Positions 1-64,000 of a stretch of 64,000 nt of DNA are shown here, in pieces; within the stretch, counting starts at the first letter, position 1, and every line of letters starts with the position of its first letter. The notes below the pieces were generated by a model, which worked only from the letters and a program-made list of their open reading frames with translations, had not been told where the DNA came from and searched no databases. Origin of the DNA: Arthrobacter pascens (GTDB lineage Bacteria > Actinomycetota > Actinomycetes > Actinomycetales > Micrococcaceae); NCBI RefSeq assembly GCF_030815585.1, contig NZ_JAUSWY010000001.1:248001-312000 (forward strand). Direction: 5' to 3'. A program made the translations under genes and the position numbers.

Positions 1-205
1 TTACACGCATTCGAACATACAGAGCGGTGTGGAGTACAGGGCCAGCTCCGAAGATCCAGTTGCAAGCGGCTTAGGCGCGCTGCCGCGCCGCGTGGAGGGT
101 TTTCCAGATTGGGCGAGAGGACGCTGTTCTTCTCCTGGGGTGAGGCGTACTCTGAGCGGAATCCTGCCCCGGACTTGGGTTCCAGGAGCAAATGGGGAAG
201 GGCGG
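1..205. other. Window edge, no supported gene
   Basis: I see no convincing gene here. The open frames on both strands are antisense or out-of-frame readings of the flank of the small gene that starts at 206 and have no protein-like composition. Confidence 0.5.
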
Positions 206-484
206 ATGAGCGAGATGACACTCAAAGAAGAGTGGGAACGGCTTGATTCTGAGACGCGCCAGTGGCTCCTGGCCAATCCGGGATGCGTGCTGGTGCCGCG
301 CACCGTCACCGCCCGGATAAAACAGGAGTCCGTCAGCCGCATCGAAGTCGACGACCACGGCCAGATGATGCTTTCCCGTGAGGATCTCGATTTCATCCGC
401 GAAAAAGGAGCTGACGCGGACGCGGGCCAAGGCAGTGTGGATTTCCGGTTCTTCGATGCAACACAGCCCCGAACGCCCGACTAA
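206..484 (+). CDS. Conserved hypothetical protein, 92 aa
   Basis: A small acidic soluble protein with no signal peptide or membrane segment. The frame is open further upstream, but the ATG at 206 is the likely start: the protein then opens MSEMTLKEEWERLD, and the upstream extension is low-complexity. The central part (around residues 18-40) reads LLANPGCVLVPRTVTARI, followed by an EVDDHGQ stretch. I recognise the style as a small hypothetical common in Arthrobacter, but I can assign no function. It lies convergent with the Hpt-like gene on the other strand, with a short gap between stops. Confidence 0.65.
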   Translation: MSEMTLKEEWERLDSETRQWLLANPGCVLVPRTVTARIKQESVSRIEVDDHGQMMLSREDLDFIREKGADADAGQGSVDFRFFDATQPRTPD

Positions 485-538
485 AACGTGTGCTTCTACG
501 AGGCAGGCAGAGGTCAGTGCCCTGCAGACGGAGACGCG

Positions 539-952
539 TCAGGTATTGTCTGGCTTCTGCCGTTGATGAGTTTGCAGACGGTGAATAGTTTGCCAGCTGC
601 ACTGCTTAATTCGGATGAAGCGGGCTGCGGCAAGCCGGGGCAGAGCGAGAGCGGGGTCAGCCTCGTCGAGGGTATCTGCACGAATGGACCGTTCCAGGTC
701 CACTGCAAGGCTGGCGAGGCGCTCCGCACCTACCATCTGGCTGGAGGTCTTGAGGCTGAGGACCGCATCCAGGGCACCTGCAAGGTCGCCGGTGGTCAGG
801 GTCAGGCGGAGCCGTTCATTCCTGTGGGGCAGGTATTCGATGAAATCCCGGACGAAGACCTTCCAAACTCCATCGTCATTCAAATCGGCGCGCAGCATCT
901 CCAGCACAGATGAGTCCATAAGAGGCGGTGGGTCGCTGGGCGGCTCGGTCAC
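539..952 (-). CDS. Hpt-domain-like protein lacking the phosphoacceptor histidine
   Basis: 137 aa. The stretch FVRDFIEYLPHRNERLR, then DAVLSLKTSSQMVGAERLA, then DLE follows the four-helix Hpt (histidine phosphotransfer) fold. In active Hpt domains the central motif reads H-S-L-K-G-S-S-x-x-x-G-A. Here the aligned segment is L-S-L-K-T-S-S-Q-M-V-G-A, so leucine sits where the phosphorylated histidine should be. The protein therefore should not relay phosphate in the normal way. It may be a structural binding partner of a receiver or kinase domain. The C-terminal tail is basic and glutamine-rich. No kinase or receiver gene is adjacent. The fold assignment is by pattern recognition; the missing His is directly visible. 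Confidence 0.65.
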   Translation of the reverse strand: MTEPPSDPPPLMDSSVLEMLRADLNDDGVWKVFVRDFIEYLPHRNERLRLTLTTGDLAGALDAVLSLKTSSQMVGAERLASLAVDLERSIRADTLDEADPALALPRLAAARFIRIKQCSWQTIHRLQTHQRQKPDNT

Positions 953-1517
953 GGAAGGTGCCAGCGCTGGAGGGGCTCCCGGTCCACTGTCGAAAGTGGG
1001 ATTCTGGGGAGCCTACTTGAAGCTCCTTCAAGATGGTCTCCGCGACCGCACGGACGTTGACGTTCTGGTGCCCAGACAACTTGGGGATGACCGACTTCAG
1101 CAGTGTGCAGTGCCCCACGAACCTGTCGTTCCATGGCCATACCCCGCGCCTCCCGTCCTCAGCTGGATGCCCACGGATGCCGCGGGTCCTCCCGATCGAC
1201 GTTACGGGGCAGGGGATGGGAGAACACGAGTAATGGGTACTCGCATTTTCTGCTTCTGCTTCCTCATCGTGCTCTGTTTCAGAACAGCTTTGGCACAGGC
1301 GGGGGTTATGAAGAGAGGTGGTAGTAGTCGGAATCGGTGCCGCGAGCCGTCGGCAGCGGGATAGCCCCGATGCTTCGGAGTGTCCCATTTCCAAGGATGC
1401 GGGACGGGGATGTTGTGCTGATGGATGAGAAGCCAACTTTTGTTGGTGGATGCCAGTTTGAGGGGTCCGTGCCCGGTATCGTGCTCATTAGCACTGCAGT
1501 TGAAGGAAAGAAGCGCG
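953..1517. other. Gene-poor stretch with one palindromic repeat
   Basis: About 560 bases between the starts of two divergent genes. It contains the first copy of the 24-bp palindrome (1382-1405) and presumably both promoters. Minus-strand frames here contain a short protein-like patch (around 1010-1140) but lack a credible start or a sustained coding pattern, so I do not call a gene. Confidence 0.45.
1382..1405. repeat. 24-bp dispersed palindrome, copy 1
   Basis: Imperfect inverted repeat with ends GTCCC and GGGAC and core TTCCAAGGA. Identical in length and closely related to copies at 1977, 3140 and 3738. It lies between two divergent genes, so it is not simply a terminator. Confidence 0.7.
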
Positions 1518-1934
1518 ATGACGGAGATTTCCAAGGAGGCGGATCCTTTGACGGGTGACACTGTCCTGTCGCTGGGGCTTCATCCGAGCGCCGTCGACCT
1601 CTCTCAGCATCCAGAGCTAACACAGGAGATGCTGGAGGCTCGGATCGAGGCGGGCGAGGCAGCCATCCGCGAGGCGGGATACGATATCGTGCCTTGCCTA
1701 GTCACCTCGGACCTCGACCAAGCCGAAAAGAGCGTGCGGGAGTGCCTGGCCGTCCGTCCGGTCCAGGTAGTGATGATCGGGGCCGGCCTGCGAATGGCAG
1801 GGGAGCACACCTTGCTGTTCGAGCGCGTTCTCAACTTACTGAATGAGCTGGTACCGGGCGTGGTGTTTTGTTTCAACACCTCACCAGAGACCACCCTCGA
1901 TGCATTGCGCCGGTGGGCGCGCCCTAGCAACTGA
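1518..1934 (+). CDS. Conserved hypothetical protein, 138 aa
   Basis: Start at ATG 1518 is chosen because a purine-rich GAAGGAAAG lies just upstream and the protein then opens MTEISKEADP; the longer frame adds an unlikely N-terminus. The body has a Rossmann-like rhythm: LSLGLHPSAVDLS near residue 20, a long charged helix LEARIEAGEAAIREAGYD, then VVMIGAGLRMAGEHTLLFERVLNLLNE and VVFCFNTSPETTLDALRRW. Similar proteins recur in actinobacteria as hypotheticals, and I know no assigned function. It is the only gene between palindrome copies 1 and 2 and converges on the XRE gene. Confidence 0.7.
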   Translation: MTEISKEADPLTGDTVLSLGLHPSAVDLSQHPELTQEMLEARIEAGEAAIREAGYDIVPCLVTSDLDQAEKSVRECLAVRPVQVVMIGAGLRMAGEHTLLFERVLNLLNELVPGVVFCFNTSPETTLDALRRWARPSN

Positions 1935-1976
1935 GACGGCCTCAGGACTCAATCTAGGAATCTCACCCTCCGGTGT

Positions 1977-2000
1977 GTCCCATTACCAAGGAACTGGGAC
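1977..2000. repeat. 24-bp dispersed palindrome, copy 2
   Basis: GTCCCATTACC then AAGGAACTGGGAC. It lies in the 92-bp gap between convergent genes ending at 1934 (+) and 2027 (-), where it could also form a terminator hairpin. Confidence 0.75.
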
Positions 2001-2026
2001 GAGCGTGCCGTTCGGATGTGCATTGA

Positions 2027-2269
2027 TCAGCTTCCCTCTTGCGAGGTGGTGACGACAAACAATTCACCGACCGAACAGTCGAGAACATCACAGATCGCGG
2101 ACAACGTGGAAAAGCGGATCGCACGCGCCCGGTCGTTTTTCAGCACAGACAGGTTGACGATACTGACGCCTACTCGCTGGCTGAGCTCGGTCAAGGTCAT
2201 GCCCCGGGCCGCGAGGAGCTCATCGAGTCGGCAATGGATTCGCTGCTCTTCATGTGGTGCGGGAGCCAT
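2027..2269 (-). CDS. XRE/Cro-CI (YozG-type) helix-turn-helix regulator
   Basis: An 80-aa single-domain DNA-binding protein. Residues 11-70 form the five-helix XRE fold: RLDELLAARGMTLTELSQRVGVS (helices 1-2), IVNLSVLKNDRARAI (recognition region), then FSTLSAICDVLDCSVGELF. It lacks any effector domain, as usual for YozG-like regulators encoded beside DUF2975 membrane proteins. Its ATG overlaps the TGA of the upstream DUF2975 gene by one base (TGATG), so the two are translationally coupled. The large palindrome at 2904-2942 is the obvious candidate operator for autoregulation. Confidence 0.85.
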   Translation of the reverse strand: MAPAPHEEQRIHCRLDELLAARGMTLTELSQRVGVSIVNLSVLKNDRARAIRFSTLSAICDVLDCSVGELFVVTTSQEGS

Positions 2270-2880
2270 CAGATCAGCCCGTCCAGTTCCAACTGCTGGC
2301 GCCGGCCGGTCTCGAACATGCTCGCGAGAGCGGCAGCGCCGAGTCCAATCGCGATCGGCCACACATTTAGTTCCATGAGGAAGAAGGCCCCCGTTTCCCG
2401 TTCCGGAAGCAATCCGATCCGATCGAGGACCGAGTGGTGGGCAATCGCTTCCATGAAGGGGCCCAGGAGACCCCAGGTCATAACGGCTATGCCCGAGATG
2501 CCGACGGCGCGGGCCAGTTGCTTTCCGAAGCCTGTGCCACGGTAGACGGACCAACTGATCAGGCCCAGAGTCGCTGCGGACAACAGACCGGCAAGACCGC
2601 CCAGGAGTCCTGATCCGAGCAGCAAATAACGCTCAGCCGAAGTAAGGCTGGCCGGCTGCACACCGGCTGTGGCATACGCGGCTTTGATGACTTCACTGTT
2701 GCCCTCACCCAGCGTGGGTGTCACCAGGTTCGTGAGGGGCACATTCAGAAGAGACGTATTCGCCAGCCCGGAGTACACAGCCACGATCGCCGAAACGACG
2801 ATGCTGAGTGCTGCTAGTCCAAAAATGACGGCAAACAGCAAAGCGCCCTTGCGGTCCAAATGAGCAAACGTCGCTGCCAC
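2269..2880 (-). CDS. DUF2975-family membrane protein
   Basis: About 203 aa with four membrane segments: near residues 16-40 (LLFAVIFGLAALSIVVSAIV), 86-115 (LLLGSGLLGGLAGLLSAATLG), 130-150 and a final one beginning NVWPIAIGLGAAALASMF. The C-terminus ETGRRQQLELDGLI matches the R..L..D.EGL ending of DUF2975 proteins. I favour the GTG at 2880, which has GGGGATGG just upstream. An ATG at 2925 also opens the frame but lies inside the 39-bp palindrome and would add a hydrophilic leader. DUF2975 function is unknown; pairing with a small XRE regulator is typical. Confidence 0.75.
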   Translation of the reverse strand: MAATFAHLDRKGALLFAVIFGLAALSIVVSAIVAVYSGLANTSLLNVPLTNLVTPTLGEGNSEVIKAAYATAGVQPASLTSAERYLLLGSGLLGGLAGLLSAATLGLISWSVYRGTGFGKQLARAVGISGIAVMTWGLLGPFMEAIAHHSVLDRIGLLPERETGAFFLMELNVWPIAIGLGAAALASMFETGRRQQLELDGLI

Positions 2881-2903
2881 AGTCCATCCCCAATCCAAGA
2901 TAA

Positions 2904-2942
2904 ATTTATCGTTTGTCGTTAACATAACGACAAACGATAAAT
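2904..2942. promoter_or_regulatory. 39-bp near-perfect palindrome, probable operator
   Basis: Two 18-bp perfectly complementary arms (2904-2921 and 2925-2942) around a 3-base spacer, AT-rich, centred on TATCGTTTGTCGTT and its complement. It sits immediately upstream of the DUF2975 start, where a repressor would block expression. The XRE protein of the same operon is the likely ligand (inference). Confidence 0.7.
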
Positions 2943-3139
2943 ACTTCAAGACGCCTGTGTGGAAGACCGCCATTCCTTACTGAAAGGCACCAGTAGTGCG
3001 CCGAAGTGTGACCTCATTTCGCCTCGGTCGCGGCGGCCACAGCTCCATAGCGTTCCTGTCTGGTTAGGTCCTACACCAACCGGACGTCAGACGAGTACCG
3101 CCAGCGGATCCCGAACGGTGGGAGTGTCCCACCGGGACT

Positions 3140-3163
3140 GTCCCGGTTCCAAGAAAATGGAAC
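3140..3163. repeat. 24-bp dispersed palindrome, copy 3
   Basis: GTCCCGGTTCC then AAGAAAATGGAAC, the most diverged copy. A shorter GTCCC-ACC-GGGAC palindrome precedes it at 3126-3138. It lies 27 bp upstream of the DHFR start in a divergent promoter region. Confidence 0.6.
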
Positions 3164-3190
3164 ACAGGTAAAGATGAGTACAGTGGCCGG

Positions 3191-3706
3191 GTGAGTATCA
3201 AATTGGTCGTTGCACACGACAGAACGAGGGGCATCGGCCGCGCTGGCTCTTTGCCTTGGGATCTCCCCGGAGAAATGAAAAGGCTGTCTGCGCTAACCCG
3301 TCAGACGAAGTCTCAGAGCGGCAGGAATGCCCTCATCATGGGAAGGGCGACCTACCAGTCACTCCCGGATGGTCGGAGACCATTGCCCGGACGCCTACAC
3401 GTGGTCGTCACAAGCCGACCTATCGAGGATGAACGCGTGTTATCTGCCTCAAGCTTGTCGACGGCTTTGGCCGCTGCAGCGGACACCCCAGGTATTGAAG
3501 ATGTGTATATTTTTGGCGGTGCTCGCATCTACGAGCAAGCGTTGAATGCATTGATCCCTGATGAACTCCTGATCTCAGTGATCAACGCAGAGTTCGAATG
3601 CGACACGTTTCTATCCGCCGTACCAGCGGAGTATGTACTGGAGATGTCAGAGAAAGCAATTTACGGCACCACGAGTGTTCGGCACGAAACCTATAGTAAG
3701 GCGTGA
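3191..3706 (+). CDS. Dihydrofolate reductase
   Basis: 171 aa, normal length for bacterial DHFR, which reduces dihydrofolate to tetrahydrofolate with NADPH. Visible signatures: N-terminal LVVAHDRTRGIG, then SLPWDLPGEMKRL with a glutamate at the active-site acid position, NALIMGRATYQSLP (cofactor phosphate region), LHVVVTSRP and EDVYIFGGARIYEQAL (conserved GG). The GTG at 3191 is the only start giving the complete N-terminal strand; an ATG just upstream is out of frame and stops at once. The sequence is divergent from a typical housekeeping actinobacterial FolA, and no thymidylate synthase is adjacent. The gene lies alone between palindrome copies 3 and 4 in slightly AT-richer DNA, suggesting an acquired extra copy. 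Trimethoprim insensitivity is possible but not shown. Confidence 0.88.
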   Translation: MSIKLVVAHDRTRGIGRAGSLPWDLPGEMKRLSALTRQTKSQSGRNALIMGRATYQSLPDGRRPLPGRLHVVVTSRPIEDERVLSASSLSTALAAAADTPGIEDVYIFGGARIYEQALNALIPDELLISVINAEFECDTFLSAVPAEYVLEMSEKAIYGTTSVRHETYSKA

Positions 3707-3737
3707 CACGCCAACCAGATTAGTTCTCTTTGCATTT

Positions 3738-3761
3738 GTTCCACTTCTAAGGAAGTGGGAC
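3738..3761. repeat. 24-bp dispersed palindrome, copy 4
   Basis: GTTCCACTTC-TAA-GGAAGTGGGAC, the most symmetrical copy (nearly all ten flanking bases pair). It begins 31 bp after the DHFR stop. The remaining DNA to 3900 contains nothing else I can identify. Confidence 0.75.
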
Positions 3762-3900
3762 ACAGTTCTGCCTGACGGAGAATAGGTCCGTAGCCATTTA
3801 GTAGATCGGGGACAGCACCGATGGTGTCAGCGGATTTTCTCTATCAAGACATAGAGACCAGCATAAGTGCAGTGGCTCTTGGTCGTGGGCGACACTAGAA

Positions 3901-4395
3901 CTAGATTTCAATACCTTCAAGAATAGCGTCAACAACTTCGTTGATTGGGCGCGCAGTATTGATGGTTATGCCTTCAGGTAAGGCTTCTTTAGTTGCATGT
4001 AAACGCAGTACAAATTCAGTGGTATTGACACTGTCATTCACATCCCAATCATCCGCTGTGCGGCGGTCCAATCTATCCCTGAGTGTTTCGATATCCACGT
4101 CCAATACATATACTTTGTCGAATACGTCTATGAATTTATGCAAGTTCCTTGAACCGCCACAGAAAAAAGCCGCCCCATCTTCCTTATTGGCTACTATCTC
4201 TCTGACTTTATCAACGTCCCATATATGATACTGAAATCCAGGAGCATCTGTTGGCTTTCCCGTTTCAGGGTCGCCCCGATAAGCCAGTTCATCATCACCC
4301 TCAATGGTTTTATACCCGCGTTTTCGAAGTTCGCTAGATACCGAACTTTTGCCCGTGCCCGAACTGCCGCCGATAAGATAATTTCTCTTCGCCAT
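3901..4395 (-). CDS. Small P-loop NTPase / nucleoside-kinase-like protein
   Basis: 164 aa. Walker A is GGSSGTGKSS at residues 9-18, directly after an N-terminal strand NYLI, as in adenylate/shikimate/gluconate-kinase-type folds. Residues near 30 (TIEGDDELAY) resemble an acceptor-binding acidic motif, and near 115 LRDRLDRRTADDWD resembles a lid with arginines. Probably a small-molecule or nucleotide kinase; the substrate is unknown. The DNA is clearly AT-richer than the neighbours, with codons such as ata and tta, indicating recent acquisition. No clear ribosome binding site precedes the ATG. It follows palindrome copy 4 and precedes a truncated gene, so it belongs to the accessory patch. Confidence 0.72.
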   Translation of the reverse strand: MAKRNYLIGGSSGTGKSSVSSELRKRGYKTIEGDDELAYRGDPETGKPTDAPGFQYHIWDVDKVREIVANKEDGAAFFCGGSRNLHKFIDVFDKVYVLDVDIETLRDRLDRRTADDWDVNDSVNTTEFVLRLHATKEALPEGITINTARPINEVVDAILEGIEI

Positions 4396-4502
4396 TGACT
4401 CATTGTACGAAATAGGTCGGTGAACCGTCCCCTCCTCAGAAGAACAAAACCGCTACGCCTACGTAAACTGCAACGCCATCAACGCATAACGATGCCCGAG
4501 TC

Positions 4503-4790
4503 CTAGGCGTCCATTCCGACCTCGGTGATCTTGTCGACGTCGAAGATCGCGATATAGAAGCCCTCTTCGGCCTTGTACTCAAGCGAACCGTAGACGCGGC
4601 CGTCTTTCGTATTGAAGTCCAGGTCGCCGAGGTGGCCGGTGAACCCTTCAACCGTCTCGACGACGTTCCCCTTCACATCGGTCTTGACCAGCATGTCGGT
4701 GAACGAGTGGTAGACGTACCCGTTCTTCTCGGCGATCGCGACGCCTTGAATTTCCTCTTCACGATTTGCGTTTTTTGGATGCTAGCGCTG
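4503..4790 (-). pseudogene. Remnant of a larger conserved gene
   Basis: The frame encodes about 90 residues, including NANREEEIQGVAIAEKNGY, HSFTDMLVKTD, FTGHLGDLDFNTKDGRVYGSLEYK and FYIAIFDVDKI, then stops after VGMDA. This looks like the interior of a longer secreted or beta-propeller-like protein: there is no start codon or signal peptide at its upstream end, which runs into the stop region of the phosphoesterase gene, and it ends abruptly. An internal ATG at 4694 would give only 63 aa. I treat it as a fragment truncated at both ends, left at the edge of the 1.4-4.4 kb accessory patch. The full-length family has no function known to me. Confidence 0.6.
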
Positions 4791-5966
4791 CCGCGGGTCC
4801 AGCGGGAGGGGAACGATGGGCTGGTCATCGGCCGTCAGGTCGATGCCCAGATCTTCTGCGAAAACGATCCGCGTGTCCTTGTAGATCCCGGGGTGGTTTT
4901 CGTCCAGCTCAAAGACACGCGCGCCGCGCAGGCGGTTCCGGTCAGGACCAGGCAGGCCGTAGGCGCCGAATCCTGTTCCAGGTGCGTAGCCGAGTTGAAC
5001 ACCGTAGTAGTTGCCTACATACGTGTTGACGTGATCGTGTCCCACAAAGTATCCGAGCACATCCCCACGCTCCAGGAAGGCATTGAACAGGCCGGAATTG
5101 ATGGGACCGGGGCACTCGTCTTCGTTCCGTTCTCCGACAATATTGTGCTTCTTGGCCGCCCGCGCGTGGTCTGCATCCGTCCGCGAGTCGAGGCTGGCGA
5201 ACCACATGTTGCGGTGTTCATGCAGGGCAATGTGGCCCCACATGAGGGAGGGGATTTTCCTCCCGTATTTTTGCTCGGTTGCGATTGACAGATTCCGGTA
5301 CCACGTGAGCTGGTCCATACGTACCCAGTCCCAGTCCGGGTAGCCCTCGAAGTCCTGCCCATTGATGCTGTCCGGGGCGTACCGGCCGGTGTCGATGAGC
5401 CAGAGGCCAAAGGCCGGAGCCTTCGATCGGGAGGATTGCACCAGCAGCTGCGAGTTGGAGGTGCCGGTGAGGCCCGGCGTGGAGTCAGCATTGACGTTGT
5501 GTTCATAGGTCTGCAGGAACTGGAGCATTTTGGCTTCGGTCATCCCGGTTCGCTCCACCGAGTCTTCATCATGGTTGCCGAAGGTCACGGCCCAGGGGAT
5601 CCGCCTGTGTTCCATGGGCTGGACCACGTGGTTGAGCGCCTGTTTGACCTCTAACTCGGAGTCGCATCCGCCGTTGATCACATCTCCGTTGATGACCACA
5701 AAGTCCGGCTTTTCCGCATCCAGCGTCCGGTCCATGAGTTCGATCGTGCGGCGGTCGGTCTGCTCGTCGTCCTGGGTGTCGTTGAACTGAACAATTTTGA
5801 ATGTGCCGTCCGGGCGGAAGGCCAGGGTGGGCTTTGCTGCCTTCGGGCCAGGTGCTGCTTCACTCCAGGCTCCCGCGGACACTGTGATTCCCAGCGCGCC
5901 AAGCGTTCCGGCGGCAGCCAAAGCGGCCCGTCTGCTGAGGTTGGGCTGGTGGATGCCTGTGGTCAT
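4782..5966 (-). CDS. Tat-exported calcineurin-like metallophosphoesterase
   Basis: 394 aa. The N-terminus LSRRAALAAAGTLGALG is a twin-arginine signal, so the enzyme is exported folded. Metallophosphoesterase motifs in order: FNDTQD near residue 61 (D-x-Q in place of the usual D-x-H, as in the Dcr2/PhoD-like purple acid phosphatase group), NGDVINGG near 96, FGNHDED near 130, WGHIALHEH near 243 and VGHDHVN near 318. These supply a two-metal centre hydrolysing phosphate esters. The sequence ends QPIVPLPLDP. Probably an extracellular phosphatase or phosphodiesterase for phosphate scavenging; the substrate is unknown. It is followed by the gene remnant and preceded by an aldo/keto reductase gene on the same strand, about 120 bp away. 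Confidence 0.88.
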   Translation of the reverse strand: MTTGIHQPNLSRRAALAAAGTLGALGITVSAGAWSEAAPGPKAAKPTLAFRPDGTFKIVQFNDTQDDEQTDRRTIELMDRTLDAEKPDFVVINGDVINGGCDSELEVKQALNHVVQPMEHRRIPWAVTFGNHDEDSVERTGMTEAKMLQFLQTYEHNVNADSTPGLTGTSNSQLLVQSSRSKAPAFGLWLIDTGRYAPDSINGQDFEGYPDWDWVRMDQLTWYRNLSIATEQKYGRKIPSLMWGHIALHEHRNMWFASLDSRTDADHARAAKKHNIVGERNEDECPGPINSGLFNAFLERGDVLGYFVGHDHVNTYVGNYYGVQLGYAPGTGFGAYGLPGPDRNRLRGARVFELDENHPGIYKDTRIVFAEDLGIDLTADDQPIVPLPLDPRQR

Positions 5967-6086
5967 GGTTGCCTCTTTTCGCCGATGCGGCCCCGCTGCA
6001 AGGCCGCTGCTCCATCCAGAGGCTAGAAGACTGAAGCATCCAGCCCTGAAACAGGTGGTGAACGCCGTGCGGCAGAGGCGATGTCT

Positions 6087-7214
<1,128 letters not shown>

Positions 7215-7282
7215 TCATAGCCGCCCTCACAACAATTGTTCGGCGGCGGCGTAGGCTTGTTCCTGCCGGCGACCTCAGGAGG

Positions 7283-7675
7283 ATGAACATGCAGGGGGAC
7301 ACGCTGCAGCAGTACGCCCGGGACCGCGTCGAGGAGCTTCCGGGTGCTGGGTTGGAGCATCCTTTCGGGCCCGACTGGGAGGTGTTCAAGGTCCGCGAGA
7401 AGGTCTTCATGCTGATCACCGACATCACCGGTGAGCCGATCGTGATCGTCAAGGCGGACCCGGAGGACGGCAAAGCGCTCCGCGAGGAGCACGAGGACAT
7501 CACGCCGGGGTACCACATGAACAAGCAGCACTGGATCACCCTGCATCCCGGCGGGGACCTGCAGAAGCGGCTTGTCGATGACCTGGTCACCGAGTCTTAC
7601 CTGCTCGTGGTCGAGAACCTGCCGCACGCGACGCGTCCGGTCGACCCTGAAACGTTCGGCCGGAGGGACCAGTGA
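7283..7675 (+). CDS. MmcQ/YjbR-family protein (first of tandem pair)
   Basis: 130 aa. Start ATG 7283 follows CTCAGGAGG with good spacing; the longer frame upstream is arginine-rich junk. The YjbR/CyaY-like fold can be read: GLEHPFGPDWEVFKVREKVFMLI near residues 20-42, then IVIVKADPEDGKALREEHEDITPGYHMNKQHWITL and LVDDLVTESYLLVV. YjbR proteins have a double-wing motif proposed to bind DNA, but their role is undefined. The stop overlaps the start of the next gene (GTGA), and that gene overlaps rarA, so the three form a tightly coupled operon. The pair of paralogues next to a replication-repair ATPase suggests a DNA-related role (inference). Confidence 0.85.
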   Translation: MNMQGDTLQQYARDRVEELPGAGLEHPFGPDWEVFKVREKVFMLITDITGEPIVIVKADPEDGKALREEHEDITPGYHMNKQHWITLHPGGDLQKRLVDDLVTESYLLVVENLPHATRPVDPETFGRRDQ

Positions 7676-8031
7676 TTCTCTCGGGCGAGCAACTGCAGCA
7701 GCACGCCCGCGACATCGCGGCATCGCTCGATGACGTCACCAATGGGCGCCCGTTCACGCCGCACCTTGATGTGTGGAAAGTGCACGACAGAGTGTTCCTC
7801 ATCGTCACCGACGATGATCCGGACCTGCAGATCGTTACCCTGAAGGTCGACCCGCACCGGGGGGATGCGCTCCGCCGCGACTTCGACACGATCACGATCG
7901 GGCACTACCTCGACAAGCAACACTGGATCTCCATCGGGCCCGGCTCCGGGATCACGAAGCAGCTGATCGGGGACCTGGTGCACGATTCCTACGACCTCGC
8001 CGACGGCCGCCACCGGAAGCAGCGCCCGTGA
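7672..8031 (+). CDS. MmcQ/YjbR-family protein (second of tandem pair)
   Basis: 119 aa, GTG start overlapping the previous stop by four bases. Same domain as its neighbour: GEQLQQHARDIAASL, then RPFTPHLDVWKVHDRVFLIVTD, then VTLKVDPHRGDALRRDFDTITIGHYLDKQHWISIGPGSG and LIGDLVHDSYDLA. Identity to the first copy is moderate, concentrated in the W-K-V and DKQHWI segments, so the duplication is old and the two proteins may form a heteromer. The stop overlaps the rarA GTG by four bases. Confidence 0.85.
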   Translation: MILSGEQLQQHARDIAASLDDVTNGRPFTPHLDVWKVHDRVFLIVTDDDPDLQIVTLKVDPHRGDALRRDFDTITIGHYLDKQHWISIGPGSGITKQLIGDLVHDSYDLADGRHRKQRP

Positions 8032-9350
8032 GTGAGACGCCGTCGCTGTTCGACGTCGATGACGCCTCGCGGCCTCTGGCCGACCGGCTCCGTCCGCGCA
8101 CCTTGCAGGACGTCATCGGGCAGGACCACCTGCTCGCCGCGGACGCGCCGATCGGGCGGATGGTCGGCACGCAACGGCTGGTGTCGATGGTGTTGTGGGG
8201 GCCGCCAGGGAGCGGGAAGACCACGATCGCACGGCTGCTCGCGGAGCAAACCGACCTCGCGTTCGAACCGCTTTCCGCCACCTTCTCCGGCGTCGCCGAC
8301 CTCCGAAAAGTGTTCCAAGCAGCCCAGCGCAGGCGCGAGGTCGGTCAGGGCACGTTGCTGTTCGTCGACGAGATCCACCGCTTCAACCGCGCCCAGCAGG
8401 ATTCCTTCCTGCCTTACGTCGAAGACGGCACCATCGTCCTCGTCGGCGCGACCACGGAGAACCCCAGCTTTGAACTCAACGGCGCGCTGCTGTCCCGGAG
8501 CCAGGTCTTCGTCCTGAAGCGCCTCGACGACGCCGCTCTCAGCACCCTCATCAGCCGCGCCGAAGCGCTCCTCGGTCAGCCGCTCCCACTGACTGACGAG
8601 GCCCGGCAGGCGCTGATCGCGATGGCGGATGGTGACGGCCGGTACCTGCTGAACATGATCGAGCAAGTCCAAGCCCTGCCCGCACCCGTCGACCCGGCCA
8701 TCCTCGCCGCCGCCGTGCAGAAACGGGCACCGCTGTACGACAAGTCGCAGGAAGGCCACTACAACCTGATCTCCGCGCTGCACAAGTCGATGCGCGGCTC
8801 CGACCCGGACGCGGCCCTCTACTGGTTGGCGCGGATGCTTGACGGTGGTGAAGACCCCCTGTTCATCGCTCGGCGCATCACCCGGTTCGCCACCGAAGAC
8901 ATCGGCATGGCCGACCCGAACGCCGTCCAGCAGGCCCTCGCAGCGTGGGACGTCTACGAACGCCTGGGCTCACCCGAGGGAGAACTCGCAATCGCACAGG
9001 CGGTCATTTACCTCGCGACCGCGCCCAAATCGATCGGCGTGTACCGCGGGTTCAATAAGGCGAGCGCCGCGGCGAAACGCACCGGCTCGTTGATGCCGCC
9101 GGCGAACATCCTCAACGCCCCGACCCGCCTCATGAAGGACCTCGGCTACGGCGACGGGTACCAGTACGACCCCGACACCGAGAGCGGGTTCTCCGGCGCG
9201 AACTACTTCCCAGACGGCATGCCCCGGCAAACCTTTTACGAACCCACCACCGGCGGGTACGAGCGAACCATCACCGCACGGCTGCGCCACTGGGCGCAGC
9301 TCCGGAACGCCGACACCCACGACCCCACCCTCGAATCGGACGCGGACTGA
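8028..9350 (+). CDS. rarA: Replication-associated recombination protein A (AAA+ ATPase)
   Basis: 440 aa, the usual length for RarA/MgsA (bacterial relative of Mgs1/WRNIP1), which acts at stalled forks and single-stranded gaps. Order: LADRLRPRTLQDVIGQDHLLA (residues 16-36, family hallmark), Walker A GPPGSGKTT near 62, LLFVDEIHRFNRAQQDSFLPYVEDG (Walker B, near 107-132), sensor 1 VGATTENPSFELN near 140, LSRSQVFVL, then the C-terminal tetramerisation/MgsA part with TRFATEDIGMADP, SPEGELAIAQAVIYLATAPKS and GYQYDPDTESGFSGANYFPDG. GTG start overlaps the upstream YjbR gene. Translational coupling to two YjbR paralogues is not an arrangement I know as standard for rarA. Confidence 0.95.
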   Translation: MSETPSLFDVDDASRPLADRLRPRTLQDVIGQDHLLAADAPIGRMVGTQRLVSMVLWGPPGSGKTTIARLLAEQTDLAFEPLSATFSGVADLRKVFQAAQRRREVGQGTLLFVDEIHRFNRAQQDSFLPYVEDGTIVLVGATTENPSFELNGALLSRSQVFVLKRLDDAALSTLISRAEALLGQPLPLTDEARQALIAMADGDGRYLLNMIEQVQALPAPVDPAILAAAVQKRAPLYDKSQEGHYNLISALHKSMRGSDPDAALYWLARMLDGGEDPLFIARRITRFATEDIGMADPNAVQQALAAWDVYERLGSPEGELAIAQAVIYLATAPKSIGVYRGFNKASAAAKRTGSLMPPANILNAPTRLMKDLGYGDGYQYDPDTESGFSGANYFPDGMPRQTFYEPTTGGYERTITARLRHWAQLRNADTHDPTLESDAD

Positions 9351-9374
9351 CCCAGCTCCGAAAGGACCCCGCAC

Positions 9375-9485
9375 ATGACCGACGCCGCCGCACCGCACGC
9401 CGTGCGGTCCCGGCTCGGTATCCCTGCGCCTGGCCGAACTGCTCCAGGCCACAATGGTAAGTGGATCAACTTGACTTGTGGATGA
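9375..9485 (+). pseudogene. Short truncated reading frame after rarA
   Basis: An ATG 25 bases after the rarA stop with GAAAGGA upstream begins a 36-residue frame: MTDAAAPHAV, then RSRLGIPAPGR, then stop. Composition of the first half is like local coding DNA, but the last third runs into the promoter and operator DNA of the SDR/TetR unit. It may be the stump of a fourth operon gene cut off by arrival of that unit, or simply non-coding. Low confidence. Confidence 0.3.
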
Positions 9486-9518
9486 CGCGGGAGTTAGCTT
9501 GTCGTGAGTCGATCGACT
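9459..9518 (+). promoter_or_regulatory. SDR promoter flanked by two related operator boxes
   Basis: A -35 TTGACT (9471-9476), 17-base spacer and -10 TTAGCT (9494-9499) can be read. Box 1, AAGTGGATCAACTT (9459-9472), overlaps the -35. Box 2, AGTCGATCGACT (9507-9518), a perfect 12-bp palindrome, lies just after the expected transcription start. Both fit AAGTnGATCnACTT. The TetR regulator encoded downstream is the likely ligand. Confidence 0.7.
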
Positions 9519-9551
9519 TACCATTTTAAGACTTGGCAGGGAGCAATCAAC

Positions 9552-10307
9552 ATGAATCGACTTGCGGGCAAGCGCGCCCTCATCACCGGCGGCACGAGCG
9601 GGATCGGCCTGGAGACCGCGCAGCGTTTTATCGCTGAGGGGGCCGACGTGCTGGTCACAGGCGTAACCCCGGCCAGCATCGACAGGGCGCGGCAGATCCT
9701 CGCGGACAAGGTGCTGGTGGTGCAGGCCGATGCGCGCGATCTCGATGCGCAGCGCGGCCTGGCGGAGCATGTGCGCGAGCACTTCGGGGAGCTGGACGTG
9801 GCGTTCCTGAACGCCGGCGTCTCGGACTGGCGGCCGTTCGAGGACCACACGGAGGACAGTTTCGGCCGGCTCTTCGACATCAACGTCAAGAGCGTCTTCT
9901 TTCTCACGCAGGCCCTGGTGCCCGTGCTGGCCAACCCGTCCTCGGTCATCCTCAACGCGTCCAACAGTGCCCACGGCGGCTATGGTCAGTCGAACGCCTA
10001 CGCCGCGACGAAGGCGGCAGTGGGCTCCCTGATGCGGTCATGGAACGCCGATCTGCTCAGGTCGCACGGCATCCGGTTCAACGCGGTCAGTCCCGGCCCG
10101 GTGGACACCCCGCTGTACTCTAAGCTTGGGATCGAGGACCCCGCGCAGCAGACGGCGGTTCTGGAAGCGATCAGCTCCGGCATCCCGCTGGGTCGGATGG
10201 GTAGGCCCGAGGAAGTCGCGGAAGCTGTCGTGTACCTGGCCTCCGATGTCTCCGCCTTCGCTGTGGGGCAGGATCTTATCCTGGACGGCGGTCAGACCGT
10301 CCTCTGA
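9552..10307 (+). CDS. SDR-family oxidoreductase
   Basis: 251 aa classical short-chain dehydrogenase/reductase. Start MNRLAGKRALITGG is preferred because GGGAGC lies just upstream and the glycine motif TGGTSGIG then falls at residues 12-19, as usual. Other signatures: LNAGVS (NAG motif) near 92, catalytic Ser in LNASNSAHG, Y-A-A-T-K-A-A near 156-162 supplying Tyr and Lys, and FNAVSPGPVDTPLY. The sequence ends DLILDGGQTVL. It oxidises or reduces an alcohol/carbonyl with NAD(P); the substrate is unknown. The TetR gene follows 40 bp downstream on the same strand, and the two presumably form one self-repressed operon, with the reductase detoxifying the inducer. Confidence 0.9.
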   Translation: MNRLAGKRALITGGTSGIGLETAQRFIAEGADVLVTGVTPASIDRARQILADKVLVVQADARDLDAQRGLAEHVREHFGELDVAFLNAGVSDWRPFEDHTEDSFGRLFDINVKSVFFLTQALVPVLANPSSVILNASNSAHGGYGQSNAYAATKAAVGSLMRSWNADLLRSHGIRFNAVSPGPVDTPLYSKLGIEDPAQQTAVLEAISSGIPLGRMGRPEEVAEAVVYLASDVSAFAVGQDLILDGGQTVL

Positions 10308-10347
10308 AAGTGAGAATGCGGCTGCGAGTCGGATGAGAGGCGTGGGT

Positions 10348-11040
10348 ATGACGGTGGTGGACCGTGACAGAGCGGAAACCGGCGGCGATTCGTGCCAGGC
10401 CGGGTATCACGCGCAGATCAAAGCGGAGAACTGCGCACGCATCATTCGCGCTGCCCGCGACCTCTTCCTCGCCCGGGGATACGACAAGACCTCCCTGGCC
10501 CAGATCGCCAGGGAGGCCAGCGTCTCCACCGGCACCCTCTTCAAGCGGTACCCTTCCAAGGCTGCGCTGTTCGCGGCCGTAACCTCCGAGCAGTGGCAGC
10601 TGGATGTGCAGTACGCCGAACCGCCCCCGCCCGGTGATCCCCGGTACGGTCTGGACCATATCGGCCGCGACTACGCTTGCTTGGTCTCGCGGTCCGGCAC
10701 GGCGGCGCTGTGCCGGCTCATCATCACCGAACTTCCTCAGATGCCGGAACTGGCCGACATCGTAGGCACCGGCTTCGCCATCGACCGCGGACCCTTCTTC
10801 GAACGGCTCCGCGACTACCTGGATGCCGAAGCGCAGGCCGGCACACTCGACTTCCGATCGGCCGACGGGCAGACACAGTCGGCGTCCGCAGTGGCCGAAC
10901 AGTTCCTCGGCATGATCTGCGGCCAGCTCCTGTGGCCTCAACTCGTACGGACCGACTTCGTCCCGCCCGACCCCACCGACACCACGATCGTGGACGAAGC
11001 CGTCGCCCTCATGCTCACCCGCTATCGCGCCGTTTCCTGA
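10348..11040 (+). CDS. TetR/AcrR-family repressor
   Basis: 230 aa. The start at 10348 has GAGAGG at proper spacing. N-terminal HTH: IIRAARDLFLARGYDKTSLAQIAREASVSTGTLFKRYPSKAALF, near residues 32-75. The long ligand domain contains LCRLIITELPQMPELADIVG and a C-terminal LGMICGQLLWPQLVR, resembling the AefR-type C-terminal group. It likely represses the operon through the two boxes at 9459-9518. The effector is unknown. Confidence 0.88.
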   Translation: MTVVDRDRAETGGDSCQAGYHAQIKAENCARIIRAARDLFLARGYDKTSLAQIAREASVSTGTLFKRYPSKAALFAAVTSEQWQLDVQYAEPPPPGDPRYGLDHIGRDYACLVSRSGTAALCRLIITELPQMPELADIVGTGFAIDRGPFFERLRDYLDAEAQAGTLDFRSADGQTQSASAVAEQFLGMICGQLLWPQLVRTDFVPPDPTDTTIVDEAVALMLTRYRAVS

Positions 11041-11075
11041 ACCCCGAAAGCCCGCGTCGCTGGTGCCGGGGCACG

Positions 11076-11106
11076 GTTTGTGACCGCTCGGGAGATGGTC
11101 ACAAAC
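11076..11106 (+). terminator. Hairpin terminator after TetR gene
   Basis: Perfect 10-bp arms GTTTGTGACC (11076-11085) and GGTCACAAAC (11097-11106) around an 11-base loop, 36 bp beyond the TetR stop. A partial repeat GGTCACAG follows at once. It has no strong U tract, as is common in high-GC actinobacteria. Confidence 0.65.
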
Positions 11107-11170
11107 GGTCACAGCTCAGCCGCGTTTTGTGAGCGACAATCGGCGGTCACGACTGGCTCCGGATCACCAG

Positions 11171-11578
11171 CTATCGCAGTTGGATCAGCCCAGCGTTGGT
11201 AGGTCGGAAACCGCATGCGTCGAAGTAGAAGCTCTTGAGGTGGTCGTCAAAGTCAACATGAAGCCATTCACACCCCTTCTCCTTGGATTGCTCTGTTGCA
11301 ACGGCGAGGAGCCTTTTCCCGATGCCCTGTCGGCGTGCCCGATGTGCCACCAACGTGTCTTCGACGAACGCGTGCACGTTACCGTCCCAGATCACGTTGA
11401 CGAAGCCTACGAGGCCTTGGTCGTCGCGCGCAGTGACCCACCCAAGGCTGAGGCGCGCGAGCAGGTCGGTCCAATCATCTTCAACGTAGGCATGATCGAA
11501 GCCTTCCGCGTGCAGCTGATTAATTTCTTCGTTCCTCACTGGTCCGCGCCATTCAAAGGTGATCGTCATGCTGGACAT
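11171..11578 (-). CDS. GNAT-family N-acetyltransferase
   Basis: 135 aa. Acetyl-CoA fold: FEWRGPVRNEEINQLHAEGF (strand/helix 1), LVGFVNVIWDGNVHAFVEDTLVAH (strands 4-5), then the pyrophosphate loop RARRQGIGKRLL (R/Q-x-x-G-x-G/A) near residues 80-90, and ending HVDFDDHLKSFYFDACGFRPTNAGLIQLR. The arrangement resembles small GNATs acting on amines or antibiotics, but no substrate can be named. Several ATGs lie close together (11569, 11578, 11581). Neighbours are unrelated. Confidence 0.88.
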   Translation of the reverse strand: MSSMTITFEWRGPVRNEEINQLHAEGFDHAYVEDDWTDLLARLSLGWVTARDDQGLVGFVNVIWDGNVHAFVEDTLVAHRARRQGIGKRLLAVATEQSKEKGCEWLHVDFDDHLKSFYFDACGFRPTNAGLIQLR

Positions 11579-11640
11579 CATTGCAGATGGAGCCCTCGGC
11601 GTCCGTACGTCAGCACTCGTCGGTATTCGTTGTCCCTGAC

Positions 11641-12219
11641 CTAGCTGTTGAATGCCGGGATGCCCAGCTGGTTGCAGACCTGTGCCGGTCCCGGGATGAC
11701 CGCAACCGCATTGTCGACGACGCACGCGGTCAGCTCCGGCACGAAGTGCCCAGGGCCGACGTCGTACGGGACGGCGGTGGGCGGTAGTTCCTCCACATCC
11801 TGGGCTTCCCGGGGACTGGGAGGGCTGGTGGGTTCCTGGAAATCGGACGGAATGAGATCGTCCGTGATGTTGCCGGGGTTCATGATGCCTTGGTCCCAGG
11901 TATGGGCGCAGAGGCTCAGAGGATTGGTGGTGTTGGACCCGGCGTCCATTTCTCCCGCGAGAATGTAGGGCGGCAACGTGACGTGGGGAGCATACGGGGC
12001 GGGGTAGGTCCTGGTCAGATCCGCATGGTAGTAGCAGCGGACGTCCCGCGTGTCGTCGGCAAATGCAGAAATGATAAAGAAGGCTGCCGCGGTGACCCCT
12101 GCAAGCGCGAGTCCGGCGAAGATCAGGGATGACGGCCTTCTCCACCGCGGTTCCGGACGAGGTGGTGCCGCATCTCCATAAAGCCGTGTGTCCCCCGGGA
12201 CAGAATCCAATTCCCCCAT
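11641..12219 (-). CDS. Membrane-anchored hypothetical protein
   Basis: 192 aa. A short cytosolic N-terminus rich in Pro and Arg precedes one membrane segment at about residues 31-52 (LIFAGLALAGVTAAAFFIISAF), so the rest is likely outside the cell. The external part has four or five cysteines (CYYHADL, SLCAHTWDQG, ACVVDN, QVCNQLG) spaced to form disulfides and a proline-rich linker in the middle. Similar proteins recur in Arthrobacter relatives as hypotheticals. Start MGELDSVPGD at 12219 removes an unlikely leader. No function is inferred from the neighbours. Confidence 0.7.
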   Translation of the reverse strand: MGELDSVPGDTRLYGDAAPPRPEPRWRRPSSLIFAGLALAGVTAAAFFIISAFADDTRDVRCYYHADLTRTYPAPYAPHVTLPPYILAGEMDAGSNTTNPLSLCAHTWDQGIMNPGNITDDLIPSDFQEPTSPPSPREAQDVEELPPTAVPYDVGPGHFVPELTACVVDNAVAVIPGPAQVCNQLGIPAFNS

Positions 12220-12448
12220 ACCTATTAGTGTGCCGTGAGGGTCAACCCTGGCTCGTCCAGCAGGCCGACAATCGTTGGGATCGGAACGCATGGCCGGCAG
12301 GTGCACCAACAAAGCCCGCCTTACGTCCAGCCATTCACCTTTTATCAGCCAAGTGCCGCAGCTCGCGGAACTTGTCGCAGGGATTTAGCGCCCCGGCCAA
12401 GGATGAGTAGTGGTGCACCGGCTCGCCGGCAGCCGAGGAGTGTGGGTA

Positions 12449-13138
12449 TCAGGTGAGCGGACCGGCCTGCCAGCTCGCGAGGTCTTGAGCGACGTCGGAC
12501 GCGTGGACTGCAGCGAACGGCTCGGTGGTGGCCTTCAGACTGGTGATTCGGTCCACCCGGAAGCCGCGGACGGCGCGCCTTCGGCGGCACCACCCAACGA
12601 GATACCAGCGGCCGGCTGCTTCAAGGGCCGTGTAGGGCTCGACGGAACGGGATGCGGGGTCATCGGCATAGGTGAGTTCGACGAGTCGGTGATCGTGCAT
12701 CGCATCGACCCATGCACTGGTCGACACAGCCGAGGGCGCGGCGACAGACATCGCGGTCGGTCCTGGCTCAGCCTGCCTGACTGCTGCCGGCAGGCAGGCG
12801 GTCAGCTTGTCGAGCGCAGTACGGGCGTGATGCGCGTAGGGCGACCGGTCAAGGAGCGCGAGGGCTGCGACGCACGCAGCGGCTTCTTGAGCGCTGAGCT
12901 GGACGGGCGGCATGGTGAAGTCGGTCAGGACTGCGTATCCACCGAGGCGTCCGGATGTCGCGTAGATGGGGACGTCGGCGTTCTGGAGGGACTGCAGGTC
13001 CCGTTCAATGGTGCGGGTGCTCACCCCGAACCGTTCGGCCAGCGCGGAGGCAGAGACGGGGCGGGGGGAGCGGGCGCGCAGATGGTTCGTGATCGCGTGG
13101 AGGCGTTCCAGGCGGCGCACGTGATTATCCTGGCCCAC
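12449..13138 (-). CDS. WYL-domain transcriptional regulator (YafY-type)
   Basis: 229 aa. N-terminal HTH_11: RLERLHAITNHLRARSPRPVSASALAERFGVSTRTIERDLQSLQNADVPIYATSGRLGGYAV, near residues 9-70. The C-terminal WYL domain has VELTYADDPASRSVEPYTALEAAGRWYLVGWCRRRRAVRGFRVDRI, with the WYLV box near 180. Such proteins sense a ligand and control adjacent genes. The upstream SnoaL-like gene overlaps its start by 14 bases, and a truncated RibD/DHFR-like start lies before that. This regulator is commonly encoded beside such reductases, so the unit has probably lost its original partner. Confidence 0.88.
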   Translation of the reverse strand: MGQDNHVRRLERLHAITNHLRARSPRPVSASALAERFGVSTRTIERDLQSLQNADVPIYATSGRLGGYAVLTDFTMPPVQLSAQEAAACVAALALLDRSPYAHHARTALDKLTACLPAAVRQAEPGPTAMSVAAPSAVSTSAWVDAMHDHRLVELTYADDPASRSVEPYTALEAAGRWYLVGWCRRRRAVRGFRVDRITSLKATTEPFAAVHASDVAQDLASWQAGPLT

Positions 13139-13538
13139 CGGGCGGGCGGCGTGAGGTGCTCATCGGACGTTCCGCGGTGACCGAGTAGACGTGCGCGATC
13201 CGCCCGTCGGTGAAGTGGAACGTGTCGATGCCACCGACGTGCAGTTCGCCCATGGTGGCGTCCCACACGCTGTAGCCCCAGTCGGCCGTCGCGTAGGCCT
13301 CGACGACTCGGTAGAGCAGCCCAGGCCGGGTGGCGCGGAAGGTGGCGATGAGGCCGGCCAAATCAGAAGGGGTGCTCACCTGGTCGCCGGCTTCGCCGAT
13401 GGTTCGACCGCCGAAGTGGATGCGGACGTCGGGCGTGCAGATCGCCTCAGCCTTGGCCAGTTCGCCGTTCCACAGGTCCGTCCAGCCGCTGAGGGCGTCG
13501 GAAGCGGCGCCGCGGAGAATGATGTTGTCGTTGCTCAT
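13125..13538 (-). CDS. SnoaL/NTF2-like protein
   Basis: 137 aa alpha+beta-barrel fold of the SnoaL/NTF2 superfamily: LSGWTDLWNGELAKAEAICTPDVRIHFGG (helical N-terminus and first strand), DLAGLIATFRATRPGLLYRVVE, WDATMGELHVGGIDTFHFTDGRIAHVYSV. Members are small cyclases, isomerases or binding proteins. The tail after the last strand is a basic PRRPPGGP extension produced in the overlap with the WYL gene, so the original C-terminus may have been altered. Start ATG at 13538 lies 3 bases from the stop of the upstream fragment. Confidence 0.82.
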   Translation of the reverse strand: MSNDNIILRGAASDALSGWTDLWNGELAKAEAICTPDVRIHFGGRTIGEAGDQVSTPSDLAGLIATFRATRPGLLYRVVEAYATADWGYSVWDATMGELHVGGIDTFHFTDGRIAHVYSVTAERPMSTSRRPPGGPG

Positions 13539-13541
13539 ATC

Positions 13542-13679
13542 TCAACCCTCGACGCACGAGGCGACAACTGAGTGTCGGTGTTTCCCGAAGATTTTCCGCG
13601 TCCTCTCAAAACCACGTAAATCTACGTCCCCGGTCGGTACAGCCAGGGACGCCGCGACGGAGTAGGTCAGTTCACGCAT
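13542..13679 (-). pseudogene. Truncated start of a RibD/DHFR-family reductase
   Basis: 45-residue frame with a good ribosome site (AAGGAG, six bases before the ATG). The first 12 residues, MRELTYSVAASL, match the N-terminus typical of RibD C-terminal-domain dihydrofolate-reductase-like proteins, where DG(F/Y)IAGP follows. Here it changes at once to unrelated sequence (AVPTGDVDLRG...) and stops just before the SnoaL ATG. I read it as an N-terminal stump left by a deletion; it may still serve translational coupling. Confidence 0.5.
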
Positions 13680-13940
13680 GTGAATCTCCTTATCCACGGC
13701 ACATGTTGTGGTCATAGTACGGGTCCAAGCCGAAAATGCCGATCACCGGGATAACGGCTGTGCTGGGTGTTGGCCCGGTTGGGCGTCATGCCTGCGCCGG
13801 CGCGAAGGTTCTACGCTCTGGGAGAACCTTTGAACAATCCTCGGCTTTCACCCGCAATCGCACTGGTTGCCCCCAGCAACCAGACGTAAACTGACCTTCG
13901 AATCATCTCCCTGGGAGTCCGTGAGTGGGTTGGAGCCCGC

Positions 13941-15689
13941 ATGCTCTGGAAACTGCTTGTTGAATACCTGCGGCCGCACCGGCAGCTGCTGATCGCCGTC
14001 GTGATTTTCCAGCTGGCGCAGTCCATTGCGTCCCTATACCTGCCCACGCTGAACGCGGACATCATCGATGAAGGCGTGGCCAAGGGGGACACCGGCGTCA
14101 TCCTCAGCCTGGGCGCCTTGATGCTGGCGATCACGCTGCTGCAGATCGCCTGCGCCGTGATTGCCGTGTACTTCGGGGCGAAGGCTGCCATGGGCGTGGG
14201 CCGGGACCTGCGCGGGGCCATCTTCACCCGGGTGGGGGAGTTCTCCGAACAGGAAGTGACCCGGTTCGGTGCGCCCAGCCTGATCACCAGGTCCACCAAC
14301 GATGTGCAGCAGGTCCAGCAGCTGGTGCTCATGTCAGCCACCATGATGGTGGCCGCACCCATGCTCGCCATCGGCGGGGTGATCATGGCTGTCCGGCAGG
14401 ACGTGCAGCTGTCCTGGCTGATCGCCGTCGCCGTGCCCGTGCTCCTGATCGGCGTGGGGCTCATCATCACCCGGATGGTGCCGCTGTTCCGGAAAATGCA
14501 GAAGCGGATCGACACCGTGAACCGGGTGCTCCGCGAACAGCTCACCGGCATCCGCGTGGTGCGGGCGTTCGTCCGGGAGGACATCGAGACCGCCCGCTTC
14601 GCCCAGGCCAACGAGGACGTCACAGACACCGCCCTGCGTGCCGGCCGGCTGATGGCGCTCGCGTTCCCGGTGGTGATGCTGGTGCTGAACGTCTCCAGCG
14701 TGGCGGTGATCTGGTTCGGCTCGTTCCGGATCCAGGACGGCTCCATGCAGGTGGGCACCCTGATCGCCTTCCTCAGCTACCTGATGCAGATCCTGATGTC
14801 CGTCATGATGGCCACGTTTATGGCCGTGATGATCCCGCGGGCGGCCGTCTCGGCGGACCGGATCGGCGAGGTGCTGGGCACCGAGTCCAGCGTCCGGCCG
14901 CCGCTGAACCCGGTCAGCAGTGCTGTGTCCTCCGACGGCCACCGCCGCGGCGAGCTGGAAATGCTCGACGTCGGATTCGCCTACCCGGGTGCCGACCAGC
15001 CCGTCCTGTCCGGGATCAGCTTCACCGCCAGGGCAGGGCAGACGACGGCGATCATCGGCAGCACCGGCTCCGGCAAGACCACCCTGGTGAACCTCATGCC
15101 CCGGCTGTTTGATGCCACCACCGGCTCGGTGCGGATCGACGGCGTGGACGTGCGCGAGCTGCACCCGGACCTGCTCTGGGGGCACATCGGCCTGGTGCCG
15201 CAGCGGCCCTACCTGTTTTCCGGTACCGTGCGCAGCAACCTGCTGTACGGCAAGCCGGATGCCACCGAGGAGGAGCTGTGGTCCGCGCTCAGCATCGCCC
15301 AGGCGCAGGACTTTGTGGAGCGGATGGAGGGCGGGCTGGACGCGCCCATCAGCCAGGGCGGCACCAACGTCTCCGGCGGGCAGCGGCAGCGGCTGGCCAT
15401 CGCCCGGGCGCTGGTGAAACGGCCCGAGCTCTACATCTTTGACGACTCGTTCTCCTCGCTGGACACCGGCACGGACGCCCGGCTGCGCCAGGCCCTCAAG
15501 CACAACACCGCCGGCGCCACGCTGGTGATCATCGCCCAGCGCGTGTCCAGCATCGCGGACGCGGACCAGATCCTGGTGCTCGACGACGGCAGGATCGTCG
15601 GGCGCGGAACGCACCATGAGCTGCTGGAGACGTCGGAGACGTACCGGGAGATTGTCTCCTCCCAGCTGGCCGCGGAGGAGACGGTATGA
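13941..15689 (+). CDS. ABC exporter subunit with degenerate ATP site
   Basis: 582 aa, one membrane domain (six helices, about residues 15-310) fused to a nucleotide-binding domain (about 335-570). Walker A GSTGSGKTT and signature VSGGQRQRLAIARAL are canonical. Walker B is YIFDDSFSSLD, with Asp in place of the catalytic Glu, and the switch region reads IIAQRVSSI, with Gln in place of the H-loop His. Such changes define the non-catalytic half of heterodimeric exporters of the TM287/288 type. It pairs with the next gene, whose start overlaps this stop by four bases (ATGA). It probably exports lipids, peptides or drugs. Confidence 0.92.
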   Translation: MLWKLLVEYLRPHRQLLIAVVIFQLAQSIASLYLPTLNADIIDEGVAKGDTGVILSLGALMLAITLLQIACAVIAVYFGAKAAMGVGRDLRGAIFTRVGEFSEQEVTRFGAPSLITRSTNDVQQVQQLVLMSATMMVAAPMLAIGGVIMAVRQDVQLSWLIAVAVPVLLIGVGLIITRMVPLFRKMQKRIDTVNRVLREQLTGIRVVRAFVREDIETARFAQANEDVTDTALRAGRLMALAFPVVMLVLNVSSVAVIWFGSFRIQDGSMQVGTLIAFLSYLMQILMSVMMATFMAVMIPRAAVSADRIGEVLGTESSVRPPLNPVSSAVSSDGHRRGELEMLDVGFAYPGADQPVLSGISFTARAGQTTAIIGSTGSGKTTLVNLMPRLFDATTGSVRIDGVDVRELHPDLLWGHIGLVPQRPYLFSGTVRSNLLYGKPDATEEELWSALSIAQAQDFVERMEGGLDAPISQGGTNVSGGQRQRLAIARALVKRPELYIFDDSFSSLDTGTDARLRQALKHNTAGATLVIIAQRVSSIADADQILVLDDGRIVGRGTHHELLETSETYREIVSSQLAAEETV

Positions 15690-17707
15690 GCACGCAGCAC
15701 CGCCCGCCGTCGAACGCATCCGGAACAGCACCCGCCCCGAAAAGCAGTCCCGCCGTCGTCGAACGCATCCCCCGTCCGGCGGGCGGACCGGGGCGCGGCG
15801 GGCCGTTCGCGGGGATGAACGTCCCGGCCGAGAAGGCGATGAACTTCTGGCCGTCGGCCAAGCGGCTCCTGGGCACGCTGCGGCCGGAACGGGCCTGGTT
15901 GGTGCTGGTGCTGGCCATGGGAGTGGCCAGCGTGGCGCTCTCGGTGATCGGGCCGCGGCTGCTGGGCGAGGGCACCAACCTGATCTTCGCCGGCGTCGTG
16001 TCCAAGGATTTGCCCGCCGGGGTGAGCAAGGCGGATGTGATTGCGCAGCTGCGGGCGACGGGGCAGAACCAGCAGGCGGACATGCTGACTCCCATGGCGC
16101 TGACGCCTGGCGCGGGGATCGATTTCGCGGCGCTGTCCAATGTGCTGCTGTGGGCGCTGGTGCTGTACGTGCTGGCGTCGGTGTTTATGTGGGTGCAGGC
16201 GTATGTGCTCAACGGCGTGGTGCAGCGGACGGTGTTCGGGCTGCGGGAGCGGATCGAGGCGAAGATCAACCGGCTGCCGCTGCGGTATTTCGACTCCATC
16301 CAGCGCGGTGAGCTGCTGAGCCGGGTGACCAACGACGTCGACAACATCTCGCAGAGCCTGCAGCAGTCCATCAGCCAGGCGGTCACGTCGGTGCTGACGG
16401 TGGTGGGCGTGCTGGTGATGATGTTCATCCTCTCGCCCACGCTGGCGCTGATCGCGCTGGTGACCATTCCGCTGACGCTGGGGATCACGGCGCTGATCGC
16501 CAAGCGCTCGCAGAAGCTGTTTGTGGCGCAGTGGAAGCATACGGGGGAGCTGAACGGGCAGATCGAGGAGACGTACACCGGGCATGCGCTGGTGAAGGTG
16601 TTCGGCCGGCAGCAGGAGGTGGGGGAGCGGTTCCGGCAGAAGAACGTGGAGCTGTACGAGGCGAGCTTCGGTGCGCAGTTCATTTCCGGGCTGATCATGC
16701 CGGCCATGACGTTCATCGGGAACCTGGTGTACGTGGGGATCGCGGTGGTGGGCGGCCTGCAGGTGGCGTCCGGGGCGATGCAGCTGGGCGATGTTCAGGC
16801 GTTCATCCAGTACTCGCGGCAGTTCACCATGCCGCTGGCGCAGCTGGGGTCCATGGCCAACCTGCTGCAGTCCGGGGTGGCGTCGGCCGAGCGGGTGTTC
16901 TCGTTGTTGGATGAGGACGAGGAGTCTGTTGAGCCTGCCCCTTCCGCTGGGCCCGTGTTTGGGCGGGGGCGGCTGGTGTTCGAGGACGTGTCCTTCTCCT
17001 ACTCGCCGGACAAGCCGCTGATCTCTTCTCTGAGCTTGGTGGCCGAGCCGGGACAGACGGTGGCTATTGTCGGGCCCACCGGGGCGGGGAAGACCACGCT
17101 GGTGAACCTGATGATGCGGTTCTACGAGCTGGATGCGGGGCGGATAACGCTCGACGGCGTGGATGTCACCTCGGTGCCGCGGCGCGAGCTGCGCTCGCGG
17201 CTGGGCATGGTGCTGCAGGACACGTGGCTGTTCGGCGGAAGCATCCGGGACAACATCGCGTACGGCCGGCCTTCAGCTACCGAGGGCGAGATCCTGGAGG
17301 CGGCCCGGGCGACGTACGTGGACCGGTTCGTGCACTCCCTGCCGGAGGGGTACGACACGGTGCTGGATGACGAGGGTTCCAACGTGTCCGCCGGTGAGAA
17401 GCAGCTGCTGACGATTGCCCGGGCGTTCCTGGCGCGACCGTCGGTGCTGATCCTGGACGAGGCGACTTCTTCTGTGGACACCAGGACCGAGGTGCTGGTG
17501 CAGAAGGCGATGAGTGCCCTGAGGTCCGACCGGACGAGCCTCGTGATCGCGCACCGCCTGTCCACCATCCGCGATGCCGACCTCATCCTGGTGATGGAAG
17601 CCGGCCAGATCGTGGAGCAGGGAACGCACGCTTCATTGTTGGCCTCGGGCGGGGCGTACGCGCGGTTGTACGAGGCACAGTTCGCGGCGCCGGTGGCGGA
17701 GGTCTAA
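15686..17707 (+). CDS. ABC exporter subunit, catalytic partner
   Basis: 673 aa. An N-terminal cytosolic Pro-rich extension of about 50 residues, then six membrane helices interrupted after the first by an extra loop (near residues 105-155, IFAGVVSKDLPAG...GAGIDF) seen in long actinobacterial and Bacillus exporters. NBD: Walker A GPTGAGKTT, Walker B LILDEATSSVD and VIAHRLSTI are intact, whereas the signature is NVSAGEKQLL instead of LSGGQ. Together with the upstream subunit this makes one consensus site (this Walker A/B plus the partner's SGGQR) and one degenerate site. Codon choice stays high-GC throughout. Confidence 0.92.
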   Translation: MSTQHRPPSNASGTAPAPKSSPAVVERIPRPAGGPGRGGPFAGMNVPAEKAMNFWPSAKRLLGTLRPERAWLVLVLAMGVASVALSVIGPRLLGEGTNLIFAGVVSKDLPAGVSKADVIAQLRATGQNQQADMLTPMALTPGAGIDFAALSNVLLWALVLYVLASVFMWVQAYVLNGVVQRTVFGLRERIEAKINRLPLRYFDSIQRGELLSRVTNDVDNISQSLQQSISQAVTSVLTVVGVLVMMFILSPTLALIALVTIPLTLGITALIAKRSQKLFVAQWKHTGELNGQIEETYTGHALVKVFGRQQEVGERFRQKNVELYEASFGAQFISGLIMPAMTFIGNLVYVGIAVVGGLQVASGAMQLGDVQAFIQYSRQFTMPLAQLGSMANLLQSGVASAERVFSLLDEDEESVEPAPSAGPVFGRGRLVFEDVSFSYSPDKPLISSLSLVAEPGQTVAIVGPTGAGKTTLVNLMMRFYELDAGRITLDGVDVTSVPRRELRSRLGMVLQDTWLFGGSIRDNIAYGRPSATEGEILEAARATYVDRFVHSLPEGYDTVLDDEGSNVSAGEKQLLTIARAFLARPSVLILDEATSSVDTRTEVLVQKAMSALRSDRTSLVIAHRLSTIRDADLILVMEAGQIVEQGTHASLLASGGAYARLYEAQFAAPVAEV

Positions 17708-17826
17708 ATCTTTCGACCCAGCCACGTGTGACGTCGAGTCAGACGAAAGTATGGTTGAAATCTGCGACCTTCCCGAAATGCGCCCAGAAATGACGGTTTG
17801 GACCTATTCTGACGCTCTTTCGGCGA

Positions 17827-19428
17827 TCAACCTGACGTCAGGGCGGATGTACTTCTCCCGTCGATCCGTCGGTTCAGGTGCCATGGGTTGGTGTCCTGCA
17901 GGGCTTCGGGGAGGAGTTCCTGGGGGAGGTTCTGATATGCCACCGGGCGGAGGAAGCGGTTGACGGCAAGGGTTCCCACGGAGGTGGTGCGAGAGTCGGA
18001 GGTGGCGGGGAAGGGTCCGCCGTGGACCATGGCGTGGCCTACCTCGACGCCGGTGGGCCAGTCGTTGACGATGATCCGTCCTACCTTCTGCTCGAGGATG
18101 GGCAGCAGTTGGGCTGCCGTGGGGTAGTCGGCTTCAGTCAGTTGCAGGGAGGCGGTGAGCTGGCATTCGATGCGGCGGGCAGCTGCGAGAAGGTCTTCCA
18201 CGGAGCTGTAGCGGATGACCAGGGACGCGGCGCCGAAGATTTCCTCGTGCAGGACTTGGTTGTTGGTGAACTCTGTGACGCCAGCGCCGAAGATGGTGGG
18301 TGCCGGGGCGTTTTCGGTGCGACCGGGAGTGCCTTGGCCGATGAGCTGGACTCCGTCCGCGCTGCCGAGGTTTGTGGTGCCTTCGTTCCAGGATCTTGCG
18401 ATGCCTTCGGTGAGCATCGTCTGTCCGGAGGAGGCGGTAACGGCGCGGCCGACGGCGGCAGCGAGTTTGTCCCCTAGCTCGCCTTCAGGGGCGAACAGCA
18501 GGCCGGGCGAGGTGCAGAGCTGGCCGGATCGGCCCGTCACGGAATCGACGTACTGCTGGGCGAGGGCATCTATGTGTTCGACGTCCCCCTTGAGGGCGCC
18601 TTCGAAGACGAAGACGGGATTCAGCGAGGACATTTCCGCGTAGACAGGAATGGGCTCGGGCCGGCTTGCCGCGGTCCGCATCAGGGCGACGCCGCCAGCG
18701 CGGGAGCCGGTGAAGCCGACGGCCTTGATGTTGGGGTCGGCCACGAGCGCCTGGCCGATGCTGCTGCCGGGGCCGTAGATCAGGGCGAACACGCCGGGGT
18801 GCAGGCCTGCGTCCTTGACGGCTTTGGTGACAGCCTGGCCCACCAGTTCGCTGGTGCCGGGGTGGGCATTGTGTGCTTTGAAGACCACCGGGCACCCTGC
18901 GGCGAGGGCCGAGGTGGTGTCTCCGCCCGCCGTCGAGAAGGCCAACGGAAAGTTGCTGGCGCCGAATACGGCCACCGGGCCGAGCGGAATCTGGCGCTGG
19001 CGGATGTCAGCCCGGGGCAGAGGAGTGCGGTCAGGGATGGCGGAATCGATGCGGACCCCGCGGAAGTCCCCCTGCCGGACCACGTCGGCGAAGAGGCGCA
19101 GCTGGCCGGTGGTGCGGGCATGCTCGCCCTGCAGCAGGGCTGTGGGCAGCCCGGTTTCCTGGCCGGCGCGGATGATGAGTTCCTCCCCGATGGCTTCGAT
19201 GTTGTCAGCGATGGCTTCCAGGAACCCCGCGTGGGTTTCCGGGTCCAGGGTGCTGAAGGACGGGCAGGCCTCGGCCGCGGCAGCAGTGGCAGTCTTGAGC
19301 TGTTCTTCGGTGAGCAGAGTGTAGGTGGGTTCCAGCGACTGGTTGGTGGCCGGGTTGAGGCCGAAGGTGGTCCTGCCTTGGCCAGCGACGGGCTGCCCGG
19401 CAATAAGTGAATGTCCTGTAAGCGGCAC
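17827..19428 (-). CDS. Alpha-ketoglutaric semialdehyde dehydrogenase (ALDH family)
   Basis: 533 aa, longer than most ALDHs, as is usual for the 2,5-dioxovalerate dehydrogenase group, which oxidises alpha-ketoglutaric semialdehyde to 2-oxoglutarate with NAD(P)+. Features: PLGPVAVFGASNFPLAFS near residues 148-166, VVFKAHNAHPGTSELV near 181 (K in the cofactor site), GFTGSRAGG near 238-246, general base E265 in VYAEMSSLNPVF and nucleophile C305 in SGQLCTSPG. It is the last gene of the sugar-acid cluster on the minus strand, 76 bp downstream of the permease, and would complete the pathway started by the two dehydratases on the plus strand. Confidence 0.88.
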   Translation of the reverse strand: MPLTGHSLIAGQPVAGQGRTTFGLNPATNQSLEPTYTLLTEEQLKTATAAAAEACPSFSTLDPETHAGFLEAIADNIEAIGEELIIRAGQETGLPTALLQGEHARTTGQLRLFADVVRQGDFRGVRIDSAIPDRTPLPRADIRQRQIPLGPVAVFGASNFPLAFSTAGGDTTSALAAGCPVVFKAHNAHPGTSELVGQAVTKAVKDAGLHPGVFALIYGPGSSIGQALVADPNIKAVGFTGSRAGGVALMRTAASRPEPIPVYAEMSSLNPVFVFEGALKGDVEHIDALAQQYVDSVTGRSGQLCTSPGLLFAPEGELGDKLAAAVGRAVTASSGQTMLTEGIARSWNEGTTNLGSADGVQLIGQGTPGRTENAPAPTIFGAGVTEFTNNQVLHEEIFGAASLVIRYSSVEDLLAAARRIECQLTASLQLTEADYPTAAQLLPILEQKVGRIIVNDWPTGVEVGHAMVHGGPFPATSDSRTTSVGTLAVNRFLRPVAYQNLPQELLPEALQDTNPWHLNRRIDGRSTSALTSG

Positions 19429-19504
19429 AGTGGTTCCTAGGGATATTGGCGGATATGGGGAGGGCGGGTGCCGGAGAACCGATGATGACAGTTGCCGCTG
19501 CCGG

Positions 19505-20410
19505 TCATCCTTTGACGGCTCCTGCGCTCAGCCCTTGGACCAGGAATTTTTGGACGTAGGCGAAGAGCAGCACCACGGGGATGATGGCGATGACACCGCC
19601 TGCGGCCAGGGCGCCGAAATCGGCTCCGAATTCGCCAAGCAGGTAGCTGAGACCGACGGGAACGGTGAATTGATCCTGGCTGCTGATGAACATGATGGCG
19701 AAGAGGAAATTGTTCCAAGCGCTAATGAAAGCGAACGAACCAACGGCAACGATTCCGGGTTTCAGGAGCGGCAGCACCACAAGCCGGAATGCCTGGATGC
19801 GGGTGCAGCCGTCCACCCAGGCAGCTTCTTCCAGTTCCATTGGAACGTTCCTGATGAAGCCTGACATCAGTATCAGAGACAGCGGCAGGTGAAAGACCGT
19901 GTCCGAAATAATGAGGCTCCACAGGCTGTCGGTGAGGCCGACCGAGTTGAAGATCTCGAAGAGCGGGATGAGCATCATGGCTCCGGGCACGAACTGGGTG
20001 CAGAGCATGGCTACCAGGAACAGTGCCTTGCCGCGGAACTTGAATCGTGCCAGAGCGTAGCCGCCCAGCAGTGCGATGACTGTGGACGTGAGGAGGCTCA
20101 TGACGGCGACGAAGAGACTGTTTTTGAAGTAGATGCCGAATCCGGACCCGTTCCATACAGTCTCGAAATGCTCGAATGTGATCGGCCACAGGACCAGAGA
20201 TGTTGACCCTGAGGGGCGGAATGCGAACAGCAGCATCCAGTAGAACGGTATGAGCGTGAAGATGAGGAACAGAGCCAGCGGCACGTAGGTCAGGACCCTA
20301 TCGATGCGACGGGCACGCTTCTTCAGGGGGCTGAGTGGCCGTTCTATTGGCTCGCCGCGGTCCGCTGTCTGTGAGCGGGTTGGCGTTGTTTGGGGAAGCA
20401 AGGAGGTCAT
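19505..20410 (-). CDS. Carbohydrate ABC permease, MalG type
   Basis: 301 aa inner-membrane permease with six helices. A basic cytosolic N-terminus of about 35 residues precedes VLTYVPLALFLIFTLIPFYWMLLFAF. The EAA loop that contacts the ATPase reads LEEAAWVDGCTRIQAFRLVVLPLLKPG near residues 198-222. It ends with a KFLVQGLSAGAVKG tail typical of the MalG/UgpE group. It overlaps the upstream permease by four bases. No ATPase gene is present in the cluster, so a shared MsmK/MalK-type ATPase encoded elsewhere is expected. Confidence 0.92.
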   Translation of the reverse strand: MTSLLPQTTPTRSQTADRGEPIERPLSPLKKRARRIDRVLTYVPLALFLIFTLIPFYWMLLFAFRPSGSTSLVLWPITFEHFETVWNGSGFGIYFKNSLFVAVMSLLTSTVIALLGGYALARFKFRGKALFLVAMLCTQFVPGAMMLIPLFEIFNSVGLTDSLWSLIISDTVFHLPLSLILMSGFIRNVPMELEEAAWVDGCTRIQAFRLVVLPLLKPGIVAVGSFAFISAWNNFLFAIMFISSQDQFTVPVGLSYLLGEFGADFGALAAGGVIAIIPVVLLFAYVQKFLVQGLSAGAVKG

Positions 20411-21336
20411 TTGTCATCCTCTTTGGACTTGGTGATGCGCAGGTAGACCAGCGAGAAGAAGGTCAGGATCATGAAGGCCACCACTGTCAGTGCCGAGCCG
20501 TAGCCGAAGTCACGGTCATGGATGGCTGTTTGCGCGACGTACAGGGGCAACGTGGTGGTGGCGCCGGCAGGTCCGCCGCCCGTAAGCGTGTACAGCAAGT
20601 CAACGTTGTTGAACTCCCATACCGCCCGAAGCAGGGTTGCGATGACCACTGCCTGCCGTATGTGGGGCCAGGTAATTGACAGGAACTTCCGTAATGTTCC
20701 TGCTCCGTCGACATCTGCGGATTCGTAGAGTTCAAGGGACACCGATTGGAGGTCGGCCAGGATAAGGATCGCGAAAAAGGGTATGCCTTTCCACATCTCG
20801 GCGAGGACCACGGCCCAGAACGTTGTTCCGCTGCCGGAAAGGAGCGACACGCCATACTCTCCGATGCCGATGTCCGCGAGGTAGCGGCCGATCCCCGTTG
20901 ATGGGTTGTAGATCAGGATCCAGATTGTGGTGGTGAGGATGCCGGAAACGGCCCAGGGAGAGAAGACGAGCGAGCGGGCGAGGGCCCGGCCAATGAACGT
21001 TTTGTTGATCAGCAGTGCCAGTGCCAACCCAAAGATGAACTGCAGTCCAACCTCCACCACCACCCACTGGAGAGTGAAGGTGAGGCTGCGCCAGAAAAGG
21101 GGGTCAGCACCCATGGCCACGAAGTTGTCTTGGCCGGCGAAGCCGTCATTCCACGGCTGCGTGACGTTTGAGTGCTGGAGGCTGTAGTAGAAGACACTGC
21201 CTACGGGGTAGACCAGGAACACCAGCGTTAGTACCGCTGCCGGCCCGATCAGAAAGTAGGGGTAGAGGCGGCGGAGCCTTGCGTTGTTTTTTCGCTGCAG
21301 CGGTTTCGCCGCACGATGGGGGGCTATGACAGACAT
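20407..21336 (-). CDS. Carbohydrate ABC permease, MalF type
   Basis: 309 aa. Start at MSVIAPHRAAK is chosen; the longer frame overlaps the binding-protein gene end and has no homology. Six helices, first YFLIGPAAVLTLVFLVYPVGSVFYYS. The coupling loop is LYESADVDGAGTLRKFLSITWPHIRQ near residues 206-231. It partners the MalG-type permease (four-base overlap downstream) and the lipoprotein receptor encoded immediately upstream. The likely substrate is a sugar acid or uronate oligomer, from the neighbouring dehydratases (inference). Confidence 0.92.
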   Translation of the reverse strand: MSVIAPHRAAKPLQRKNNARLRRLYPYFLIGPAAVLTLVFLVYPVGSVFYYSLQHSNVTQPWNDGFAGQDNFVAMGADPLFWRSLTFTLQWVVVEVGLQFIFGLALALLINKTFIGRALARSLVFSPWAVSGILTTTIWILIYNPSTGIGRYLADIGIGEYGVSLLSGSGTTFWAVVLAEMWKGIPFFAILILADLQSVSLELYESADVDGAGTLRKFLSITWPHIRQAVVIATLLRAVWEFNNVDLLYTLTGGGPAGATTTLPLYVAQTAIHDRDFGYGSALTVVAFMILTFFSLVYLRITKSKEDDK

Positions 21337-21344
21337 GGGCGTCG

Positions 21345-22688
21345 CTACTTCTTCATGTATTTTTGTTGCGCCTTGGTGAGCTTTTCGGCAGATTGGGTCA
21401 GGAATTCCTTGACTGAAAGCTGTTTCTGCAGAACACGCTGCCATTCAGGAAGCATCTCAGTGGTGGTGATGGAGTTGAACTCCGGCAGGTAAAACGGTTG
21501 TTCCAGCACGACCGCGTCTTTGTTTTCGACTGCCTTAATGGAGGTCAGCATGGCGGGGTTTTCGGTGACCCAGGGTTCCTTCGCGACCTCGAGGTTGCCG
21601 GGGAGATAACCGGATTTCTGTGCCCAGAAGCTGTTGCCCTCCACGCTCATGGTGTATTCAAGGAACTTCCAGGCAGCTTCCTTGTGCTTGCTGGCCTCGA
21701 ACATGGCAAAGCCCGTGGTCATACGCCCTGACAGCACAGACTTGCCCGACTTTGACGGGAACGGTGCCACCGCTGCTACCTTCTCGGCTCCGAGGGCGGC
21801 GACGTGGGTGGGGTACGAACCGATGCTGTGACTGAGCATGGCAGCTCCGCCCGCCCCGAACTGGGCCACCATCGTTTTGAAGTCAGCCGTCAGGTCACTC
21901 TCCGCGGTGTCCTTGCCGTAGAGGTCCACATAGTCCTCAGCTGCGGCCACGACTGCAGGATCGTTCAGTGTTGATGCGCCGTCTTCCCGGAAGAAAGTGT
22001 CGACCCCGGCCTGCGGATAGACCATCTGGACAAACTGCGAGAAGAAACCATTTCCACCGCGCAGGGTGTAGCCAAACTTTCCGGTTGACTTGTCTGTGAG
22101 CTTGTCCGCTGCGGCGTAGAAGTCGTCCCAGGAAGCAGGAGCGGACAGGCCTGCGTTCTTGAAGAAGTCCGACCGGTAATAGATGACGTCCGCCAAGCTG
22201 GTGGCCGGCGTCAGGTAGAGCTTGCCGTCCGGGGATGCCGCCTTCGACGACTTGGTCATTGCGGGCGAAATCTTCTCGTCCCAGCCGCCGTCAAACTTCT
22301 CGTCCAGCGGTGCCAGCGCTTTCTGGGCTACAAGCGCGGAAATGTCCGATGCCTTGGGTGTAATGATGTCCGGTGTCGCCTTTGTGGCGATCGCCGTGCT
22401 GATCTTCTGCATGTAAGAGTCCGTCGGGAGTCCCAGGTAGTTGACCTTGATGGACGGGTTCTTTTCTTCGAACATGCTGATCAGTTTCTTGAGGTTTTCC
22501 GTGCGCTCGGGGCGGGTGTCTGTGTCCCAAAGTTCCAGGACAACATCGCCCCCTTCCGCGCCGGAGCTGTCCGTGCCCGTCCCGCAGGCACCCAACCCCA
22601 GTGCCGCCGTTATTATGGCAGCGACTCCGACCAGGGTCCCGCCACGGCGGTTCCTTTTGAGCGACGGTCCCTTGTTCTTACGCATCAT
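21345..22688 (-). CDS. Extracellular sugar-binding lipoprotein (ABC importer)
   Basis: 447 aa family-1 solute-binding protein. A basic N-terminus, hydrophobic core VGVAAIITAALGLGACG with the lipobox LGAC (Cys near residue 35), then the mature domain VVLELWDTDTRPERTENLKKLISMFEEKNPSIKVNYLGLP. Typical later motifs are YYRSDFFKNAGLSAPASWDDFYAAADKLT and HKEAAWKFLEYTMS. Two ATGs occur in tandem (22688 and 22685) after GAGAGGAACG. First gene of the minus-strand operon, divergent from the GntR regulator across a 125-bp operator region. Confidence 0.93.
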   Translation of the reverse strand: MMRKNKGPSLKRNRRGGTLVGVAAIITAALGLGACGTGTDSSGAEGGDVVLELWDTDTRPERTENLKKLISMFEEKNPSIKVNYLGLPTDSYMQKISTAIATKATPDIITPKASDISALVAQKALAPLDEKFDGGWDEKISPAMTKSSKAASPDGKLYLTPATSLADVIYYRSDFFKNAGLSAPASWDDFYAAADKLTDKSTGKFGYTLRGGNGFFSQFVQMVYPQAGVDTFFREDGASTLNDPAVVAAAEDYVDLYGKDTAESDLTADFKTMVAQFGAGGAAMLSHSIGSYPTHVAALGAEKVAAVAPFPSKSGKSVLSGRMTTGFAMFEASKHKEAAWKFLEYTMSVEGNSFWAQKSGYLPGNLEVAKEPWVTENPAMLTSIKAVENKDAVVLEQPFYLPEFNSITTTEMLPEWQRVLQKQLSVKEFLTQSAEKLTKAQQKYMKK

Positions 22689-22758
22689 TGCGTTCCTCTC
22701 AATGGATAAAGCGGGTCAATGGATTAGCGGGAATGATCCCGGTCCGGCCCTTCTCGTA

Positions 22759-22793
22759 CATCATATACTACATATGATGTTCATGATATGATG
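22759..22793. promoter_or_regulatory. Three-half-site operator for FadR-type regulator
   Basis: CATCATAT (22759-22766), ATATGATG (22772-22779) and a further ATATGATG (22786-22793) lie between divergent importer and GntR genes. The first two form a perfect inverted repeat with a 5-base spacer. The layout suits autoregulation and control of both directions by the adjacent GntR protein (inference). Confidence 0.7.
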
Positions 22794-22815
22794 TTTTTGT
22801 CGAAAGGAAATTATT

Positions 22816-23481
22816 GTGAGTACGCAATCCATGGGCGGGGCGTTGCTGCCGACGGCGTCCAGGACCAACCTCGTTGTTGAGGCCCTCCGGCGCTCGATTC
22901 TGACTGGTGAGCTAGCCGCCGGGCAGGCTTTGGTGGAGACCGAACTGGCTCGTCATTTTGGCATTTCCAAAACTCCGGTCAGGGAAGCGCTTAAGACTCT
23001 GGCTGGGGCGGGCCTGGTATCGATGAGCGATTACAAGGGCGCTACGGTGCGCGTTGTTGATGAGGAAATGGCAACCAGCATCTTCGATGTGCGCTCCTTG
23101 CTGGAGCCCGTTGCGGTTGCGCGAACCGTCGAGCGTGGCTTCGACGTGGTGCGGGCGCAGGAGGCCCTTGACCGGGCAGCGGAAGCCAGGGATGAAGCGG
23201 AACGTAGCTTGGCAAACCGTGATTTCCACCAGTTGCTGTACTCAAACAGCGGCAACACAGTTCTTACGCAGATGCTTGACGGGCTGCGGGAGCAAACGGC
23301 CCTCATTTCGGCGAACGCCTGGATTAAGCAGCACTCCTGGGAGGAAGAAGCGGCCGAGCACGCTGAAATCCTTGCCGCGGCACGAAGCGGTGACGCAGGC
23401 AAAACGGCGGAACTGGTACTCCATCACATTCGCAGTTTCGCCGCCCGCGCGGTCGGACAGATCGCTAAGGGGCAATCATGA
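22816..23481 (+). CDS. GntR-family regulator, FadR subfamily (FCD domain)
   Basis: 221 aa. Winged HTH: NLVVEALRRSILTGELAAGQALVETELARHFGISKTPVREALKTLAGAGLVSMSDYKGATVR near residues 16-78. The FCD ligand domain follows with FDVRSLLEPVAVARTVERG, RDFHQLLYSNSGN (metal-binding Asp and His) and C-terminal HHIRSFAARAVG. FCD regulators commonly bind carboxylic acids, consistent with a sugar-acid inducer. GTG start with GAAAGGAAA upstream. It overlaps the DapA-family gene by four bases, so regulator and enzymes are co-transcribed. Confidence 0.92.
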   Translation: MSTQSMGGALLPTASRTNLVVEALRRSILTGELAAGQALVETELARHFGISKTPVREALKTLAGAGLVSMSDYKGATVRVVDEEMATSIFDVRSLLEPVAVARTVERGFDVVRAQEALDRAAEARDEAERSLANRDFHQLLYSNSGNTVLTQMLDGLREQTALISANAWIKQHSWEEEAAEHAEILAAARSGDAGKTAELVLHHIRSFAARAVGQIAKGQS

Positions 23482-24428
23482 CCTTCTCCCACCTGAGGTC
23501 TGCTTTAGCGGACGTCGTGGCAATTCCAGTGACGCCATACAAGAACGGCGCTGTGGACCTTTCCACATTCAAGATCCTTTTGCGCCGGCTGATCGACAAC
23601 GGTGTCACCACCATCACCCCGAATGGGAATACCAGCGAGTTCTATGCGCTAACAGCAGCTGAACGCAGGCTGCTGATCGAGGCATCTTCCGAGGCCGCCG
23701 GGGATGAGGCGACGCTTCTCCTTGGCGTGGGTCATGACATCCAGACGGCCATCACGGACGTGCGCCTTGGCAGGGATGCAGGCATTCCCATGGCCATGAT
23801 CCACCAGCCCACCCATCCACATATTTCAGCCGCAGGCTGGGTGGAGTACCACGCCGAGATCGCCTCCGCTGTCCCGGAAACGGCCTTCGTCCTGTACATC
23901 CGCAACGAATGGGTAACTGCGCCCATGCTGGTCGAGCTGTCTGATCGGTGCCCGAATATCATTGGAATTAAATACGCAGTGCCCGATCCAACTCAGTTCG
24001 CACGGATCCGGGACCTGGCCGGCGCCGACCGCTTCGTCTGGATTGCCGGCCTGGCCGAACCCTACGCCCTTTCCTACGCTGCCCACGGGGCCACGGGATT
24101 CACTTCGGGACTCGTCAACGTCAATCCGGAACTTTCGCTTGCCCTCCGTGACGCCCTACGCAATGGAAACTATTCATTGGCCGGGTCGCTGCTGGCGCGG
24201 ATTTCCAGGTTTGAGGAAATGCGCGCCGAACACCGGTCGGCCAACAACGTCAGCGTGGTCAAGGAAGCCCTCGCGCAGCTGGACCTTTGTGACAGATCCA
24301 TCAGACCGCCCAGCCGCGAAGTTGACGATTCGGACAGGACCGAAATCGCGGAGATCCTTGCAGACTGGGCAACCAGCCACAACCTCCTCGCAACTCCCCG
24401 GCCCTCGGAAAAGACAGTGGTCACATGA
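23478..24428 (+). CDS. DapA-family lyase/dehydratase for a 2-keto-3-deoxy sugar acid
   Basis: 316 aa TIM-barrel of the dihydrodipicolinate synthase family. Schiff-base Lys165 is in IIGIKYAVPD, and Tyr140 is in FVLYIRNEW. The GNTSEF box at about 50-55 replaces the GTTGE of true DapA, so it is not a lysine-pathway enzyme. In this context (enolase-superfamily dehydratase downstream, ketoglutaric semialdehyde dehydrogenase in the same cluster) it most likely converts a 2-keto-3-deoxy (or 5-keto-4-deoxy) sugar acid to alpha-ketoglutaric semialdehyde, as KdgD or the arabonate/xylonate-pathway dehydratase does. An aldolase role cannot be excluded. Overlaps both neighbours by four bases. Confidence 0.85.
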   Translation: MTFSHLRSALADVVAIPVTPYKNGAVDLSTFKILLRRLIDNGVTTITPNGNTSEFYALTAAERRLLIEASSEAAGDEATLLLGVGHDIQTAITDVRLGRDAGIPMAMIHQPTHPHISAAGWVEYHAEIASAVPETAFVLYIRNEWVTAPMLVELSDRCPNIIGIKYAVPDPTQFARIRDLAGADRFVWIAGLAEPYALSYAAHGATGFTSGLVNVNPELSLALRDALRNGNYSLAGSLLARISRFEEMRAEHRSANNVSVVKEALAQLDLCDRSIRPPSREVDDSDRTEIAEILADWATSHNLLATPRPSEKTVVT

Positions 24429-25561
24429 AAATCACGGGCTTCAAGACCTTCATGCAACGAGTCGGCACCCGGCCGCGGCTGCTCCTTCGGATTGACACCG
24501 ATGAAGGAATATCCGGCTGGGGTGAGGCCTATAACCATGGCCCGGACTGGGCCCTTGTTCCGGTCCTGGACTACCTGTTTGAACAGGTCAAGGGGGATGA
24601 TCCCAGGCGCGTGGAGTACGTGACCCAAAAACTCATTCGCAAAGCCCGGTTCCCGCAAGGAGCCATCGGCCTCGCAGCAATCTCGGCAGTAGACCATGCA
24701 CTGTGGGACATCGCGGCCAAAGCACTCGACGTACCTGTCTACAGCCTCCTCGGGGGATCAGTGCGAGACCGCGTCTCCGTATACGCGGGCGTTTACTCAG
24801 CCCCGGACCCGATCGAATGCCGGGAAATCACCCAGGAACTCAACGAAGAATACGGATTCACCGCTTTCAAGCTAAGCCCGTTCCGCGGAGACCTGCACGA
24901 TCGCCGCTGGGGGCTCGTGGTCAAGGAAACGGCTGACTACTTCGCCGCCGTACGGGAAGCATGTCCAGACGCCTGGGACTTCGCTTTTGATGCCCACGCC
25001 AAGATTTTCGAGCCGTACCAAGCAATCCAACTCGGCAACGCCCTGGCGCCATACCAGCCACTCTTCTTCGAAGAACCCATACGGCCCGAATACTTCCCCG
25101 CATGGCACAGGCTCCGCGCAGAGCTCCATGTCCCCCTGGCTACCGGAGAGAGCCTCTACTCAGCCAACGAGTTCCTGAGCCTCCTCTCGGGCGCCGGAGC
25201 AGACATCATCCAGCCGGACATCTGCGTCGTCGGAGGAATATCCCAGATGAGGAGAATCGCCACCATTGCCGAAGCGCACTTCACCACCGTGGCGCCCCAC
25301 AATCCCATGGGCCCGCTCGCTGTCGCCCACAACCTGCACTTCGCCGCAGCCTGCAGCAACTTCTCCATCCTGGAATACAAACTCGAAACGACCAGCTGGT
25401 GCCCTGACCCTTACCTCCCCGTCGACGGCCACCTCGAGCTCCGCCCCGACCGTCCCGGCTGGGGAATCGAAATCGACGAAGCTGCGCTCAGCACTGACGA
25501 CTACGTTCATTGGGAGCGTCAGCTTCCGACGCGGCCGGATGGGTCCTTGGCTTACTGCTGA
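24425..25561 (+). CDS. Mandelate racemase/enolase-superfamily sugar-acid dehydratase
   Basis: 378 aa. N-terminal capping domain, then the barrel: GFTAFKLSPF (Lys149), FAFDAHAKI (Asp189, with His191), FFEEPIRPE (Glu216), ATGESLYS (Glu242), VAPHNPMGPLAVA (His292) and SILEYKL (Glu317). These are metal ligands and general acid/base groups of the DgoD-like branch; PHNPMGP resembles galactonate dehydratase. Predicted reaction: loss of water from an aldonate or aldarate to a 2-keto-3-deoxy acid. The Kx(S) version of the lysine motif is unusual compared with KxN of DgoD. The exact substrate (galactarate, galactonate, a pentonate) cannot be decided from sequence. Confidence 0.87.
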   Translation: MKITGFKTFMQRVGTRPRLLLRIDTDEGISGWGEAYNHGPDWALVPVLDYLFEQVKGDDPRRVEYVTQKLIRKARFPQGAIGLAAISAVDHALWDIAAKALDVPVYSLLGGSVRDRVSVYAGVYSAPDPIECREITQELNEEYGFTAFKLSPFRGDLHDRRWGLVVKETADYFAAVREACPDAWDFAFDAHAKIFEPYQAIQLGNALAPYQPLFFEEPIRPEYFPAWHRLRAELHVPLATGESLYSANEFLSLLSGAGADIIQPDICVVGGISQMRRIATIAEAHFTTVAPHNPMGPLAVAHNLHFAAACSNFSILEYKLETTSWCPDPYLPVDGHLELRPDRPGWGIEIDEAALSTDDYVHWERQLPTRPDGSLAYC

Positions 25562-25798
25562 GAGGAAAAGCACCCCGCTGGAGAGGCTCACGGCGGTTCG
25601 TGGCGGGACTCCCCAACACCCCTGACGCCGTCGATCCGTTTTGGCGACATGTTGAAATCACGTTCTTGTTGGCAGCTGACAGCCCGCTAGGTGCGCGTTT
25701 CGTCCGCAGGCCCTGGCAGCCCTGACTGCAGCTAAGGAGTGGGCTTCCGTCACTACCCGCTCACGCATCCCGGCAGCAGTACGAATCTGCCAGCCATC

Positions 25799-26338
25799 TT
25801 AAGTCGCAATAGCAGCGTCCCAGTCAAGGGTCGCATCGCGTATTTCCGGTGCATGGAGATCATCGTCTCGGACGTCTAGGTAGTGCCTGAAAGCAGGATG
25901 GATCCGGAACTGGACTCGCCGGTCCAGTCGCTTCGCGAGCCTTTCGGCTACCTTCAGCTTTCTTCTGGCAGCGGTCTCACCTTCAACATGGACGAAATCG
26001 TCGTCGGCAATCTCGATTCCTAGGAAGGAGGTCTTTATCAACCACGACTTCACTTCGTTGGGGTTGTCCGCGACTGAAAGTGCTTCACTAAGTTCCACTT
26101 CGCCCAGTGTTGAGTCCATTCCCGCGAACTCGTAAAGTATCTCTTCCAGATCAAATCCTTCGGCTTCGCTTTCCACCAGTAGAGCTTCTATGGCGAACTT
26201 CGAGTATTGGCTCTCCGCCAGAACGATGTCTGCCTCCTGGATTGATTCGTGCTTTCTGTTTATTGCGGTAGTGAGAGCCGCGTTAGCGAAATAGATTAGG
26301 TCTCGAGGTCGCGGCAGTTCAGGCGGCAGCGACGGCGA
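25799..26338 (-). pseudogene. C-terminal remnant of a large P-loop (Sll1717-like) ATPase
   Basis: The minus frame is open for 179 codons, from a TAA at 26339-26341 to the stop at 25799. It encodes PRPRDLIYFANAALTTAINRK, then SIQEADIVLAESQYSKFA, then EILYEFAGMDSTLGEVELSEAL and a winged-helix-like tail ending RIHPAFRHYLDVRDDD. This is recognisably the lid and C-terminal part of large P-loop ATPases of the Sll1717 type. No Walker motifs or start codon remain, and the upstream side joins unrelated DNA. An internal GTG at 26176 could give 125 aa, but a decayed fragment is likelier. The 237 bp before it (25562-25798) show no other gene. Confidence 0.6.
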
Positions 26339-26465
26339 TTACAATCTTTTCCGCCTTCCCGCAGGGCTAGGGGAGACATAGCGCAGCGGTGGCTGCAGCA
26401 CGCCACCCCCCTCGTAGTACATAGAAACACTAAGCAATGTAGTAGGCCTCGCCGCGTAACCTTGT

Positions 26466-29400
26466 TTGATGCCCCGTTTTGCGCTTGATATAGACTCCGT
26501 CCCCCGTCCCGTCCGCTCGCAGGAGCTTCTGGACGCAGTGAACCACCGTGTCGTCATTGCCGACGGCGCGATGGGCACCATGCTGCAGGGCCGGGACCTG
26601 TCGCTCGAGGTCGACTTCCAGGGCCTGGAAGGCTGCAACGAGATCCTCAATGACACGCGGCCGGATGTTCTCGCGGATATCCATGACGCCTACTTCGCCA
26701 CGGGCATCGACGCCGTGGAAACCAATACATTCGGCGCGAACTGGTCCAACCTCTCCGACTACGGCATCGACGACCGGATCGAAGAGCTCGCCCGGAAGGG
26801 CGCAGCGATCGCCCGGGAGCGCGCCGAAGCGGCAGAAAAAACAGACGGCCGGATGCGCTGGGTCCTGGGCTCGATGGGGCCGGGCACCAAGCTCCCCAGC
26901 CTCGGCCACACCAGCTACGACTACCTCAAACAAACCTTTGCCCTGCAGGCCGAGGGCCTCATCGACGGCGGAGCGGACGCCTTCCTCATCGAAACCAGCC
27001 AGGACCTCCTGCAGACCAAAGCCGCGGTCAACGGCTGCAAGCAGGCCATCGTGACCCGCGGCATCCGGCTCCCGATCTTCGTTGAGGTGACAGTCGAAAC
27101 CACCGGAACCATGCTGATGGGCTCCGAGATCGGCGCGGCCCTCACCGCGCTCGAGCCGCTCGGCGTCGACGCCATCGGCCTGAACTGCGCCACCGGGCCG
27201 GACGAGATGAGCGAGCACCTCCGCCACCTCTCCAAGCAGTCCTCCGTGGCCATCGCCTGCATGCCCAACGCAGGCCTGCCGGTTCTTGGTCCCAACGGCG
27301 CGCACTACCCGCTGTCGCCCACCGAACTCGCCACCGCGCACGAGCAGTTCGTGCGGGAATTCGGCCTGGGCCTGGTGGGCGGCTGTTGCGGTACGACGCC
27401 GGAACACATGGCCGCCGTCGTCGAACGCCTTGCGCCCTTCCGCAACGGCGCTTCCGTCGCCAGCGGTGGGAGGGGTGCCGACGGTAGCCGCGTTCCCACC
27501 GAGAGGGAAGCAGGCATCGCTTCCCTCTACCATCATGTGAATTTTGACCAGGAGTTGTCCTACCTCGCCATCGGTGAGCGCACCAACGCCAACGGTTCGA
27601 AGGCGTTCCGCCAGGCGATGCTCGAAGAGCGTTGGGACGATTGCGTCGATATTGCCCGCGAGCAGGTCCGTGTTGGCGCGCATTTGCTGGACGTTTGCAT
27701 CGACTATGTGGGGCGCGACGGCGTAGCCGACATGAAGGAGATCGTCTCACGTTTCGCGTCGGCCTCTACGCTCCCACTGGTTATGGACTCCACCGAACCA
27801 GCCGTACTTCAGGCCGGGCTCGAACACATCGGCGGCCGCCCGGTGGTCAACTCCGTCAACTACGAGGACGGCGACGGCCCTACCAGCCGCTTCGCCCGCA
27901 TCATGCCGCTCGTGAAGGAACACGGTACCGCCGTGATTGCCCTGACCATTAACGAAGAGGGCCAGGCACGCACCACCGAAGGCAAGGTGGCCATCGCCTC
28001 CCGCCTCGTTGACGCCCTGGTGGGCGAATGGGGGATGCGCGTAGAAGACATCATCGTCGACGCCCTGACCTTCCCGGTCGCCACCGGCCAGGAAGAGACC
28101 CGCCGGGACGGCATCGAAACCATCGAGGCCATCCGCCAGATCACCGCGAAGTACCCCGGCATCAACACCACGCTCGGCGTCTCCAACGTGTCCTTCGGCC
28201 TGAACCCGGCAGCGCGCATGGTGCTGAACTCCGTGTTCCTGCACGAGGCAGTACAGGCGGGCCTCACCAGCGGCATCATCGACGCGGCTAAGATTGTGCC
28301 GCTCGCGTCCCTGCCGGAAGAACAGCGCAAGGTGGCCCTGGACCTCGTCTATGACCGCCGCGAATACGACGCCGACGGCAACGTCACCTACGACCCCCTG
28401 GCCATCATGCTGGACCTGTTCGCCGGCGTCGACACCGCAGCCCTCAAGGACCAGCGCGCCGCTGAACTCGCGGCGCTGCCCACCGGTGCACGCCTCGAGC
28501 GGCGCATCATCGACGGCGAAGGCAAGGGCCTTGAAGCGGACCTCGACCTGGCCCGCTCCGAGGGAATGACCCCGCTGGGCATCATCAACGACTACCTGCT
28601 CGAGGGCATGAAGGTGGTGGGCGAGCGATTCGGCGCCGGCGAGATGCAGCTGCCGTTCGTGCTGCAGTCCGCTGAGGTAATGAAGAACGCGGTGGCCCTG
28701 CTTGAGCCGCACATGGAGAAGTCGGATTCGTCAGGCAAGGGCACCATGGTGATCGCCACCGTGCGCGGCGATGTGCATGACATCGGCAAGAACCTGGTGG
28801 ACATCATCCTCACCAACAACGGCTACAAGGTCATCAACATCGGCATTAAGCAGGGTATTGCCGAGATCATGGCCGCCGCCGAGGAGCACAACGCCGACGT
28901 GATCGGCATGTCCGGCCTGCTGGTGAAATCCACGGTGGTCATGAAGGAGAACCTCGCGGAGCTGCAGTCCCGTGGCCTGGCGAAGAAGTGGCCCATCATC
29001 CTCGGCGGTGCAGCCCTGACCCGCGCCTACGTGGAGCAGGATCTGGCGGAGCAGTTCGACGGCGTAGTCAGGTACGCCAAGGACGCCTTTGAGGGCCTTT
29101 CCCTCATGGAACCGCTGGTACGCGTGGCCCGCGGCGAGTCACCGGACGACGTCGGCCTTCCGCCGCTGAAGAAGCGGATCCACAAGGGAGGCGCGAAGTT
29201 TATGGTGACCGAACCGGAGGCGATGCCCGGCCGTTCCGACGTGGCCGCCGACAACGCCGTGCCCGCGCCGCCGTTCTGGGGCACCCGCATTGTCCGCGGC
29301 GTGGCACTGCACGACTACGCGGCTTTGCTCGACGAGCGCGCCACGTTCATGGGGCAGTGGGGGCTTAAGCCCGGCCGCGGCGATGACGGCGCCTCCTACG

Positions 29401-30119
29401 AGGAACTGGTGGAACTCGAGGGCCGGCCGCGTCTGCGGTACTGGCTGGACCGCATCCTCGCCGAGGGAATGCTTGATGCTTCCGTGGCATACGGCTACTT
29501 CCCGGTGGTCTCCGAGGGGGAACAGGTGGTGGTGCTGCACCACGGAGAGGATCACGACGGCGTCCTCGGCACTGCGGGTCTGCTCGCCCCCGACGGCGGA
29601 TCAGGCGGGCCGATCGGCACCGAGCGCCTGCGTTTCGACTTCCCGCGCCAGCGCCGGGACCGGCACCTGTGCCTCGCCGACTTCGTGCGGTCACGGGAAT
29701 CGGGCCAGATCGACGTGCTGCCGGTCCAGCTGGTCACCGCCGGCTCGAAGATCGACGAGTTCACGTCAAAGCTGTTCGCCGGGGACCACTACCGCGACTA
29801 CTACGAGCTCAATGGCCTGGTCATGCAGCTCACCGAGGCGCTGGCGGAGTTCTGGCACGCGCGGATCCGCAAGGAACTGGGTTTCGCGGCCGAGGAGCCC
29901 AAGGACACGGCAGGGTACTTCAAGCTCGATTACCGCGGTGCCCGCTTCTCGCTGGGATACCCCGCGTGCCCGGACATGGAGGACCGCCGCAAGGTGACGG
30001 AACTGCTGAAACCGGAGCGGATGGGCGTGGTCCTGAGCGATGAGCTGATGCTGCACCCCGAACAGTCCACCGACGCGTTCGTGTTCCACCACCCGGAGGC
30101 GAAGTACTTCAAGGTGTGA
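26466..30119 (+). CDS. metH: Cobalamin-dependent methionine synthase
   Basis: 1,217 aa, full length for MetH, which moves a methyl group from methyltetrahydrofolate to homocysteine through methylcobalamin. Domains in order: homocysteine barrel (about 20-330; IVIADGAMGTMLQ, GLNCATGPDEM, zinc ligands in VGGCCGTTPEH), pterin barrel (about 360-650; IGERTNANGSKAF, DYVGRDG, GVSNVSFGL), B12-binding cap and Rossmann domain (about 680-900; GDVHDIGKNLVDIIL with the cobalt His near 768, then SGLLVKST), and the reactivation/SAM domain (about 930-1217; LHPEQSTDAF near the end). The promoter region shows no cobalamin or SAM riboswitch that I can recognise. Confidence 0.97.
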   Translation: MMPRFALDIDSVPRPVRSQELLDAVNHRVVIADGAMGTMLQGRDLSLEVDFQGLEGCNEILNDTRPDVLADIHDAYFATGIDAVETNTFGANWSNLSDYGIDDRIEELARKGAAIARERAEAAEKTDGRMRWVLGSMGPGTKLPSLGHTSYDYLKQTFALQAEGLIDGGADAFLIETSQDLLQTKAAVNGCKQAIVTRGIRLPIFVEVTVETTGTMLMGSEIGAALTALEPLGVDAIGLNCATGPDEMSEHLRHLSKQSSVAIACMPNAGLPVLGPNGAHYPLSPTELATAHEQFVREFGLGLVGGCCGTTPEHMAAVVERLAPFRNGASVASGGRGADGSRVPTEREAGIASLYHHVNFDQELSYLAIGERTNANGSKAFRQAMLEERWDDCVDIAREQVRVGAHLLDVCIDYVGRDGVADMKEIVSRFASASTLPLVMDSTEPAVLQAGLEHIGGRPVVNSVNYEDGDGPTSRFARIMPLVKEHGTAVIALTINEEGQARTTEGKVAIASRLVDALVGEWGMRVEDIIVDALTFPVATGQEETRRDGIETIEAIRQITAKYPGINTTLGVSNVSFGLNPAARMVLNSVFLHEAVQAGLTSGIIDAAKIVPLASLPEEQRKVALDLVYDRREYDADGNVTYDPLAIMLDLFAGVDTAALKDQRAAELAALPTGARLERRIIDGEGKGLEADLDLARSEGMTPLGIINDYLLEGMKVVGERFGAGEMQLPFVLQSAEVMKNAVALLEPHMEKSDSSGKGTMVIATVRGDVHDIGKNLVDIILTNNGYKVINIGIKQGIAEIMAAAEEHNADVIGMSGLLVKSTVVMKENLAELQSRGLAKKWPIILGGAALTRAYVEQDLAEQFDGVVRYAKDAFEGLSLMEPLVRVARGESPDDVGLPPLKKRIHKGGAKFMVTEPEAMPGRSDVAADNAVPAPPFWGTRIVRGVALHDYAALLDERATFMGQWGLKPGRGDDGASYEELVELEGRPRLRYWLDRILAEGMLDASVAYGYFPVVSEGEQVVVLHHGEDHDGVLGTAGLLAPDGGSGGPIGTERLRFDFPRQRRDRHLCLADFVRSRESGQIDVLPVQLVTAGSKIDEFTSKLFAGDHYRDYYELNGLVMQLTEALAEFWHARIRKELGFAAEEPKDTAGYFKLDYRGARFSLGYPACPDMEDRRKVTELLKPERMGVVLSDELMLHPEQSTDAFVFHHPEAKYFKV

Positions 30120-30860
30120 GTTGAAGCCGGTCCCGCTTTAATGTCTTGAGCTGCACATACACTGCCAACGCGTAAGTAACACGCCTCCCAAGGCGCAGAA
30201 GACAAGCAGGGGCGCCGCGCTGAACACCAGAAAACCAGGAGCGGACTTAGCCGCTAAGGCTTCTGCCTGCCGGAACAGGCATTGTCGGGGGAGCCTGGTA
30301 CGTGCCGGAAGCGGCACAGATGGCTCTACCTACGCACCGGGCAGGCTGCGAGCCCTAGACTTTGATGAGTAAGGCTCTTCGGATGGAGATGCAGACAGGT
30401 GTCTGAACAATGACCCGAAGGGCTCGTGGAAGCCAAACGCCTGGGCGGACGTAATGCTGCCAAGTGTCAGGTGGGAATCTAAGCTGTCCATCAGAAAGCT
30501 GTAGGAAACACGTTTTGGACCGTATCCTGACGGTGTTTGAGTGACTGCCTGGACGTCAGTCTGGGGTGTGGCTCAGCAAGGCGATCTCCCCCGCCCGTCG
30601 GCCAGGTTCTCGGGACGTGATGAGTACGGTTACCCAAGGGGCCGTGTTCAACAAGGAACAGCCGGTGAACTCGGTTTTCGATCTGAGGAATGTGGGCAAT
30701 CTTCAGCGTAAATCTCTCCCATCGTTTTCACGCTCTTGTCATTGTTTAACTTTTAAAGCAAGTCAAGTCTTTACATCGCTACACTTAGCTCAATTTGTAG
30801 CTCTTGTACCAGAGTGTAATTTCGCCTCTGGCCGGGGTTATTTGTACATATGGGGGACAT
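30120..30860. other. 740-bp gene-free leader between metH and giant secreted protein
   Basis: No credible protein gene. The first two thirds carry the hairpin-rich segment listed separately. The last 150 bases turn AT-rich (runs of TTT and a TTTACA) and end with GGGGGAC before the GTG of the giant gene, so the promoter is probably near 30740-30840. Part of the long leader may be transcribed. Confidence 0.6.
30234..30471 (+). ncRNA. Candidate structured RNA or long 5' leader
   Basis: Consecutive stems, all perfect or with one wobble: closing stem ACCAGG/CCTGGT (30234-30239 with 30294-30299) enclosing AGCGG/CCGCT (30240-30244 with 30251-30255) and GCCTG/CAGGC (30265-30269 with 30276-30280); GTGCCG-GAAG-CGGCAC (30302-30317); GGCTC/GAGCC (30322-30326 with 30350-30354); CTTCGG/CCGAAG (30377-30382 with 30415-30420) enclosing CAGACA-GG-TGTCTG (30392-30405); and CCTG/CAGG with GGCGG/CTGCC inside (30440-30471). 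I cannot match it to a named RNA class. It could be an independent RNA or a leader of the downstream gene. Confidence 0.45.
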
Positions 30861-33800
30861 GTGCTGCGTTTTGCCAAGAATCCGTGGGCCTGGATTTCCG
30901 TTTTGCTTACTGCTGCAGCTGGAATGTTTTTCTTAGGAGGGCTCCAGGCCGCGGCTGCGGAAACGACCGTTGCCAGCGTTAGCGGTAAGATCAGCGTTCC
31001 TGCGGACATCACGACGGGCGGCATGAGGGTTGAGGTTTACGAAACCAATTCGCCTGACTTCTATGTGCAGTCTGTTCCCGTGGGCTCCGATGGCAGCTAC
31101 AGCATCGGCGGACTCTCAGCCGATAGCTACAAGCTGAGATTCTCGGCAAGCGGTACAGGCGCACTGGACTCCTGGTACAACAACGCAGCGACATTCGACT
31201 CTGCCACTACTGTCACCCTGACTGCCGGGCAGAACCTCACCGGTATCAACGCCACCCTCGTCAAGGGCGCAACCATCAGCGGAAAAGTCACCGCACCGGC
31301 CGGGGTTAGCCTCACTGGTGCAAGGGTGGAAGCGTACGGCAGCGACGCCAGCTCCTACGTGCAGTCCGCATCCATCAGTTCCGACGGCACTTACAAAATC
31401 CTCAGCCTCCCGGGTGGCAGTTACAAACTGAAGTTCACCGGATACAACACCGGCGCACTGGACCAGTGGCACAGCAACGCCACTTCGTTCCAGACGGCGA
31501 CGGCTGTGAGCCTAGCCGCCGGGCAGGACCTCTCCGGCGTCGACGCCACCCTCGTCAAAGGTGCGACCATCAGCGGCAAAGTTACTGCCCCACTGGGTAT
31601 CGCTGTCAATGGCGTCAGAGTAGAGCTTTACAAGGCAGACTCAGCCAACTCCTACGTAAGCTCTGCTTATGTCGGCTCGGACGGCAGCTACAAATTCACC
31701 GGCCTCCAGGCAGCCAGTTACAAGGTAAAGTTCGCCGGGAACGGCACAGGGGCGCTGGCCCAGTGGCACAGCAACGCCGTCTCTTTCGATACCGCCACCA
31801 CTCTTACCCTGACCACCGGGCAGGACCTGGCCGGCATTGACGCCACCCTCGTTAAGGGCGCCACCGTCAGCGGCAAAATTACAGCGCCGGCCGGTGTCAT
31901 TCTCGGCAACACCAGCGCCTACATTTACAAGGCCGGCGACCAGTACTCCCCCGTGACATATACCTATCCGGGCACCGATGGCAGTTACAAACTCATTGGC
32001 CTGCCTGCGGGAAGCTACAAACTAAAATTCGCAGCCAACAATTCCGGGGCACTGGACCAGTGGCACAACAACGCGGCCTCCTTTGACACCGCCACCGCCC
32101 TCACTCTCACCACCGGGCAGGACTTGGCCGACGTCAACGCCACCCTTGTCAAAGGCGCCACCATCAGCGGCAAAATCACCGCACCTGCAGGGGTCAACCT
32201 TAACGGCGCCTACGTGTACGCCTTCAGCGCCAATGATGCCGGCACGTCTGTCGAGCAGGCCTGGGTTGCTTCCGATGGCAGCTACAAGATCATCGGACTG
32301 CCGGCCGGGAACTACAAACTGAACTTTAGCGGCTACAACACCGGCGCCTTGGATCAGTGGCACAGCAACGCGGCCTCCTTCGATACCGCTACCCCTCTTA
32401 CCCTGACCACCGGGCAGGACCTTGTCGGCATCAACGCCACGCTCGTCAAAGGCGCCACGATTAGCGGCAAAATCACTGCACCGGCAGGGGTCACGTTGAA
32501 CAACACGTACGTCTACGCCTACAACGCCAGCTACTCCAGCTACCAGGAAAAGTCTGTTTCGGTCAGTTCCGATGGCAGCTACAAAATTATCGGGCTCCGG
32601 GCCGGTAGCTACAAACTCAAGATCAGCGGTTACAATACCGGCGCCTTGGATCAGTGGCATAGCAACGCGGCCTCCTTCGATACCGCTACCCCTCTTGCCC
32701 TGACCACCGGGCAGGATCTGGCCGGCATTGACGCGACCCTCGTCAAGGGCGCCACCATCAGCGGCAAAATGACCGCGCCGGCCGGAGTCGACCTGACCGA
32801 CATCAGGGCGACGCTCTACAAGACAAACGATGCTTACTCTTCCGTGGCTACCACTTATGCCAGCCAGGACGGTACGTACAGGTTCACCGGGCTGCCGGCG
32901 GGTAGCTACAAACTGAAATTCACCGGTTACGGCACCGGGACCCTTGACCAGTGGCATCTGAGAAGCACCTCGTTCGACACTGCCACGATCATCACGCTCA
33001 CCACCGGGCAGGACGTCAGCGGCATCGACGCAACTCTCGTCAAGGGCGCGACGATCAGCGGAAAGATCACCGCGCCGGCCGGCGTCACCCTTGAGAAAAC
33101 CGGCGTGATGGTCTACAAGACCGACAACTCTTACTCCTCTGTCGCCAGCGCTAACGTTGGATCAGACGGCAGCTACAAGATCCTCGGCCTTCCGGCGGGC
33201 AGCTACAAACTGAAATTCACCGGGAACAGCTCCGGGGCGCTGGACCAGTGGCACAGCACCGCCGCGTCCTTCGAAACCGCCACCGCCTTGACCCTGACAA
33301 CCGGGCAGGACGTCGCCGGTATCAACGCGGCTCTCGCCAAGGGCGCCACGATCAGCGGCAAAATCACTCCACCGGCGGGCGTCGGCCTTGGAAGCACCTT
33401 CGTCTACATCTACAAAACCGATGACCGGTACAGCTACGTCGCCTCCACATACCCGGGTGCCGACGGCTCCTATAAAATTACGGGCCTTCCGGCCGGTAGT
33501 TACAAGGTGATGTTTTCAGGGTATGACTCCAAAACCTTGGAGCAGTGGTACAGCAACGCGACGTCCTTCGACACGGCCACAGCTGTCACTCTCACCGCGG
33601 GGCAGGACGTCACCGGTATCAACGCCTCACTGGTCAAAAGCGCGACGATCAGCGGGAAAATCACCGCTCCCACCGGTGTCGATCTGGGCAAAGCAAGGGT
33701 TTACGCTTACGGAACAGATAACCCAGACTCGACCGTCGGGTATGCAACCGTCGGCTCCGATGGAACCTACATGATCAACCGGCTCCCGGCCGGCAGCTAC

Positions 33801-36800
33801 AAGCTACAATTCACCGGCAACAACACCGGGGCCCTGGAACAGTGGTACAACAACGCCGCGTCCTTCGCCGACGCTACGGCCGTGACCGTCACGACCGGGC
33901 AGGACGTCACCGGAGTCAACGCCGCACTCATCAAGGGCGCCACGATCAGCGGGAAAGTCACCGCACCGGCCGCGGTAAATCTGACCAATACACGGGCAGA
34001 ACTGTACAAGACGGACTCGGCCACCTACCCCGTCAAGTCTGCTTACCTCGGTTCAGATGGAACGTGGAGGTTCACCGGCCTTCCCGCCGGAAGCTACAAA
34101 CTGAAATTCACAGGCACCGATACCGGGGCCCTGGATCAGTGGCACAACAATGCCCCCTCCTTTGAGACTGCCAGCACCCTTATCTTGACCACCGGCCAAG
34201 ACCTCACCGGCATTACTACAACCTTGGTCAAGGGCGCAACCATCAGCGGAAAAATCGCCGCACCAGCAGGGGTCAGCCTCGCGACCATCAAGGCCTACGC
34301 CTACAAGGCCGACGACGAGTCCGCCCAGGTTGCCAGTTCCTCCCTCACTTCCACCGGCAGCTACCAAATTATTGGCCTGCCCGCGGGCAGCTACAAGCTG
34401 AAATTCATTGGAGACAAGTCCGGTGCCCTCGAGAAGTGGTACACCAACGCCGCGTCCTTCGCCACAGCTACTGCAGTGACCGTCACGACCGGGCAGGACC
34501 TTATCGGTGTGGATGCCGTCCTGGTCAAGAGTGCGACGGTCAGCGGGAAAGTTACAGTACCGGCCGGGGTCACCGTCGCCAGTGTGAGGGTCGAGATCTA
34601 TAAGACTGATTACGCCTATTCACCCGTAGGAACGGCGTCCGTCGGCTCGGACGGAACCTACAAGGTCATCGGGCTCCCAGCCGGCAGTTACAAGCTCAAG
34701 TTTGCAGGAGCAAAGGCCGGGGCACTAGATCTGTGGCATAGCAACGCCGCGTCCTTTGACACCGCCACTATCGTCACGTTAACCAACGGGCAGGACCTCA
34801 CCGGCCTAAACGCCACACTGGTCAAGGGCGCGACAATCAGCGGCAAAGTCACCGCACCGGCCGGTGTCAGCCTGATCAGGTCCTCCGTGTACGTTTACAA
34901 CGCCGCGGAGGGCGGGAATTACGTGCAATACGCTTCCCTCGGATCCGATGGCAGCTACAAGTTCATTGGGCTTCCAGCAGGCAACTACAAGCTTAGCTTC
35001 AGCGGATACAACTCCGGAGCACAGGAGCTCTGGTACAAAACCGGAACCTCCTTCAGCACCGCCACAGCCCTTACCGTCGCCGCCGGGCAGGACCTTACCG
35101 GGATCGACGTACTGCTGGTCAAAGGCGCCACGATCAGTGGCAAAGTAACCACCCCTGTCGGTATAGCCGCCAACAGCACAAGGGTCGCGCTCTACAAGGC
35201 CGACTCCTCAAGTTCCTCCCTGCAGTCAGTCTGGGTCGGCCCCGACGGCAGCTACAAATTTAGCGAACTGACCGCCGGCAGCTACAAAATCAAGTTCCTC
35301 GGGAATGGCAGCGGCGCCCTTGACCAGTGGCACAGCAACGCGGCCTCCTTCGACACCGCTACCCCTCTTACCCTCACCACCGGGCAGGACCTGGCCGGCA
35401 TCAGCACCACCCTCCTCAAGGGCGCTACCATCAGCGGTAAAGTATCGACCGCGACTGGTGTCAGCGTCTCCAACGCGAACATCTACGCATACAAAGCCGA
35501 TGACGCCACTGCGTCCGTCGCGTCGGCCAGGGTCAATACCGATGGCAGCTACAAAATCATCGGGCTCCCGACAGGTACCTATAAAGTCAAACTCCAAGGA
35601 AACGGCAGCGGAGCCACGGACCAGTGGTACGGCGGAGCCACATTTGAGACAGCCTCACCCGTGGCCCTGACAGCAGGGTCTGACAAGACAGCAGTCGATT
35701 TCACGGCTCAACTCGGTGGATCCATCGCCGGCAAGGTCAGCGGAGCCCAGCAAGGCTACGCACCCGTCACGGTCCTGGACTTGACCGGCAAGCCCGTCAA
35801 GGAAGGCTACTCCGACAAGACAGGCAATTACAGCGTCGTAGGACTGGCAAACGGCTCCTACAAAGTGGCCTTCAACCGCTCCAGCGGCTACTCCACAGAA
35901 GAAGCCCAGTACTACCAGAACAAACCCGAATCGGCCGGCATCGGCCAGGCCTCCACGCTCTCAGTCCCGACCGGGACCTCCGTCACGAATATTGATGCGA
36001 CCCTTACACCCGGCGGCGTCCTCAGCGGATCCGTTACGGACAACGCAGGAAAACCCCTGGCCAATGTCCCCGTCTACGCCTACACCATCAACAGCTCGCT
36101 CGTCACACGCAGTTCCTGGACAGATGCCACAGGAAAGTACTCGATTCCCGGGCTAACCACCGGTCAATACATCGTCAAGGCCAGCACCGGGAAACCCGAA
36201 CTCGGAGATCTTTACTCCGGCAACACCACCAGCGAAGCCACAGCAACACCAATAGCGACGGCTGCTGGGACAACATCAACACTCAATCTCTCCTTCGCGT
36301 CCCTGACGTTGGACCCGGCACCGGTGCCCACGATCACGGGTACTGCGAAGGTTGGTCTGACCTTGACTGCGGTTCCGGGGACCTGGGGACCGGCGCCGGT
36401 GACGCTCACTTACGGGTGGAAAGCCAACGGCGTCACCATCATCGGGGCAACGGCCAGCACCTATAAACCGGTCGCTGCGAACTACGGCAAGACCATCACT
36501 GTCACGGTCACCGGAACGAAGTCCGGCTACACCACTACAGCGAAAACATCGGCAGCGACCGCCACCGTGGCCGCCGGAACCCTGACATCCCCGGTACCGA
36601 CCATCACCGGAACGGTCAAGGTCGGCTCCACCCTCACCGCGGTCCCCGGCACCTGGGGACCGGGAGCTGTCACCCTGAGGTACCAGTGGAAAGCTAACGG
36701 TACCGCCATCACCGGCGCCACCGCCACCACCTACACCCCGGTCACGGCGGACCTCGGCAAGACCATCACCGTCACCGTCACCGGCAGCAAAACCGGATAC

Positions 36801-38480
36801 ACCACGGTGGCAAAAACATCAGCCGCCAGCACCGCCGTAGCACCCGGTACCTTGACGGCACCAACGCCCACCATCACGGGAACGGTCAAGGAGGGCTCCA
36901 CTCTCACAGCAGTCCCGGGCACCTGGGAACCGGCACCGGTGGACCTGGCCTACCAGTGGAACGCCAACGGCACCGCCATCACCGGCGCCACTGCCACCAC
37001 CTACACCCCGGCCGCTGCGGACGTCGGCAAAACCATCACCGTCACCGTCACCGGAACTAAAACCGGATACACCACGGATATGAAAACCTCAGAACCGGCC
37101 GGGACGGTGATGGCGCTGGATCCGACCCTCACCTCACCGGTGCCCACGATCACGGGTACTGCGAAGGTTGGTCTGACCTTGACTGCGGTTCCGGGGACCT
37201 GGGGACCGGCGCCGGTGACGCTCACTTACGGGTGGAAAGCCAACGGCGTCACCATCATCGGGGCAACGGCCAGCACCTATAAACCGGTCGCTGCGAACTA
37301 CGGCAAGACCATCACTGTCACGGTCACCGGAACGAAGTCCGGCTACACCACTACAGCGAAAACATCGGCAGCGACCGCCACCGTGGCCGCCGGAACCCTG
37401 ACATCCCCGGTACCGACCATCACCGGAACGGTCAAGGTCGGCTCCACCCTCACCGCGGTCCCCGGCACCTGGGGACCGGGAGCTGTCACCCTGAGGTACC
37501 AGTGGAAAGCTAACGGTACCGCCATCACCGGCGCCACCGCCACCACCTACACCCCGGTCACGGCGGACCTCGGCAAGACCATCACCGTCACCGTCACCGG
37601 CAGCAAAACCGGATACACCACGGTGGCAAAAACATCAGCCGCCAGCACCGCCGTAGCACCCGGTACCTTGACGGCACCAACGCCCACCATCACGGGAACG
37701 GTCAAGGAGGGCTCCACTCTCACAGCAGTCCCGGGCACCTGGGAACCGGCACCGGTGGACCTGGCCTACCAGTGGAACGCCAACGGCACCGCCATCACCG
37801 GCGCCACTGCCACCACCTACACCCCGGCCGCTGCGGACGTCGGCAAAACCATCACCGTCACCGTCACCGGAACTAAAACCGGATACACCACGGATATGAA
37901 AACCTCAGAACCGGCCGGGACGGTGATGGCGCTGAATCCGACCCTCACCTCACCGGTGCCCACGATCACGGGTACTGCGAAGGTTGGTCTGACCTTGACT
38001 GCGGTTCCGGGGACCTGGGGACCGGCGCCGGTGACGCTCACTTACGGGTGGAAAGCCAACGGCGTCACCATCATCGGGGCAACGGCCAGCACCTATAAAC
38101 CGGTCGCTGCGAACTACGGCAAGACCATCACTGTCACGGTCACCGGAACGAAGTCCGGCTACACCACTACAGCGAAAACATCGGCAGCGACCGCCACCGT
38201 GGCCGCCGGAACCCTGACATCCCCGGTACCGACCATCACCGGAACGGTCAAGGTCGGCTCCACCCTCACCGCGGTCCCCGGCACCTGGGGACCGGGAGCT
38301 GTCACCCTGAGGTACCAGTGGAAAGCTAACGGTACCGCCATCACCGGCGCCACCGCCACCACCTACACCCCGGTCACGGCGGACCTCGGCAAGACCATCA
38401 CCGTCACCGTCACCGGCAGCAAAACCGGATACACCACGGTGGCAAAAACATCAGCCGCCAGCACCGCCGTAGCACCGTAA
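30861..38480 (+). CDS. Giant secreted repeat protein (carboxypeptidase-regulatory-like and Ig-like repeats)
   Basis: 2,539 aa from the GTG at 30861 (GGGGGAC upstream). Signal peptide: basic LRFAKNP, hydrophobic ISVLLTAAAGMFFLGG, cleavage near AAAA-ET. Then 16 repeats of about 97-99 aa, each with GATISGK(I/V)TAPAGV, a YKTD segment, SDGSYKI(I/T)GLPAGSYKLKF, GALDQWHSNAASFDTAT and LTTGQDLAGINATLV; these are Cna-B/carboxypeptidase-regulatory-like beta-sandwiches. Two diverged repeats follow (about residues 1610-1810). The last 720 residues are eight Ig-like modules (PVPTITGT...LTAVPGTWGPA...TYGWKANG...GKTITVTVTG) in order ABC-ABC-AB. There is no LPXTG, SLH or other anchor; the protein stops at AVAP inside a module boundary, so the original C-terminus may have been lost. 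Probably a surface stalk or adhesin. Confidence 0.9.
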   Translation: MLRFAKNPWAWISVLLTAAAGMFFLGGLQAAAAETTVASVSGKISVPADITTGGMRVEVYETNSPDFYVQSVPVGSDGSYSIGGLSADSYKLRFSASGTGALDSWYNNAATFDSATTVTLTAGQNLTGINATLVKGATISGKVTAPAGVSLTGARVEAYGSDASSYVQSASISSDGTYKILSLPGGSYKLKFTGYNTGALDQWHSNATSFQTATAVSLAAGQDLSGVDATLVKGATISGKVTAPLGIAVNGVRVELYKADSANSYVSSAYVGSDGSYKFTGLQAASYKVKFAGNGTGALAQWHSNAVSFDTATTLTLTTGQDLAGIDATLVKGATVSGKITAPAGVILGNTSAYIYKAGDQYSPVTYTYPGTDGSYKLIGLPAGSYKLKFAANNSGALDQWHNNAASFDTATALTLTTGQDLADVNATLVKGATISGKITAPAGVNLNGAYVYAFSANDAGTSVEQAWVASDGSYKIIGLPAGNYKLNFSGYNTGALDQWHSNAASFDTATPLTLTTGQDLVGINATLVKGATISGKITAPAGVTLNNTYVYAYNASYSSYQEKSVSVSSDGSYKIIGLRAGSYKLKISGYNTGALDQWHSNAASFDTATPLALTTGQDLAGIDATLVKGATISGKMTAPAGVDLTDIRATLYKTNDAYSSVATTYASQDGTYRFTGLPAGSYKLKFTGYGTGTLDQWHLRSTSFDTATIITLTTGQDVSGIDATLVKGATISGKITAPAGVTLEKTGVMVYKTDNSYSSVASANVGSDGSYKILGLPAGSYKLKFTGNSSGALDQWHSTAASFETATALTLTTGQDVAGINAALAKGATISGKITPPAGVGLGSTFVYIYKTDDRYSYVASTYPGADGSYKITGLPAGSYKVMFSGYDSKTLEQWYSNATSFDTATAVTLTAGQDVTGINASLVKSATISGKITAPTGVDLGKARVYAYGTDNPDSTVGYATVGSDGTYMINRLPAGSYKLQFTGNNTGALEQWYNNAASFADATAVTVTTGQDVTGVNAALIKGATISGKVTAPAAVNLTNTRAELYKTDSATYPVKSAYLGSDGTWRFTGLPAGSYKLKFTGTDTGALDQWHNNAPSFETASTLILTTGQDLTGITTTLVKGATISGKIAAPAGVSLATIKAYAYKADDESAQVASSSLTSTGSYQIIGLPAGSYKLKFIGDKSGALEKWYTNAASFATATAVTVTTGQDLIGVDAVLVKSATVSGKVTVPAGVTVASVRVEIYKTDYAYSPVGTASVGSDGTYKVIGLPAGSYKLKFAGAKAGALDLWHSNAASFDTATIVTLTNGQDLTGLNATLVKGATISGKVTAPAGVSLIRSSVYVYNAAEGGNYVQYASLGSDGSYKFIGLPAGNYKLSFSGYNSGAQELWYKTGTSFSTATALTVAAGQDLTGIDVLLVKGATISGKVTTPVGIAANSTRVALYKADSSSSSLQSVWVGPDGSYKFSELTAGSYKIKFLGNGSGALDQWHSNAASFDTATPLTLTTGQDLAGISTTLLKGATISGKVSTATGVSVSNANIYAYKADDATASVASARVNTDGSYKIIGLPTGTYKVKLQGNGSGATDQWYGGATFETASPVALTAGSDKTAVDFTAQLGGSIAGKVSGAQQGYAPVTVLDLTGKPVKEGYSDKTGNYSVVGLANGSYKVAFNRSSGYSTEEAQYYQNKPESAGIGQASTLSVPTGTSVTNIDATLTPGGVLSGSVTDNAGKPLANVPVYAYTINSSLVTRSSWTDATGKYSIPGLTTGQYIVKASTGKPELGDLYSGNTTSEATATPIATAAGTTSTLNLSFASLTLDPAPVPTITGTAKVGLTLTAVPGTWGPAPVTLTYGWKANGVTIIGATASTYKPVAANYGKTITVTVTGTKSGYTTTAKTSAATATVAAGTLTSPVPTITGTVKVGSTLTAVPGTWGPGAVTLRYQWKANGTAITGATATTYTPVTADLGKTITVTVTGSKTGYTTVAKTSAASTAVAPGTLTAPTPTITGTVKEGSTLTAVPGTWEPAPVDLAYQWNANGTAITGATATTYTPAAADVGKTITVTVTGTKTGYTTDMKTSEPAGTVMALDPTLTSPVPTITGTAKVGLTLTAVPGTWGPAPVTLTYGWKANGVTIIGATASTYKPVAANYGKTITVTVTGTKSGYTTTAKTSAATATVAAGTLTSPVPTITGTVKVGSTLTAVPGTWGPGAVTLRYQWKANGTAITGATATTYTPVTADLGKTITVTVTGSKTGYTTVAKTSAASTAVAPGTLTAPTPTITGTVKEGSTLTAVPGTWEPAPVDLAYQWNANGTAITGATATTYTPAAADVGKTITVTVTGTKTGYTTDMKTSEPAGTVMALNPTLTSPVPTITGTAKVGLTLTAVPGTWGPAPVTLTYGWKANGVTIIGATASTYKPVAANYGKTITVTVTGTKSGYTTTAKTSAATATVAAGTLTSPVPTITGTVKVGSTLTAVPGTWGPGAVTLRYQWKANGTAITGATATTYTPVTADLGKTITVTVTGSKTGYTTVAKTSAASTAVAP
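36321..38478 (+). repeat. 816-bp tandem repeat, about 2.6 copies
   Basis: Units begin at 36321, 37137 and 37953 (spacing exactly 816 bp = 272 codons = three Ig-like modules). Lines compared base by base look identical over long stretches; one difference seen is GAT versus AAT near 37119 and 37935. The third unit stops after about 525 bp, at the TAA. Very recent amplification. Confidence 0.9.
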
Positions 38481-38564
38481 GCTGCGCACCGGTAGTCGTA
38501 GGGTTTCAACCGCCCAGCGCGATATATGGGCCTGAGCTTTCCACGGTCCGATAACGTGAGGGGT

Positions 38565-40463
38565 TCATGAACCGAGGGCGTTTACGCGTTCTCTGGCGGC
38601 CTGGGCGGCTTCGGCGTCACCCAGGCGCTCGTAAATCGCCGAAAGAATACGCCACGGCTCCTCCAGCGCCGGGTCCAGAGCTGCCGCTTTTTGAAGATCG
38701 TTGATGCTCTCGGCAGGGTGGCCAAGCCCGTAATTTGCGACACCACGTTGAATATAAAGGTTGGGGGAGGAGGGTGCTTCCGACAACAGCCTGTCCAGCA
38801 GTTCTTTCGCGTCGCCCATTTCACCGTTGTAAATGAGTCCCACGGCGAGGGCAAGCCCGGCTTCATGGGAACGCGGCGTGGCATCCAGTGCTAGGCGGCC
38901 CCATTCAACCGCGTGCTGAGCTGCGGACTGGTCTCCTGTTGTGGCCGGACCCGCAAAAGCCTGCGCTGCGAGCAGGGCTGTGTCGCTGTCCCACGGCCTA
39001 AGACTGCGGCTCAGTTGGAAGGCTTGTTCTGCCTGTTCAACCTCGCCCTTCCGGGCAGCCTGAGCGCCGGCACCCATCGACCATTCCGCCAAGGTGGCAG
39101 GAATCGCCACGGCGAGACAGCCGCAGACAAAGACGATCCCGCCAATGCGCTGAACTAAGGGACCGGTCCTGGACAGTTTTGGGGGCATTCCCGCCGGCCC
39201 GGCTGAGCCGACAGCGGATGCATCACGGTCACGCCCCACCAAGCCACCGCACAGCAACGCCGCCAGTGCTATGGTGCCGATGGACGTGAAATGCGTCAGG
39301 AGAGCTAACGCATAGGCCACGACGGCTACGCCCCCTACCAGCAGCTGCCGCCGCAGGTCCGGGTCCGGCACTTCCCGCAACCGCCCATAGAAGCACCACG
39401 CGGCGGCAGCGGCGCAGCCCAGCACGAGAAGAAGCAACGGGATGCCTCCCGCGGTCAGGGACTGCAAAATCCAGTTATGCGGTGAGTCCGTTGGAAAACT
39501 GTCACCAACCCTGCTGGCCCAGGCATCATTTAGGTACGGAGGCAGGGCATCCACAAAGTTGCTCGGCCCTACCCCGAACCACAGATGGTCGCGTACCAAA
39601 GCAAGGCTCCGATCCCACAGGAGCCAGCGTCCGTCCACCGTACCGGTTGCGAACAAGCGTTCCCTCGTTGCCGGAACGATCAGTACAATCAGGGCCAAAC
39701 CCGCGACGGAAAAGCATGGGCCGAGCACCGTCATCAACGGCGACCGGGATCGGCCTCGCGTCCACAACACGGCGCCCCATATCGCAACCATCGCCAGGCC
39801 TGCGAGTGCCGCCCGGGATCCTGACAGCACCACAACCGTCGCCGCGGCAACCAATCCCGCACGCCCGAGCCACAACTGCCATCCGCGTTCATGCGAAATC
39901 TGGGCAGACAGAACACCGGCGATCATAATTCCGATCAGCCCCTGATCCGTTGCGTTCCCCAGAGTTGCACCCGGGCGGACATCCAAGCCTCCCCCCAAGG
40001 GCCGCAGGCCAAAGGATTCCATGATGGAAACAATAAGCAGCGGCAGGGCCACGGCAGCCAACGAAAGGCGCAGGACCCGCCATCGCGGAACCGATCGGTT
40101 CCCGCCCAGCACCTTGGCACCGACCACAAAGACAGCCAGGTACACCCCGATCGTCAGCAGGCCTTCGTACCGCGGCCACCGTCCAACCAGACTCGGCCAG
40201 GAACTGCCCGCCAGTGCCATGGCAAGCAAGATCCATACAACCAAGGAGGCCATGAAGACCTTCAGCATCCGCGGAACGGCAGCGCCAGCTGGCGAAAGAA
40301 CACCAAAGAGAACGGCAAAAATCACGACCGTGATCTTGATCCACACAAATCTAAAAAGCCCTCCAGGCTGTACCGCCACAATGGACATGGCAGTCAGCAG
40401 GACACAAAGACCGGGAAACAGGATTCCCCCGACACCTCGGCACCGGTCCAGAACCCAACTCAC
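38565..40463 (-). CDS. O-antigen ligase-family protein with C-terminal TPRs
   Basis: 632 aa. About 11 membrane helices across residues 10-450, with the Wzy/WaaL-type large external loop: LVRDHLWFGVGPSNFVDALPPYL ... DSPHNWILQSLTAGG near residues 290-340, containing the G-x-G-x-x-x-F and the conserved His of the ligase/polymerase superfamily. Another Arg-rich part, LSGSRAALAGLAMV, lies near 210. Residues about 480-620 hold three TPR-like repeats (AFQLSRSLRPWDSDTALLAAQAF; ELLDRLLSEAPSSPNLYIQRGVANYGLGHPAESINDLQKAAALDPALEEPW). It likely joins or polymerises surface glycans. It converges on the giant secreted-protein gene, 84 bp between stops. Confidence 0.88.
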   Translation of the reverse strand: MSWVLDRCRGVGGILFPGLCVLLTAMSIVAVQPGGLFRFVWIKITVVIFAVLFGVLSPAGAAVPRMLKVFMASLVVWILLAMALAGSSWPSLVGRWPRYEGLLTIGVYLAVFVVGAKVLGGNRSVPRWRVLRLSLAAVALPLLIVSIMESFGLRPLGGGLDVRPGATLGNATDQGLIGIMIAGVLSAQISHERGWQLWLGRAGLVAAATVVVLSGSRAALAGLAMVAIWGAVLWTRGRSRSPLMTVLGPCFSVAGLALIVLIVPATRERLFATGTVDGRWLLWDRSLALVRDHLWFGVGPSNFVDALPPYLNDAWASRVGDSFPTDSPHNWILQSLTAGGIPLLLLVLGCAAAAAWCFYGRLREVPDPDLRRQLLVGGVAVVAYALALLTHFTSIGTIALAALLCGGLVGRDRDASAVGSAGPAGMPPKLSRTGPLVQRIGGIVFVCGCLAVAIPATLAEWSMGAGAQAARKGEVEQAEQAFQLSRSLRPWDSDTALLAAQAFAGPATTGDQSAAQHAVEWGRLALDATPRSHEAGLALAVGLIYNGEMGDAKELLDRLLSEAPSSPNLYIQRGVANYGLGHPAESINDLQKAAALDPALEEPWRILSAIYERLGDAEAAQAARERVNALGS

Positions 40464-41342
40464 GATCCTGCCCAGCCAACCCCAGACGGCACCGGAAGGT
40501 CAGCGGATGATGACTGGGGCAGACCAGCGTTGCTGCTTTCGACAGGCGGTACCAAGGCTGGAGGTGTCACCGGCAAGCTCATCGGCCCTCGATTGTGCAT
40601 GTGGTGCGGCCCCCAAATCCTGGTCATGACCGCATCTCGGTCTACTACCGAGATGCTACCTAACCGTCGAAGGAATCCAGTAGTAACGGAAAAATCCATC
40701 AGGGAAATGGGTGTATCCATATGTTTCCTCCTACCTCAAAGTTGTGACGGGACGACTTCGACTTGGCCTCGGGTGAACGGAATCGAACCCCGAGCGTTCA
40801 GAACATGGCTGTGACAGGTTTGGATGGCCCGATAGGAGGGTCATGCCCGGCCCCACTTCGTTGACTCGCCGGGCATCTTGTAACGGTTATATGTGGCCCC
40901 GCCTTCAACATTGGAATCATCAGCGGATGAGTGCGCCGGAAGTCTGGTCTGGATGGAGTCGAGAGTGGAGTTGTTCGAGCAGATCCGAAGGGACGCCCGG
41001 GGCGAGGGCTGCTTCGGAACGTGCTGCCTAAGCCAGGCTTTCATTCCGCGGACGAGTCCTCGAAATGACCGGCTCCGATGCGCCCTTTGACCCCGCCTTC
41101 CTGGACATCCCCGCCGTGAACCGGGTCCTGGCTGACCAGTCCTGACCCCCGGCTGGCGCGGGCAAATGCCCCGATCCTGATCCCGGGAGCAGCCCCATAT
41201 TCGGTCACTCCCCCGGGCATTTTCAAACGCCGATAAAGAGCGTTTCGAGCGTTTCGTAAAGTATCCCGAAGTCGTAGGCGATACCGTACAGAACCTACAG
41301 GTTCCGTCGATGGGTCAGGGACGGTGTGCGGCCCGGGTGTCG
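40464..41342. other. 880-bp gene-poor stretch with mobile-element debris
   Basis: No intact gene. It contains an IS21-type transposase stump (40953-41008), a tRNA T-arm-like string read on the minus strand near 40774-40806 (GGTTCGATTCC preceded by CGG), and two diverged related segments near 40851-40905 and 41199-41250 (each CCCCA..TTCG..TGACTC.CC.GGGCAT) that may be element ends. The remainder shows nothing I can name. Confidence 0.5.
40953..41008 (+). pseudogene. IS21-family transposase (IstA-like) N-terminal stump
   Basis: ATG 40953 opens MESRVELFEQIRRDARGEG, the N-terminus typical of IstA-like transposases, in which a helix-turn-helix (SIRALA..HGVHRRTVR) normally follows. Here the homology ends after about 19 residues and the frame continues in unrelated sequence. 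A decayed insertion-sequence end. Confidence 0.5.
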
Positions 41343-44171
41343 TCAGACTTCGAGCTGAAGCCGGTCCCTGGGCTGGGTGGAGTGAGCCTTGACGCTTCCG
41401 CCCATGCTGGAGACCGGCTTCACCCGCCGGAGTGCGGCGAGAATGGCCCGCCCCACCACAGCGATTCCGACGACTGTGGTGATGGCACGAAGGGTGTCCC
41501 AGCCCGCCGTCGACGTCACCAGCGAGTAGAGCAGGAAGCTGCTGAGGTTGGTGGCCAGCGGCGCGCCGGGCACGTAGGAGATACCGGTGCCGGCGCCCAC
41601 CGCGAAGGGCCAGAACCACAGATTGGTCAGCAGGCCGAACACGTAGGACGCCAGGATGCCGTAGCCGCCCAGCATCCACAATTCTGCTCTCCCCCGCACC
41701 CGGCGGGGGAGCAGGCCCGCCCCGGCGCCCACCCACGCGCAGGCGAAGATCTGGAACGGTGTCCAGGGCCCGATGCCACCCCACAAGGCGCTTGAGAGCG
41801 CGATGGTGGCGGCGCCGAGGAGCATGCCGAAACGGGGACCGAAGGCCCGGCCGGCCAGGATCAGCAGGATAAAGACCGCCTCCACGCCCCCGACGCCGGT
41901 GCTCGCCACCCGCACCGCCGAACCGACGGCGGCCAGGACACCGAGCAACGCCACCGTGTGTGCGGAACGGACTGAGCCGTCGAGGGACACGACAATGGCG
42001 ATGACGGCGAGCGGAGCAATGGCCAGCGCCGCGTAGGGGAGCGCCGCGGCGGCATCCTCCGGGAAGGCGGCGGCGAGCAGCGGCCAGCAGAACGCTGCCA
42101 GGGCCAGAAGGTTTGCAGCTGCGAGAACGGCGAGCTCGACGCCCCGCGGCATCCGGATGCGGCGCTGTCTTGCCGTTCCCTGGGAGTCTGTTCGTTCGAT
42201 GACCCGTGGTTTTGGTGCGGCACTCGCTTGCCGTGGAAACAGCGGGGGCGGTTCCGGCGCGTTGGCCGGCACGGTGGAGGGCGCGACGCCGTCACGCATC
42301 GGGAGGATCCGGGCGCCGAGGCCGTGGGCAAAGTCGAGGTCGTGCGTGGCGATCAGGACCGCCGTGCCGGAATCCGCCGCGGCCCGCAGCGCCGCCGAGA
42401 CCGCTGTGCGCGCCACAGGATCGAGTCCGCGGGTGGGCTCATCGATCAGGAGTACCGAGGGATCGTCCATAGTCTGTAGTGCGATGGCCAGGATCCTGCG
42501 CTCTCCGGCAGAAAGGTCCCGGGGATGCTCGTGTCCAATGGGAATCCGAACGTCTCCGCGCAAACGGGCCAGGCGTGACGCCGCGGCGCCGGGCCCGGGC
42601 TGTCCGCCGTTCTTTCGGCGCGCAAGGCGCCGCTCGGCTGCCCGGAGCTCTCCCGCAACCGTGTCCCTGGTGAAGAGATCGTCCGAGGCGTCCGGGACGA
42701 GGGCGACGCGGCCGCCGTCGGCCGTTCCTTCACTCACCGTGCCTTCACCGAGGGCGAGCGCCACAAGGAGGGACGACTTCCCGGCCCCGTTCGGCCCCAC
42801 CAGGGCCACCACCTCACCGCGGTGCAGGGTTAGGGATGCTGCGTGCACCAGCAGCTTGCCCTTGCGCTGCACCGCAAGATTTGTCGCAGTCAGTATGGGC
42901 GCGTGCTCCGCTGGTTCTGCCGCCGTGGGACCGGCATCGACAGGGGGAGGAGGCGCGGAGGGCGCAGCACGCGGCACCAGGGCGCCGTCGTCGATGGTCC
43001 ACCACGAGTCGGCAATCGGGACGAGCGGCAGCGCCCGGTGTTCCGCCACGATGACACAGACGCCCTCACCGCGGGCGAGGGCGTTGAGCACGGCGATGAC
43101 GTGTCGGCGTGCTGCAGTGTCAAGATCGGCCAGTGGCTCATCAACCAGGAGCAGGGCCGGATGCTCCACCACCGCGGCCGCGATGGCTACGAGCGTCGCC
43201 TCACCCGCCGAGAGGGTGCTGACATTCCTGTCCAGCAGCGCCGACACCCCGATATGCTCCGCGACCTCCAGCACCCGCGCCTTGGCATTACCGGACGTCA
43301 TGCCGCGCAGCTCAAGTGCGAGGGAGATTTCGTCCCGGACCCGGGTTGAGGCGAATGCGGCGCGGGGATTCTGAAGTACGACGCCGATGAGGCGGGCGGT
43401 ATCGCGCGGCGGCGTGGCGGCACGGTCCGCTCCGGCGACGCGCACGGTGCCGGAAATGTCCCCACCGTCAACGTGTGAGAGGAGGCCGGCGATACCTCGC
43501 AGGATGGTGGACTTGCCGGAGCCCGTCGGCCCGGTGATGACCGTTACTGTCCCGCTCGACGGCGTGAAACCTGCGACGCGTACCTGCGCGTCACCAATGC
43601 GGAACTGGGCGTCCCGGACGAGGACCGGTGCTTCGGCAGCTGGGCCGGGTTGCTGTGCCTCCCGGCTCCCGAAGCCGCGCAGCTCCAGGGCCGCGGCAAC
43701 CCTGCTGGCGTGCTCGAGGGTGCGCTCGAGGACGGGCACCAGGGCGCGGGGTCCGAACCGTTCGCCCCGCAATCGAAACGCCAGCCGCACGGAGGTCACG
43801 GCGTCCGCGAGCGCCGGGAGCGCCGCCCAGGCCACCACAAGGGTCCGGGCCAGGCCCTGCATGGGACCGCGGCGGGCCAGGTGCACGAAGCCGCGGGCCA
43901 CGTCCACCCAGGCGTTGAGCAGGCCAAAACCAAGGAACATCCCGGCAATCGGCAGGGCGGACAGAACAGCCGCCCACAGCCCAGGCCCCGTGACCGGACC
44001 GAGGAGGACCACATGGGCGTACGGGGCAGACAGCCGAAGCGGCGGCAGGTCGAGCAGGACCGGTCCATCGATGCCCGCCCCATTGAAAAGGATGCGGTAG
44101 ATGACCCGCGCCGCGATGAAGACGACGGCGAGAGCCGCCGCTGCGCGTAACGGCGCGGGTCGAAAGGTCAT
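41343..44171 (-). CDS. Single-polypeptide ECF transporter (T, A, A' and S modules fused)
   Basis: 942 aa. Residues 1-175: EcfT-like membrane module with the ATPase-coupling segments AFRLRGERFG and ALELRGFGS. Residues about 190-400: first ATPase (GPTGSGKSTILRG, STLSAGEATLVAIA, LLLVDEPLADLD, VIVAEHRALP). About 425-640: second ATPase (GPNGAGKSSLL, DLSAGERRILAIAL, LLIDEPTRGLD, IATHDLDFAHG). About 680-920: S component with about six helices (AVGSAVRVASTGVGGVEAVFILLILAGRAFGP, GGIGPWTPFQIFACAWVGAGAG). ECF transporters import vitamins or metals; normally these are three or four separate proteins. The substrate is unknown; cobalamin is suggested by the overlapping lipoprotein gene and nearby metH (inference). 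It overlaps that upstream gene by four bases. Confidence 0.9.
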   Translation of the reverse strand: MTFRPAPLRAAAALAVVFIAARVIYRILFNGAGIDGPVLLDLPPLRLSAPYAHVVLLGPVTGPGLWAAVLSALPIAGMFLGFGLLNAWVDVARGFVHLARRGPMQGLARTLVVAWAALPALADAVTSVRLAFRLRGERFGPRALVPVLERTLEHASRVAAALELRGFGSREAQQPGPAAEAPVLVRDAQFRIGDAQVRVAGFTPSSGTVTVITGPTGSGKSTILRGIAGLLSHVDGGDISGTVRVAGADRAATPPRDTARLIGVVLQNPRAAFASTRVRDEISLALELRGMTSGNAKARVLEVAEHIGVSALLDRNVSTLSAGEATLVAIAAAVVEHPALLLVDEPLADLDTAARRHVIAVLNALARGEGVCVIVAEHRALPLVPIADSWWTIDDGALVPRAAPSAPPPPVDAGPTAAEPAEHAPILTATNLAVQRKGKLLVHAASLTLHRGEVVALVGPNGAGKSSLLVALALGEGTVSEGTADGGRVALVPDASDDLFTRDTVAGELRAAERRLARRKNGGQPGPGAAASRLARLRGDVRIPIGHEHPRDLSAGERRILAIALQTMDDPSVLLIDEPTRGLDPVARTAVSAALRAAADSGTAVLIATHDLDFAHGLGARILPMRDGVAPSTVPANAPEPPPLFPRQASAAPKPRVIERTDSQGTARQRRIRMPRGVELAVLAAANLLALAAFCWPLLAAAFPEDAAAALPYAALAIAPLAVIAIVVSLDGSVRSAHTVALLGVLAAVGSAVRVASTGVGGVEAVFILLILAGRAFGPRFGMLLGAATIALSSALWGGIGPWTPFQIFACAWVGAGAGLLPRRVRGRAELWMLGGYGILASYVFGLLTNLWFWPFAVGAGTGISYVPGAPLATNLSSFLLYSLVTSTAGWDTLRAITTVVGIAVVGRAILAALRRVKPVSSMGGSVKAHSTQPRDRLQLEV

Positions 44172-44725
44172 GCTGCGGGGGCGGCCGGTTCGCCGTCGAC
44201 CGTGAAGAGCAGCTCCAGGCTCTCTCCCGGGCTCACTTGCAGGGTGGCGAGGCCTTCCTGAGCGTATCCCCAGGCACCAGCGTCCGGCTTAACCCAGAGT
44301 GACCAGTAGGCGAAGGCGGCCGGCATGCCCTTGCATTCTTCCCGGTACTTGCCGCCCTTGTGGGTGATGTCGAAGTCTGCGGAAGGCACACCGTTCACGC
44401 GGCACACCAGTTCGTTGGGGTACTGCGTGGTGCCCTCGGTTTTCACCTTTGCCTCATCGAGCACCTTGGATGCGAGGGTCGGCGCGTCCACGGGCACGCA
44501 CACGGACGTATCAGCGGCAGCCTGCTTCAGGGCGCCCGAATCGACGATGACCTTCACACCGGAGCAGGGCCCGGAGGCGGCGCTGGATGAAGCCGTTGCC
44601 GGGGAAACCGGTCCAGAGGTGGTTGGCTGGGTGGCTGCCGGCGTGGAACAGGCGGCGAGGGTAAACAGGAGGCCTGCGGCGGCGAGGGAGCTCGCGGCGG
44701 CGGTGCGGATCTTAGTCAAAGTCAC
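44168..44725 (-). CDS. Lipoprotein with DUF4430/SCO2322-like domain
   Basis: 185 aa. Signal SLAAAGLLFTLAACS with lipobox LAAC (Cys near residue 26), then a Ser/Thr/Ala-rich linker to about residue 52, then the folded part: GVKVIVDSGALKQ, ELVCRVNGVPSADFD, CKGMPAAFAYWSLWVKPDAGAWGYAQEGLATLQVSPGESLELLF. The AYWSLW...W.Y...G pattern matches SCO2322-like proteins, whose DUF4430-type fold resembles the small domain of animal transcobalamins. Its stop overlaps the ECF gene start by four bases. Likely an extracellular substrate-capture partner of the ECF protein, which would be unusual because ECF systems normally need none. Confidence 0.78.
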   Translation of the reverse strand: MTLTKIRTAAASSLAAAGLLFTLAACSTPAATQPTTSGPVSPATASSSAASGPCSGVKVIVDSGALKQAAADTSVCVPVDAPTLASKVLDEAKVKTEGTTQYPNELVCRVNGVPSADFDITHKGGKYREECKGMPAAFAYWSLWVKPDAGAWGYAQEGLATLQVSPGESLELLFTVDGEPAAPAA

Positions 44726-44849
44726 GCTTCAAGGGTAGGGCGTTGCCTGTCCGGATCCGGAGGCCGTCGCGTTGTGTGACGCTAGGGTTCCGGGCGGTTA
44801 CGCGTGCAGAGGTGGCACTACCCAGTTCTAGGGTGGCGGACTTACCTGC

Positions 44850-46466
44850 CTAAAACTTAGTTGTGCCGCGCATTTTGCGGGGGCGGCCGTCCGGGTCCAC
44901 CAGGAAGCGGTTCACAGGATCCGCCCAGAGCCGCGCAAGGGGTGTCACCGGTTCTGTCCTGTGGTGTCGCGCATGTCCGTTGGGGCGGGACGAGCGGCGG
45001 CCGGTTTTGTGCCAATGGTCCAGAGCGTCGGCGGCGGCATTCCACAGTTTGAGCCCGGCGGCCGGGGCTTGGAGCTGAGGGTCGCTCTGATCCAGGCCCA
45101 GGTGTTCGGCCCAGAGTTGGAGCCGGAGCCCGTGGGCCAACGGCCGGGAAGCGCCGGGACCAGCAGTAGTGTCGATTACCGCGCAGGTAAGCTCGCTGTC
45201 CGTGGTCCAGGATCGACGGTTGAAGTTGTCCGATCCGCAAGTGAACCAGGTGTCGTCGATGATGCAGATCTTGGCATGGACATAGATTGGGGTGCCGGCT
45301 CTGTTCTCCAGGTTGAACACGCCGAACCTGTCGGGTGCAACGCGGCTTATCCTCTCGATGGCACGCAGTTGCCCGAGCCGCTTGGGTGGCCCTCCGAGCG
45401 GACCGTCGGAGTCCGGGTAGCGTGGCACTACGGCGATCACGTTCAAACCGGGGTTCTCCTCGAGGGCGGCCGCGATTCCGGCTGCGACCTCTGCCGACCA
45501 CAGGTACTGGTCCTCGATGTAAATCAACGAGCGGGCCAGGGCGAAAGCTTTCGCGTAGGCCTGGGCAACGCTCCGCTCACCACCGGGTGCGAACGGGAAC
45601 GGCGGATGCTTCACACCGTAGGTGCGCAGCAGCTGCACGGCGTGAGGGCCGGCCGGTGGCGGTGGCGGCGCAGTGGCCGGCAGGGGTTCCGGGTGCCGGG
45701 GCATATCCGCCAGACGTTGCAGCAGCATCCGGTACGGCGTGCGCCGGTCCAGCGGATGGGGGTCATTCCACCGTTCAGCGAACAACTCCAGCACATCCGC
45801 CACAACCGGGCCACGGAGTTCGAGGGCGGCATCGTGCCACGGGGGTTGTTTCCCGTACCGGGGATCCATCGCCACCGCCTGCGGGTCTCCCGCGTGATCG
45901 GCGTCGTCCCGGCGGCTGTGCGAAACGTCGATCCCACCCACGAACGCGACGTCCTGCGAAGGGTCGTCACGACGGCGGATGACGAACAATTTCTGGTGAT
46001 GGCAGCCGAAGAGGCGCACCCGCTGATCCAACAGCACCTCGCCGCCGGCGTCGTTGATCTGGCGGCTGAGGAGCTCGTTGGACCGGTTACTCATGGGGGC
46101 AGACACGCGCTCTCCGTGGGACCTCCAGACCAGGCCGCGCACTTCCACTCCCGCTCGGGCTAACCGCGCCAGCAACTCGCCGATGGTCGGCCCGTCCGCC
46201 GTAAGCCGCTCGTCGCCATCGCCACGCCAGTCGGTGAACCACACACGGTCTCCCGCATGAAGGGCCGACAGCTCCTCATGCAGCCGGGCGAAGTAGGTGA
46301 CACCGTGAATCAGGGGCCGCACCAGGTTGCCCTCCGACCAGGACGGCGACCCCGCATTGCCCGCATGCACGCCGGTGGCTACATTGCCCCGCTCAGCGCT
46401 ACTCAAGAACCAATAACCAGCACTACTGTCCACTCGTCGTTCCCTTCGGGACCCGAGGCCGGTCAT
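44850..46466 (-). CDS. Phospholipase D-like phosphodiesterase
   Basis: 538 aa with two HKD half-sites. First: CHHQKLFVIRRRDDPSQDVAFVGGIDVSHSRRDD near residues 152-182. Second: YVHAKICIIDDTWFTCGSDNFNRRSWTTDSE near 392-423. Between them, YIEDQYLWSAEVAAGI is typical of the PLD family. The two histidines form one active site for phosphodiester hydrolysis or transphosphatidylation. No signal peptide is apparent, so it may be cytosolic or peripheral. The protein ends in a basic tail (RTEPVTPLARLWADPVNRFLVDPDGRPRKMRG) often seen in actinobacterial members. The exact N-terminus is uncertain; the first 35 residues are poorly conserved in style. Confidence 0.88.
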   Translation of the reverse strand: MTGLGSRRERRVDSSAGYWFLSSAERGNVATGVHAGNAGSPSWSEGNLVRPLIHGVTYFARLHEELSALHAGDRVWFTDWRGDGDERLTADGPTIGELLARLARAGVEVRGLVWRSHGERVSAPMSNRSNELLSRQINDAGGEVLLDQRVRLFGCHHQKLFVIRRRDDPSQDVAFVGGIDVSHSRRDDADHAGDPQAVAMDPRYGKQPPWHDAALELRGPVVADVLELFAERWNDPHPLDRRTPYRMLLQRLADMPRHPEPLPATAPPPPPAGPHAVQLLRTYGVKHPPFPFAPGGERSVAQAYAKAFALARSLIYIEDQYLWSAEVAAGIAAALEENPGLNVIAVVPRYPDSDGPLGGPPKRLGQLRAIERISRVAPDRFGVFNLENRAGTPIYVHAKICIIDDTWFTCGSDNFNRRSWTTDSELTCAVIDTTAGPGASRPLAHGLRLQLWAEHLGLDQSDPQLQAPAAGLKLWNAAADALDHWHKTGRRSSRPNGHARHHRTEPVTPLARLWADPVNRFLVDPDGRPRKMRGTTKF

Positions 46467-46576
46467 TTGGCGTCCGGCCTACTCAGTAGCCTACGACTGC
46501 GGTGATCAATGTCATCTGGTGACGTCGACGTCCTGGCGGATTCCGAAGGTCTGGACACGGCTAGCCGCCGGCGGGA

Positions 46577-46789
46577 TTAGTCAGCGAACCGCAGCCCCTG
46601 GGCTTCGAGGGCAGCTTCCAGGATCCGAATCGCTTTGGGGCCCACCCCGTGCATGGCGAGCAGCTCCCCGCGGCTGCGGGCAGCAACGTGGACCAGCGAG
46701 TTGATGCCCGCCGCGATCAAGGCAGTGTTTGCCGGACGTCCCATCGGCGGAAGATCGCCGATCTGGGGAGGAGTGTCGCGGGTGCTCAT
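46577..46789 (-). CDS. Small helix-hairpin-helix DNA-binding-like protein
   Basis: 70 aa. Start ATG 46789 gives MSTRDTPPQIGDLPPMGRPANTALIAAGINSLVHVAARSRGELLAMHGVGPKAIRILEAALEAQGLRFAD. Residues 12-70 form one HhH pair like the RNA polymerase alpha C-terminal domain: LPPMGRPANTALIAAGI (first turn) and LLAMHGVGPKAIRILEAAL (GVGPKA hairpin). Members of this type are frequently annotated DNA-binding proteins of unknown role. It lies 14 bases downstream of the acetyltransferase gene on the same strand, likely one operon. Confidence 0.8.
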   Translation of the reverse strand: MSTRDTPPQIGDLPPMGRPANTALIAAGINSLVHVAARSRGELLAMHGVGPKAIRILEAALEAQGLRFAD

Positions 46790-46803
46790 GCCGGGGCCCT
46801 TCC

Positions 46804-47289
46804 TTAGAGGCGGAGTTCCATAAAAACGCTGTTTGGATCCAGGGCGTAATCGGCGAAAGGCGGGCACTCGGTGAAGCCGTTGCGGGCATACAGGCGCCGT
46901 GCTGGAGCAAAGTAGTCCTCGGTTCCGGTCTCAAGGTAGAGGCGCTCAAGATTGCGGGCGCGGGCATCGTCGAGGATGTGCCGGAGCATGAGCGTGGCCA
47001 CGCCCCGCCCCCGCGCTTTTGCCGTAGTGCGCATGGACTTTATCTCGCCGTGTCCGGGGGACCCGGGCGGGGAATCCAGGAGTTTGAGTGCGCCGCACCC
47101 CAGCAGTCCGCCGGCCTCCCTGGCCGTCCAAAACGTGATTGACGGCGCGGACAGCGCCGAGTGGTCCAGCGCGTGGACGCTTTCGGCCGGCGTCGTAGCG
47201 AACATGTCCGCCAGGTGTTCGCTCAGGAGCTGATGGACATCTTGGCGTGCGGGGTCATCCCGGTCAATGCAAATCATCACCTCAATCAT
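46804..47289 (-). CDS. GNAT-family N-acetyltransferase (PanZ/YsnE-like)
   Basis: 161 aa. Strand/helix plan: IDRDDPARQDVHQLLSEHLADMFATTPAESVHAL near residues 8-41, FWTAREAGGLLGCGALKLL, GEIKSMRTTAKARGRGVATLMLRHILDDAR (acetyl-CoA loop R-x-x-G-x-A/G near 90-100), then LETGTEDYFAPARRLYARNGFTECPPFADY. The E-x-K-S-M-R and LETG...F.PAR.LY...GF signatures fit the YsnE/putative acetyltransferase group. Substrate unknown. Transcribed divergently from the GPP34 gene. Confidence 0.9.
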   Translation of the reverse strand: MIEVMICIDRDDPARQDVHQLLSEHLADMFATTPAESVHALDHSALSAPSITFWTAREAGGLLGCGALKLLDSPPGSPGHGEIKSMRTTAKARGRGVATLMLRHILDDARARNLERLYLETGTEDYFAPARRLYARNGFTECPPFADYALDPNSVFMELRL

Positions 47290-47373
47290 GGCCGATCGCG
47301 TCGGCGGTTTCAGTGTCGCCGGTGCTTGTACATCCCTGTTGTAGTGCGCGCCCAATGGGGCCACCATGATGCT

Positions 47374-48180
47374 ATGAACGCTGAAACTCCGAAGGCTGCG
47401 GAGCTGAACCTCCCCCAGGCCTTCCTCCTTCTGGCAACGAACGACACCACCGGCAAACCAGACATTCCGGTGTTCGCACTCAGGACCACGTTGGCCGGGG
47501 CAATATTGGCCGAACTGGACCTGATCGACGCGATCGAGCTGCAGGGCAAGCGCGTCAAAGCTACCGGCGCCTCCCCGGAAACGGATCTCCAGCACGAGCT
47601 GGAACTCATCCGTGGCAAATCCCGGCCCCACGCCCCCAAGAGATGGGTCTCCATGCTGGAGGGCCGCGCCGAAGTACAGCGTGTCTACGAGGGGATGGCG
47701 TCACGGGGCATCGTGGAGCACGTGGGCGAAAGGCACCTGGGCCTGTTCCGGACCGTGCGGTACCCGGAGAAGGACCACGGTCCGGAAGCTGCGCTCCTGG
47801 AAAAGATCCAGGCCGCACTCAGCGGTGCGCCGTCCGATGCCGAGGCGCCGGCTTCCACGGCGACCGATGCCGGGACCACCGATGCCGGGACGTCCGAGGC
47901 GGGGAAAGCTGATGCGGGGACAGCTGATGCGGAAGCGTCCGAGCCCACGAAGCCTGATGATGCCGGAGCGCCCGATGCCAAGCCTGTTTCCAAGGCACCC
48001 GATGCCAGGACCACAGTGCTGATCGCCCTGCTTCAGGCGGCCGGACTGCTCGGCAAGCTCTTCCCGGCAGCAGATCTGACCCGGGCAGATGAGCTGGCCA
48101 AGGACTATTGGCCGGCCCGCGCGGTGGAGGACGAACTTCGCATGATCAGGCTGGCGGAGCAAGAAGCCGCAAACTTGTAG
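47374..48180 (+). CDS. GPP34 (GOLPH3-like) family protein
   Basis: 268 aa. Residues 10-130 and 205-268 form the GPP34 fold known from eukaryotic GOLPH3 (phosphoinositide-binding); bacterial members are abundant in actinobacteria and of unknown role. Visible: LNLPQAFLLLATNDTTGKP, LAGAILAELDLIDAIELQGKRV, VYEGMASRGIVEHVGERHLGLFRTVRYPEKD, then TTVLIALLQAAGLLGKLF. An insertion at about residues 145-205 is low-complexity, alternating DAGT, EAGK, DAGA and DAKP, encoded by repeated GAT-GCC-GGG-type codons, likely a disordered loop grown by slippage. ATG 47374 removes an antisense leader. Confidence 0.85.
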   Translation: MNAETPKAAELNLPQAFLLLATNDTTGKPDIPVFALRTTLAGAILAELDLIDAIELQGKRVKATGASPETDLQHELELIRGKSRPHAPKRWVSMLEGRAEVQRVYEGMASRGIVEHVGERHLGLFRTVRYPEKDHGPEAALLEKIQAALSGAPSDAEAPASTATDAGTTDAGTSEAGKADAGTADAEASEPTKPDDAGAPDAKPVSKAPDARTTVLIALLQAAGLLGKLFPAADLTRADELAKDYWPARAVEDELRMIRLAEQEAANL

Positions 48181-48269
48181 CGGTGCCGTAGAACCTCTGG
48201 GCGCGGCCCATCCTAGCCTCCGACGGCGGTTGGCCGGCACCCTAGGGGAGCGGCACCAAGCTCAAGCTA

Positions 48270-48295
48270 ACGACGGCGGGACGTCCCGCCGTCGT
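48270..48295. terminator. GACGACGGCGGG-family hairpin, copy 1
   Basis: Perfect 26-bp palindrome, ACGACGGCGGGAC and its complement with no loop bases. About 90 bp after the GPP34 stop and just before the end of the possible minus-strand gene, so well placed as a two-way terminator. Four relatives occur at 50751, 55893, 56494 and 62270. Confidence 0.7.
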
Positions 48296-48315
48296 ACACT
48301 CACCACCGCGTCGCA

Positions 48316-48603
48316 TCAGTGTCCTTTGGTATCCACGGGAATCACGTCCACCCGGGCACCCGGGCCCGGCACCCCCAGGACGTGCCGGGCCGTGACGCCA
48401 TCCAGGGCCTTCGCTACCTGTCCCGCGCTCTCCTCGGACGCCGGAGACGCGACAGGTTCAGGCGAGGCGCCGCCGCCGTCGTCCGTCCGCAGACCTGGTC
48501 GATGGTCCGCCTCCGGGCGGGTCCGGCGGTAGATCCGGCGCCCGTGCGGGATGGCATCGGCGCTGGGCGGCTGCTTCGCCGGTTTCCATGCCAGCCACCA
48601 CAC
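48316..48603 (-). CDS. Doubtful small protein, possible hybrid of an HhH remnant
   Basis: 95 residues from a GTG at 48603: VWWLAWKPAKQPPSADAI, RRIYRRTRPEADHRP, then a more protein-like C-terminus SAGQVAKALDGVTARHVLGVPGPGARVDVIPVDTKGH. In-frame codons just before the GTG read GDLPPIGLP, matching GDLPPMGRP of the HhH protein at 46577, and a TAG closes the frame above. This suggests part of an HhH gene joined to another sequence. The placement of a hairpin beyond its stop mildly supports transcription. I do not recognise the C-terminal domain. Confidence 0.35.
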   Translation of the reverse strand: MWWLAWKPAKQPPSADAIPHGRRIYRRTRPEADHRPGLRTDDGGGASPEPVASPASEESAGQVAKALDGVTARHVLGVPGPGARVDVIPVDTKGH

Positions 48604-48807
48604 CGGGAGTCCGATCGGCGGAAGGTCGCCGGACTATCGCGAGTGCTCAATGCTGGCATGGTATCCAAACGACGCCCCCTGTTCACCGTCCCGAAACCGT
48701 TGGGGCAATGCCCGTTCTTCCGCAGCAGGAAGTCTGTTCACGCACTATCGCCCAGCGCCCCCATCGCTTGGGATATGAACCGACTCAGCTGTACCAAGGA
48801 GAACCCC

Positions 48808-49665
48808 GTGTTCCTGAAAAGCGCCGTCACAGCACTTGTAGCGCTCACCTCCCTGACCGGAATGGCCGCCCCGCCGGCCGCGAATCCCGCCCACGCGCCG
48901 TCGTCCGTAGTCCTCGGACAGCCGCTGGCCGCAGCCCATGCGCACAACGACTACGAACACGACCGGCCCCTGTTCGACGCCCTGGAGCACGGATTCACCA
49001 GCGTTGAGGCGGACGTGTGGCTGGTGGACGGCGAACTTTTGGTGGCACACGACCTCGAGGACGCCGAGCCCGGAGTAACGCTCGAGAGCCTCTACCTCGA
49101 TCCGCTGGACGAGCTGGTGCGAAACCAGGGCCACAGCGTTTATCCCCACTGGGACGGCAGCCTGCAGCTCCTGATCGACATCAAGAGTGAAGGGGAAGCC
49201 ACCTACGCCGCCATCGAGCAGGAACTGGCCGAGCACCGGGACATCATGAGCCGCTACAGCAACGGCACCACCAAAACCGGGCCCGTCACCGCCGTCATCA
49301 GCGGGAACCGTCCCCTGGCCACCATGCAGGCACAGGAAAAGCAGTTCGGCTTCTATGACGGACGCTCCGCCGACCTCACCTCCGGAAAACCTGCCGAACT
49401 CATGCCGCTGGTCAGCGACAACTGGACCAAGCTCTTCACCTGGCAGGGCGTGGGCCCCATTCCCGAGGCCGAGCGCACCAAGCTCCACGCATACGTGGCC
49501 GATGCCCACGCCCACGGCTACCGTGTCCGTTTCTGGGCCACCCCCGACCAGCCCGGCGCAGCCCGCGAAGCGGTCTGGACGGAACTTTTCGACGCCGGCG
49601 TGGACCACATCAACACCGACGACCTTGAGGCGCTGGAACAGTTCCTCGCCGCCCGCACGCTCTAA
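48808..49665 (+). CDS. Secreted PI-PLC/glycerophosphodiesterase-like protein
   Basis: 285 aa. GTG 48808 with AAGGAG seven bases before. Signal peptide MFLKSAVTALVALTSLTGMAAPPAANPAHA. The TIM-barrel phosphodiesterase motifs: AAAHAHNDYEHDRPLFDALEHGFTSVEADVWLVDGELLVAHD (H-N and E-D-W of the GDPD/PI-PLC superfamily, near residues 35-80), LQLLIDIKSE near 120, and RVRFWATPDQPGAAREAVWTELFDAGVDHINTDDLEAL near 245-280. It probably cleaves glycerophosphodiesters or phosphoinositides outside the cell. The next gene, 31 bp downstream, is another secreted phosphoesterase, so the pair may scavenge phosphate. Confidence 0.87.
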   Translation: MFLKSAVTALVALTSLTGMAAPPAANPAHAPSSVVLGQPLAAAHAHNDYEHDRPLFDALEHGFTSVEADVWLVDGELLVAHDLEDAEPGVTLESLYLDPLDELVRNQGHSVYPHWDGSLQLLIDIKSEGEATYAAIEQELAEHRDIMSRYSNGTTKTGPVTAVISGNRPLATMQAQEKQFGFYDGRSADLTSGKPAELMPLVSDNWTKLFTWQGVGPIPEAERTKLHAYVADAHAHGYRVRFWATPDQPGAAREAVWTELFDAGVDHINTDDLEALEQFLAARTL

Positions 49666-49696
49666 GCCGCCCCTCAGCAGAGACAGGAACACTTCC

Positions 49697-50737
49697 ATGC
49701 CTTCAAAGACCTTGAAAACAACGACGGCGGCAGCCGTCCTGGCGCTCGGCCTCCTTGCGTCCCAGCCCGCCAACGCAGCCAACGACGCCTCCGACAGCCA
49801 GGCGTTCACCTTTGGCGTCATCGGCGACATCCCCTACGGCGACGCCGAAATCGCCAAGTTCCCGTCCCGCATCCAGGACATCAACGCCGACAGCGCGCTG
49901 GAGTTCGTCACCCACGTGGGCGACATCAAGAACGGCTCCTCGGTCTGCTCGGACGAATATTTCGCTAACATCCGCTCACAGTTCGACACCTTCGAGCACC
50001 CGCTGGTTTTCACCCCGGGGGACAACGAGTGGGTGGACTGCCACCGCACCAACAACGGCGCCTACAACCCGCTGGAACGGCTGGCCAAGCTGCGGGAGGT
50101 CTTCTTCGACGAGCCCGGCAAGGCCCTGGGCGCAACCATGCCGATCAAGACCCAGGAGAACCTGGGGCTTCCGGAAAATGTCCGCTTCACAGAGAACCGC
50201 GTGGCCTTCTCCGTGGTGAACATCCAGGGCAGCAACAACCCGCTACTTCCGTGGACCGGCCTGGGCGAAACCTCTCCCACGCCAGAGCAGCTGGCCGAAG
50301 TTGAGCACCGGACCGATGCCGTCCTGGACCAGATACGCGAGACGTTCGCTGACGCCGAGCGCCGCAACGACCGCGCCGTGGTGCTGATGACCCAGGCCGA
50401 CATGTTCGATCCTTTCCTCCTTGGCGCAGCCTCCGGCAACCCCGAAACCGTGTCCGGATTCCGCGAGATCGTGGCGGCCATCACTGAAGAGACCAACCGC
50501 TTCGACCGCCCGGTCTATCTCATCAACGGCGACAGCCACGTCTTTGCCGAGAACCAGCCGCTGGCGGAGGGCTCACCGTGGCTGAACATCTACGGCCAGC
50601 CCGCCGCGGACGACCTGCAGCGCATCACCGTGGACGGGTCGGCCAACGCCACCAACTACGTCAGGTTCACGGTTGCCGGCAACAGCAGCGACGGCGATGA
50701 TGTCCTGAGCTGGGAGAAGGTCCCCTTCAGCCAGTAG
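49697..50737 (+). CDS. Secreted metallophosphoesterase, non-canonical motifs
   Basis: 346 aa. Signal TTAAAVLALGLLASQPANAA. Motif series: FGVIGDIPYGD (D-x-P instead of D-x-H) near residues 38-48, THVGDIKNGSS near 71, FTPGDNEWVDC near 105 (GDNE where GNHD is usual), MTQADMFDP near 235, and INGDSHVF near 275 (GDSH for GHxH). The pattern is consistent across the protein, indicating a distinct calcineurin-like subgroup and not decay. Substrate unknown. It follows the PI-PLC-like gene in an apparent operon and ends at a strong hairpin shared with the convergent pectin genes. Confidence 0.82.
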   Translation: MPSKTLKTTTAAAVLALGLLASQPANAANDASDSQAFTFGVIGDIPYGDAEIAKFPSRIQDINADSALEFVTHVGDIKNGSSVCSDEYFANIRSQFDTFEHPLVFTPGDNEWVDCHRTNNGAYNPLERLAKLREVFFDEPGKALGATMPIKTQENLGLPENVRFTENRVAFSVVNIQGSNNPLLPWTGLGETSPTPEQLAEVEHRTDAVLDQIRETFADAERRNDRAVVLMTQADMFDPFLLGAASGNPETVSGFREIVAAITEETNRFDRPVYLINGDSHVFAENQPLAEGSPWLNIYGQPAADDLQRITVDGSANATNYVRFTVAGNSSDGDDVLSWEKVPFSQ

Positions 50738-50750
50738 GCACCAGACGGAA

Positions 50751-50785
50751 ACGGACGACGGCGGAAGCCACCCGCCGTCGTCCGT
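50751..50785. terminator. GACGACGGCGGG-family hairpin, copy 2
   Basis: Perfect 14-bp arms (50751-50764 and 50772-50785) with a 7-base loop, exactly in the 56-bp gap between two convergent stops at 50737 and 50794: a bidirectional terminator. Confidence 0.8.
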
Positions 50786-50793
50786 TGAAATAG

Positions 50794-52674
50794 CTAGGCG
50801 GCCACCTCTGACGGCACTACGCTGCAGTCCGCCGTAGAACCTGCGAGTTGCGGTGCCCAACCGTCCGTTCCCTGGAGATAGGTCCTGACCGTGAAGTTGC
50901 CGGCCTCAGCCCCGGGCAACTGTGGACGGTCGAGGGTCACTTGTGCGCCGGGGCCGCGGTTGTTGTACTCGTGGAACCGTGCCTCCCGCCAGGAGAAGCC
51001 GCTCATGTCGGTCCAGGGCGTACCGGAAATGTGCGCGCCGAGCCAGGAGTCCCTGACCAGGACCTGGGCAACCGCCCTCGGGTCACCGCCGGAGTGCCAC
51101 GGCCTGCCAAGATGTACGCTGTTCGCCGCGGCGTCCGAGACAAACCGGCACTGGTCAAAGAGGTAGCCATACTTGATCGACAGATCCAGGCTCCCTGCCG
51201 TCACGTAGCCATTGTTCGTGGTCGAGGCACGGTCCAGGGACTTGATTTCGCAGTCGCTGAAAACAGCGGTCCCGCGGCCGAAGATGAAGTCAACGTCGCC
51301 TTCCACATAGCAGCCCTTGAAGTAGAACCGCGCCGGGACGCCCGCTCCCGGTGAGTTGACCAGCAGGGTGTCCTGGTTGCCCAGGCACCTGACGTTGGTC
51401 AGCACCGAGCGGTCGGCGGTGATGTGCAGCGCGACGGCCTGGCGGTCCTTGATCCCCATGTTGGCGGCCTCATCGAAATCGTTGCTGAACGTCAGGTTCC
51501 GGGCCACGAAGTCCGGCCCGTCAATCCGGACGGATGCGCTGCCGGAGGTGCCGAAATTCCCGCTGCCGTCCGGCTTGGGCGTGCCGGCGGCGTTGTTGTA
51601 GACGAGGAGCACGTCCTCCGGCCTGCTGCCCTGCCCGATGAACGAGATCCGGGGCTTGTTGCTCGGCACCCGCACGGCTTCCCGGTAGGTGCCGGGCTGG
51701 ATCCTGATCACGGTCCGCTGGAGGCTGTTCGAGGGCACGGAGTCGACGGCGGACTGTACCGTCGCGAACGTCCTGCCCGGTCCGACGTCGAGCGTCACCG
51801 GGATATCGATGGGGCGCTCAGCGGGCCAGAACATGCCCAACAGAGGGTCGATGCCGCCGTCGATATTCAGGAAGTAGCCCGGCGGGACGATCTCCTTGGA
51901 TTGCAGTTCGCGTGCCACGAGGCGTGCCACCGCCAACGCACCGGCGGCCTGGAAATGCGTGTTGTCCTCGGAACCCTGCGGATACTGCGGGTGCTCGCCG
52001 GGACTCAGGAAAAGGAAGTGAGACTTGGTTCCTTCCGGCCCCAACTGCTGCCACAACTCCTTTGAGGAAGCTGTCAGGTCCACCAGCGGAGTGCCTGACG
52101 CCGCAGCGAGTTCCCGCACTGCCTGCGGATACGCGCCGTGGGAATCCCGGGCCATCCCGAAGGAATCAAAGCGGCGGCGTTCGACCGGGGTGACCAGGAC
52201 GGGCTTGCCTCCGCGTGCTTTGGCGCCATCGATGTACCGGCTCAGGTACTCCTTGAACGTGGAGTCCGGGAGCGTTCCCCGGGCAGGGTCCGCCACTTTC
52301 TCGTCGTTGTGCCCGAAGGAGATCAGCAGGTAGTCACCCGGCTGCATCAGGGCCAGCGCCCGGTCCAGCAGTCCCGCGTCGGCAAAGCTCTTGGAGGACG
52401 CGCCGGACCAGGCGTAGTCAAAGACGGTTGCCTGCGGTCCCAGAAGGAGCGGCAGGGCCTGTCCCCAGCCGGCGCGGGGGCGTTCGGACTGTTGGTACGC
52501 CGACGACGTCGAGTCACCGACGACGAAGACCACCGGTTTGGTGCGGGGTTTCGCGGGGTCAAGGGCCGCCTGGGTGAAGGCGTTCGCTATGCCCGTTCCC
52601 GAGAGGGCCACGGTTCCCGCAGTGAGCGCCAGGGTGGCCAGTACGCTGCGCCGGCTCGGCAGAATGGCGGCCAT
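50794..52674 (-). CDS. Fused acetylesterase (SGNH) and pectin methylesterase
   Basis: 626 aa with a twin-arginine-like leader SRRSVLATLALTAG. Residues about 45-265 are an SGNH/GDSL esterase of the rhamnogalacturonan acetylesterase type: VVFVVGDSTSS (nucleophile Ser55), ISFGHNDEK near 139, EDNTHFQAAGA near 235 (catalytic Asp and His). Residues about 300-610 are a CE8 pectin methylesterase beta-helix: IQPGTYREAV near 330, GNQDTLLV near 435, GDVDFIFGRGTAVF near 458 (catalytic Asp), and VHLGRPWHSGG near 520. The enzyme removes acetyl and methyl groups from pectin so that the lyase encoded directly upstream (one-base overlap, TGATG) can cut. Two esterases in one exported chain is uncommon. Confidence 0.93.
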   Translation of the reverse strand: MAAILPSRRSVLATLALTAGTVALSGTGIANAFTQAALDPAKPRTKPVVFVVGDSTSSAYQQSERPRAGWGQALPLLLGPQATVFDYAWSGASSKSFADAGLLDRALALMQPGDYLLISFGHNDEKVADPARGTLPDSTFKEYLSRYIDGAKARGGKPVLVTPVERRRFDSFGMARDSHGAYPQAVRELAAASGTPLVDLTASSKELWQQLGPEGTKSHFLFLSPGEHPQYPQGSEDNTHFQAAGALAVARLVARELQSKEIVPPGYFLNIDGGIDPLLGMFWPAERPIDIPVTLDVGPGRTFATVQSAVDSVPSNSLQRTVIRIQPGTYREAVRVPSNKPRISFIGQGSRPEDVLLVYNNAAGTPKPDGSGNFGTSGSASVRIDGPDFVARNLTFSNDFDEAANMGIKDRQAVALHITADRSVLTNVRCLGNQDTLLVNSPGAGVPARFYFKGCYVEGDVDFIFGRGTAVFSDCEIKSLDRASTTNNGYVTAGSLDLSIKYGYLFDQCRFVSDAAANSVHLGRPWHSGGDPRAVAQVLVRDSWLGAHISGTPWTDMSGFSWREARFHEYNNRGPGAQVTLDRPQLPGAEAGNFTVRTYLQGTDGWAPQLAGSTADCSVVPSEVAA

Positions 52675-54044
52675 CAGCGTTCCCCACCTGCCGTGAAGAT
52701 GGGACCGGTGGAGTTCTGAAGCAGTGCCGGCACCGCCTGGGCCGGGTGGACCTGGGTGCGCAGGGTGGGCGTCCAGGAGGTGTCCGCGGCCAACTGGTCC
52801 GCGGGCGCAGCAGCGGCGTTGTACTCGGCGCGAAGGTCCGTGATCTCCCCGTTGACGGCGTTCGCGAGGGTGGTGATTGCCGTTCCTTTCAGGCGCCCGA
52901 TGATCTTCGCGGTGTCGATGCCGGCCGGAAGCGTGAAGGCATTCGCCTCCGCATAGATGTGGGAGTCGAATCCGGCGCCCAGGGTGTAGCCGTAGGGGAG
53001 GGTGCTGTCCTCGGTCACCTTGAAGTGGTTGTTGTACACGTCCACCTGGCCGAAACGGACGCGCGGAGCGCGCTGGCCGACGTTTTCGAAGACGTTGTGG
53101 TGGATGGTGACGCGCAGCTTGCCGGGGTCCCCGCGGGTGGGCGAATCGGTAGAGCCGATCAGGAGCAGCTTGTCATGGTCCGAGAAGCGGTTGAAGGACA
53201 TGGTCACCAGGTCCGAGCCGTTGGTGACGTCGACTGCGCCGTCGTGCACCTGGTAGTGACGGCCGAAGTGGAGCGGCTGGGAGCTGTCCAAGTTGGGGGC
53301 GTCGGTGAATTCGGAGTGGTCGATCCAGACGTGCGTGGCCTTGTTGATGACCTGAAGCAGATCGTATTCGCTGTTCCAGTTGCCCTCGGCGCCGTCGGTG
53401 GGATCCCACGCGGGGAAGCAGTCGGCGGCGTCCCGCACGGTGAGGTTGCGAACGATCACATTGGTGGCGCCGTTGATGCGCAGGGCTGCGCCGGTAATGC
53501 TGCTGTCCGGCGTGGCGCCGACGATGGTGGTGTTGCTGGGGATATCCCAGCGGATGGACTTGGCCTGCTTTGCGGCGGCGAGGCGCCTGGCGCTTTCCTG
53601 CGGGCCTGCGGGTATCTGGCTGCGGCCGTAGCTTGCCGGGTCGAAGTCCTGGAGGTACTGGTCCAGGCTGTAACCGGTGCCTTCGGCGTAGTTTTCACAG
53701 GTCAGGGCTGAACCGTCCGGTGCTGTGTTGGCGTCGATGGTGCCGTGGACCCGGACAATCTTGGGCTGGGCGCCTGCTGCGGCGAAGGCGGCCAGCAGTT
53801 CGGCCTTGGTGGAGACGTCATAGACGTTGGCGTCCCCTGCCGCTGAACCGCCGGTGGTTCCCGTCCCTTCGGATGCCCAGCCGTTCCCCTCGGAAAGAAC
53901 CTGGCGCTCCAGCGGGGTCCGGGCGGTCTGGGCGGCGGGATCGGACCCCGGATTGGGCGCTGCTCCTGCGGGAGCCGAAATGATCAGTGCTCCTGCAACG
54001 GCCAAGGCTGCGGACATGGATAAGTAGGTCCTGCGTTTTCGCAT
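52674..54044 (-). CDS. Secreted pectate lyase, PL1 family
   Basis: 456 aa. Signal YLSMSAALAVAGALIISAPAGAA. Parallel beta-helix: TTGGSAAGDANVYDVSTKAELLAAF near residues 45-70, RVHGTIDANT, SNTTIVGATPDSSITGAALRINGATNVIVRNLTVRD near 170-205, THVWIDHSEFTD near 238, DGAVDVTNGSDLVTMSFNRFSDHDKLLLIGS near 272 (calcium-binding Asp), then LRVTIHHNVFENVGQRAPRVRFGQVDVYNNHF near 310-340, holding the catalytic Arg. It cleaves polygalacturonate by beta-elimination outside the cell. First gene of the two-gene pectin operon, with a LacI-type operator upstream. Confidence 0.93.
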   Translation of the reverse strand: MRKRRTYLSMSAALAVAGALIISAPAGAAPNPGSDPAAQTARTPLERQVLSEGNGWASEGTGTTGGSAAGDANVYDVSTKAELLAAFAAAGAQPKIVRVHGTIDANTAPDGSALTCENYAEGTGYSLDQYLQDFDPASYGRSQIPAGPQESARRLAAAKQAKSIRWDIPSNTTIVGATPDSSITGAALRINGATNVIVRNLTVRDAADCFPAWDPTDGAEGNWNSEYDLLQVINKATHVWIDHSEFTDAPNLDSSQPLHFGRHYQVHDGAVDVTNGSDLVTMSFNRFSDHDKLLLIGSTDSPTRGDPGKLRVTIHHNVFENVGQRAPRVRFGQVDVYNNHFKVTEDSTLPYGYTLGAGFDSHIYAEANAFTLPAGIDTAKIIGRLKGTAITTLANAVNGEITDLRAEYNAAAAPADQLAADTSWTPTLRTQVHPAQAVPALLQNSTGPIFTAGGER

Positions 54045-54135
54045 GTTCTCTCTTCCGTCATTGGAATGAACTGCGCTCCGGTCCGGCGGCTGCTATGACG
54101 ACGGTCACTGCGGAGCGCTGAGAAGGACACTACTC

Positions 54136-54149
54136 AGAAAACGGTTTCT
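54136..54149. promoter_or_regulatory. LacI-family-type operator upstream of pectate lyase
   Basis: AGAAAACGGTTTCT: symmetrical except the two bases flanking the central CG, the classic LacI/GalR half-site geometry. It is 92 bp upstream of the pectate lyase ATG. No LacI gene is in the window, so the regulator is encoded elsewhere. Confidence 0.6.
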
Positions 54150-54247
54150 CGGCAAGGGGAATCCTGCCGACAACTTGGATCTGTTGGCGGAGGACCCGGT
54201 ACCGTACGCCCAGGCTGAGGGCGGCAAGGATGGCCGTGCCCATCAAT

Positions 54248-54478
54248 TTACATGCCTGACGGCTTGGGGCGGACAGGTTCTGTCCGGAACTTGATCAGCT
54301 TGTGCGTCCCGTCGCAATACGGTTTGATCGCCGATGCGCCGCACCGGCAGAGCGCCACCGTCTGGCGCTGCCTCGGCACAGGTTCTCCAGAGGGCGTGAC
54401 GATCTCGAAGTCCCCACGGACCAATAGCGGCCCGTCCGGGCAGACGACGATTGTCCCTTCGGCAGGTTCCTGGTTCAT
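54248..54478 (-). CDS. CDGSH iron-sulfur domain protein
   Basis: 76 aa. The cluster-binding motif is CRCGASAIKPYCDGTHK near residues 44-60, i.e. C-x-C-x2-(S/T)-x3-P-x-C-D-G-x-H, which holds a 2Fe-2S cluster through three Cys and one His. The N-terminal half (VVCPDGPLLVRGDFEIVTPSGEP) is the usual beta-strand lead-in of bacterial members. Role: electron transfer or redox sensing. It lies 22 bp downstream of the iron redox enzyme gene on the same strand, an association suggesting joint function. Confidence 0.92.
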   Translation of the reverse strand: MNQEPAEGTIVVCPDGPLLVRGDFEIVTPSGEPVPRQRQTVALCRCGASAIKPYCDGTHKLIKFRTEPVRPKPSGM

Positions 54479-54500
54479 GTGCCTTCCCGGTTTTGTGTTG

Positions 54501-55556
54501 TCATGCGGCCGTGGGAAGGCCGGTGCGCAGCGAAGGCAGCCCGTTCTCCCAGGTGTCCATGATGTGGAGAGTGAGCCTGGCGTCCAAGGCGATGGCCGCC
54601 GTCGCGCCGAACAGCACGTCGGGGAGCAGGTCCGGTTCTGCCTCTACCAGGCCTCCGGCGAGATCCCGCCCGGCGATCTGTTCGTGGACGGCGTCTGCCT
54701 CGACGTGCTCATCGAAGTAGGCCGTCGCTGCGGCGTCGAAGTTGTGTCGACGGAAACCGTTGCCGTACATCTGGTTAGGCCGGGAGGACGTCATCTCGTA
54801 CATCGCCAGATGCCCGGCGATGGCACCGCGGAGCCGGCGGTTTAGTCCGAACAAGGACATCATGTTGACGGACGCCAAGGCGATGGCGGGCACGGTGTCA
54901 ACGTAGGCACCGTACCGGTCATCCAGTCCCAGGGCGCGCATGGTCCTGCCAAAGAGGGCGCTGTGCATTCGGTCCGCGCGGCCCCCGCCGTACTCGTCGG
55001 CCTGAATCTCCACCAGGGCGGCCTTGGCGCGCCCGGTCAGCCGCGGTATGGCCCACGTGTGCGGGTCCGCCTCTTTGAGCTGGTAGATGGATTTGTGAAT
55101 AAGGAACTCCCGGAGCTGGTCCAGGGTGGCCTTCTTCGCAACAAACTTGGAGAGGCTGGGGCCGGTATCGGCTGCGGCGAGGGCAAACAGAACGGTGGCC
55201 ACGCCGTCGCTCACAGGTCCTGCGGCGGGAACTGGAGGAACTTCGGCGACAGCGGTTGTGGCGGCGTGCCGGAGATCCTGTTCGAACGGCCGCTCCAGGA
55301 GCCGGCGGACGGTGATCAGGCCGGGATGCCATTCCCAGCCGTCGTCTACGCCGTCCAGCCCGCCGTAGTGCAGCTCGTAAAGGCAGAAAAGCGCCAGTTG
55401 GAGGTCGTCGTCTCCGATGACGTCTTCAGCCTCGGCCAGGTTTGCGGTAACAAGTGCCTGAAGTTCGGTCAGGACTGCCTCGGCCTCTGTGGGCCGGCTG
55501 GCCAGGATCGCTAGCAAGGCGGCGCTGATCGGACCCCGCGGTTCAGGGATTTGCAT
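54501..55556 (-). CDS. Iron-containing redox enzyme (heme-oxygenase-like diiron, HDO family)
   Basis: 351 aa all-helical protein. Putative metal ligands appear in LYELHYGGLD near residue 60-69, FLIHKSIYQLKEADPHTWAIPRL near 149-171, EIQADEYGGGRADRMHSALF near 180-200, YEMTSSRPNQMYGNGFRRH near 250-268 and YFDEHVEADAVHEQ near 276-289: a spread of E/H/D residues typical of heme-oxygenase-like diiron oxidases. Members oxidise small molecules, and many have no known substrate. Downstream CDGSH protein may supply electrons (inference). ATG 55556 is the only reasonable start. Confidence 0.85.
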   Translation of the reverse strand: MQIPEPRGPISAALLAILASRPTEAEAVLTELQALVTANLAEAEDVIGDDDLQLALFCLYELHYGGLDGVDDGWEWHPGLITVRRLLERPFEQDLRHAATTAVAEVPPVPAAGPVSDGVATVLFALAAADTGPSLSKFVAKKATLDQLREFLIHKSIYQLKEADPHTWAIPRLTGRAKAALVEIQADEYGGGRADRMHSALFGRTMRALGLDDRYGAYVDTVPAIALASVNMMSLFGLNRRLRGAIAGHLAMYEMTSSRPNQMYGNGFRRHNFDAAATAYFDEHVEADAVHEQIAGRDLAGGLVEAEPDLLPDVLFGATAAIALDARLTLHIMDTWENGLPSLRTGLPTAA

Positions 55557-55660
55557 GGTTCTCCTATGGAATCTTCAGCGCGGGCGTTGGCGGCGCTGAA
55601 GCCGTGTGCATCGTCGGGCCGCTGTCAGCGGCAGTGGCCGCTGCGTGTGGCGTTACAACG

Positions 55661-55771
55661 TCAGGGGCGGTTCCGGCTGCGGGCCGGTCTGGAGCGGCTC
55701 TGCTTGGCCCGGCGGGCGCGCAGCACGCGGCTGATGATGGTGGGGAGGAGGGCGAGCAGCAGTTTCTTCAT
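55661..55771 (-). CDS. Very small basic membrane-active-like protein, 36 aa
   Basis: MKKLLLALLPTIISRVL, then RARRAKQSRSRPARSRNRP. A hydrophobic N-terminal helix of about 16 residues is followed by a tail with 9 Arg and 1 Lys. A good ribosome site (AAAGGA) lies just upstream. Such short ORFs with an identical plan occur in Arthrobacter relatives as far as I recall. It might be a membrane-bound micro-protein. A palindromic operator-like element lies 66 bp upstream. Confidence 0.6.
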   Translation of the reverse strand: MKKLLLALLPTIISRVLRARRAKQSRSRPARSRNRP

Positions 55772-55836
55772 TGCGGTGGTTTCCTTTGTCGTAGTGAATC
55801 AGCGAGGGCCGCCGTTCCTTAGCAGTGCCGCCTTCG

Positions 55837-55860
55837 CAATAGTAAGCATACTTGCTATTG
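55837..55860. promoter_or_regulatory. 24-bp palindromic operator-like site
   Basis: CAATAGtAAGcatacTTgCTATTG: 10 of 12 positions pair. AT-rich in a GC-rich setting and located between the 36-aa gene and the divergent VOC remnant. Resembles MarR-type operators in symmetry; no regulator is identified. Confidence 0.5.
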
Positions 55861-55892
55861 GTTGTGCAAGGTTTGATGCCTGCGAAGACAAG

Positions 55893-55919
55893 CGACGGCG
55901 GGTCCGTCCCGCGCCGTCG
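55893..55919. terminator. GACGACGGCGGG-family hairpin, copy 3
   Basis: CGACGGCG (55893-55900) and CGCCGTCG (55912-55919) with extra internal GGG/CCC pairing. Unlike the other copies it lies upstream of both flanking genes, so it may be a repeat element and not a terminator here. Confidence 0.5.
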
Positions 55920-55978
55920 ACTGCCGTAGCCGCGGGTATCATCGGTACGATCCGTCCCCTTGGAGAGTGGAGCAACCC

Positions 55979-56349
55979 ATGCAGCTCGGCGCTTTTTCGA
56001 TCAGCCTCGCCGTCAAGGACATCGCGGCTTCTGCTGCGTTCTAGGAGAAACTTGGCTTCAGCAGTTTCGGCGGAGACATCACCCAGAACTGGTGATCCTG
56101 AAAAACGGTGAGACGGTCATCGGCCTCTTCCAAGGGATGTTTGAGAAGAATATGCTCACCTTTAACCCGGGTTGGAATCAGGACGCGGAGGCGGTGGACC
56201 GGTTCACTGATGTGCGCGACCTCCAGCGGGAACTCAAGGCCAAGAGCATGGAGTTCCTTTCCGAGGCAGACGAGGGAACGACGGGGCCGGCGAGCTTCAT
56301 CGTCCTGGATCCGGATGGCAACCCGGTGCTGGTCGATCAGCACGTCTGA
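55979..56349 (+). pseudogene. VOC (glyoxalase-like) protein gene broken by a stop and a frameshift
   Basis: ATG 55979 begins [21 protein letters not shown], a normal VOC start, then TAG at 56042-56044 replaces the codon where Tyr is expected (AFYEKLGF). The same frame continues [16 protein letters not shown] and hits TGA at about 56093. One missing base there (TGGTGATC for an expected TGGCTGATC) shifts the frame; after it the reading continues [25 protein letters not shown] to the stop at 56349, giving VOC elements to the end ([17 protein letters not shown]). Two independent lesions make sequencing error less likely. Confidence 0.82.
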
Positions 56350-56493
56350 AGTACGTCTGAAGTAGGTCCGCGGTACGGGCCGGAAACGGCAGAGAACAAC
56401 CTGGATTAGTGCGCTGGCCGTGTTGGGCGCATGGCTCCCCGAGTCATACCAGTGATCCAGGTGGCCCGTACCTTTGCCACTGAGACGCAAACC

Positions 56494-56521
56494 GACGATG
56501 GCGGGACGTACCGCCGTCGTC
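56494..56521. terminator. GACGACGGCGGG-family hairpin, copy 4
   Basis: 11-bp arms (56494-56504 and 56511-56521) with one G-U wobble and a 6-base loop, located between the convergent VOC remnant and the cupin gene. Confidence 0.7.
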
Positions 56522-56549
56522 CGTTCACTTCTCCGGACTCGTCTGCCGA

Positions 56550-56894
56550 TTACTCGGAGGTCTCGCAAGGCCGGATGATCACCAGCATGCTGCAGCCCGG
56601 CCTGCTTTGATAGGGTCCGTGCTTCATCCCGGGGGGCCGGCAAGCATACATGCCCTCAGTAAAGGTTTGCCCCAGCCCCAGGTCGGTCAGTTCTCCGGAG
56701 AGGATCATGACTTCTTCCCAGTAGTCATGGCTGATCGTGCCGAGAGGGGTAGCGGCACCGGCCTCATAGCGTTGGAGGAGTGTTGCGTCGCCGGTGGCGG
56801 GGTCGTGCGCGAGTATCTGGTCCAGGATGTCGGGGCTGCCATGCGGCTGCCACTCCCCGGCAGGCTGGCTGAATTCCATTTGGGGCTTGTTCAT
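56550..56894 (-). CDS. Small cupin-domain protein
   Basis: 114 aa single cupin barrel. RYEAGAATPLGTISHDYWEEVMILSGELTDLG near residues 42-73 and TFTEGMYACRPPGMKHGPYQSRPGCSMLVIIRP near 77-109 are the two cupin motifs; His and Glu in SHDYWEEV and the His of KHGPY can bind a metal. It resembles the ChrR-like cupin/anti-sigma group and small ring-opening dioxygenase-like cupins. It lies 12 bp downstream of the nitrilase-family gene and may belong to the same operon and regulon. Confidence 0.82.
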   Translation of the reverse strand: MNKPQMEFSQPAGEWQPHGSPDILDQILAHDPATGDATLLQRYEAGAATPLGTISHDYWEEVMILSGELTDLGLGQTFTEGMYACRPPGMKHGPYQSRPGCSMLVIIRPCETSE

Positions 56895-56906
56895 GGCCGT
56901 TTCGCT

Positions 56907-57701
56907 TCAGAGGCTTCGGGCATTGGCCAGCACCGGCAGTTTTGCGCGAACGTCCGCGACGGCCGTCGGATCGATGTCCACGACGGCGAGTTCGGGCTCC
57001 TTGCCCAAGGTGACGATAGGTGAACCGAGGGGTGAGATCACGGCGCTATGGCCGATACCGGTGGGGGCTGCGGCGGCCGACGGCAGGCCCATGCTGGCGG
57101 GATCGCCCTGCCCGCATGCCACCACGAACGTGGTGCTGTCCACGGCGCGGGCCCGGATCAGCAGGTCCCACTGCCCCGCCTTCCCCTCACCGGCGCCCCA
57201 TGAAGCGCAGACAATGTTCACCTGGGCGCCGGCCCGGGCGTTGGCCGTGAAAAGGGCGGGAAAGCGGACGTCGTAACAGGTGGCGAGACCAATCACCGTG
57301 CCGTTGAGTTCAAAGGTCACGGGTGACGTGCCGGCGTCCACCGAATCAGATTCGGCGAAACCAAACGCATCAAAGAGGTGGATCTTGTCGTAGGAAGTGC
57401 CGATCCCCGGGCCGGTGACAAGCAGTGTGTTCCGGACGCGGCCTCCCTCGCCGGGAGTGAACATGCCCGCCACCACCGCGATATCCAGTTCTTTGGCGAT
57501 GCTGCGGACTGCGCCGGCCCACGGTCCGTCCAGGGGCTCGGCGATGTCCGACAGGTTGTTCCCGAAGGCGCGCATCGCCGCTTCCGGGAACACCACCAGT
57601 TCGGCGCCAGCGGCCTTGGCGCGGGTGGCGTATTCTCGAATCAGCTCCAGGTTGGCGGCCGGATCGGCTCCGGTGATGATTTGGGCCACTGCTAAACGCA
57701 T
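56907..57701 (-). CDS. Carbon-nitrogen hydrolase (nitrilase superfamily)
   Basis: 264 aa. Catalytic triad visible: Glu in ELVVFPEAAMRAFG near residue 42, Lys in SYDKIHLFDAFG near 110, Cys in IGLATCYDVRFPALF near 145. A further conserved Glu (GAGEGKAGQWD) follows. These enzymes cleave non-peptide C-N bonds in amides or N-carbamoyl compounds. ATG 57701 is preferred; the longer frame adds ten residues that overlap the operator. It is divergent from the GntR gene, with the operator 57721-57737 between them. Confidence 0.9.
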   Translation of the reverse strand: MRLAVAQIITGADPAANLELIREYATRAKAAGAELVVFPEAAMRAFGNNLSDIAEPLDGPWAGAVRSIAKELDIAVVAGMFTPGEGGRVRNTLLVTGPGIGTSYDKIHLFDAFGFAESDSVDAGTSPVTFELNGTVIGLATCYDVRFPALFTANARAGAQVNIVCASWGAGEGKAGQWDLLIRARAVDSTTFVVACGQGDPASMGLPSAAAAPTGIGHSAVISPLGSPIVTLGKEPELAVVDIDPTAVADVRAKLPVLANARSL

Positions 57702-57720
57702 GAAATTACTCCAGTCTGTT

Positions 57721-57737
57721 GTATACATAATGTATGC
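57721..57737. promoter_or_regulatory. GntR regulon operator, site 1
   Basis: GTATACATAATGTATGC, an imperfect palindrome overlapping the GntR start codon (57734) and 20 bp upstream of the hydrolase ATG. A near-identical site lies at 59858. Confidence 0.7.
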
Positions 57738-58390
57738 GAAAAAGTTCGGGGACAGCGGCGTCCGGCCGCGAGAAGGCGTACGCGTACCTGCGGGAAAATA
57801 TCCTGATCGACCCGGACGTGCAGGGGAAGTTCCTGAACGAGCAGGAGCTGGCCGCTCAGATCGGCGTCTCGCGCACCCCGGTCCGGGAGGCGCTCTTGCT
57901 GCTCGTCTCCGACGGCCTGGTGGAACTGATTCCGCAGCGGGGGGCCTATGTTCCGCCGGTGACCGGCCGCGAAATGTCGGAGCTGATGGAACTGCGAGGT
58001 GTGCTGGAAAGCCATGCCGCCCGCCTGGTCATCGAACAGCGCCGGGTTCCTGCGCAGACGATGCAGGACACCCTTGACCAGCAGGCCCGGCTTCCCCATC
58101 AGCTGAATGCGGACGCTGCGCAGGAGTTCATCCGGCTGGACACCCTCTTCCACCAGCAGTTGATCGACGCCGCAGGCAACGAACTCATCTCGCGGACGTA
58201 CAGCAAGCTCCACGTCCGGCAGATCCTGGTGGGCGTCGCTGCCCTGTTCCGCACCGGCGGCCGGCGCGAGCAGGTGTGCGCCGAACACCAGGACATCCTC
58301 GATGCCCTGGTGTCCGGCGACGCCGCGAAGGCTCAGGAAGCCATTGACCACCACCTGGCCGTTACCCGGGACATCCTGCTCCGCACCTGA
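57734..58390 (+). CDS. GntR-family regulator (FCD domain)
   Basis: 218 aa. HTH: GREKAYAYLRENILIDPDVQGKFLNEQELAAQIGVSRTPVREALLLLVSDGLVELIPQRGAYVPP near residues 11-76. FCD domain: MELRGVLESHAARLVIEQ, FIRLDTLFHQQLIDAAGNELIS (Asp and His metal ligands), and AIDHHLAVTRDIL. The ATG lies within the operator and has no Shine-Dalgarno sequence, so the mRNA may be leaderless and the gene directly self-repressed. It probably controls the divergent hydrolase and, through site 2, the MFS and DUF2848 genes. Confidence 0.9.
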   Translation: MRKSSGTAASGREKAYAYLRENILIDPDVQGKFLNEQELAAQIGVSRTPVREALLLLVSDGLVELIPQRGAYVPPVTGREMSELMELRGVLESHAARLVIEQRRVPAQTMQDTLDQQARLPHQLNADAAQEFIRLDTLFHQQLIDAAGNELISRTYSKLHVRQILVGVAALFRTGGRREQVCAEHQDILDALVSGDAAKAQEAIDHHLAVTRDILLRT

Positions 58391-58414
58391 TCCAGCCCCC
58401 ACCAAACTCAGGCC

Positions 58415-59803
58415 CTAGGGGGATTCGACGGCGGACGGCTGGCGGGCCGCGCCGGAACCTTCCAGGAGGAGCCGGTAGTCCTCGTCCTCAACGGTGTTGG
58501 AGTCCCGGCCGAGCGCCAGGCCCACCGCTGTGACAGCAGCCGCGACGGCCACGTAGATGGCCACCGGAATCCAGGTGCCGAACTGAGCCAGCAGCAGCGT
58601 GAACATCAAGGGTGCGATGGCACCGCCGATCACGCCTGCGAACGTGTAGGCCAACGAACTGCCGGTGGAACGGAGCCTCGGGGAGAACTGCTCCACAATG
58701 AAGGCCGCCTGCGGCCCGTACATGAAGGAGTGCGCCATGAGGCCCAGCACAATGCCGGCGATCAGCATCGGCTCGTTGTCCCCGCCCAGGATGCCGAAGA
58801 AGATGAACGTCCACACAGCGCCCACTACTGCCGCGGTTCCGTAGACCAGGCGGCGGTTGAAGCGGTCGGACACGGCACCGGCCAGCGGGATCATGAACAG
58901 CTGGAAGGCGGAGCCGATCAGCACTGCGGTGAGCACCTGGCTGCGTTCGTAGCCGAGGGCCTGGATGCCGTAGGTAAGCGTAAAGACAGTGAAAAGGGCG
59001 TACAGCACGTCGGGGCCAACCCGGCAAAGGGTGGCGGCGACAAGCGGCCGGAGTTCGGTGCTGAAGACCTCGCGGACGGGTGCGCTGGGCTGTTCGCCGT
59101 GAGCCTCAATGGCTTTGAAGATCGGGGTGTCTTCCAGCTTCAGGCGGATCCAGAGACCGAAACCGACCAGCACGGCCGAGACCAGGAACGCGATGCGCCA
59201 GCCGAAGCCGATGAATTGTTCCTCGGTCAGGGTGAGGGTGAGGACGGCCAGGGCGCCGTTCGCCATGAGATTGCCGGCGGGCGGGCCCACCTGGGCTGCA
59301 GACGCCCAGAAGCCGCGCCGGTGGGGATCGCCGTACTCGCTGGAGAGCAGCACGGCGCCGCCCCACTCGCCGCCAACACCCACGCCCTGGGCGAAGCGCA
59401 GCAGCACCAGGATGATCGGTGCGGTGATGCCGATGCTGTCGTAACCGGGGAGTACGCCGATCAGCACGGTGGCCACGCCAATGATCATCAGGGTTGTCAC
59501 CAGGACCTTCTTGCGGCCGATCCGGTCACCCAGCCGGCCGAAGATGATGCCGCCGACCGGGCGGGACACGTAGCCCACCGCATAGGTAGAGAAAGCCAGG
59601 ATGGTGCCGGTCAGGGGATCGGACGACGGGAAGAAGACGATGGGGAATACGACGGCGGCCGCGGCCGAGTAGACGGCGAAGTCGTACCACTCGAGGGCAG
59701 TGCCGGTGAGGCTGGCGGCGAAGGCCTTGTACAGGCCCTTGGGGTGAATCGACTTGACCGGACGCGGCGCTGCGCCGGAAGCCGGAACTGGGACTTTAGC
59801 CAT
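58415..59803 (-). CDS. MFS transporter, metabolite:H+ symporter (MHS) family
   Basis: 462 aa, 12 membrane helices. MHS hallmarks: ALEWYDFAVYSAAAAVVFPIVFF near residues 36-58, SRPVGGIIFGRLGDRIGRKKVLVTTLMIIGVAT near 80-112, RFAQGVGVGGEWGGAVLLSSEYGDPHRRGFWAS near 138-170, and a second-half repeat SDRFNRRLVYG near 310. The family brings in organic acids such as shikimate, citrate, alpha-ketoglutarate or betaine with protons. Shares its upstream DNA and the GntR operator with the divergent DUF2848 gene, so it likely imports the compound handled by the regulon. Confidence 0.93.
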   Translation of the reverse strand: MAKVPVPASGAAPRPVKSIHPKGLYKAFAASLTGTALEWYDFAVYSAAAAVVFPIVFFPSSDPLTGTILAFSTYAVGYVSRPVGGIIFGRLGDRIGRKKVLVTTLMIIGVATVLIGVLPGYDSIGITAPIILVLLRFAQGVGVGGEWGGAVLLSSEYGDPHRRGFWASAAQVGPPAGNLMANGALAVLTLTLTEEQFIGFGWRIAFLVSAVLVGFGLWIRLKLEDTPIFKAIEAHGEQPSAPVREVFSTELRPLVAATLCRVGPDVLYALFTVFTLTYGIQALGYERSQVLTAVLIGSAFQLFMIPLAGAVSDRFNRRLVYGTAAVVGAVWTFIFFGILGGDNEPMLIAGIVLGLMAHSFMYGPQAAFIVEQFSPRLRSTGSSLAYTFAGVIGGAIAPLMFTLLLAQFGTWIPVAIYVAVAAAVTAVGLALGRDSNTVEDEDYRLLLEGSGAARQPSAVESP

Positions 59804-59857
59804 GGTGTGTCCTCCACAAGATGTTTACGGGTGACGCCTGTCACGCTGGCGTTAAAT

Positions 59858-59874
59858 GTATACATTACGCATAC
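59858..59874. promoter_or_regulatory. GntR regulon operator, site 2
   Basis: GTATACATTACGCATAC, nearly the reverse complement of site 1 at 57721 (14 of 17 positions agree). Located between the divergent MFS and DUF2848 starts. Confidence 0.7.
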
Positions 59875-59951
59875 TGGATGTACATTGGCGACCGTTTCCG
59901 GTTTCCGGTTTGTTAAATTTTCCCGCAGGACACGCAAAGGATGGACAGAAC

Positions 59952-60638
59952 ATGACGGTTCTCAGCTTCGAACTTCCCGACGGCAGCACCCGGAACGTGC
60001 AAGTCAAGCACCTCCTCAACGCAGGTTACGCAGGGCGGGAGCAGGCGGAAGTGCAGGCCCACATCGCCGAACTGGCCGAACTGGGAGTCCCCGGCCCCGC
60101 AACCACGCCGGCCCTGTACCCGGTCTCGCCGTACCTGGCGCAGCAGGTTGCCGAAGTCCGCGTGCAGCACGGCCGGACTTCCGGGGAAGCCGAATGGGCG
60201 CTGGTGATCACCGACGACGGTGTCCTGCTGACGGTGGCCTGCGACCACACGGACCGCGAGCTTGAGGTCCACGGGGTGGCCTGGAGCAAGAATGCCAGCC
60301 CTGACGTTCTGGGCAGCAAGGCCTGGCGGCTCGACGACGTGCGGGACCACTTGGACCAGATCACCTTGAAGGGGTGGGTTGGGGAGGGTGACACCCCGGA
60401 CAAACTCATCCAGGACAGCTCGCTGGCAGCATTGCTGAGCCCCGACTACTGGCTGGACGTCCTCACTGAACGCGGCCTCAACGAGCCGGGCACGGTTCTC
60501 ATCTCCGGCACGGTGGCAATGACCCACGGCGTCGACCAGTTCGCCCGCAGCTGGAAAGTCGAAATGTCGGATCCCGTAACTGGCACCTCGGTGGATGCCC
60601 AGTACCTCGTGGAGCAGATGCCCGAGCCCATCGGCTGA
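59952..60638 (+). CDS. DUF2848 family protein
   Basis: 228 aa. Start MTVLSFELPDGSTRNVQVKHLLNAGYAGR is typical of DUF2848 proteins, which resemble fumarylacetoacetate hydrolases. Visible: PALYPVSPYLAQQVAEVRVQHGRTSGEAEWALVITDDGVLLTVACDHTDRELEVHG near residues 55-110, KAWRLDDVRDHLDQI, and GTVLISGTVAMTHGVDQFARSWKVEMSDP near 178-206. Likely a C-C or C-O hydrolase/decarboxylase-like enzyme acting on a keto acid (family-level guess). AAAGGAT precedes the ATG by 11 bases. Member of the inferred GntR regulon with the nitrilase-family enzyme and MHS transporter. Confidence 0.88.
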   Translation: MTVLSFELPDGSTRNVQVKHLLNAGYAGREQAEVQAHIAELAELGVPGPATTPALYPVSPYLAQQVAEVRVQHGRTSGEAEWALVITDDGVLLTVACDHTDRELEVHGVAWSKNASPDVLGSKAWRLDDVRDHLDQITLKGWVGEGDTPDKLIQDSSLAALLSPDYWLDVLTERGLNEPGTVLISGTVAMTHGVDQFARSWKVEMSDPVTGTSVDAQYLVEQMPEPIG

Positions 60639-60761
60639 CTGTCATGCCTGTCCGGCACGGTCATGCCGGGCCGCCTGGCGGACTGCGCTGAACCGGCCAG
60701 TCAGCCGGGCGCGGGATCACCCGGCGTCTGCGTCGCGGAACTGGCAGCGAGGCTCAAGGAG

Positions 60762-61382
60762 CTAGGCACCCGGCACCCGCAGCACCCCCACCGCCGCCAC
60801 CAGATAAGGCACGGGGTCCGGGTCCGTGCCCGCAGCCCACTGCATCCACGCCTCAAACGTCGCGCCGATGTACGCGGCGCACAAGTAGCGCGCGGTGTCC
60901 GCGGGCACGCCGCGCTCCACAAGGTGGGACCTGGCCCGATCACGCTGGGACGCCAGGGCTTCGTAGCTCCGGCTCATCAGCTCAGGGTGTTCGGCAATCA
61001 GCCTCAGGCGGCCGCGCGTCACGGCGAGGTCCGGGAGGACTGCAGCGCCTGCGACGGCCACCTCGCAGAGCCCCGCCAGGATGTCGCCGTCGAAACCGCC
61101 ATGAACGTGGGCTGAGTCGAGCACCGGCACCGTAGCGTCGATCACCGGCTCGGTGCCGCCCCAGACCAGGTCCGCCTTGCTGGTGAAGTAGCGGTAGAGG
61201 CTCTTGCGTCCGATGCCCGCCTCGCGGGCGATGTCCTCCATCGAGGTCCGTTCATAGCCATGCTCGGCGAACAGGCGCAACGCGATGCCCGCCACGGCGT
61301 CCGGATCAATGGTGGTGGGCCGCCCGGCGAAACGCGATGCGGCGGCGTTCTGGTCTTCCACAAACATTCCTCCACTACTCAC
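60762..61382 (-). CDS. TetR-family regulator
   Basis: 206 aa. [54 protein letters not shown] near residues 26-76; the [17 protein letters not shown] version resembles the mycofactocin-associated regulator type. The C-terminal domain ([67 protein letters not shown]) is helical. GTG or internal ATG starts are possible. It divergently faces the SDR gene, with a perfect 9-3-9 palindrome between them that is the likely operator. Confidence 0.9.
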
Positions 61383-61389
61383 CCTTCCA

Positions 61390-61410
61390 TTATGACACAG
61401 GGTGTCATAA
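61390..61410. promoter_or_regulatory. TetR operator
   Basis: TTATGACAC-AGG-GTGTCATAA: perfect 9-bp inverted repeat, directly upstream of the TetR start and 44 bp from the divergent SDR start. Confidence 0.8.
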
Positions 61411-61453
61411 GGTGGATAGCAGCACCCTCATCAGCGTCTGGAAGGACATCATC

Positions 61454-62233
61454 GTGGGCAACAAAACCCCGTGGCAGGAGGCCACCACCAATGGCCGCTT
61501 TGCAGGAAAGACCGTTATTGTCACCGGCGCCGCCTCGGGCATCGGCCATGCCACCGCCCTGCGCATCGCCAAGGAGGGCGGCAGGGTCATCGCGGCCGAC
61601 ATCAACAAGGAACGCCTGGACGACTTCGTAGCGGAGAACAGCGGCCTGGACCTGGTTCCCGTGGCGGGCGACATCTCCACCGAAGAGACCGTCGCCGCCG
61701 TGGTCGCCGCTGCCGGAGGGCGGGTAGACGCCCTCGCGAATGTCGCCGGCATTATGGACAACTTTGCCCCCATCCACGAAGTGAACGACGAGCTCTGGGA
61801 CAGCGTCTTCCGGATCAACGTCACCGCCCTCATGCGCCTGACCCGCGCCGTGGTCCCGCTGATGCTCGAGTCCGGCACCGGCTCCGTGGTCAACGTCGCC
61901 TCCGAGGCCGGGCTGCGCGGTTCCGCCGCCGGCGCCGCCTACACCGCGTCCAAACACGCCGTCGTCGGCCTGACCAAGAACTCCGCCGTGATCTACGGGC
62001 CCAAGGGCCTGCGCTTCAACGCCGTTGCCCCCGGGCCCACTATGACCGGCATTGTTGCAAACTGGGGATCGAAGGTTTCCGCCGAACGCCTGGGGCCGAT
62101 CATGCAGGCCACGGTCCCGACGCCTGCCACCGCGGCGCAGCTCGCCGCGTCCATCACCTTCCTCCTCAGCGACGACGGCACCAACGTCAACGGCGCCATC
62201 CTCGCTTCCGACGGCGGCTGGTCGGCACTGTAG
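61454..62233 (+). CDS. SDR-family oxidoreductase
   Basis: 259 aa. GTG 61454 chosen: GGAAGGA lies six to seven bases upstream and the protein then opens MGNKTPWQEATTNGRFAGK. Glycine motif TGAASGIG near residues 24-31, ANVAGIMD near 93-100 (NAG equivalent), catalytic Ser in VVNVASEAGLRG, and Y-T-A-S-K-H-A near 162-168, then FNAVAPGPTMT. It ends GAILASDGGWSAL. Substrate unknown; regulated by the divergent TetR protein. A 16-bp tandem duplication covers the stop codon. Confidence 0.92.
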   Translation: MGNKTPWQEATTNGRFAGKTVIVTGAASGIGHATALRIAKEGGRVIAADINKERLDDFVAENSGLDLVPVAGDISTEETVAAVVAAAGGRVDALANVAGIMDNFAPIHEVNDELWDSVFRINVTALMRLTRAVVPLMLESGTGSVVNVASEAGLRGSAAGAAYTASKHAVVGLTKNSAVIYGPKGLRFNAVAPGPTMTGIVANWGSKVSAERLGPIMQATVPTPATAAQLAASITFLLSDDGTNVNGAILASDGGWSAL

Positions 62234-62250
62234 CTGGTCGGCACTGTAGC
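62219..62250 (+). repeat. 16-bp tandem duplication over a stop codon
   Basis: CTGGTCGGCACTGTAG occurs twice head to tail (62219-62234, 62235-62250), the first copy holding the last codons and stop of the SDR gene. Confidence 0.85.
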
Positions 62251-62269
62251 GGAGCGGCTCCAAGGGCCA

Positions 62270-62303
62270 GGGGACGACGGCGGGAAGTCCCGCCGTCGTC
62301 CCC
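62270..62303. terminator. GACGACGGCGGG-family hairpin, copy 5
   Basis: The strongest copy: perfect 16-bp arms (62270-62285 and 62288-62303) with a 2-base spacer, followed shortly by CTTCTGACTTTT. Terminates the SDR transcript. Confidence 0.85.
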
Positions 62304-62346
62304 TTCTGACTTTTCCGGCGGCGCCCTTTGGCCTCTCGGGTAGGGT

Positions 62347-63126
62347 ATGGGGATGGTGCGTGGACTTGCCGATATGGGAGCAGAAAGCATCCTGCTTGCC
62401 GGGGCAGGACGGGCTATTCTGCTGCAGATCGCCGATCCGGCGGTGGGCCACGGCGTGGCTGAACACAGCACCTTCGCGAAACGTCCCCTGGACAGGCTTG
62501 GTGGCACGCTCACCTATGTCTACGCCGTGGTCTACGGCACAGAGGAGCAGCTGACGGCCGTCCGCCGCAGAGTGAACCGCGCCCACGCCCCGGTGCGCCG
62601 TGCCGCCGATGAAACGTCCGGGGGCTACAACGCCTTTGACCCCGAATCCCAGCTTTGGGTGGCGGCGACGCTGTATGACACCGCAGTCACCATCCTCGAA
62701 AAAATCTATGGGCCGCTCGATGACGAGACGGCCGCGCTCGTGTACCTCGACTACGCGAAGCTCGGGACTGCCCTGCAGCTCCCCGAGGAGCTTTGGCCCG
62801 AGAACCGGGAGGCATTCCGCCGGTACTGGGACGGGCGTCTGCAGGCACTGCGTGCTGACGAAGCCGCCGTGGACGTTGGCCGGGGCCTCCTTTACCCTCA
62901 GGGCACAGCACTCTGGTATCGCACCATCATGCCGTTCGCCAGATTCATGACCGCGGGCCTCCTTCCGGATCAGCTCCGGGAGGACTTCGGGCTGGCGTGG
63001 AGTCCGCGTCACGAGCGCTGGTTCGACCGCACCATGCGGTTTCTTGCAGTGTTCTATCCCCGGCTGCCGCAGCGGATCAGGCACTGTGTCAAGAACTACT
63101 GCCTGGGCCAACTCGGCACTGCTTAG
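62347..63126 (+). CDS. MpaB-like oxygenase family protein (DUF2236)
   Basis: 259 aa. Family features: ESILLAGAGRAILLQIADPAVGHGVAEHSTFAKRPLDRLGGTLTYVYAVVYG near residues 13-65, RVNRAHAPVRR near 79-89, YNAFDPESQLWVAATLYDTAVTILEKIYG near 98-126, LYPQGTALWYRTIMPFARFMTAGLLP near 185-210, and RTMRFLAVFYPRLPQRIRH near 225. DUF2236 proteins relate to a heme-dependent latex-clearing/MpaB oxygenase group; the conserved His residues could bind heme. Two ATGs (62347 and 62353) are possible. It lies between a terminator and the DUF817 gene, 79 bp upstream of the latter. Confidence 0.87.
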   Translation: MGMVRGLADMGAESILLAGAGRAILLQIADPAVGHGVAEHSTFAKRPLDRLGGTLTYVYAVVYGTEEQLTAVRRRVNRAHAPVRRAADETSGGYNAFDPESQLWVAATLYDTAVTILEKIYGPLDDETAALVYLDYAKLGTALQLPEELWPENREAFRRYWDGRLQALRADEAAVDVGRGLLYPQGTALWYRTIMPFARFMTAGLLPDQLREDFGLAWSPRHERWFDRTMRFLAVFYPRLPQRIRHCVKNYCLGQLGTA

Positions 63127-63205
63127 CCAGGGCACGGCAGTCAGTCATGGCATCGGAGCGCCGCTCCGGAAATAACAGCCACTCGTGGCGGGGAACGGGG
63201 GACCA

Positions 63206-64000
63206 GTGCGCAGCTTCACGTCCGTAGAGCACCGGATCGACGAGCGTGCACATCGGCTTCTGGACAACGCGCCGGCCGACGGCATCCGTTCCAAGCTCAT
63301 CGAGTTCGCCGTCTTCGGTCTCAAGCAAGCCTGGGCATGCATCTTTGGCGCCGCGCTCCTCGCTGTAATCCTGGCCGTACGCCTCTGGTATCCGGATGAC
63401 GCCGGGCTGGCGAGGAACGATTTCCTGACTCTCGCGGCCGTCGCCATCCAGGTCCTGATGGTTGCCACACGGCTGGAAACTTCACGCGAGCTCAGGGTGA
63501 TTGTGCTCTTTCACCTGGTGGGAACGGTCATGGAGCTGTTCAAGACCGACGTCGGGTCCTGGCAGTATGAGGCCGAGGGTTTCCTGCGCATCGGAGCGGT
63601 TCCCCTGTTCAGTGGCTTTATGTACGCGGCAGTCGGTTCATACATGGTGCGCGTCTTTCGACTGTTCGACCTGACCTTCGCCAGGTATCCGCTGCGGCGG
63701 GTCACGGCGATCCTGGCCGCAGCCATCTACGTGAACTTCTTTACCCACCACTACACCGTCGACGCCCGTTGGGTTCTGTTGGCCGCCGTTGTGGTCATCT
63801 ACGGCCGGTGCGTCATGCACTTCCGTGTGTTCCGCAGGCGGTTCCGGATGCCGTTGATCGTGGCGTTTCTGCTCGTGGCGCTGTTTATCTGGATTGCCGA
63901 GAACATCGCGACGTGGTCGGGTGCTTGGCTCTACCCCAGCCAACTGAACGGCTGGCACATGGTCTCGTTTGACAAGCTCATCTCATGGTTCCTGCTGATG
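63206..64000 (+). CDS. DUF817 integral membrane protein (3' end beyond window)
   Basis: At least 265 residues, still open at the window end. GTG 63206 after GGAACGGGGG. Several membrane helices: LIEFAVFGLKQAWACIFGAALLAVILAV, LTLAAVAIQVLMVATRLETSRELRVIVLFHLVGTVMELFKTDVGSWQY (near residues 75-120, conserved DUF817 core), FLRIGAVPLFSGFMYAAVGSYMVRVFRLFDL, AAIYVNFFTHHYTVDARW, MPLIVAFLLVALFIWIAENIATWSGAWLYP. The conserved E, D, W and H residues within membrane segments are typical. Function of DUF817 is unknown. Confidence 0.88.
   Translation, partial: MRSFTSVEHRIDERAHRLLDNAPADGIRSKLIEFAVFGLKQAWACIFGAALLAVILAVRLWYPDDAGLARNDFLTLAAVAIQVLMVATRLETSRELRVIVLFHLVGTVMELFKTDVGSWQYEAEGFLRIGAVPLFSGFMYAAVGSYMVRVFRLFDLTFARYPLRRVTAILAAAIYVNFFTHHYTVDARWVLLAAVVVIYGRCVMHFRVFRRRFRMPLIVAFLLVALFIWIAENIATWSGAWLYPSQLNGWHMVSFDKLISWFLLM

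Follow-up and report, generated by a model that had tools for sequence, protein, structure and literature searches.

Four short repeats near the start of the window (the whole analysed stretch of 64,000 nucleotides from Arthrobacter pascens) very probably constitute crossover sites for small serine recombinases of one clade and bound mobile, mostly single-gene cassettes. In sequence comparisons, the sites, a clade of enzymes linked to them, one-way arrays, cassettes shared across arrays, and a switch of neighbouring DNA at the central dinucleotide of the site are all seen. On balance, the arrays would seem to represent a third class of mobile gene cassettes beside integrons and Xer-dif modules, in which small serine recombinases from actinobacterial plasmids act at a 26-bp site to capture, arrange, and release cassettes that mostly hold one gene; such arrays would carry defence, toxin-antitoxin, and unknown genes, with orphan arrays in Micrococcaceae chromosomes.

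The array in the window

The initial annotation described the repeats as four 24-bp palindromes at 1382, 1977, 3140, and 3738. The positions are exact, the 24-mers are as placed, and all of them lie on the plus strand, although the unit is better taken as 26 bp (Table 1). The copies are symmetric, but imperfectly so (8, 9, 7, and 9 of 11 arm pairs, respectively), and the symmetry by itself is unremarkable, because at least 9 of 11 pairs are reached at 20 places in the window, two of which are the repeated sites. As a repeated sequence, the four copies are far beyond chance. Over the whole window, a 26-bp weight matrix, trained on exact pattern matches and then relaxed in two rounds (the window's own sites included), scores above 5 beyond the four sites only for the same four on the opposite strand, and its scores in 20 Markov-1 resamples of the window peak at 13.9. 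Site 3 bears on its upstream side a stretch (GGGAGTGTCCC) resembling the one that adjoins recombinase-linked sites.

Table 1. Sites and genes in and next to the array (positions within the window)
Feature	Position	Strand	Description
Site 1	1381..1406	+	26 bp, 12 + AA + 12; matrix score 34.0
Cassette 1 gene	1518..1934	+	ORF, protein of unknown kind; Pfam matches only below cut-off
Site 2	1976..2001	+	26 bp; matrix score 35.6
Cassette 2 gene, XRE-type regulator (HTH_26)	2027..2269	-	Pfam E 2.8e-19
Cassette 2 gene	2269..2973	-	ORF; Pfam: no family for 2272-2973 at E 0.01
Site 3	3139..3164	+	26 bp; matrix score 38.1
Cassette 3 gene, dihydrofolate reductase	3191..3706	+	PF00186 E 2.3e-30
Site 4	3737..3762	+	26 bp; matrix score 44.1
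AAA-type kinase gene, after last site	3901..4395	-	PF13238 E 5.1e-7

Pfam agrees with the identities first given to the regulator, the reductase, and the kinase, but provides no backing for the DUF2975 label of the remaining cassette 2 gene. Two copies had been placed in divergent promoter regions; the ORFs put the copies at 1977 and 3738 between convergent gene ends, and only 3140 is clearly divergent. No site closes off the kinase gene, as the matrix scan of the window contains no further site past site 4.

The window reads as an orphan array. As first noted, it holds no recombinase: a PF00239 search of its own genome for serine recombinases returned seven places, none within the window (contig positions 248001-312000). 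No member of the recombinase clade described below was found in that genome, whose sole full recombinase near sites falls outside the linked clade. When window positions 1-7200 were compared with 198 genomes, one genome (G109) matched on one side only, and relatives of the XRE unit and of the kinase turned up that lack sites. Positions 1491-1999 are 94% identical to 7849-8358 of locus L195, on a 71-kb contig of G109; the homology stops at site 2, with one half-site mismatch on the shared side and three on the other. Two observations count against the cassette model, namely the relatives of the XRE unit without sites in five genomes and the gap at 520-1491 against G109, which is not at a site.

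Site architecture, array direction, and breakpoints

The site consists of a 12-bp half, a central AA, and a second 12-bp half. The same 12 + AA + 12 geometry characterizes the hix sites of DNA invertases. The 26-bp site is present in 90 of the 198 genus genomes, with none in the reversed-pattern control of any genome, and 107 of the 110 database loci carrying it belong to Actinomycetota; the exact pattern has no match in viral contigs. AA forms the centre of 223 of the 242 distinct sites. Follow-up genus samples comprised, among the matches listed, 125 sites of 51 genomes and another 87 sites of 28 genomes, with second-strand matches and most non-AA sites omitted; in the 125-site sample, one pair 19.7 kb apart includes a TA-centred site.

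Repeat loci were removed before cassettes, recombinases, and directions were counted. Neighbouring AA-centred sites scoring at least 20 point in the same direction in 79 of 79 pairs at most 5 kb apart and in 87 of 88 at most 10 kb apart. The rule is broken by weaker or differently centred sites (L108, score 18; L168, score 16; L230, TA centre; L233, AT centre). Exactly one ORF of at least 95 aa lies in 33 of the 52 short intervals. The copies cluster and flank variable genes; clustering around variable single genes was a test proposed in the initial annotation.

The same cassettes, delimited from mid-site to mid-site, are found in different arrays and in different orders, as expected of a mobile gene cassette with exact boundaries. 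The inner half-sites move with the cassette and the outer half-sites do not. A change of partner at the site occurs in 16 of the 17 families of upstream flanks and in 15 of the 17 families of downstream flanks. Half-site mismatches amount to 3/192 on the shared side vs 31/192 on the other side in the 16 pairs with flank identity of at least 95%, and to 72/828 vs 142/828 in all 69 pairs, the locus pairs and loci not being independent of one another. Inverted half-sites that segregate on either side of a 2-bp exchange centre are the signature of small-serine-recombinase sites. Three plasmid pairs (L208/L235, L213/L237, and L140/L206) share about 97% identity on the recombinase side and are unlike past the site; against this, the likeness of L127 to the Arthrobacter plasmid pSI-1 continues for about 210 bp past the site. 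The test proposed in the initial annotation, unit-to-unit gain or loss, is borne out only in part: units recur and are reordered, but a script search among the 242 distinct sites found no clean empty/filled pair, i.e., loci differing by one cassette. Clustering, uniform direction, and whole units recurring elsewhere, cut at the site, bear out the idea of recombinase-driven cassette boundaries.

Linked recombinases and a proposed mechanism

Among 60 parsed serine-recombinase ORFs near sites (a count that leaves out seven for which the script found no start motif), there are 41, with one duplicate locus, in which the chosen start lies 92-175 bp downstream of the site centre. The site-linked enzymes form one clade of 37 in a 62-member tree (support 100/99); their relatives are Gin and Tn3 resolvase, Gin being the best relative of solved structure (PDB). 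In Micrococcaceae, all 23 of the 23 recombinases within 2.5 kb are situated 5' of the nearest AA site, and 9 of the 13 plasmid stretches inspected have partition genes near the enzyme. Several findings run against the linkage: outside Micrococcaceae, 9 of 33 linked recombinases are on the 3' side instead; 10 of the 12 collinear recombinases found at the 5' end of an array are not members of the clade; 68 of the 90 genus genomes with sites have no clade match above 200 bits; and on pZXY23 (L236) no site adjoins the recombinase. A co-occurring cognate enzyme, proposed from the outset as a test, is seen in other genomes and on plasmids, where a small serine recombinase adjoins the site, but was found neither in the window nor in its genome.

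The sites very probably correspond to site I (12 bp + AA + 12 bp) of a recombinase clade widespread in Actinobacteria, the enzyme often being a resolvase-like protein that adjoins partition genes on Arthrobacter plasmids. A cassette, usually of one gene, would be the DNA between two directly oriented sites. Cleavage by the recombinase at the central dinucleotide would lead to strand exchange between sites; excision is expected to release the cassette as a circle carrying one site, and gain may take place when such a circle, or another replicon, joins a resident site. We infer that the clade performs the catalysis and the insertion, promoting gain as well as loss. Repeated joining would let arrays grow on the recombinase-distal side of the site, and chromosomal arrays may lack a recombinase, as in the genome of the window. 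Integration is the weakest step of the model, because resolvases of this type favour intramolecular deletion. Cassettes presumably benefit the host.

Alternative explanations and related systems

The res-like geometry of the enzyme and the nearby partition genes would also fit ordinary plasmid or transposon res sites that occasionally recombine and join unrelated backbones, the arrays being a by-product of cointegrates and decay. According to PMC7157771, the exchange of toxin-antitoxin modules in Tn3-family res/resolvase systems takes place at the central dinucleotide of site I and puts new genes beside that site. These systems share with the Arthrobacter sites a small serine recombinase, a site I distal to its gene, and the point of exchange; the exchanges described there are single and inside transposons, whereas here arrays of 26-bp sites bound independent cassettes, often far from a recombinase. 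This explanation is unlikely, as small cassettes recur from mid-site to mid-site in several arrays in varying order, the largest arrays have five sites, and a cassette usually holds one gene. Plasmid resolution sites also accumulate extra DNA at the staphylococcal sin/res hotspots, but there through transposons that insert in res or close to it (PMC3276174).

That the arrays form a true integron whose attC sites are unusual is very improbable. Integrons likewise form one-way arrays of small, variable cassettes with the recombinase on the 5' side, as well as CALIN-like orphan arrays. The integron-like label was nevertheless dropped, and the integron ruled out, because the integron integrase (TIGR02249) exceeds the cut-off in none of the 198 genomes; besides, the crossover falls within the central dinucleotide, and in 17 of the 52 intervals the genes run in the direction opposite to the site. 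The site is a simple 26-bp one without attC boxes by eye, and two of the four window copies fold as single strands no better than shuffles, in agreement with the original remark that the sites do not look like attC. A REP-like repeat, terminator, or regulator-binding site, first offered as the plain alternative, is scarcely credible: the copies are imperfect palindromes, mostly intergenic, and that at 3738 folds well, but the reading is rejected because homology breaks one-sidedly at the central dinucleotide and near neighbours share one direction, and it also faces the linkage to a recombinase and the lack of any Rfam match in window positions 1-7000.

XerC/XerD sites have a 6-bp centre, unlike the 2-bp centre of the Arthrobacter sites. 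Hin/Gin invertases, to which the linked enzyme is related through Gin, act on inverted sites, whereas neighbouring sites are direct here. Modules flanked by copies of a resolution site and shuffled between plasmids are also known as Xer-dif (pdif) in Acinetobacter (PMC13141974); these depend on the tyrosine recombinases XerC/XerD and dif sites, in contrast to a serine recombinase and a single direction.

Most known cases of cassette capture depend on tyrosine recombinases (integrons, Xer-dif), and no description of serine-recombinase cassette arrays was found in a library of open-access literature. If the proposed class is real, ordinary plasmid resolution sites can turn into gene-capture platforms, which would explain the exchange of small adaptive genes in Arthrobacter and its relatives. 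The site could also serve as a short sequence tag in searches for defence and stress genes whose function is unknown; PADLOC matched two of ten cassette proteins.

The 26-bp site and its central dinucleotide

The four repeated palindromes reported in the initial annotation were recovered at exactly the positions claimed, all on the + strand. The repeat unit is a 26-bp site in which a central AA separates two 12-bp half-sites. Under a weight matrix trained on sites that include these four, they score 34.0-44.1, the highest score among 20 Markov-1 resamples of the window being 13.9. The surrounding genome (4.73 Mb, single contig), in which the window occupies positions 248001-312000, contains further clusters and scattered copies (Table), and a reversed-pattern control gave zero matches in it. 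A second repeated 24-bp palindrome, CGACGGCGGGACGTCCCGCCGTCG with close variants, is present in the window in three copies (at 48271, 56496, and 62275).

Further copies of the site in the window's genome, and recombinases that are themselves cassettes
Feature	Genome or locus	Position	Remarks
Site cluster	window's genome	568.8-570.0 kb	
Site cluster	window's genome	2222.9-2224.3 kb	
Single site copy	window's genome	2388.6 kb	
Weaker site copy	window's genome	1733.7 kb	
Weaker site copy	window's genome	3418.4 kb	
Recombinase as cassette	L046	6398-7365	TA-centred site upstream, AA site downstream; 99.9% identical to L180, in another genome
Recombinase as cassette	L180	6798-7765	TA-centred site upstream, AA site downstream; 99.9% identical to L046, in another genome

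With up to two mismatches allowed, the site is present in 90 of 198 genus genomes, the window's own counted (control: zero). A search of one genome per species with the exact degenerate pattern returned 110 stretches, 107 of them from Actinomycetota; the remainder come from Alteromonas and from two metagenome bins with the labels Proteobacteria and Chlorobiota. No match to this pattern was found in the viral contigs searched.

In pairs of loci sharing sequence on one side of the site, the switch in homology falls on the central dinucleotide, the position predicted for a serine recombinase. Where identity is 95% or higher (16 pairs), half-site mismatches number 3/192 on the shared side and 31/192 on the other; over all 69 pairs, which are not independent since members recur among them, the counts are 72/828 and 142/828. 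Plasmids L208 and L235 (pAD52) are 97% identical on the recombinase side over 3650 bp and diverge at the site, as do plasmids L213 and L237 (97%, 8720 bp) and plasmids L140 and pSI-1 (97%, 3153 bp). Between locus L127 and pSI-1 the likeness continues approximately 210 bp past the site, and in plasmid pZXY23 (L236) the site next to the recombinase has been lost. We infer catalysis, circles, and integration from sequence.

Probable cassettes between neighbouring sites

Neighbouring AA-centred sites (score of at least 20, repeated loci dropped) run in the same direction in all 79 cases up to 5 kb apart and in 87 of 88 up to 10 kb, with the sole exception in locus L229. In two lists of pattern matches (125 sites of 51 genomes and another 87 sites of 28 genomes), direction agrees in 34/34 and 19/19 cases within 5 kb and in 36/36 and 25/25 within 10 kb; for listed neighbours more than 20 kb apart, it is the same in nine and different in five cases in one list, and the same in eight and different in four in the other. 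Weaker or other-centred sites break the one-direction rule (L108, score 18; L168, score 16; L230, TA centre; L233, AT centre). Intervals of up to 4.1 kb between neighbours (n = 67) have a median length of 1375 bp, and the median G+C of intervals is 0.588, versus 0.635 for the window. Exactly one ORF of at least 95 aa occurs in 33 of the 52 intervals of up to 2.2 kb that have such an ORF, the gene counts being approximate because a crude caller was used; the longest ORF follows the site direction in 35 of the 52 and opposes it in 17.

The suggestion that the units behave as cassettes held as far as recurrence and reordering among arrays are concerned; a clean empty/filled pair, sought by script among 242 distinct sites, was not found. 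Sites bound a 665-bp GNAT cassette in L167, L177 (99.7%), and L169 (93.2%), and flank families place both of its ends also in L216 and L219. Its five upstream sites join four different neighbours, and its six downstream sites join five. A cassette with a 126-aa gene follows it in L177, with one cassette between, and precedes it in L169, where 95% identity extends over 686 bp and the remainder differs. A PAP2-GNAT block is common to L043 and L128 (89%, different flanks), and a 1.7-kb cassette to L177 and L183 (95%). The downstream partner changes in 16 of 17 multi-member upstream-flank families and the upstream partner in 15 of 17 downstream-flank families. One family (L079 and four others, from Nocardiopsis and Streptomyces) shows conservation to either side of the site and probably does not belong to the cassette system.

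From the 111 interval ORFs of at least 95 aa listed, a subset was taken to Pfam; the 50 proteins scanned were 48 interval ORFs (four from the window), the window's kinase, and one recombinase from its genome. The families found include GNAT, MarR, GAF-ANTAR, NmrA with Rrf2, MACPF, AbiV, VanW, Barstar, glyoxalase, AbiJ with kinase, alpha/beta hydrolase, APH-like, TetR, RES, CoiA-type nuclease, SIR2, methyltransferase, YCII, PAP2, XRE, and DHFR. No Pfam family was assigned to 20 of the 50 at E 0.01, and another three have matches below the curated cut-off only. PADLOC matched two of ten proteins, one as a candidate defence family (E 5.7e-144). AbiV, AbiJ-kinase, and SIR2 genes are cassettes at other loci, and pAD52 of Arthrobacter sp. 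D5-1 has a gene of an abortive-infection family (L235, 7501-8793) adjoining the site, on the flank opposite the recombinase.

Within the window, 1491-1999 matches a 71-kb contig of the genus genome G109 at 94% identity; the match stops at site 2, which carries one half-site mismatch on the shared side and three on the other. In the same comparison, the 520-1491 gap does not coincide with a site, and in five genomes the XRE unit has relatives that lack sites; neither observation fits cleanly. For this reason, the window's units are regarded as putative cassettes on the grounds of how they are laid out and how the same site behaves elsewhere, direct comparative support among the window's sites being found for site 2 only. 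In genome G127, a relative of the gene in the window's first cassette is followed after approximately 100 bp by a weak site (score 20; L202, 4458), placed as in the window.

The likeness to an integron or a dif-module array is in the way the Arthrobacter cassette arrays work, dif modules being the closest cassette analogue (PMC13141974); by site and enzyme, the system appears to be that of a small serine recombinase. Tn3-family transposons are described as undergoing single exchanges at res site I (PMC7157771), and staphylococcal res sites as hotspots of transposon insertion (PMC3276174). As far as these sources show, none of the three is a cassette array in which a small serine recombinase moves the units, and a search of an open-access library found no description of such an array.

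The site-linked recombinase

With one recombinase of the window's genome as query, 67 recombinase ORFs were found in loci L034-L157. The site centre lies 92-175 bp upstream of the script-chosen start in 41 of 60 parsed ORFs (one in a duplicate locus), and 127-142 bp upstream in 32 of those 41. A single clade (support 100/99) holds 37 of the 62 recombinases in the tree, and 33 of the 37 were parsed with a site at 92-175 bp; the remaining four are L180, a close copy of L046; L127 (142 bp when measured by hand) and L150, neither of which was parsed; and L082, with its site at 497 bp. Outside the clade, no tree row was seen with a site at 92-175 bp. Among solved structures, those of Gin invertase and Tn3 resolvase are the nearest relatives, and a conserved region separating the site from the gene resembles the accessory portion of res sites. 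Annotation places a ParA or partition gene no more than a few kb from the recombinase in nine of 13 plasmid stretches viewed, two of the nine being the same sequence.

In Micrococcaceae, all 23 recombinases located 2.5 kb or less from an AA site are on its 5' side, 11 pointing away and 12 running with the site; outside the family, 24 are on the 5' side and nine on the 3' side. Two of the 12 collinear enzymes (L046 and L180) are clade members that are themselves cassettes, and the other ten fall outside the clade. These ten serine recombinases, 5' of their sites (L035, L047, L100, L103, L113, L115, L166, L170, L175, and L178), might be passengers or partners. Relative to the recombinase, the central AA is reversed, as compared to Micrococcaceae, in L056, L058, L093, and L109 (Corynebacterium, Kocuria) and in L082, L092, and L150.

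Sites outlive or outtravel the enzyme. The window's genome is without a clade member (best score 134.5 bits, versus at least 326 for members), and sites occur in 22 of 27 genus genomes with a clade hit above 200 bits versus 68 of 171 without one (Fisher p 5e-5), a difference to which the enzyme's own site contributes.
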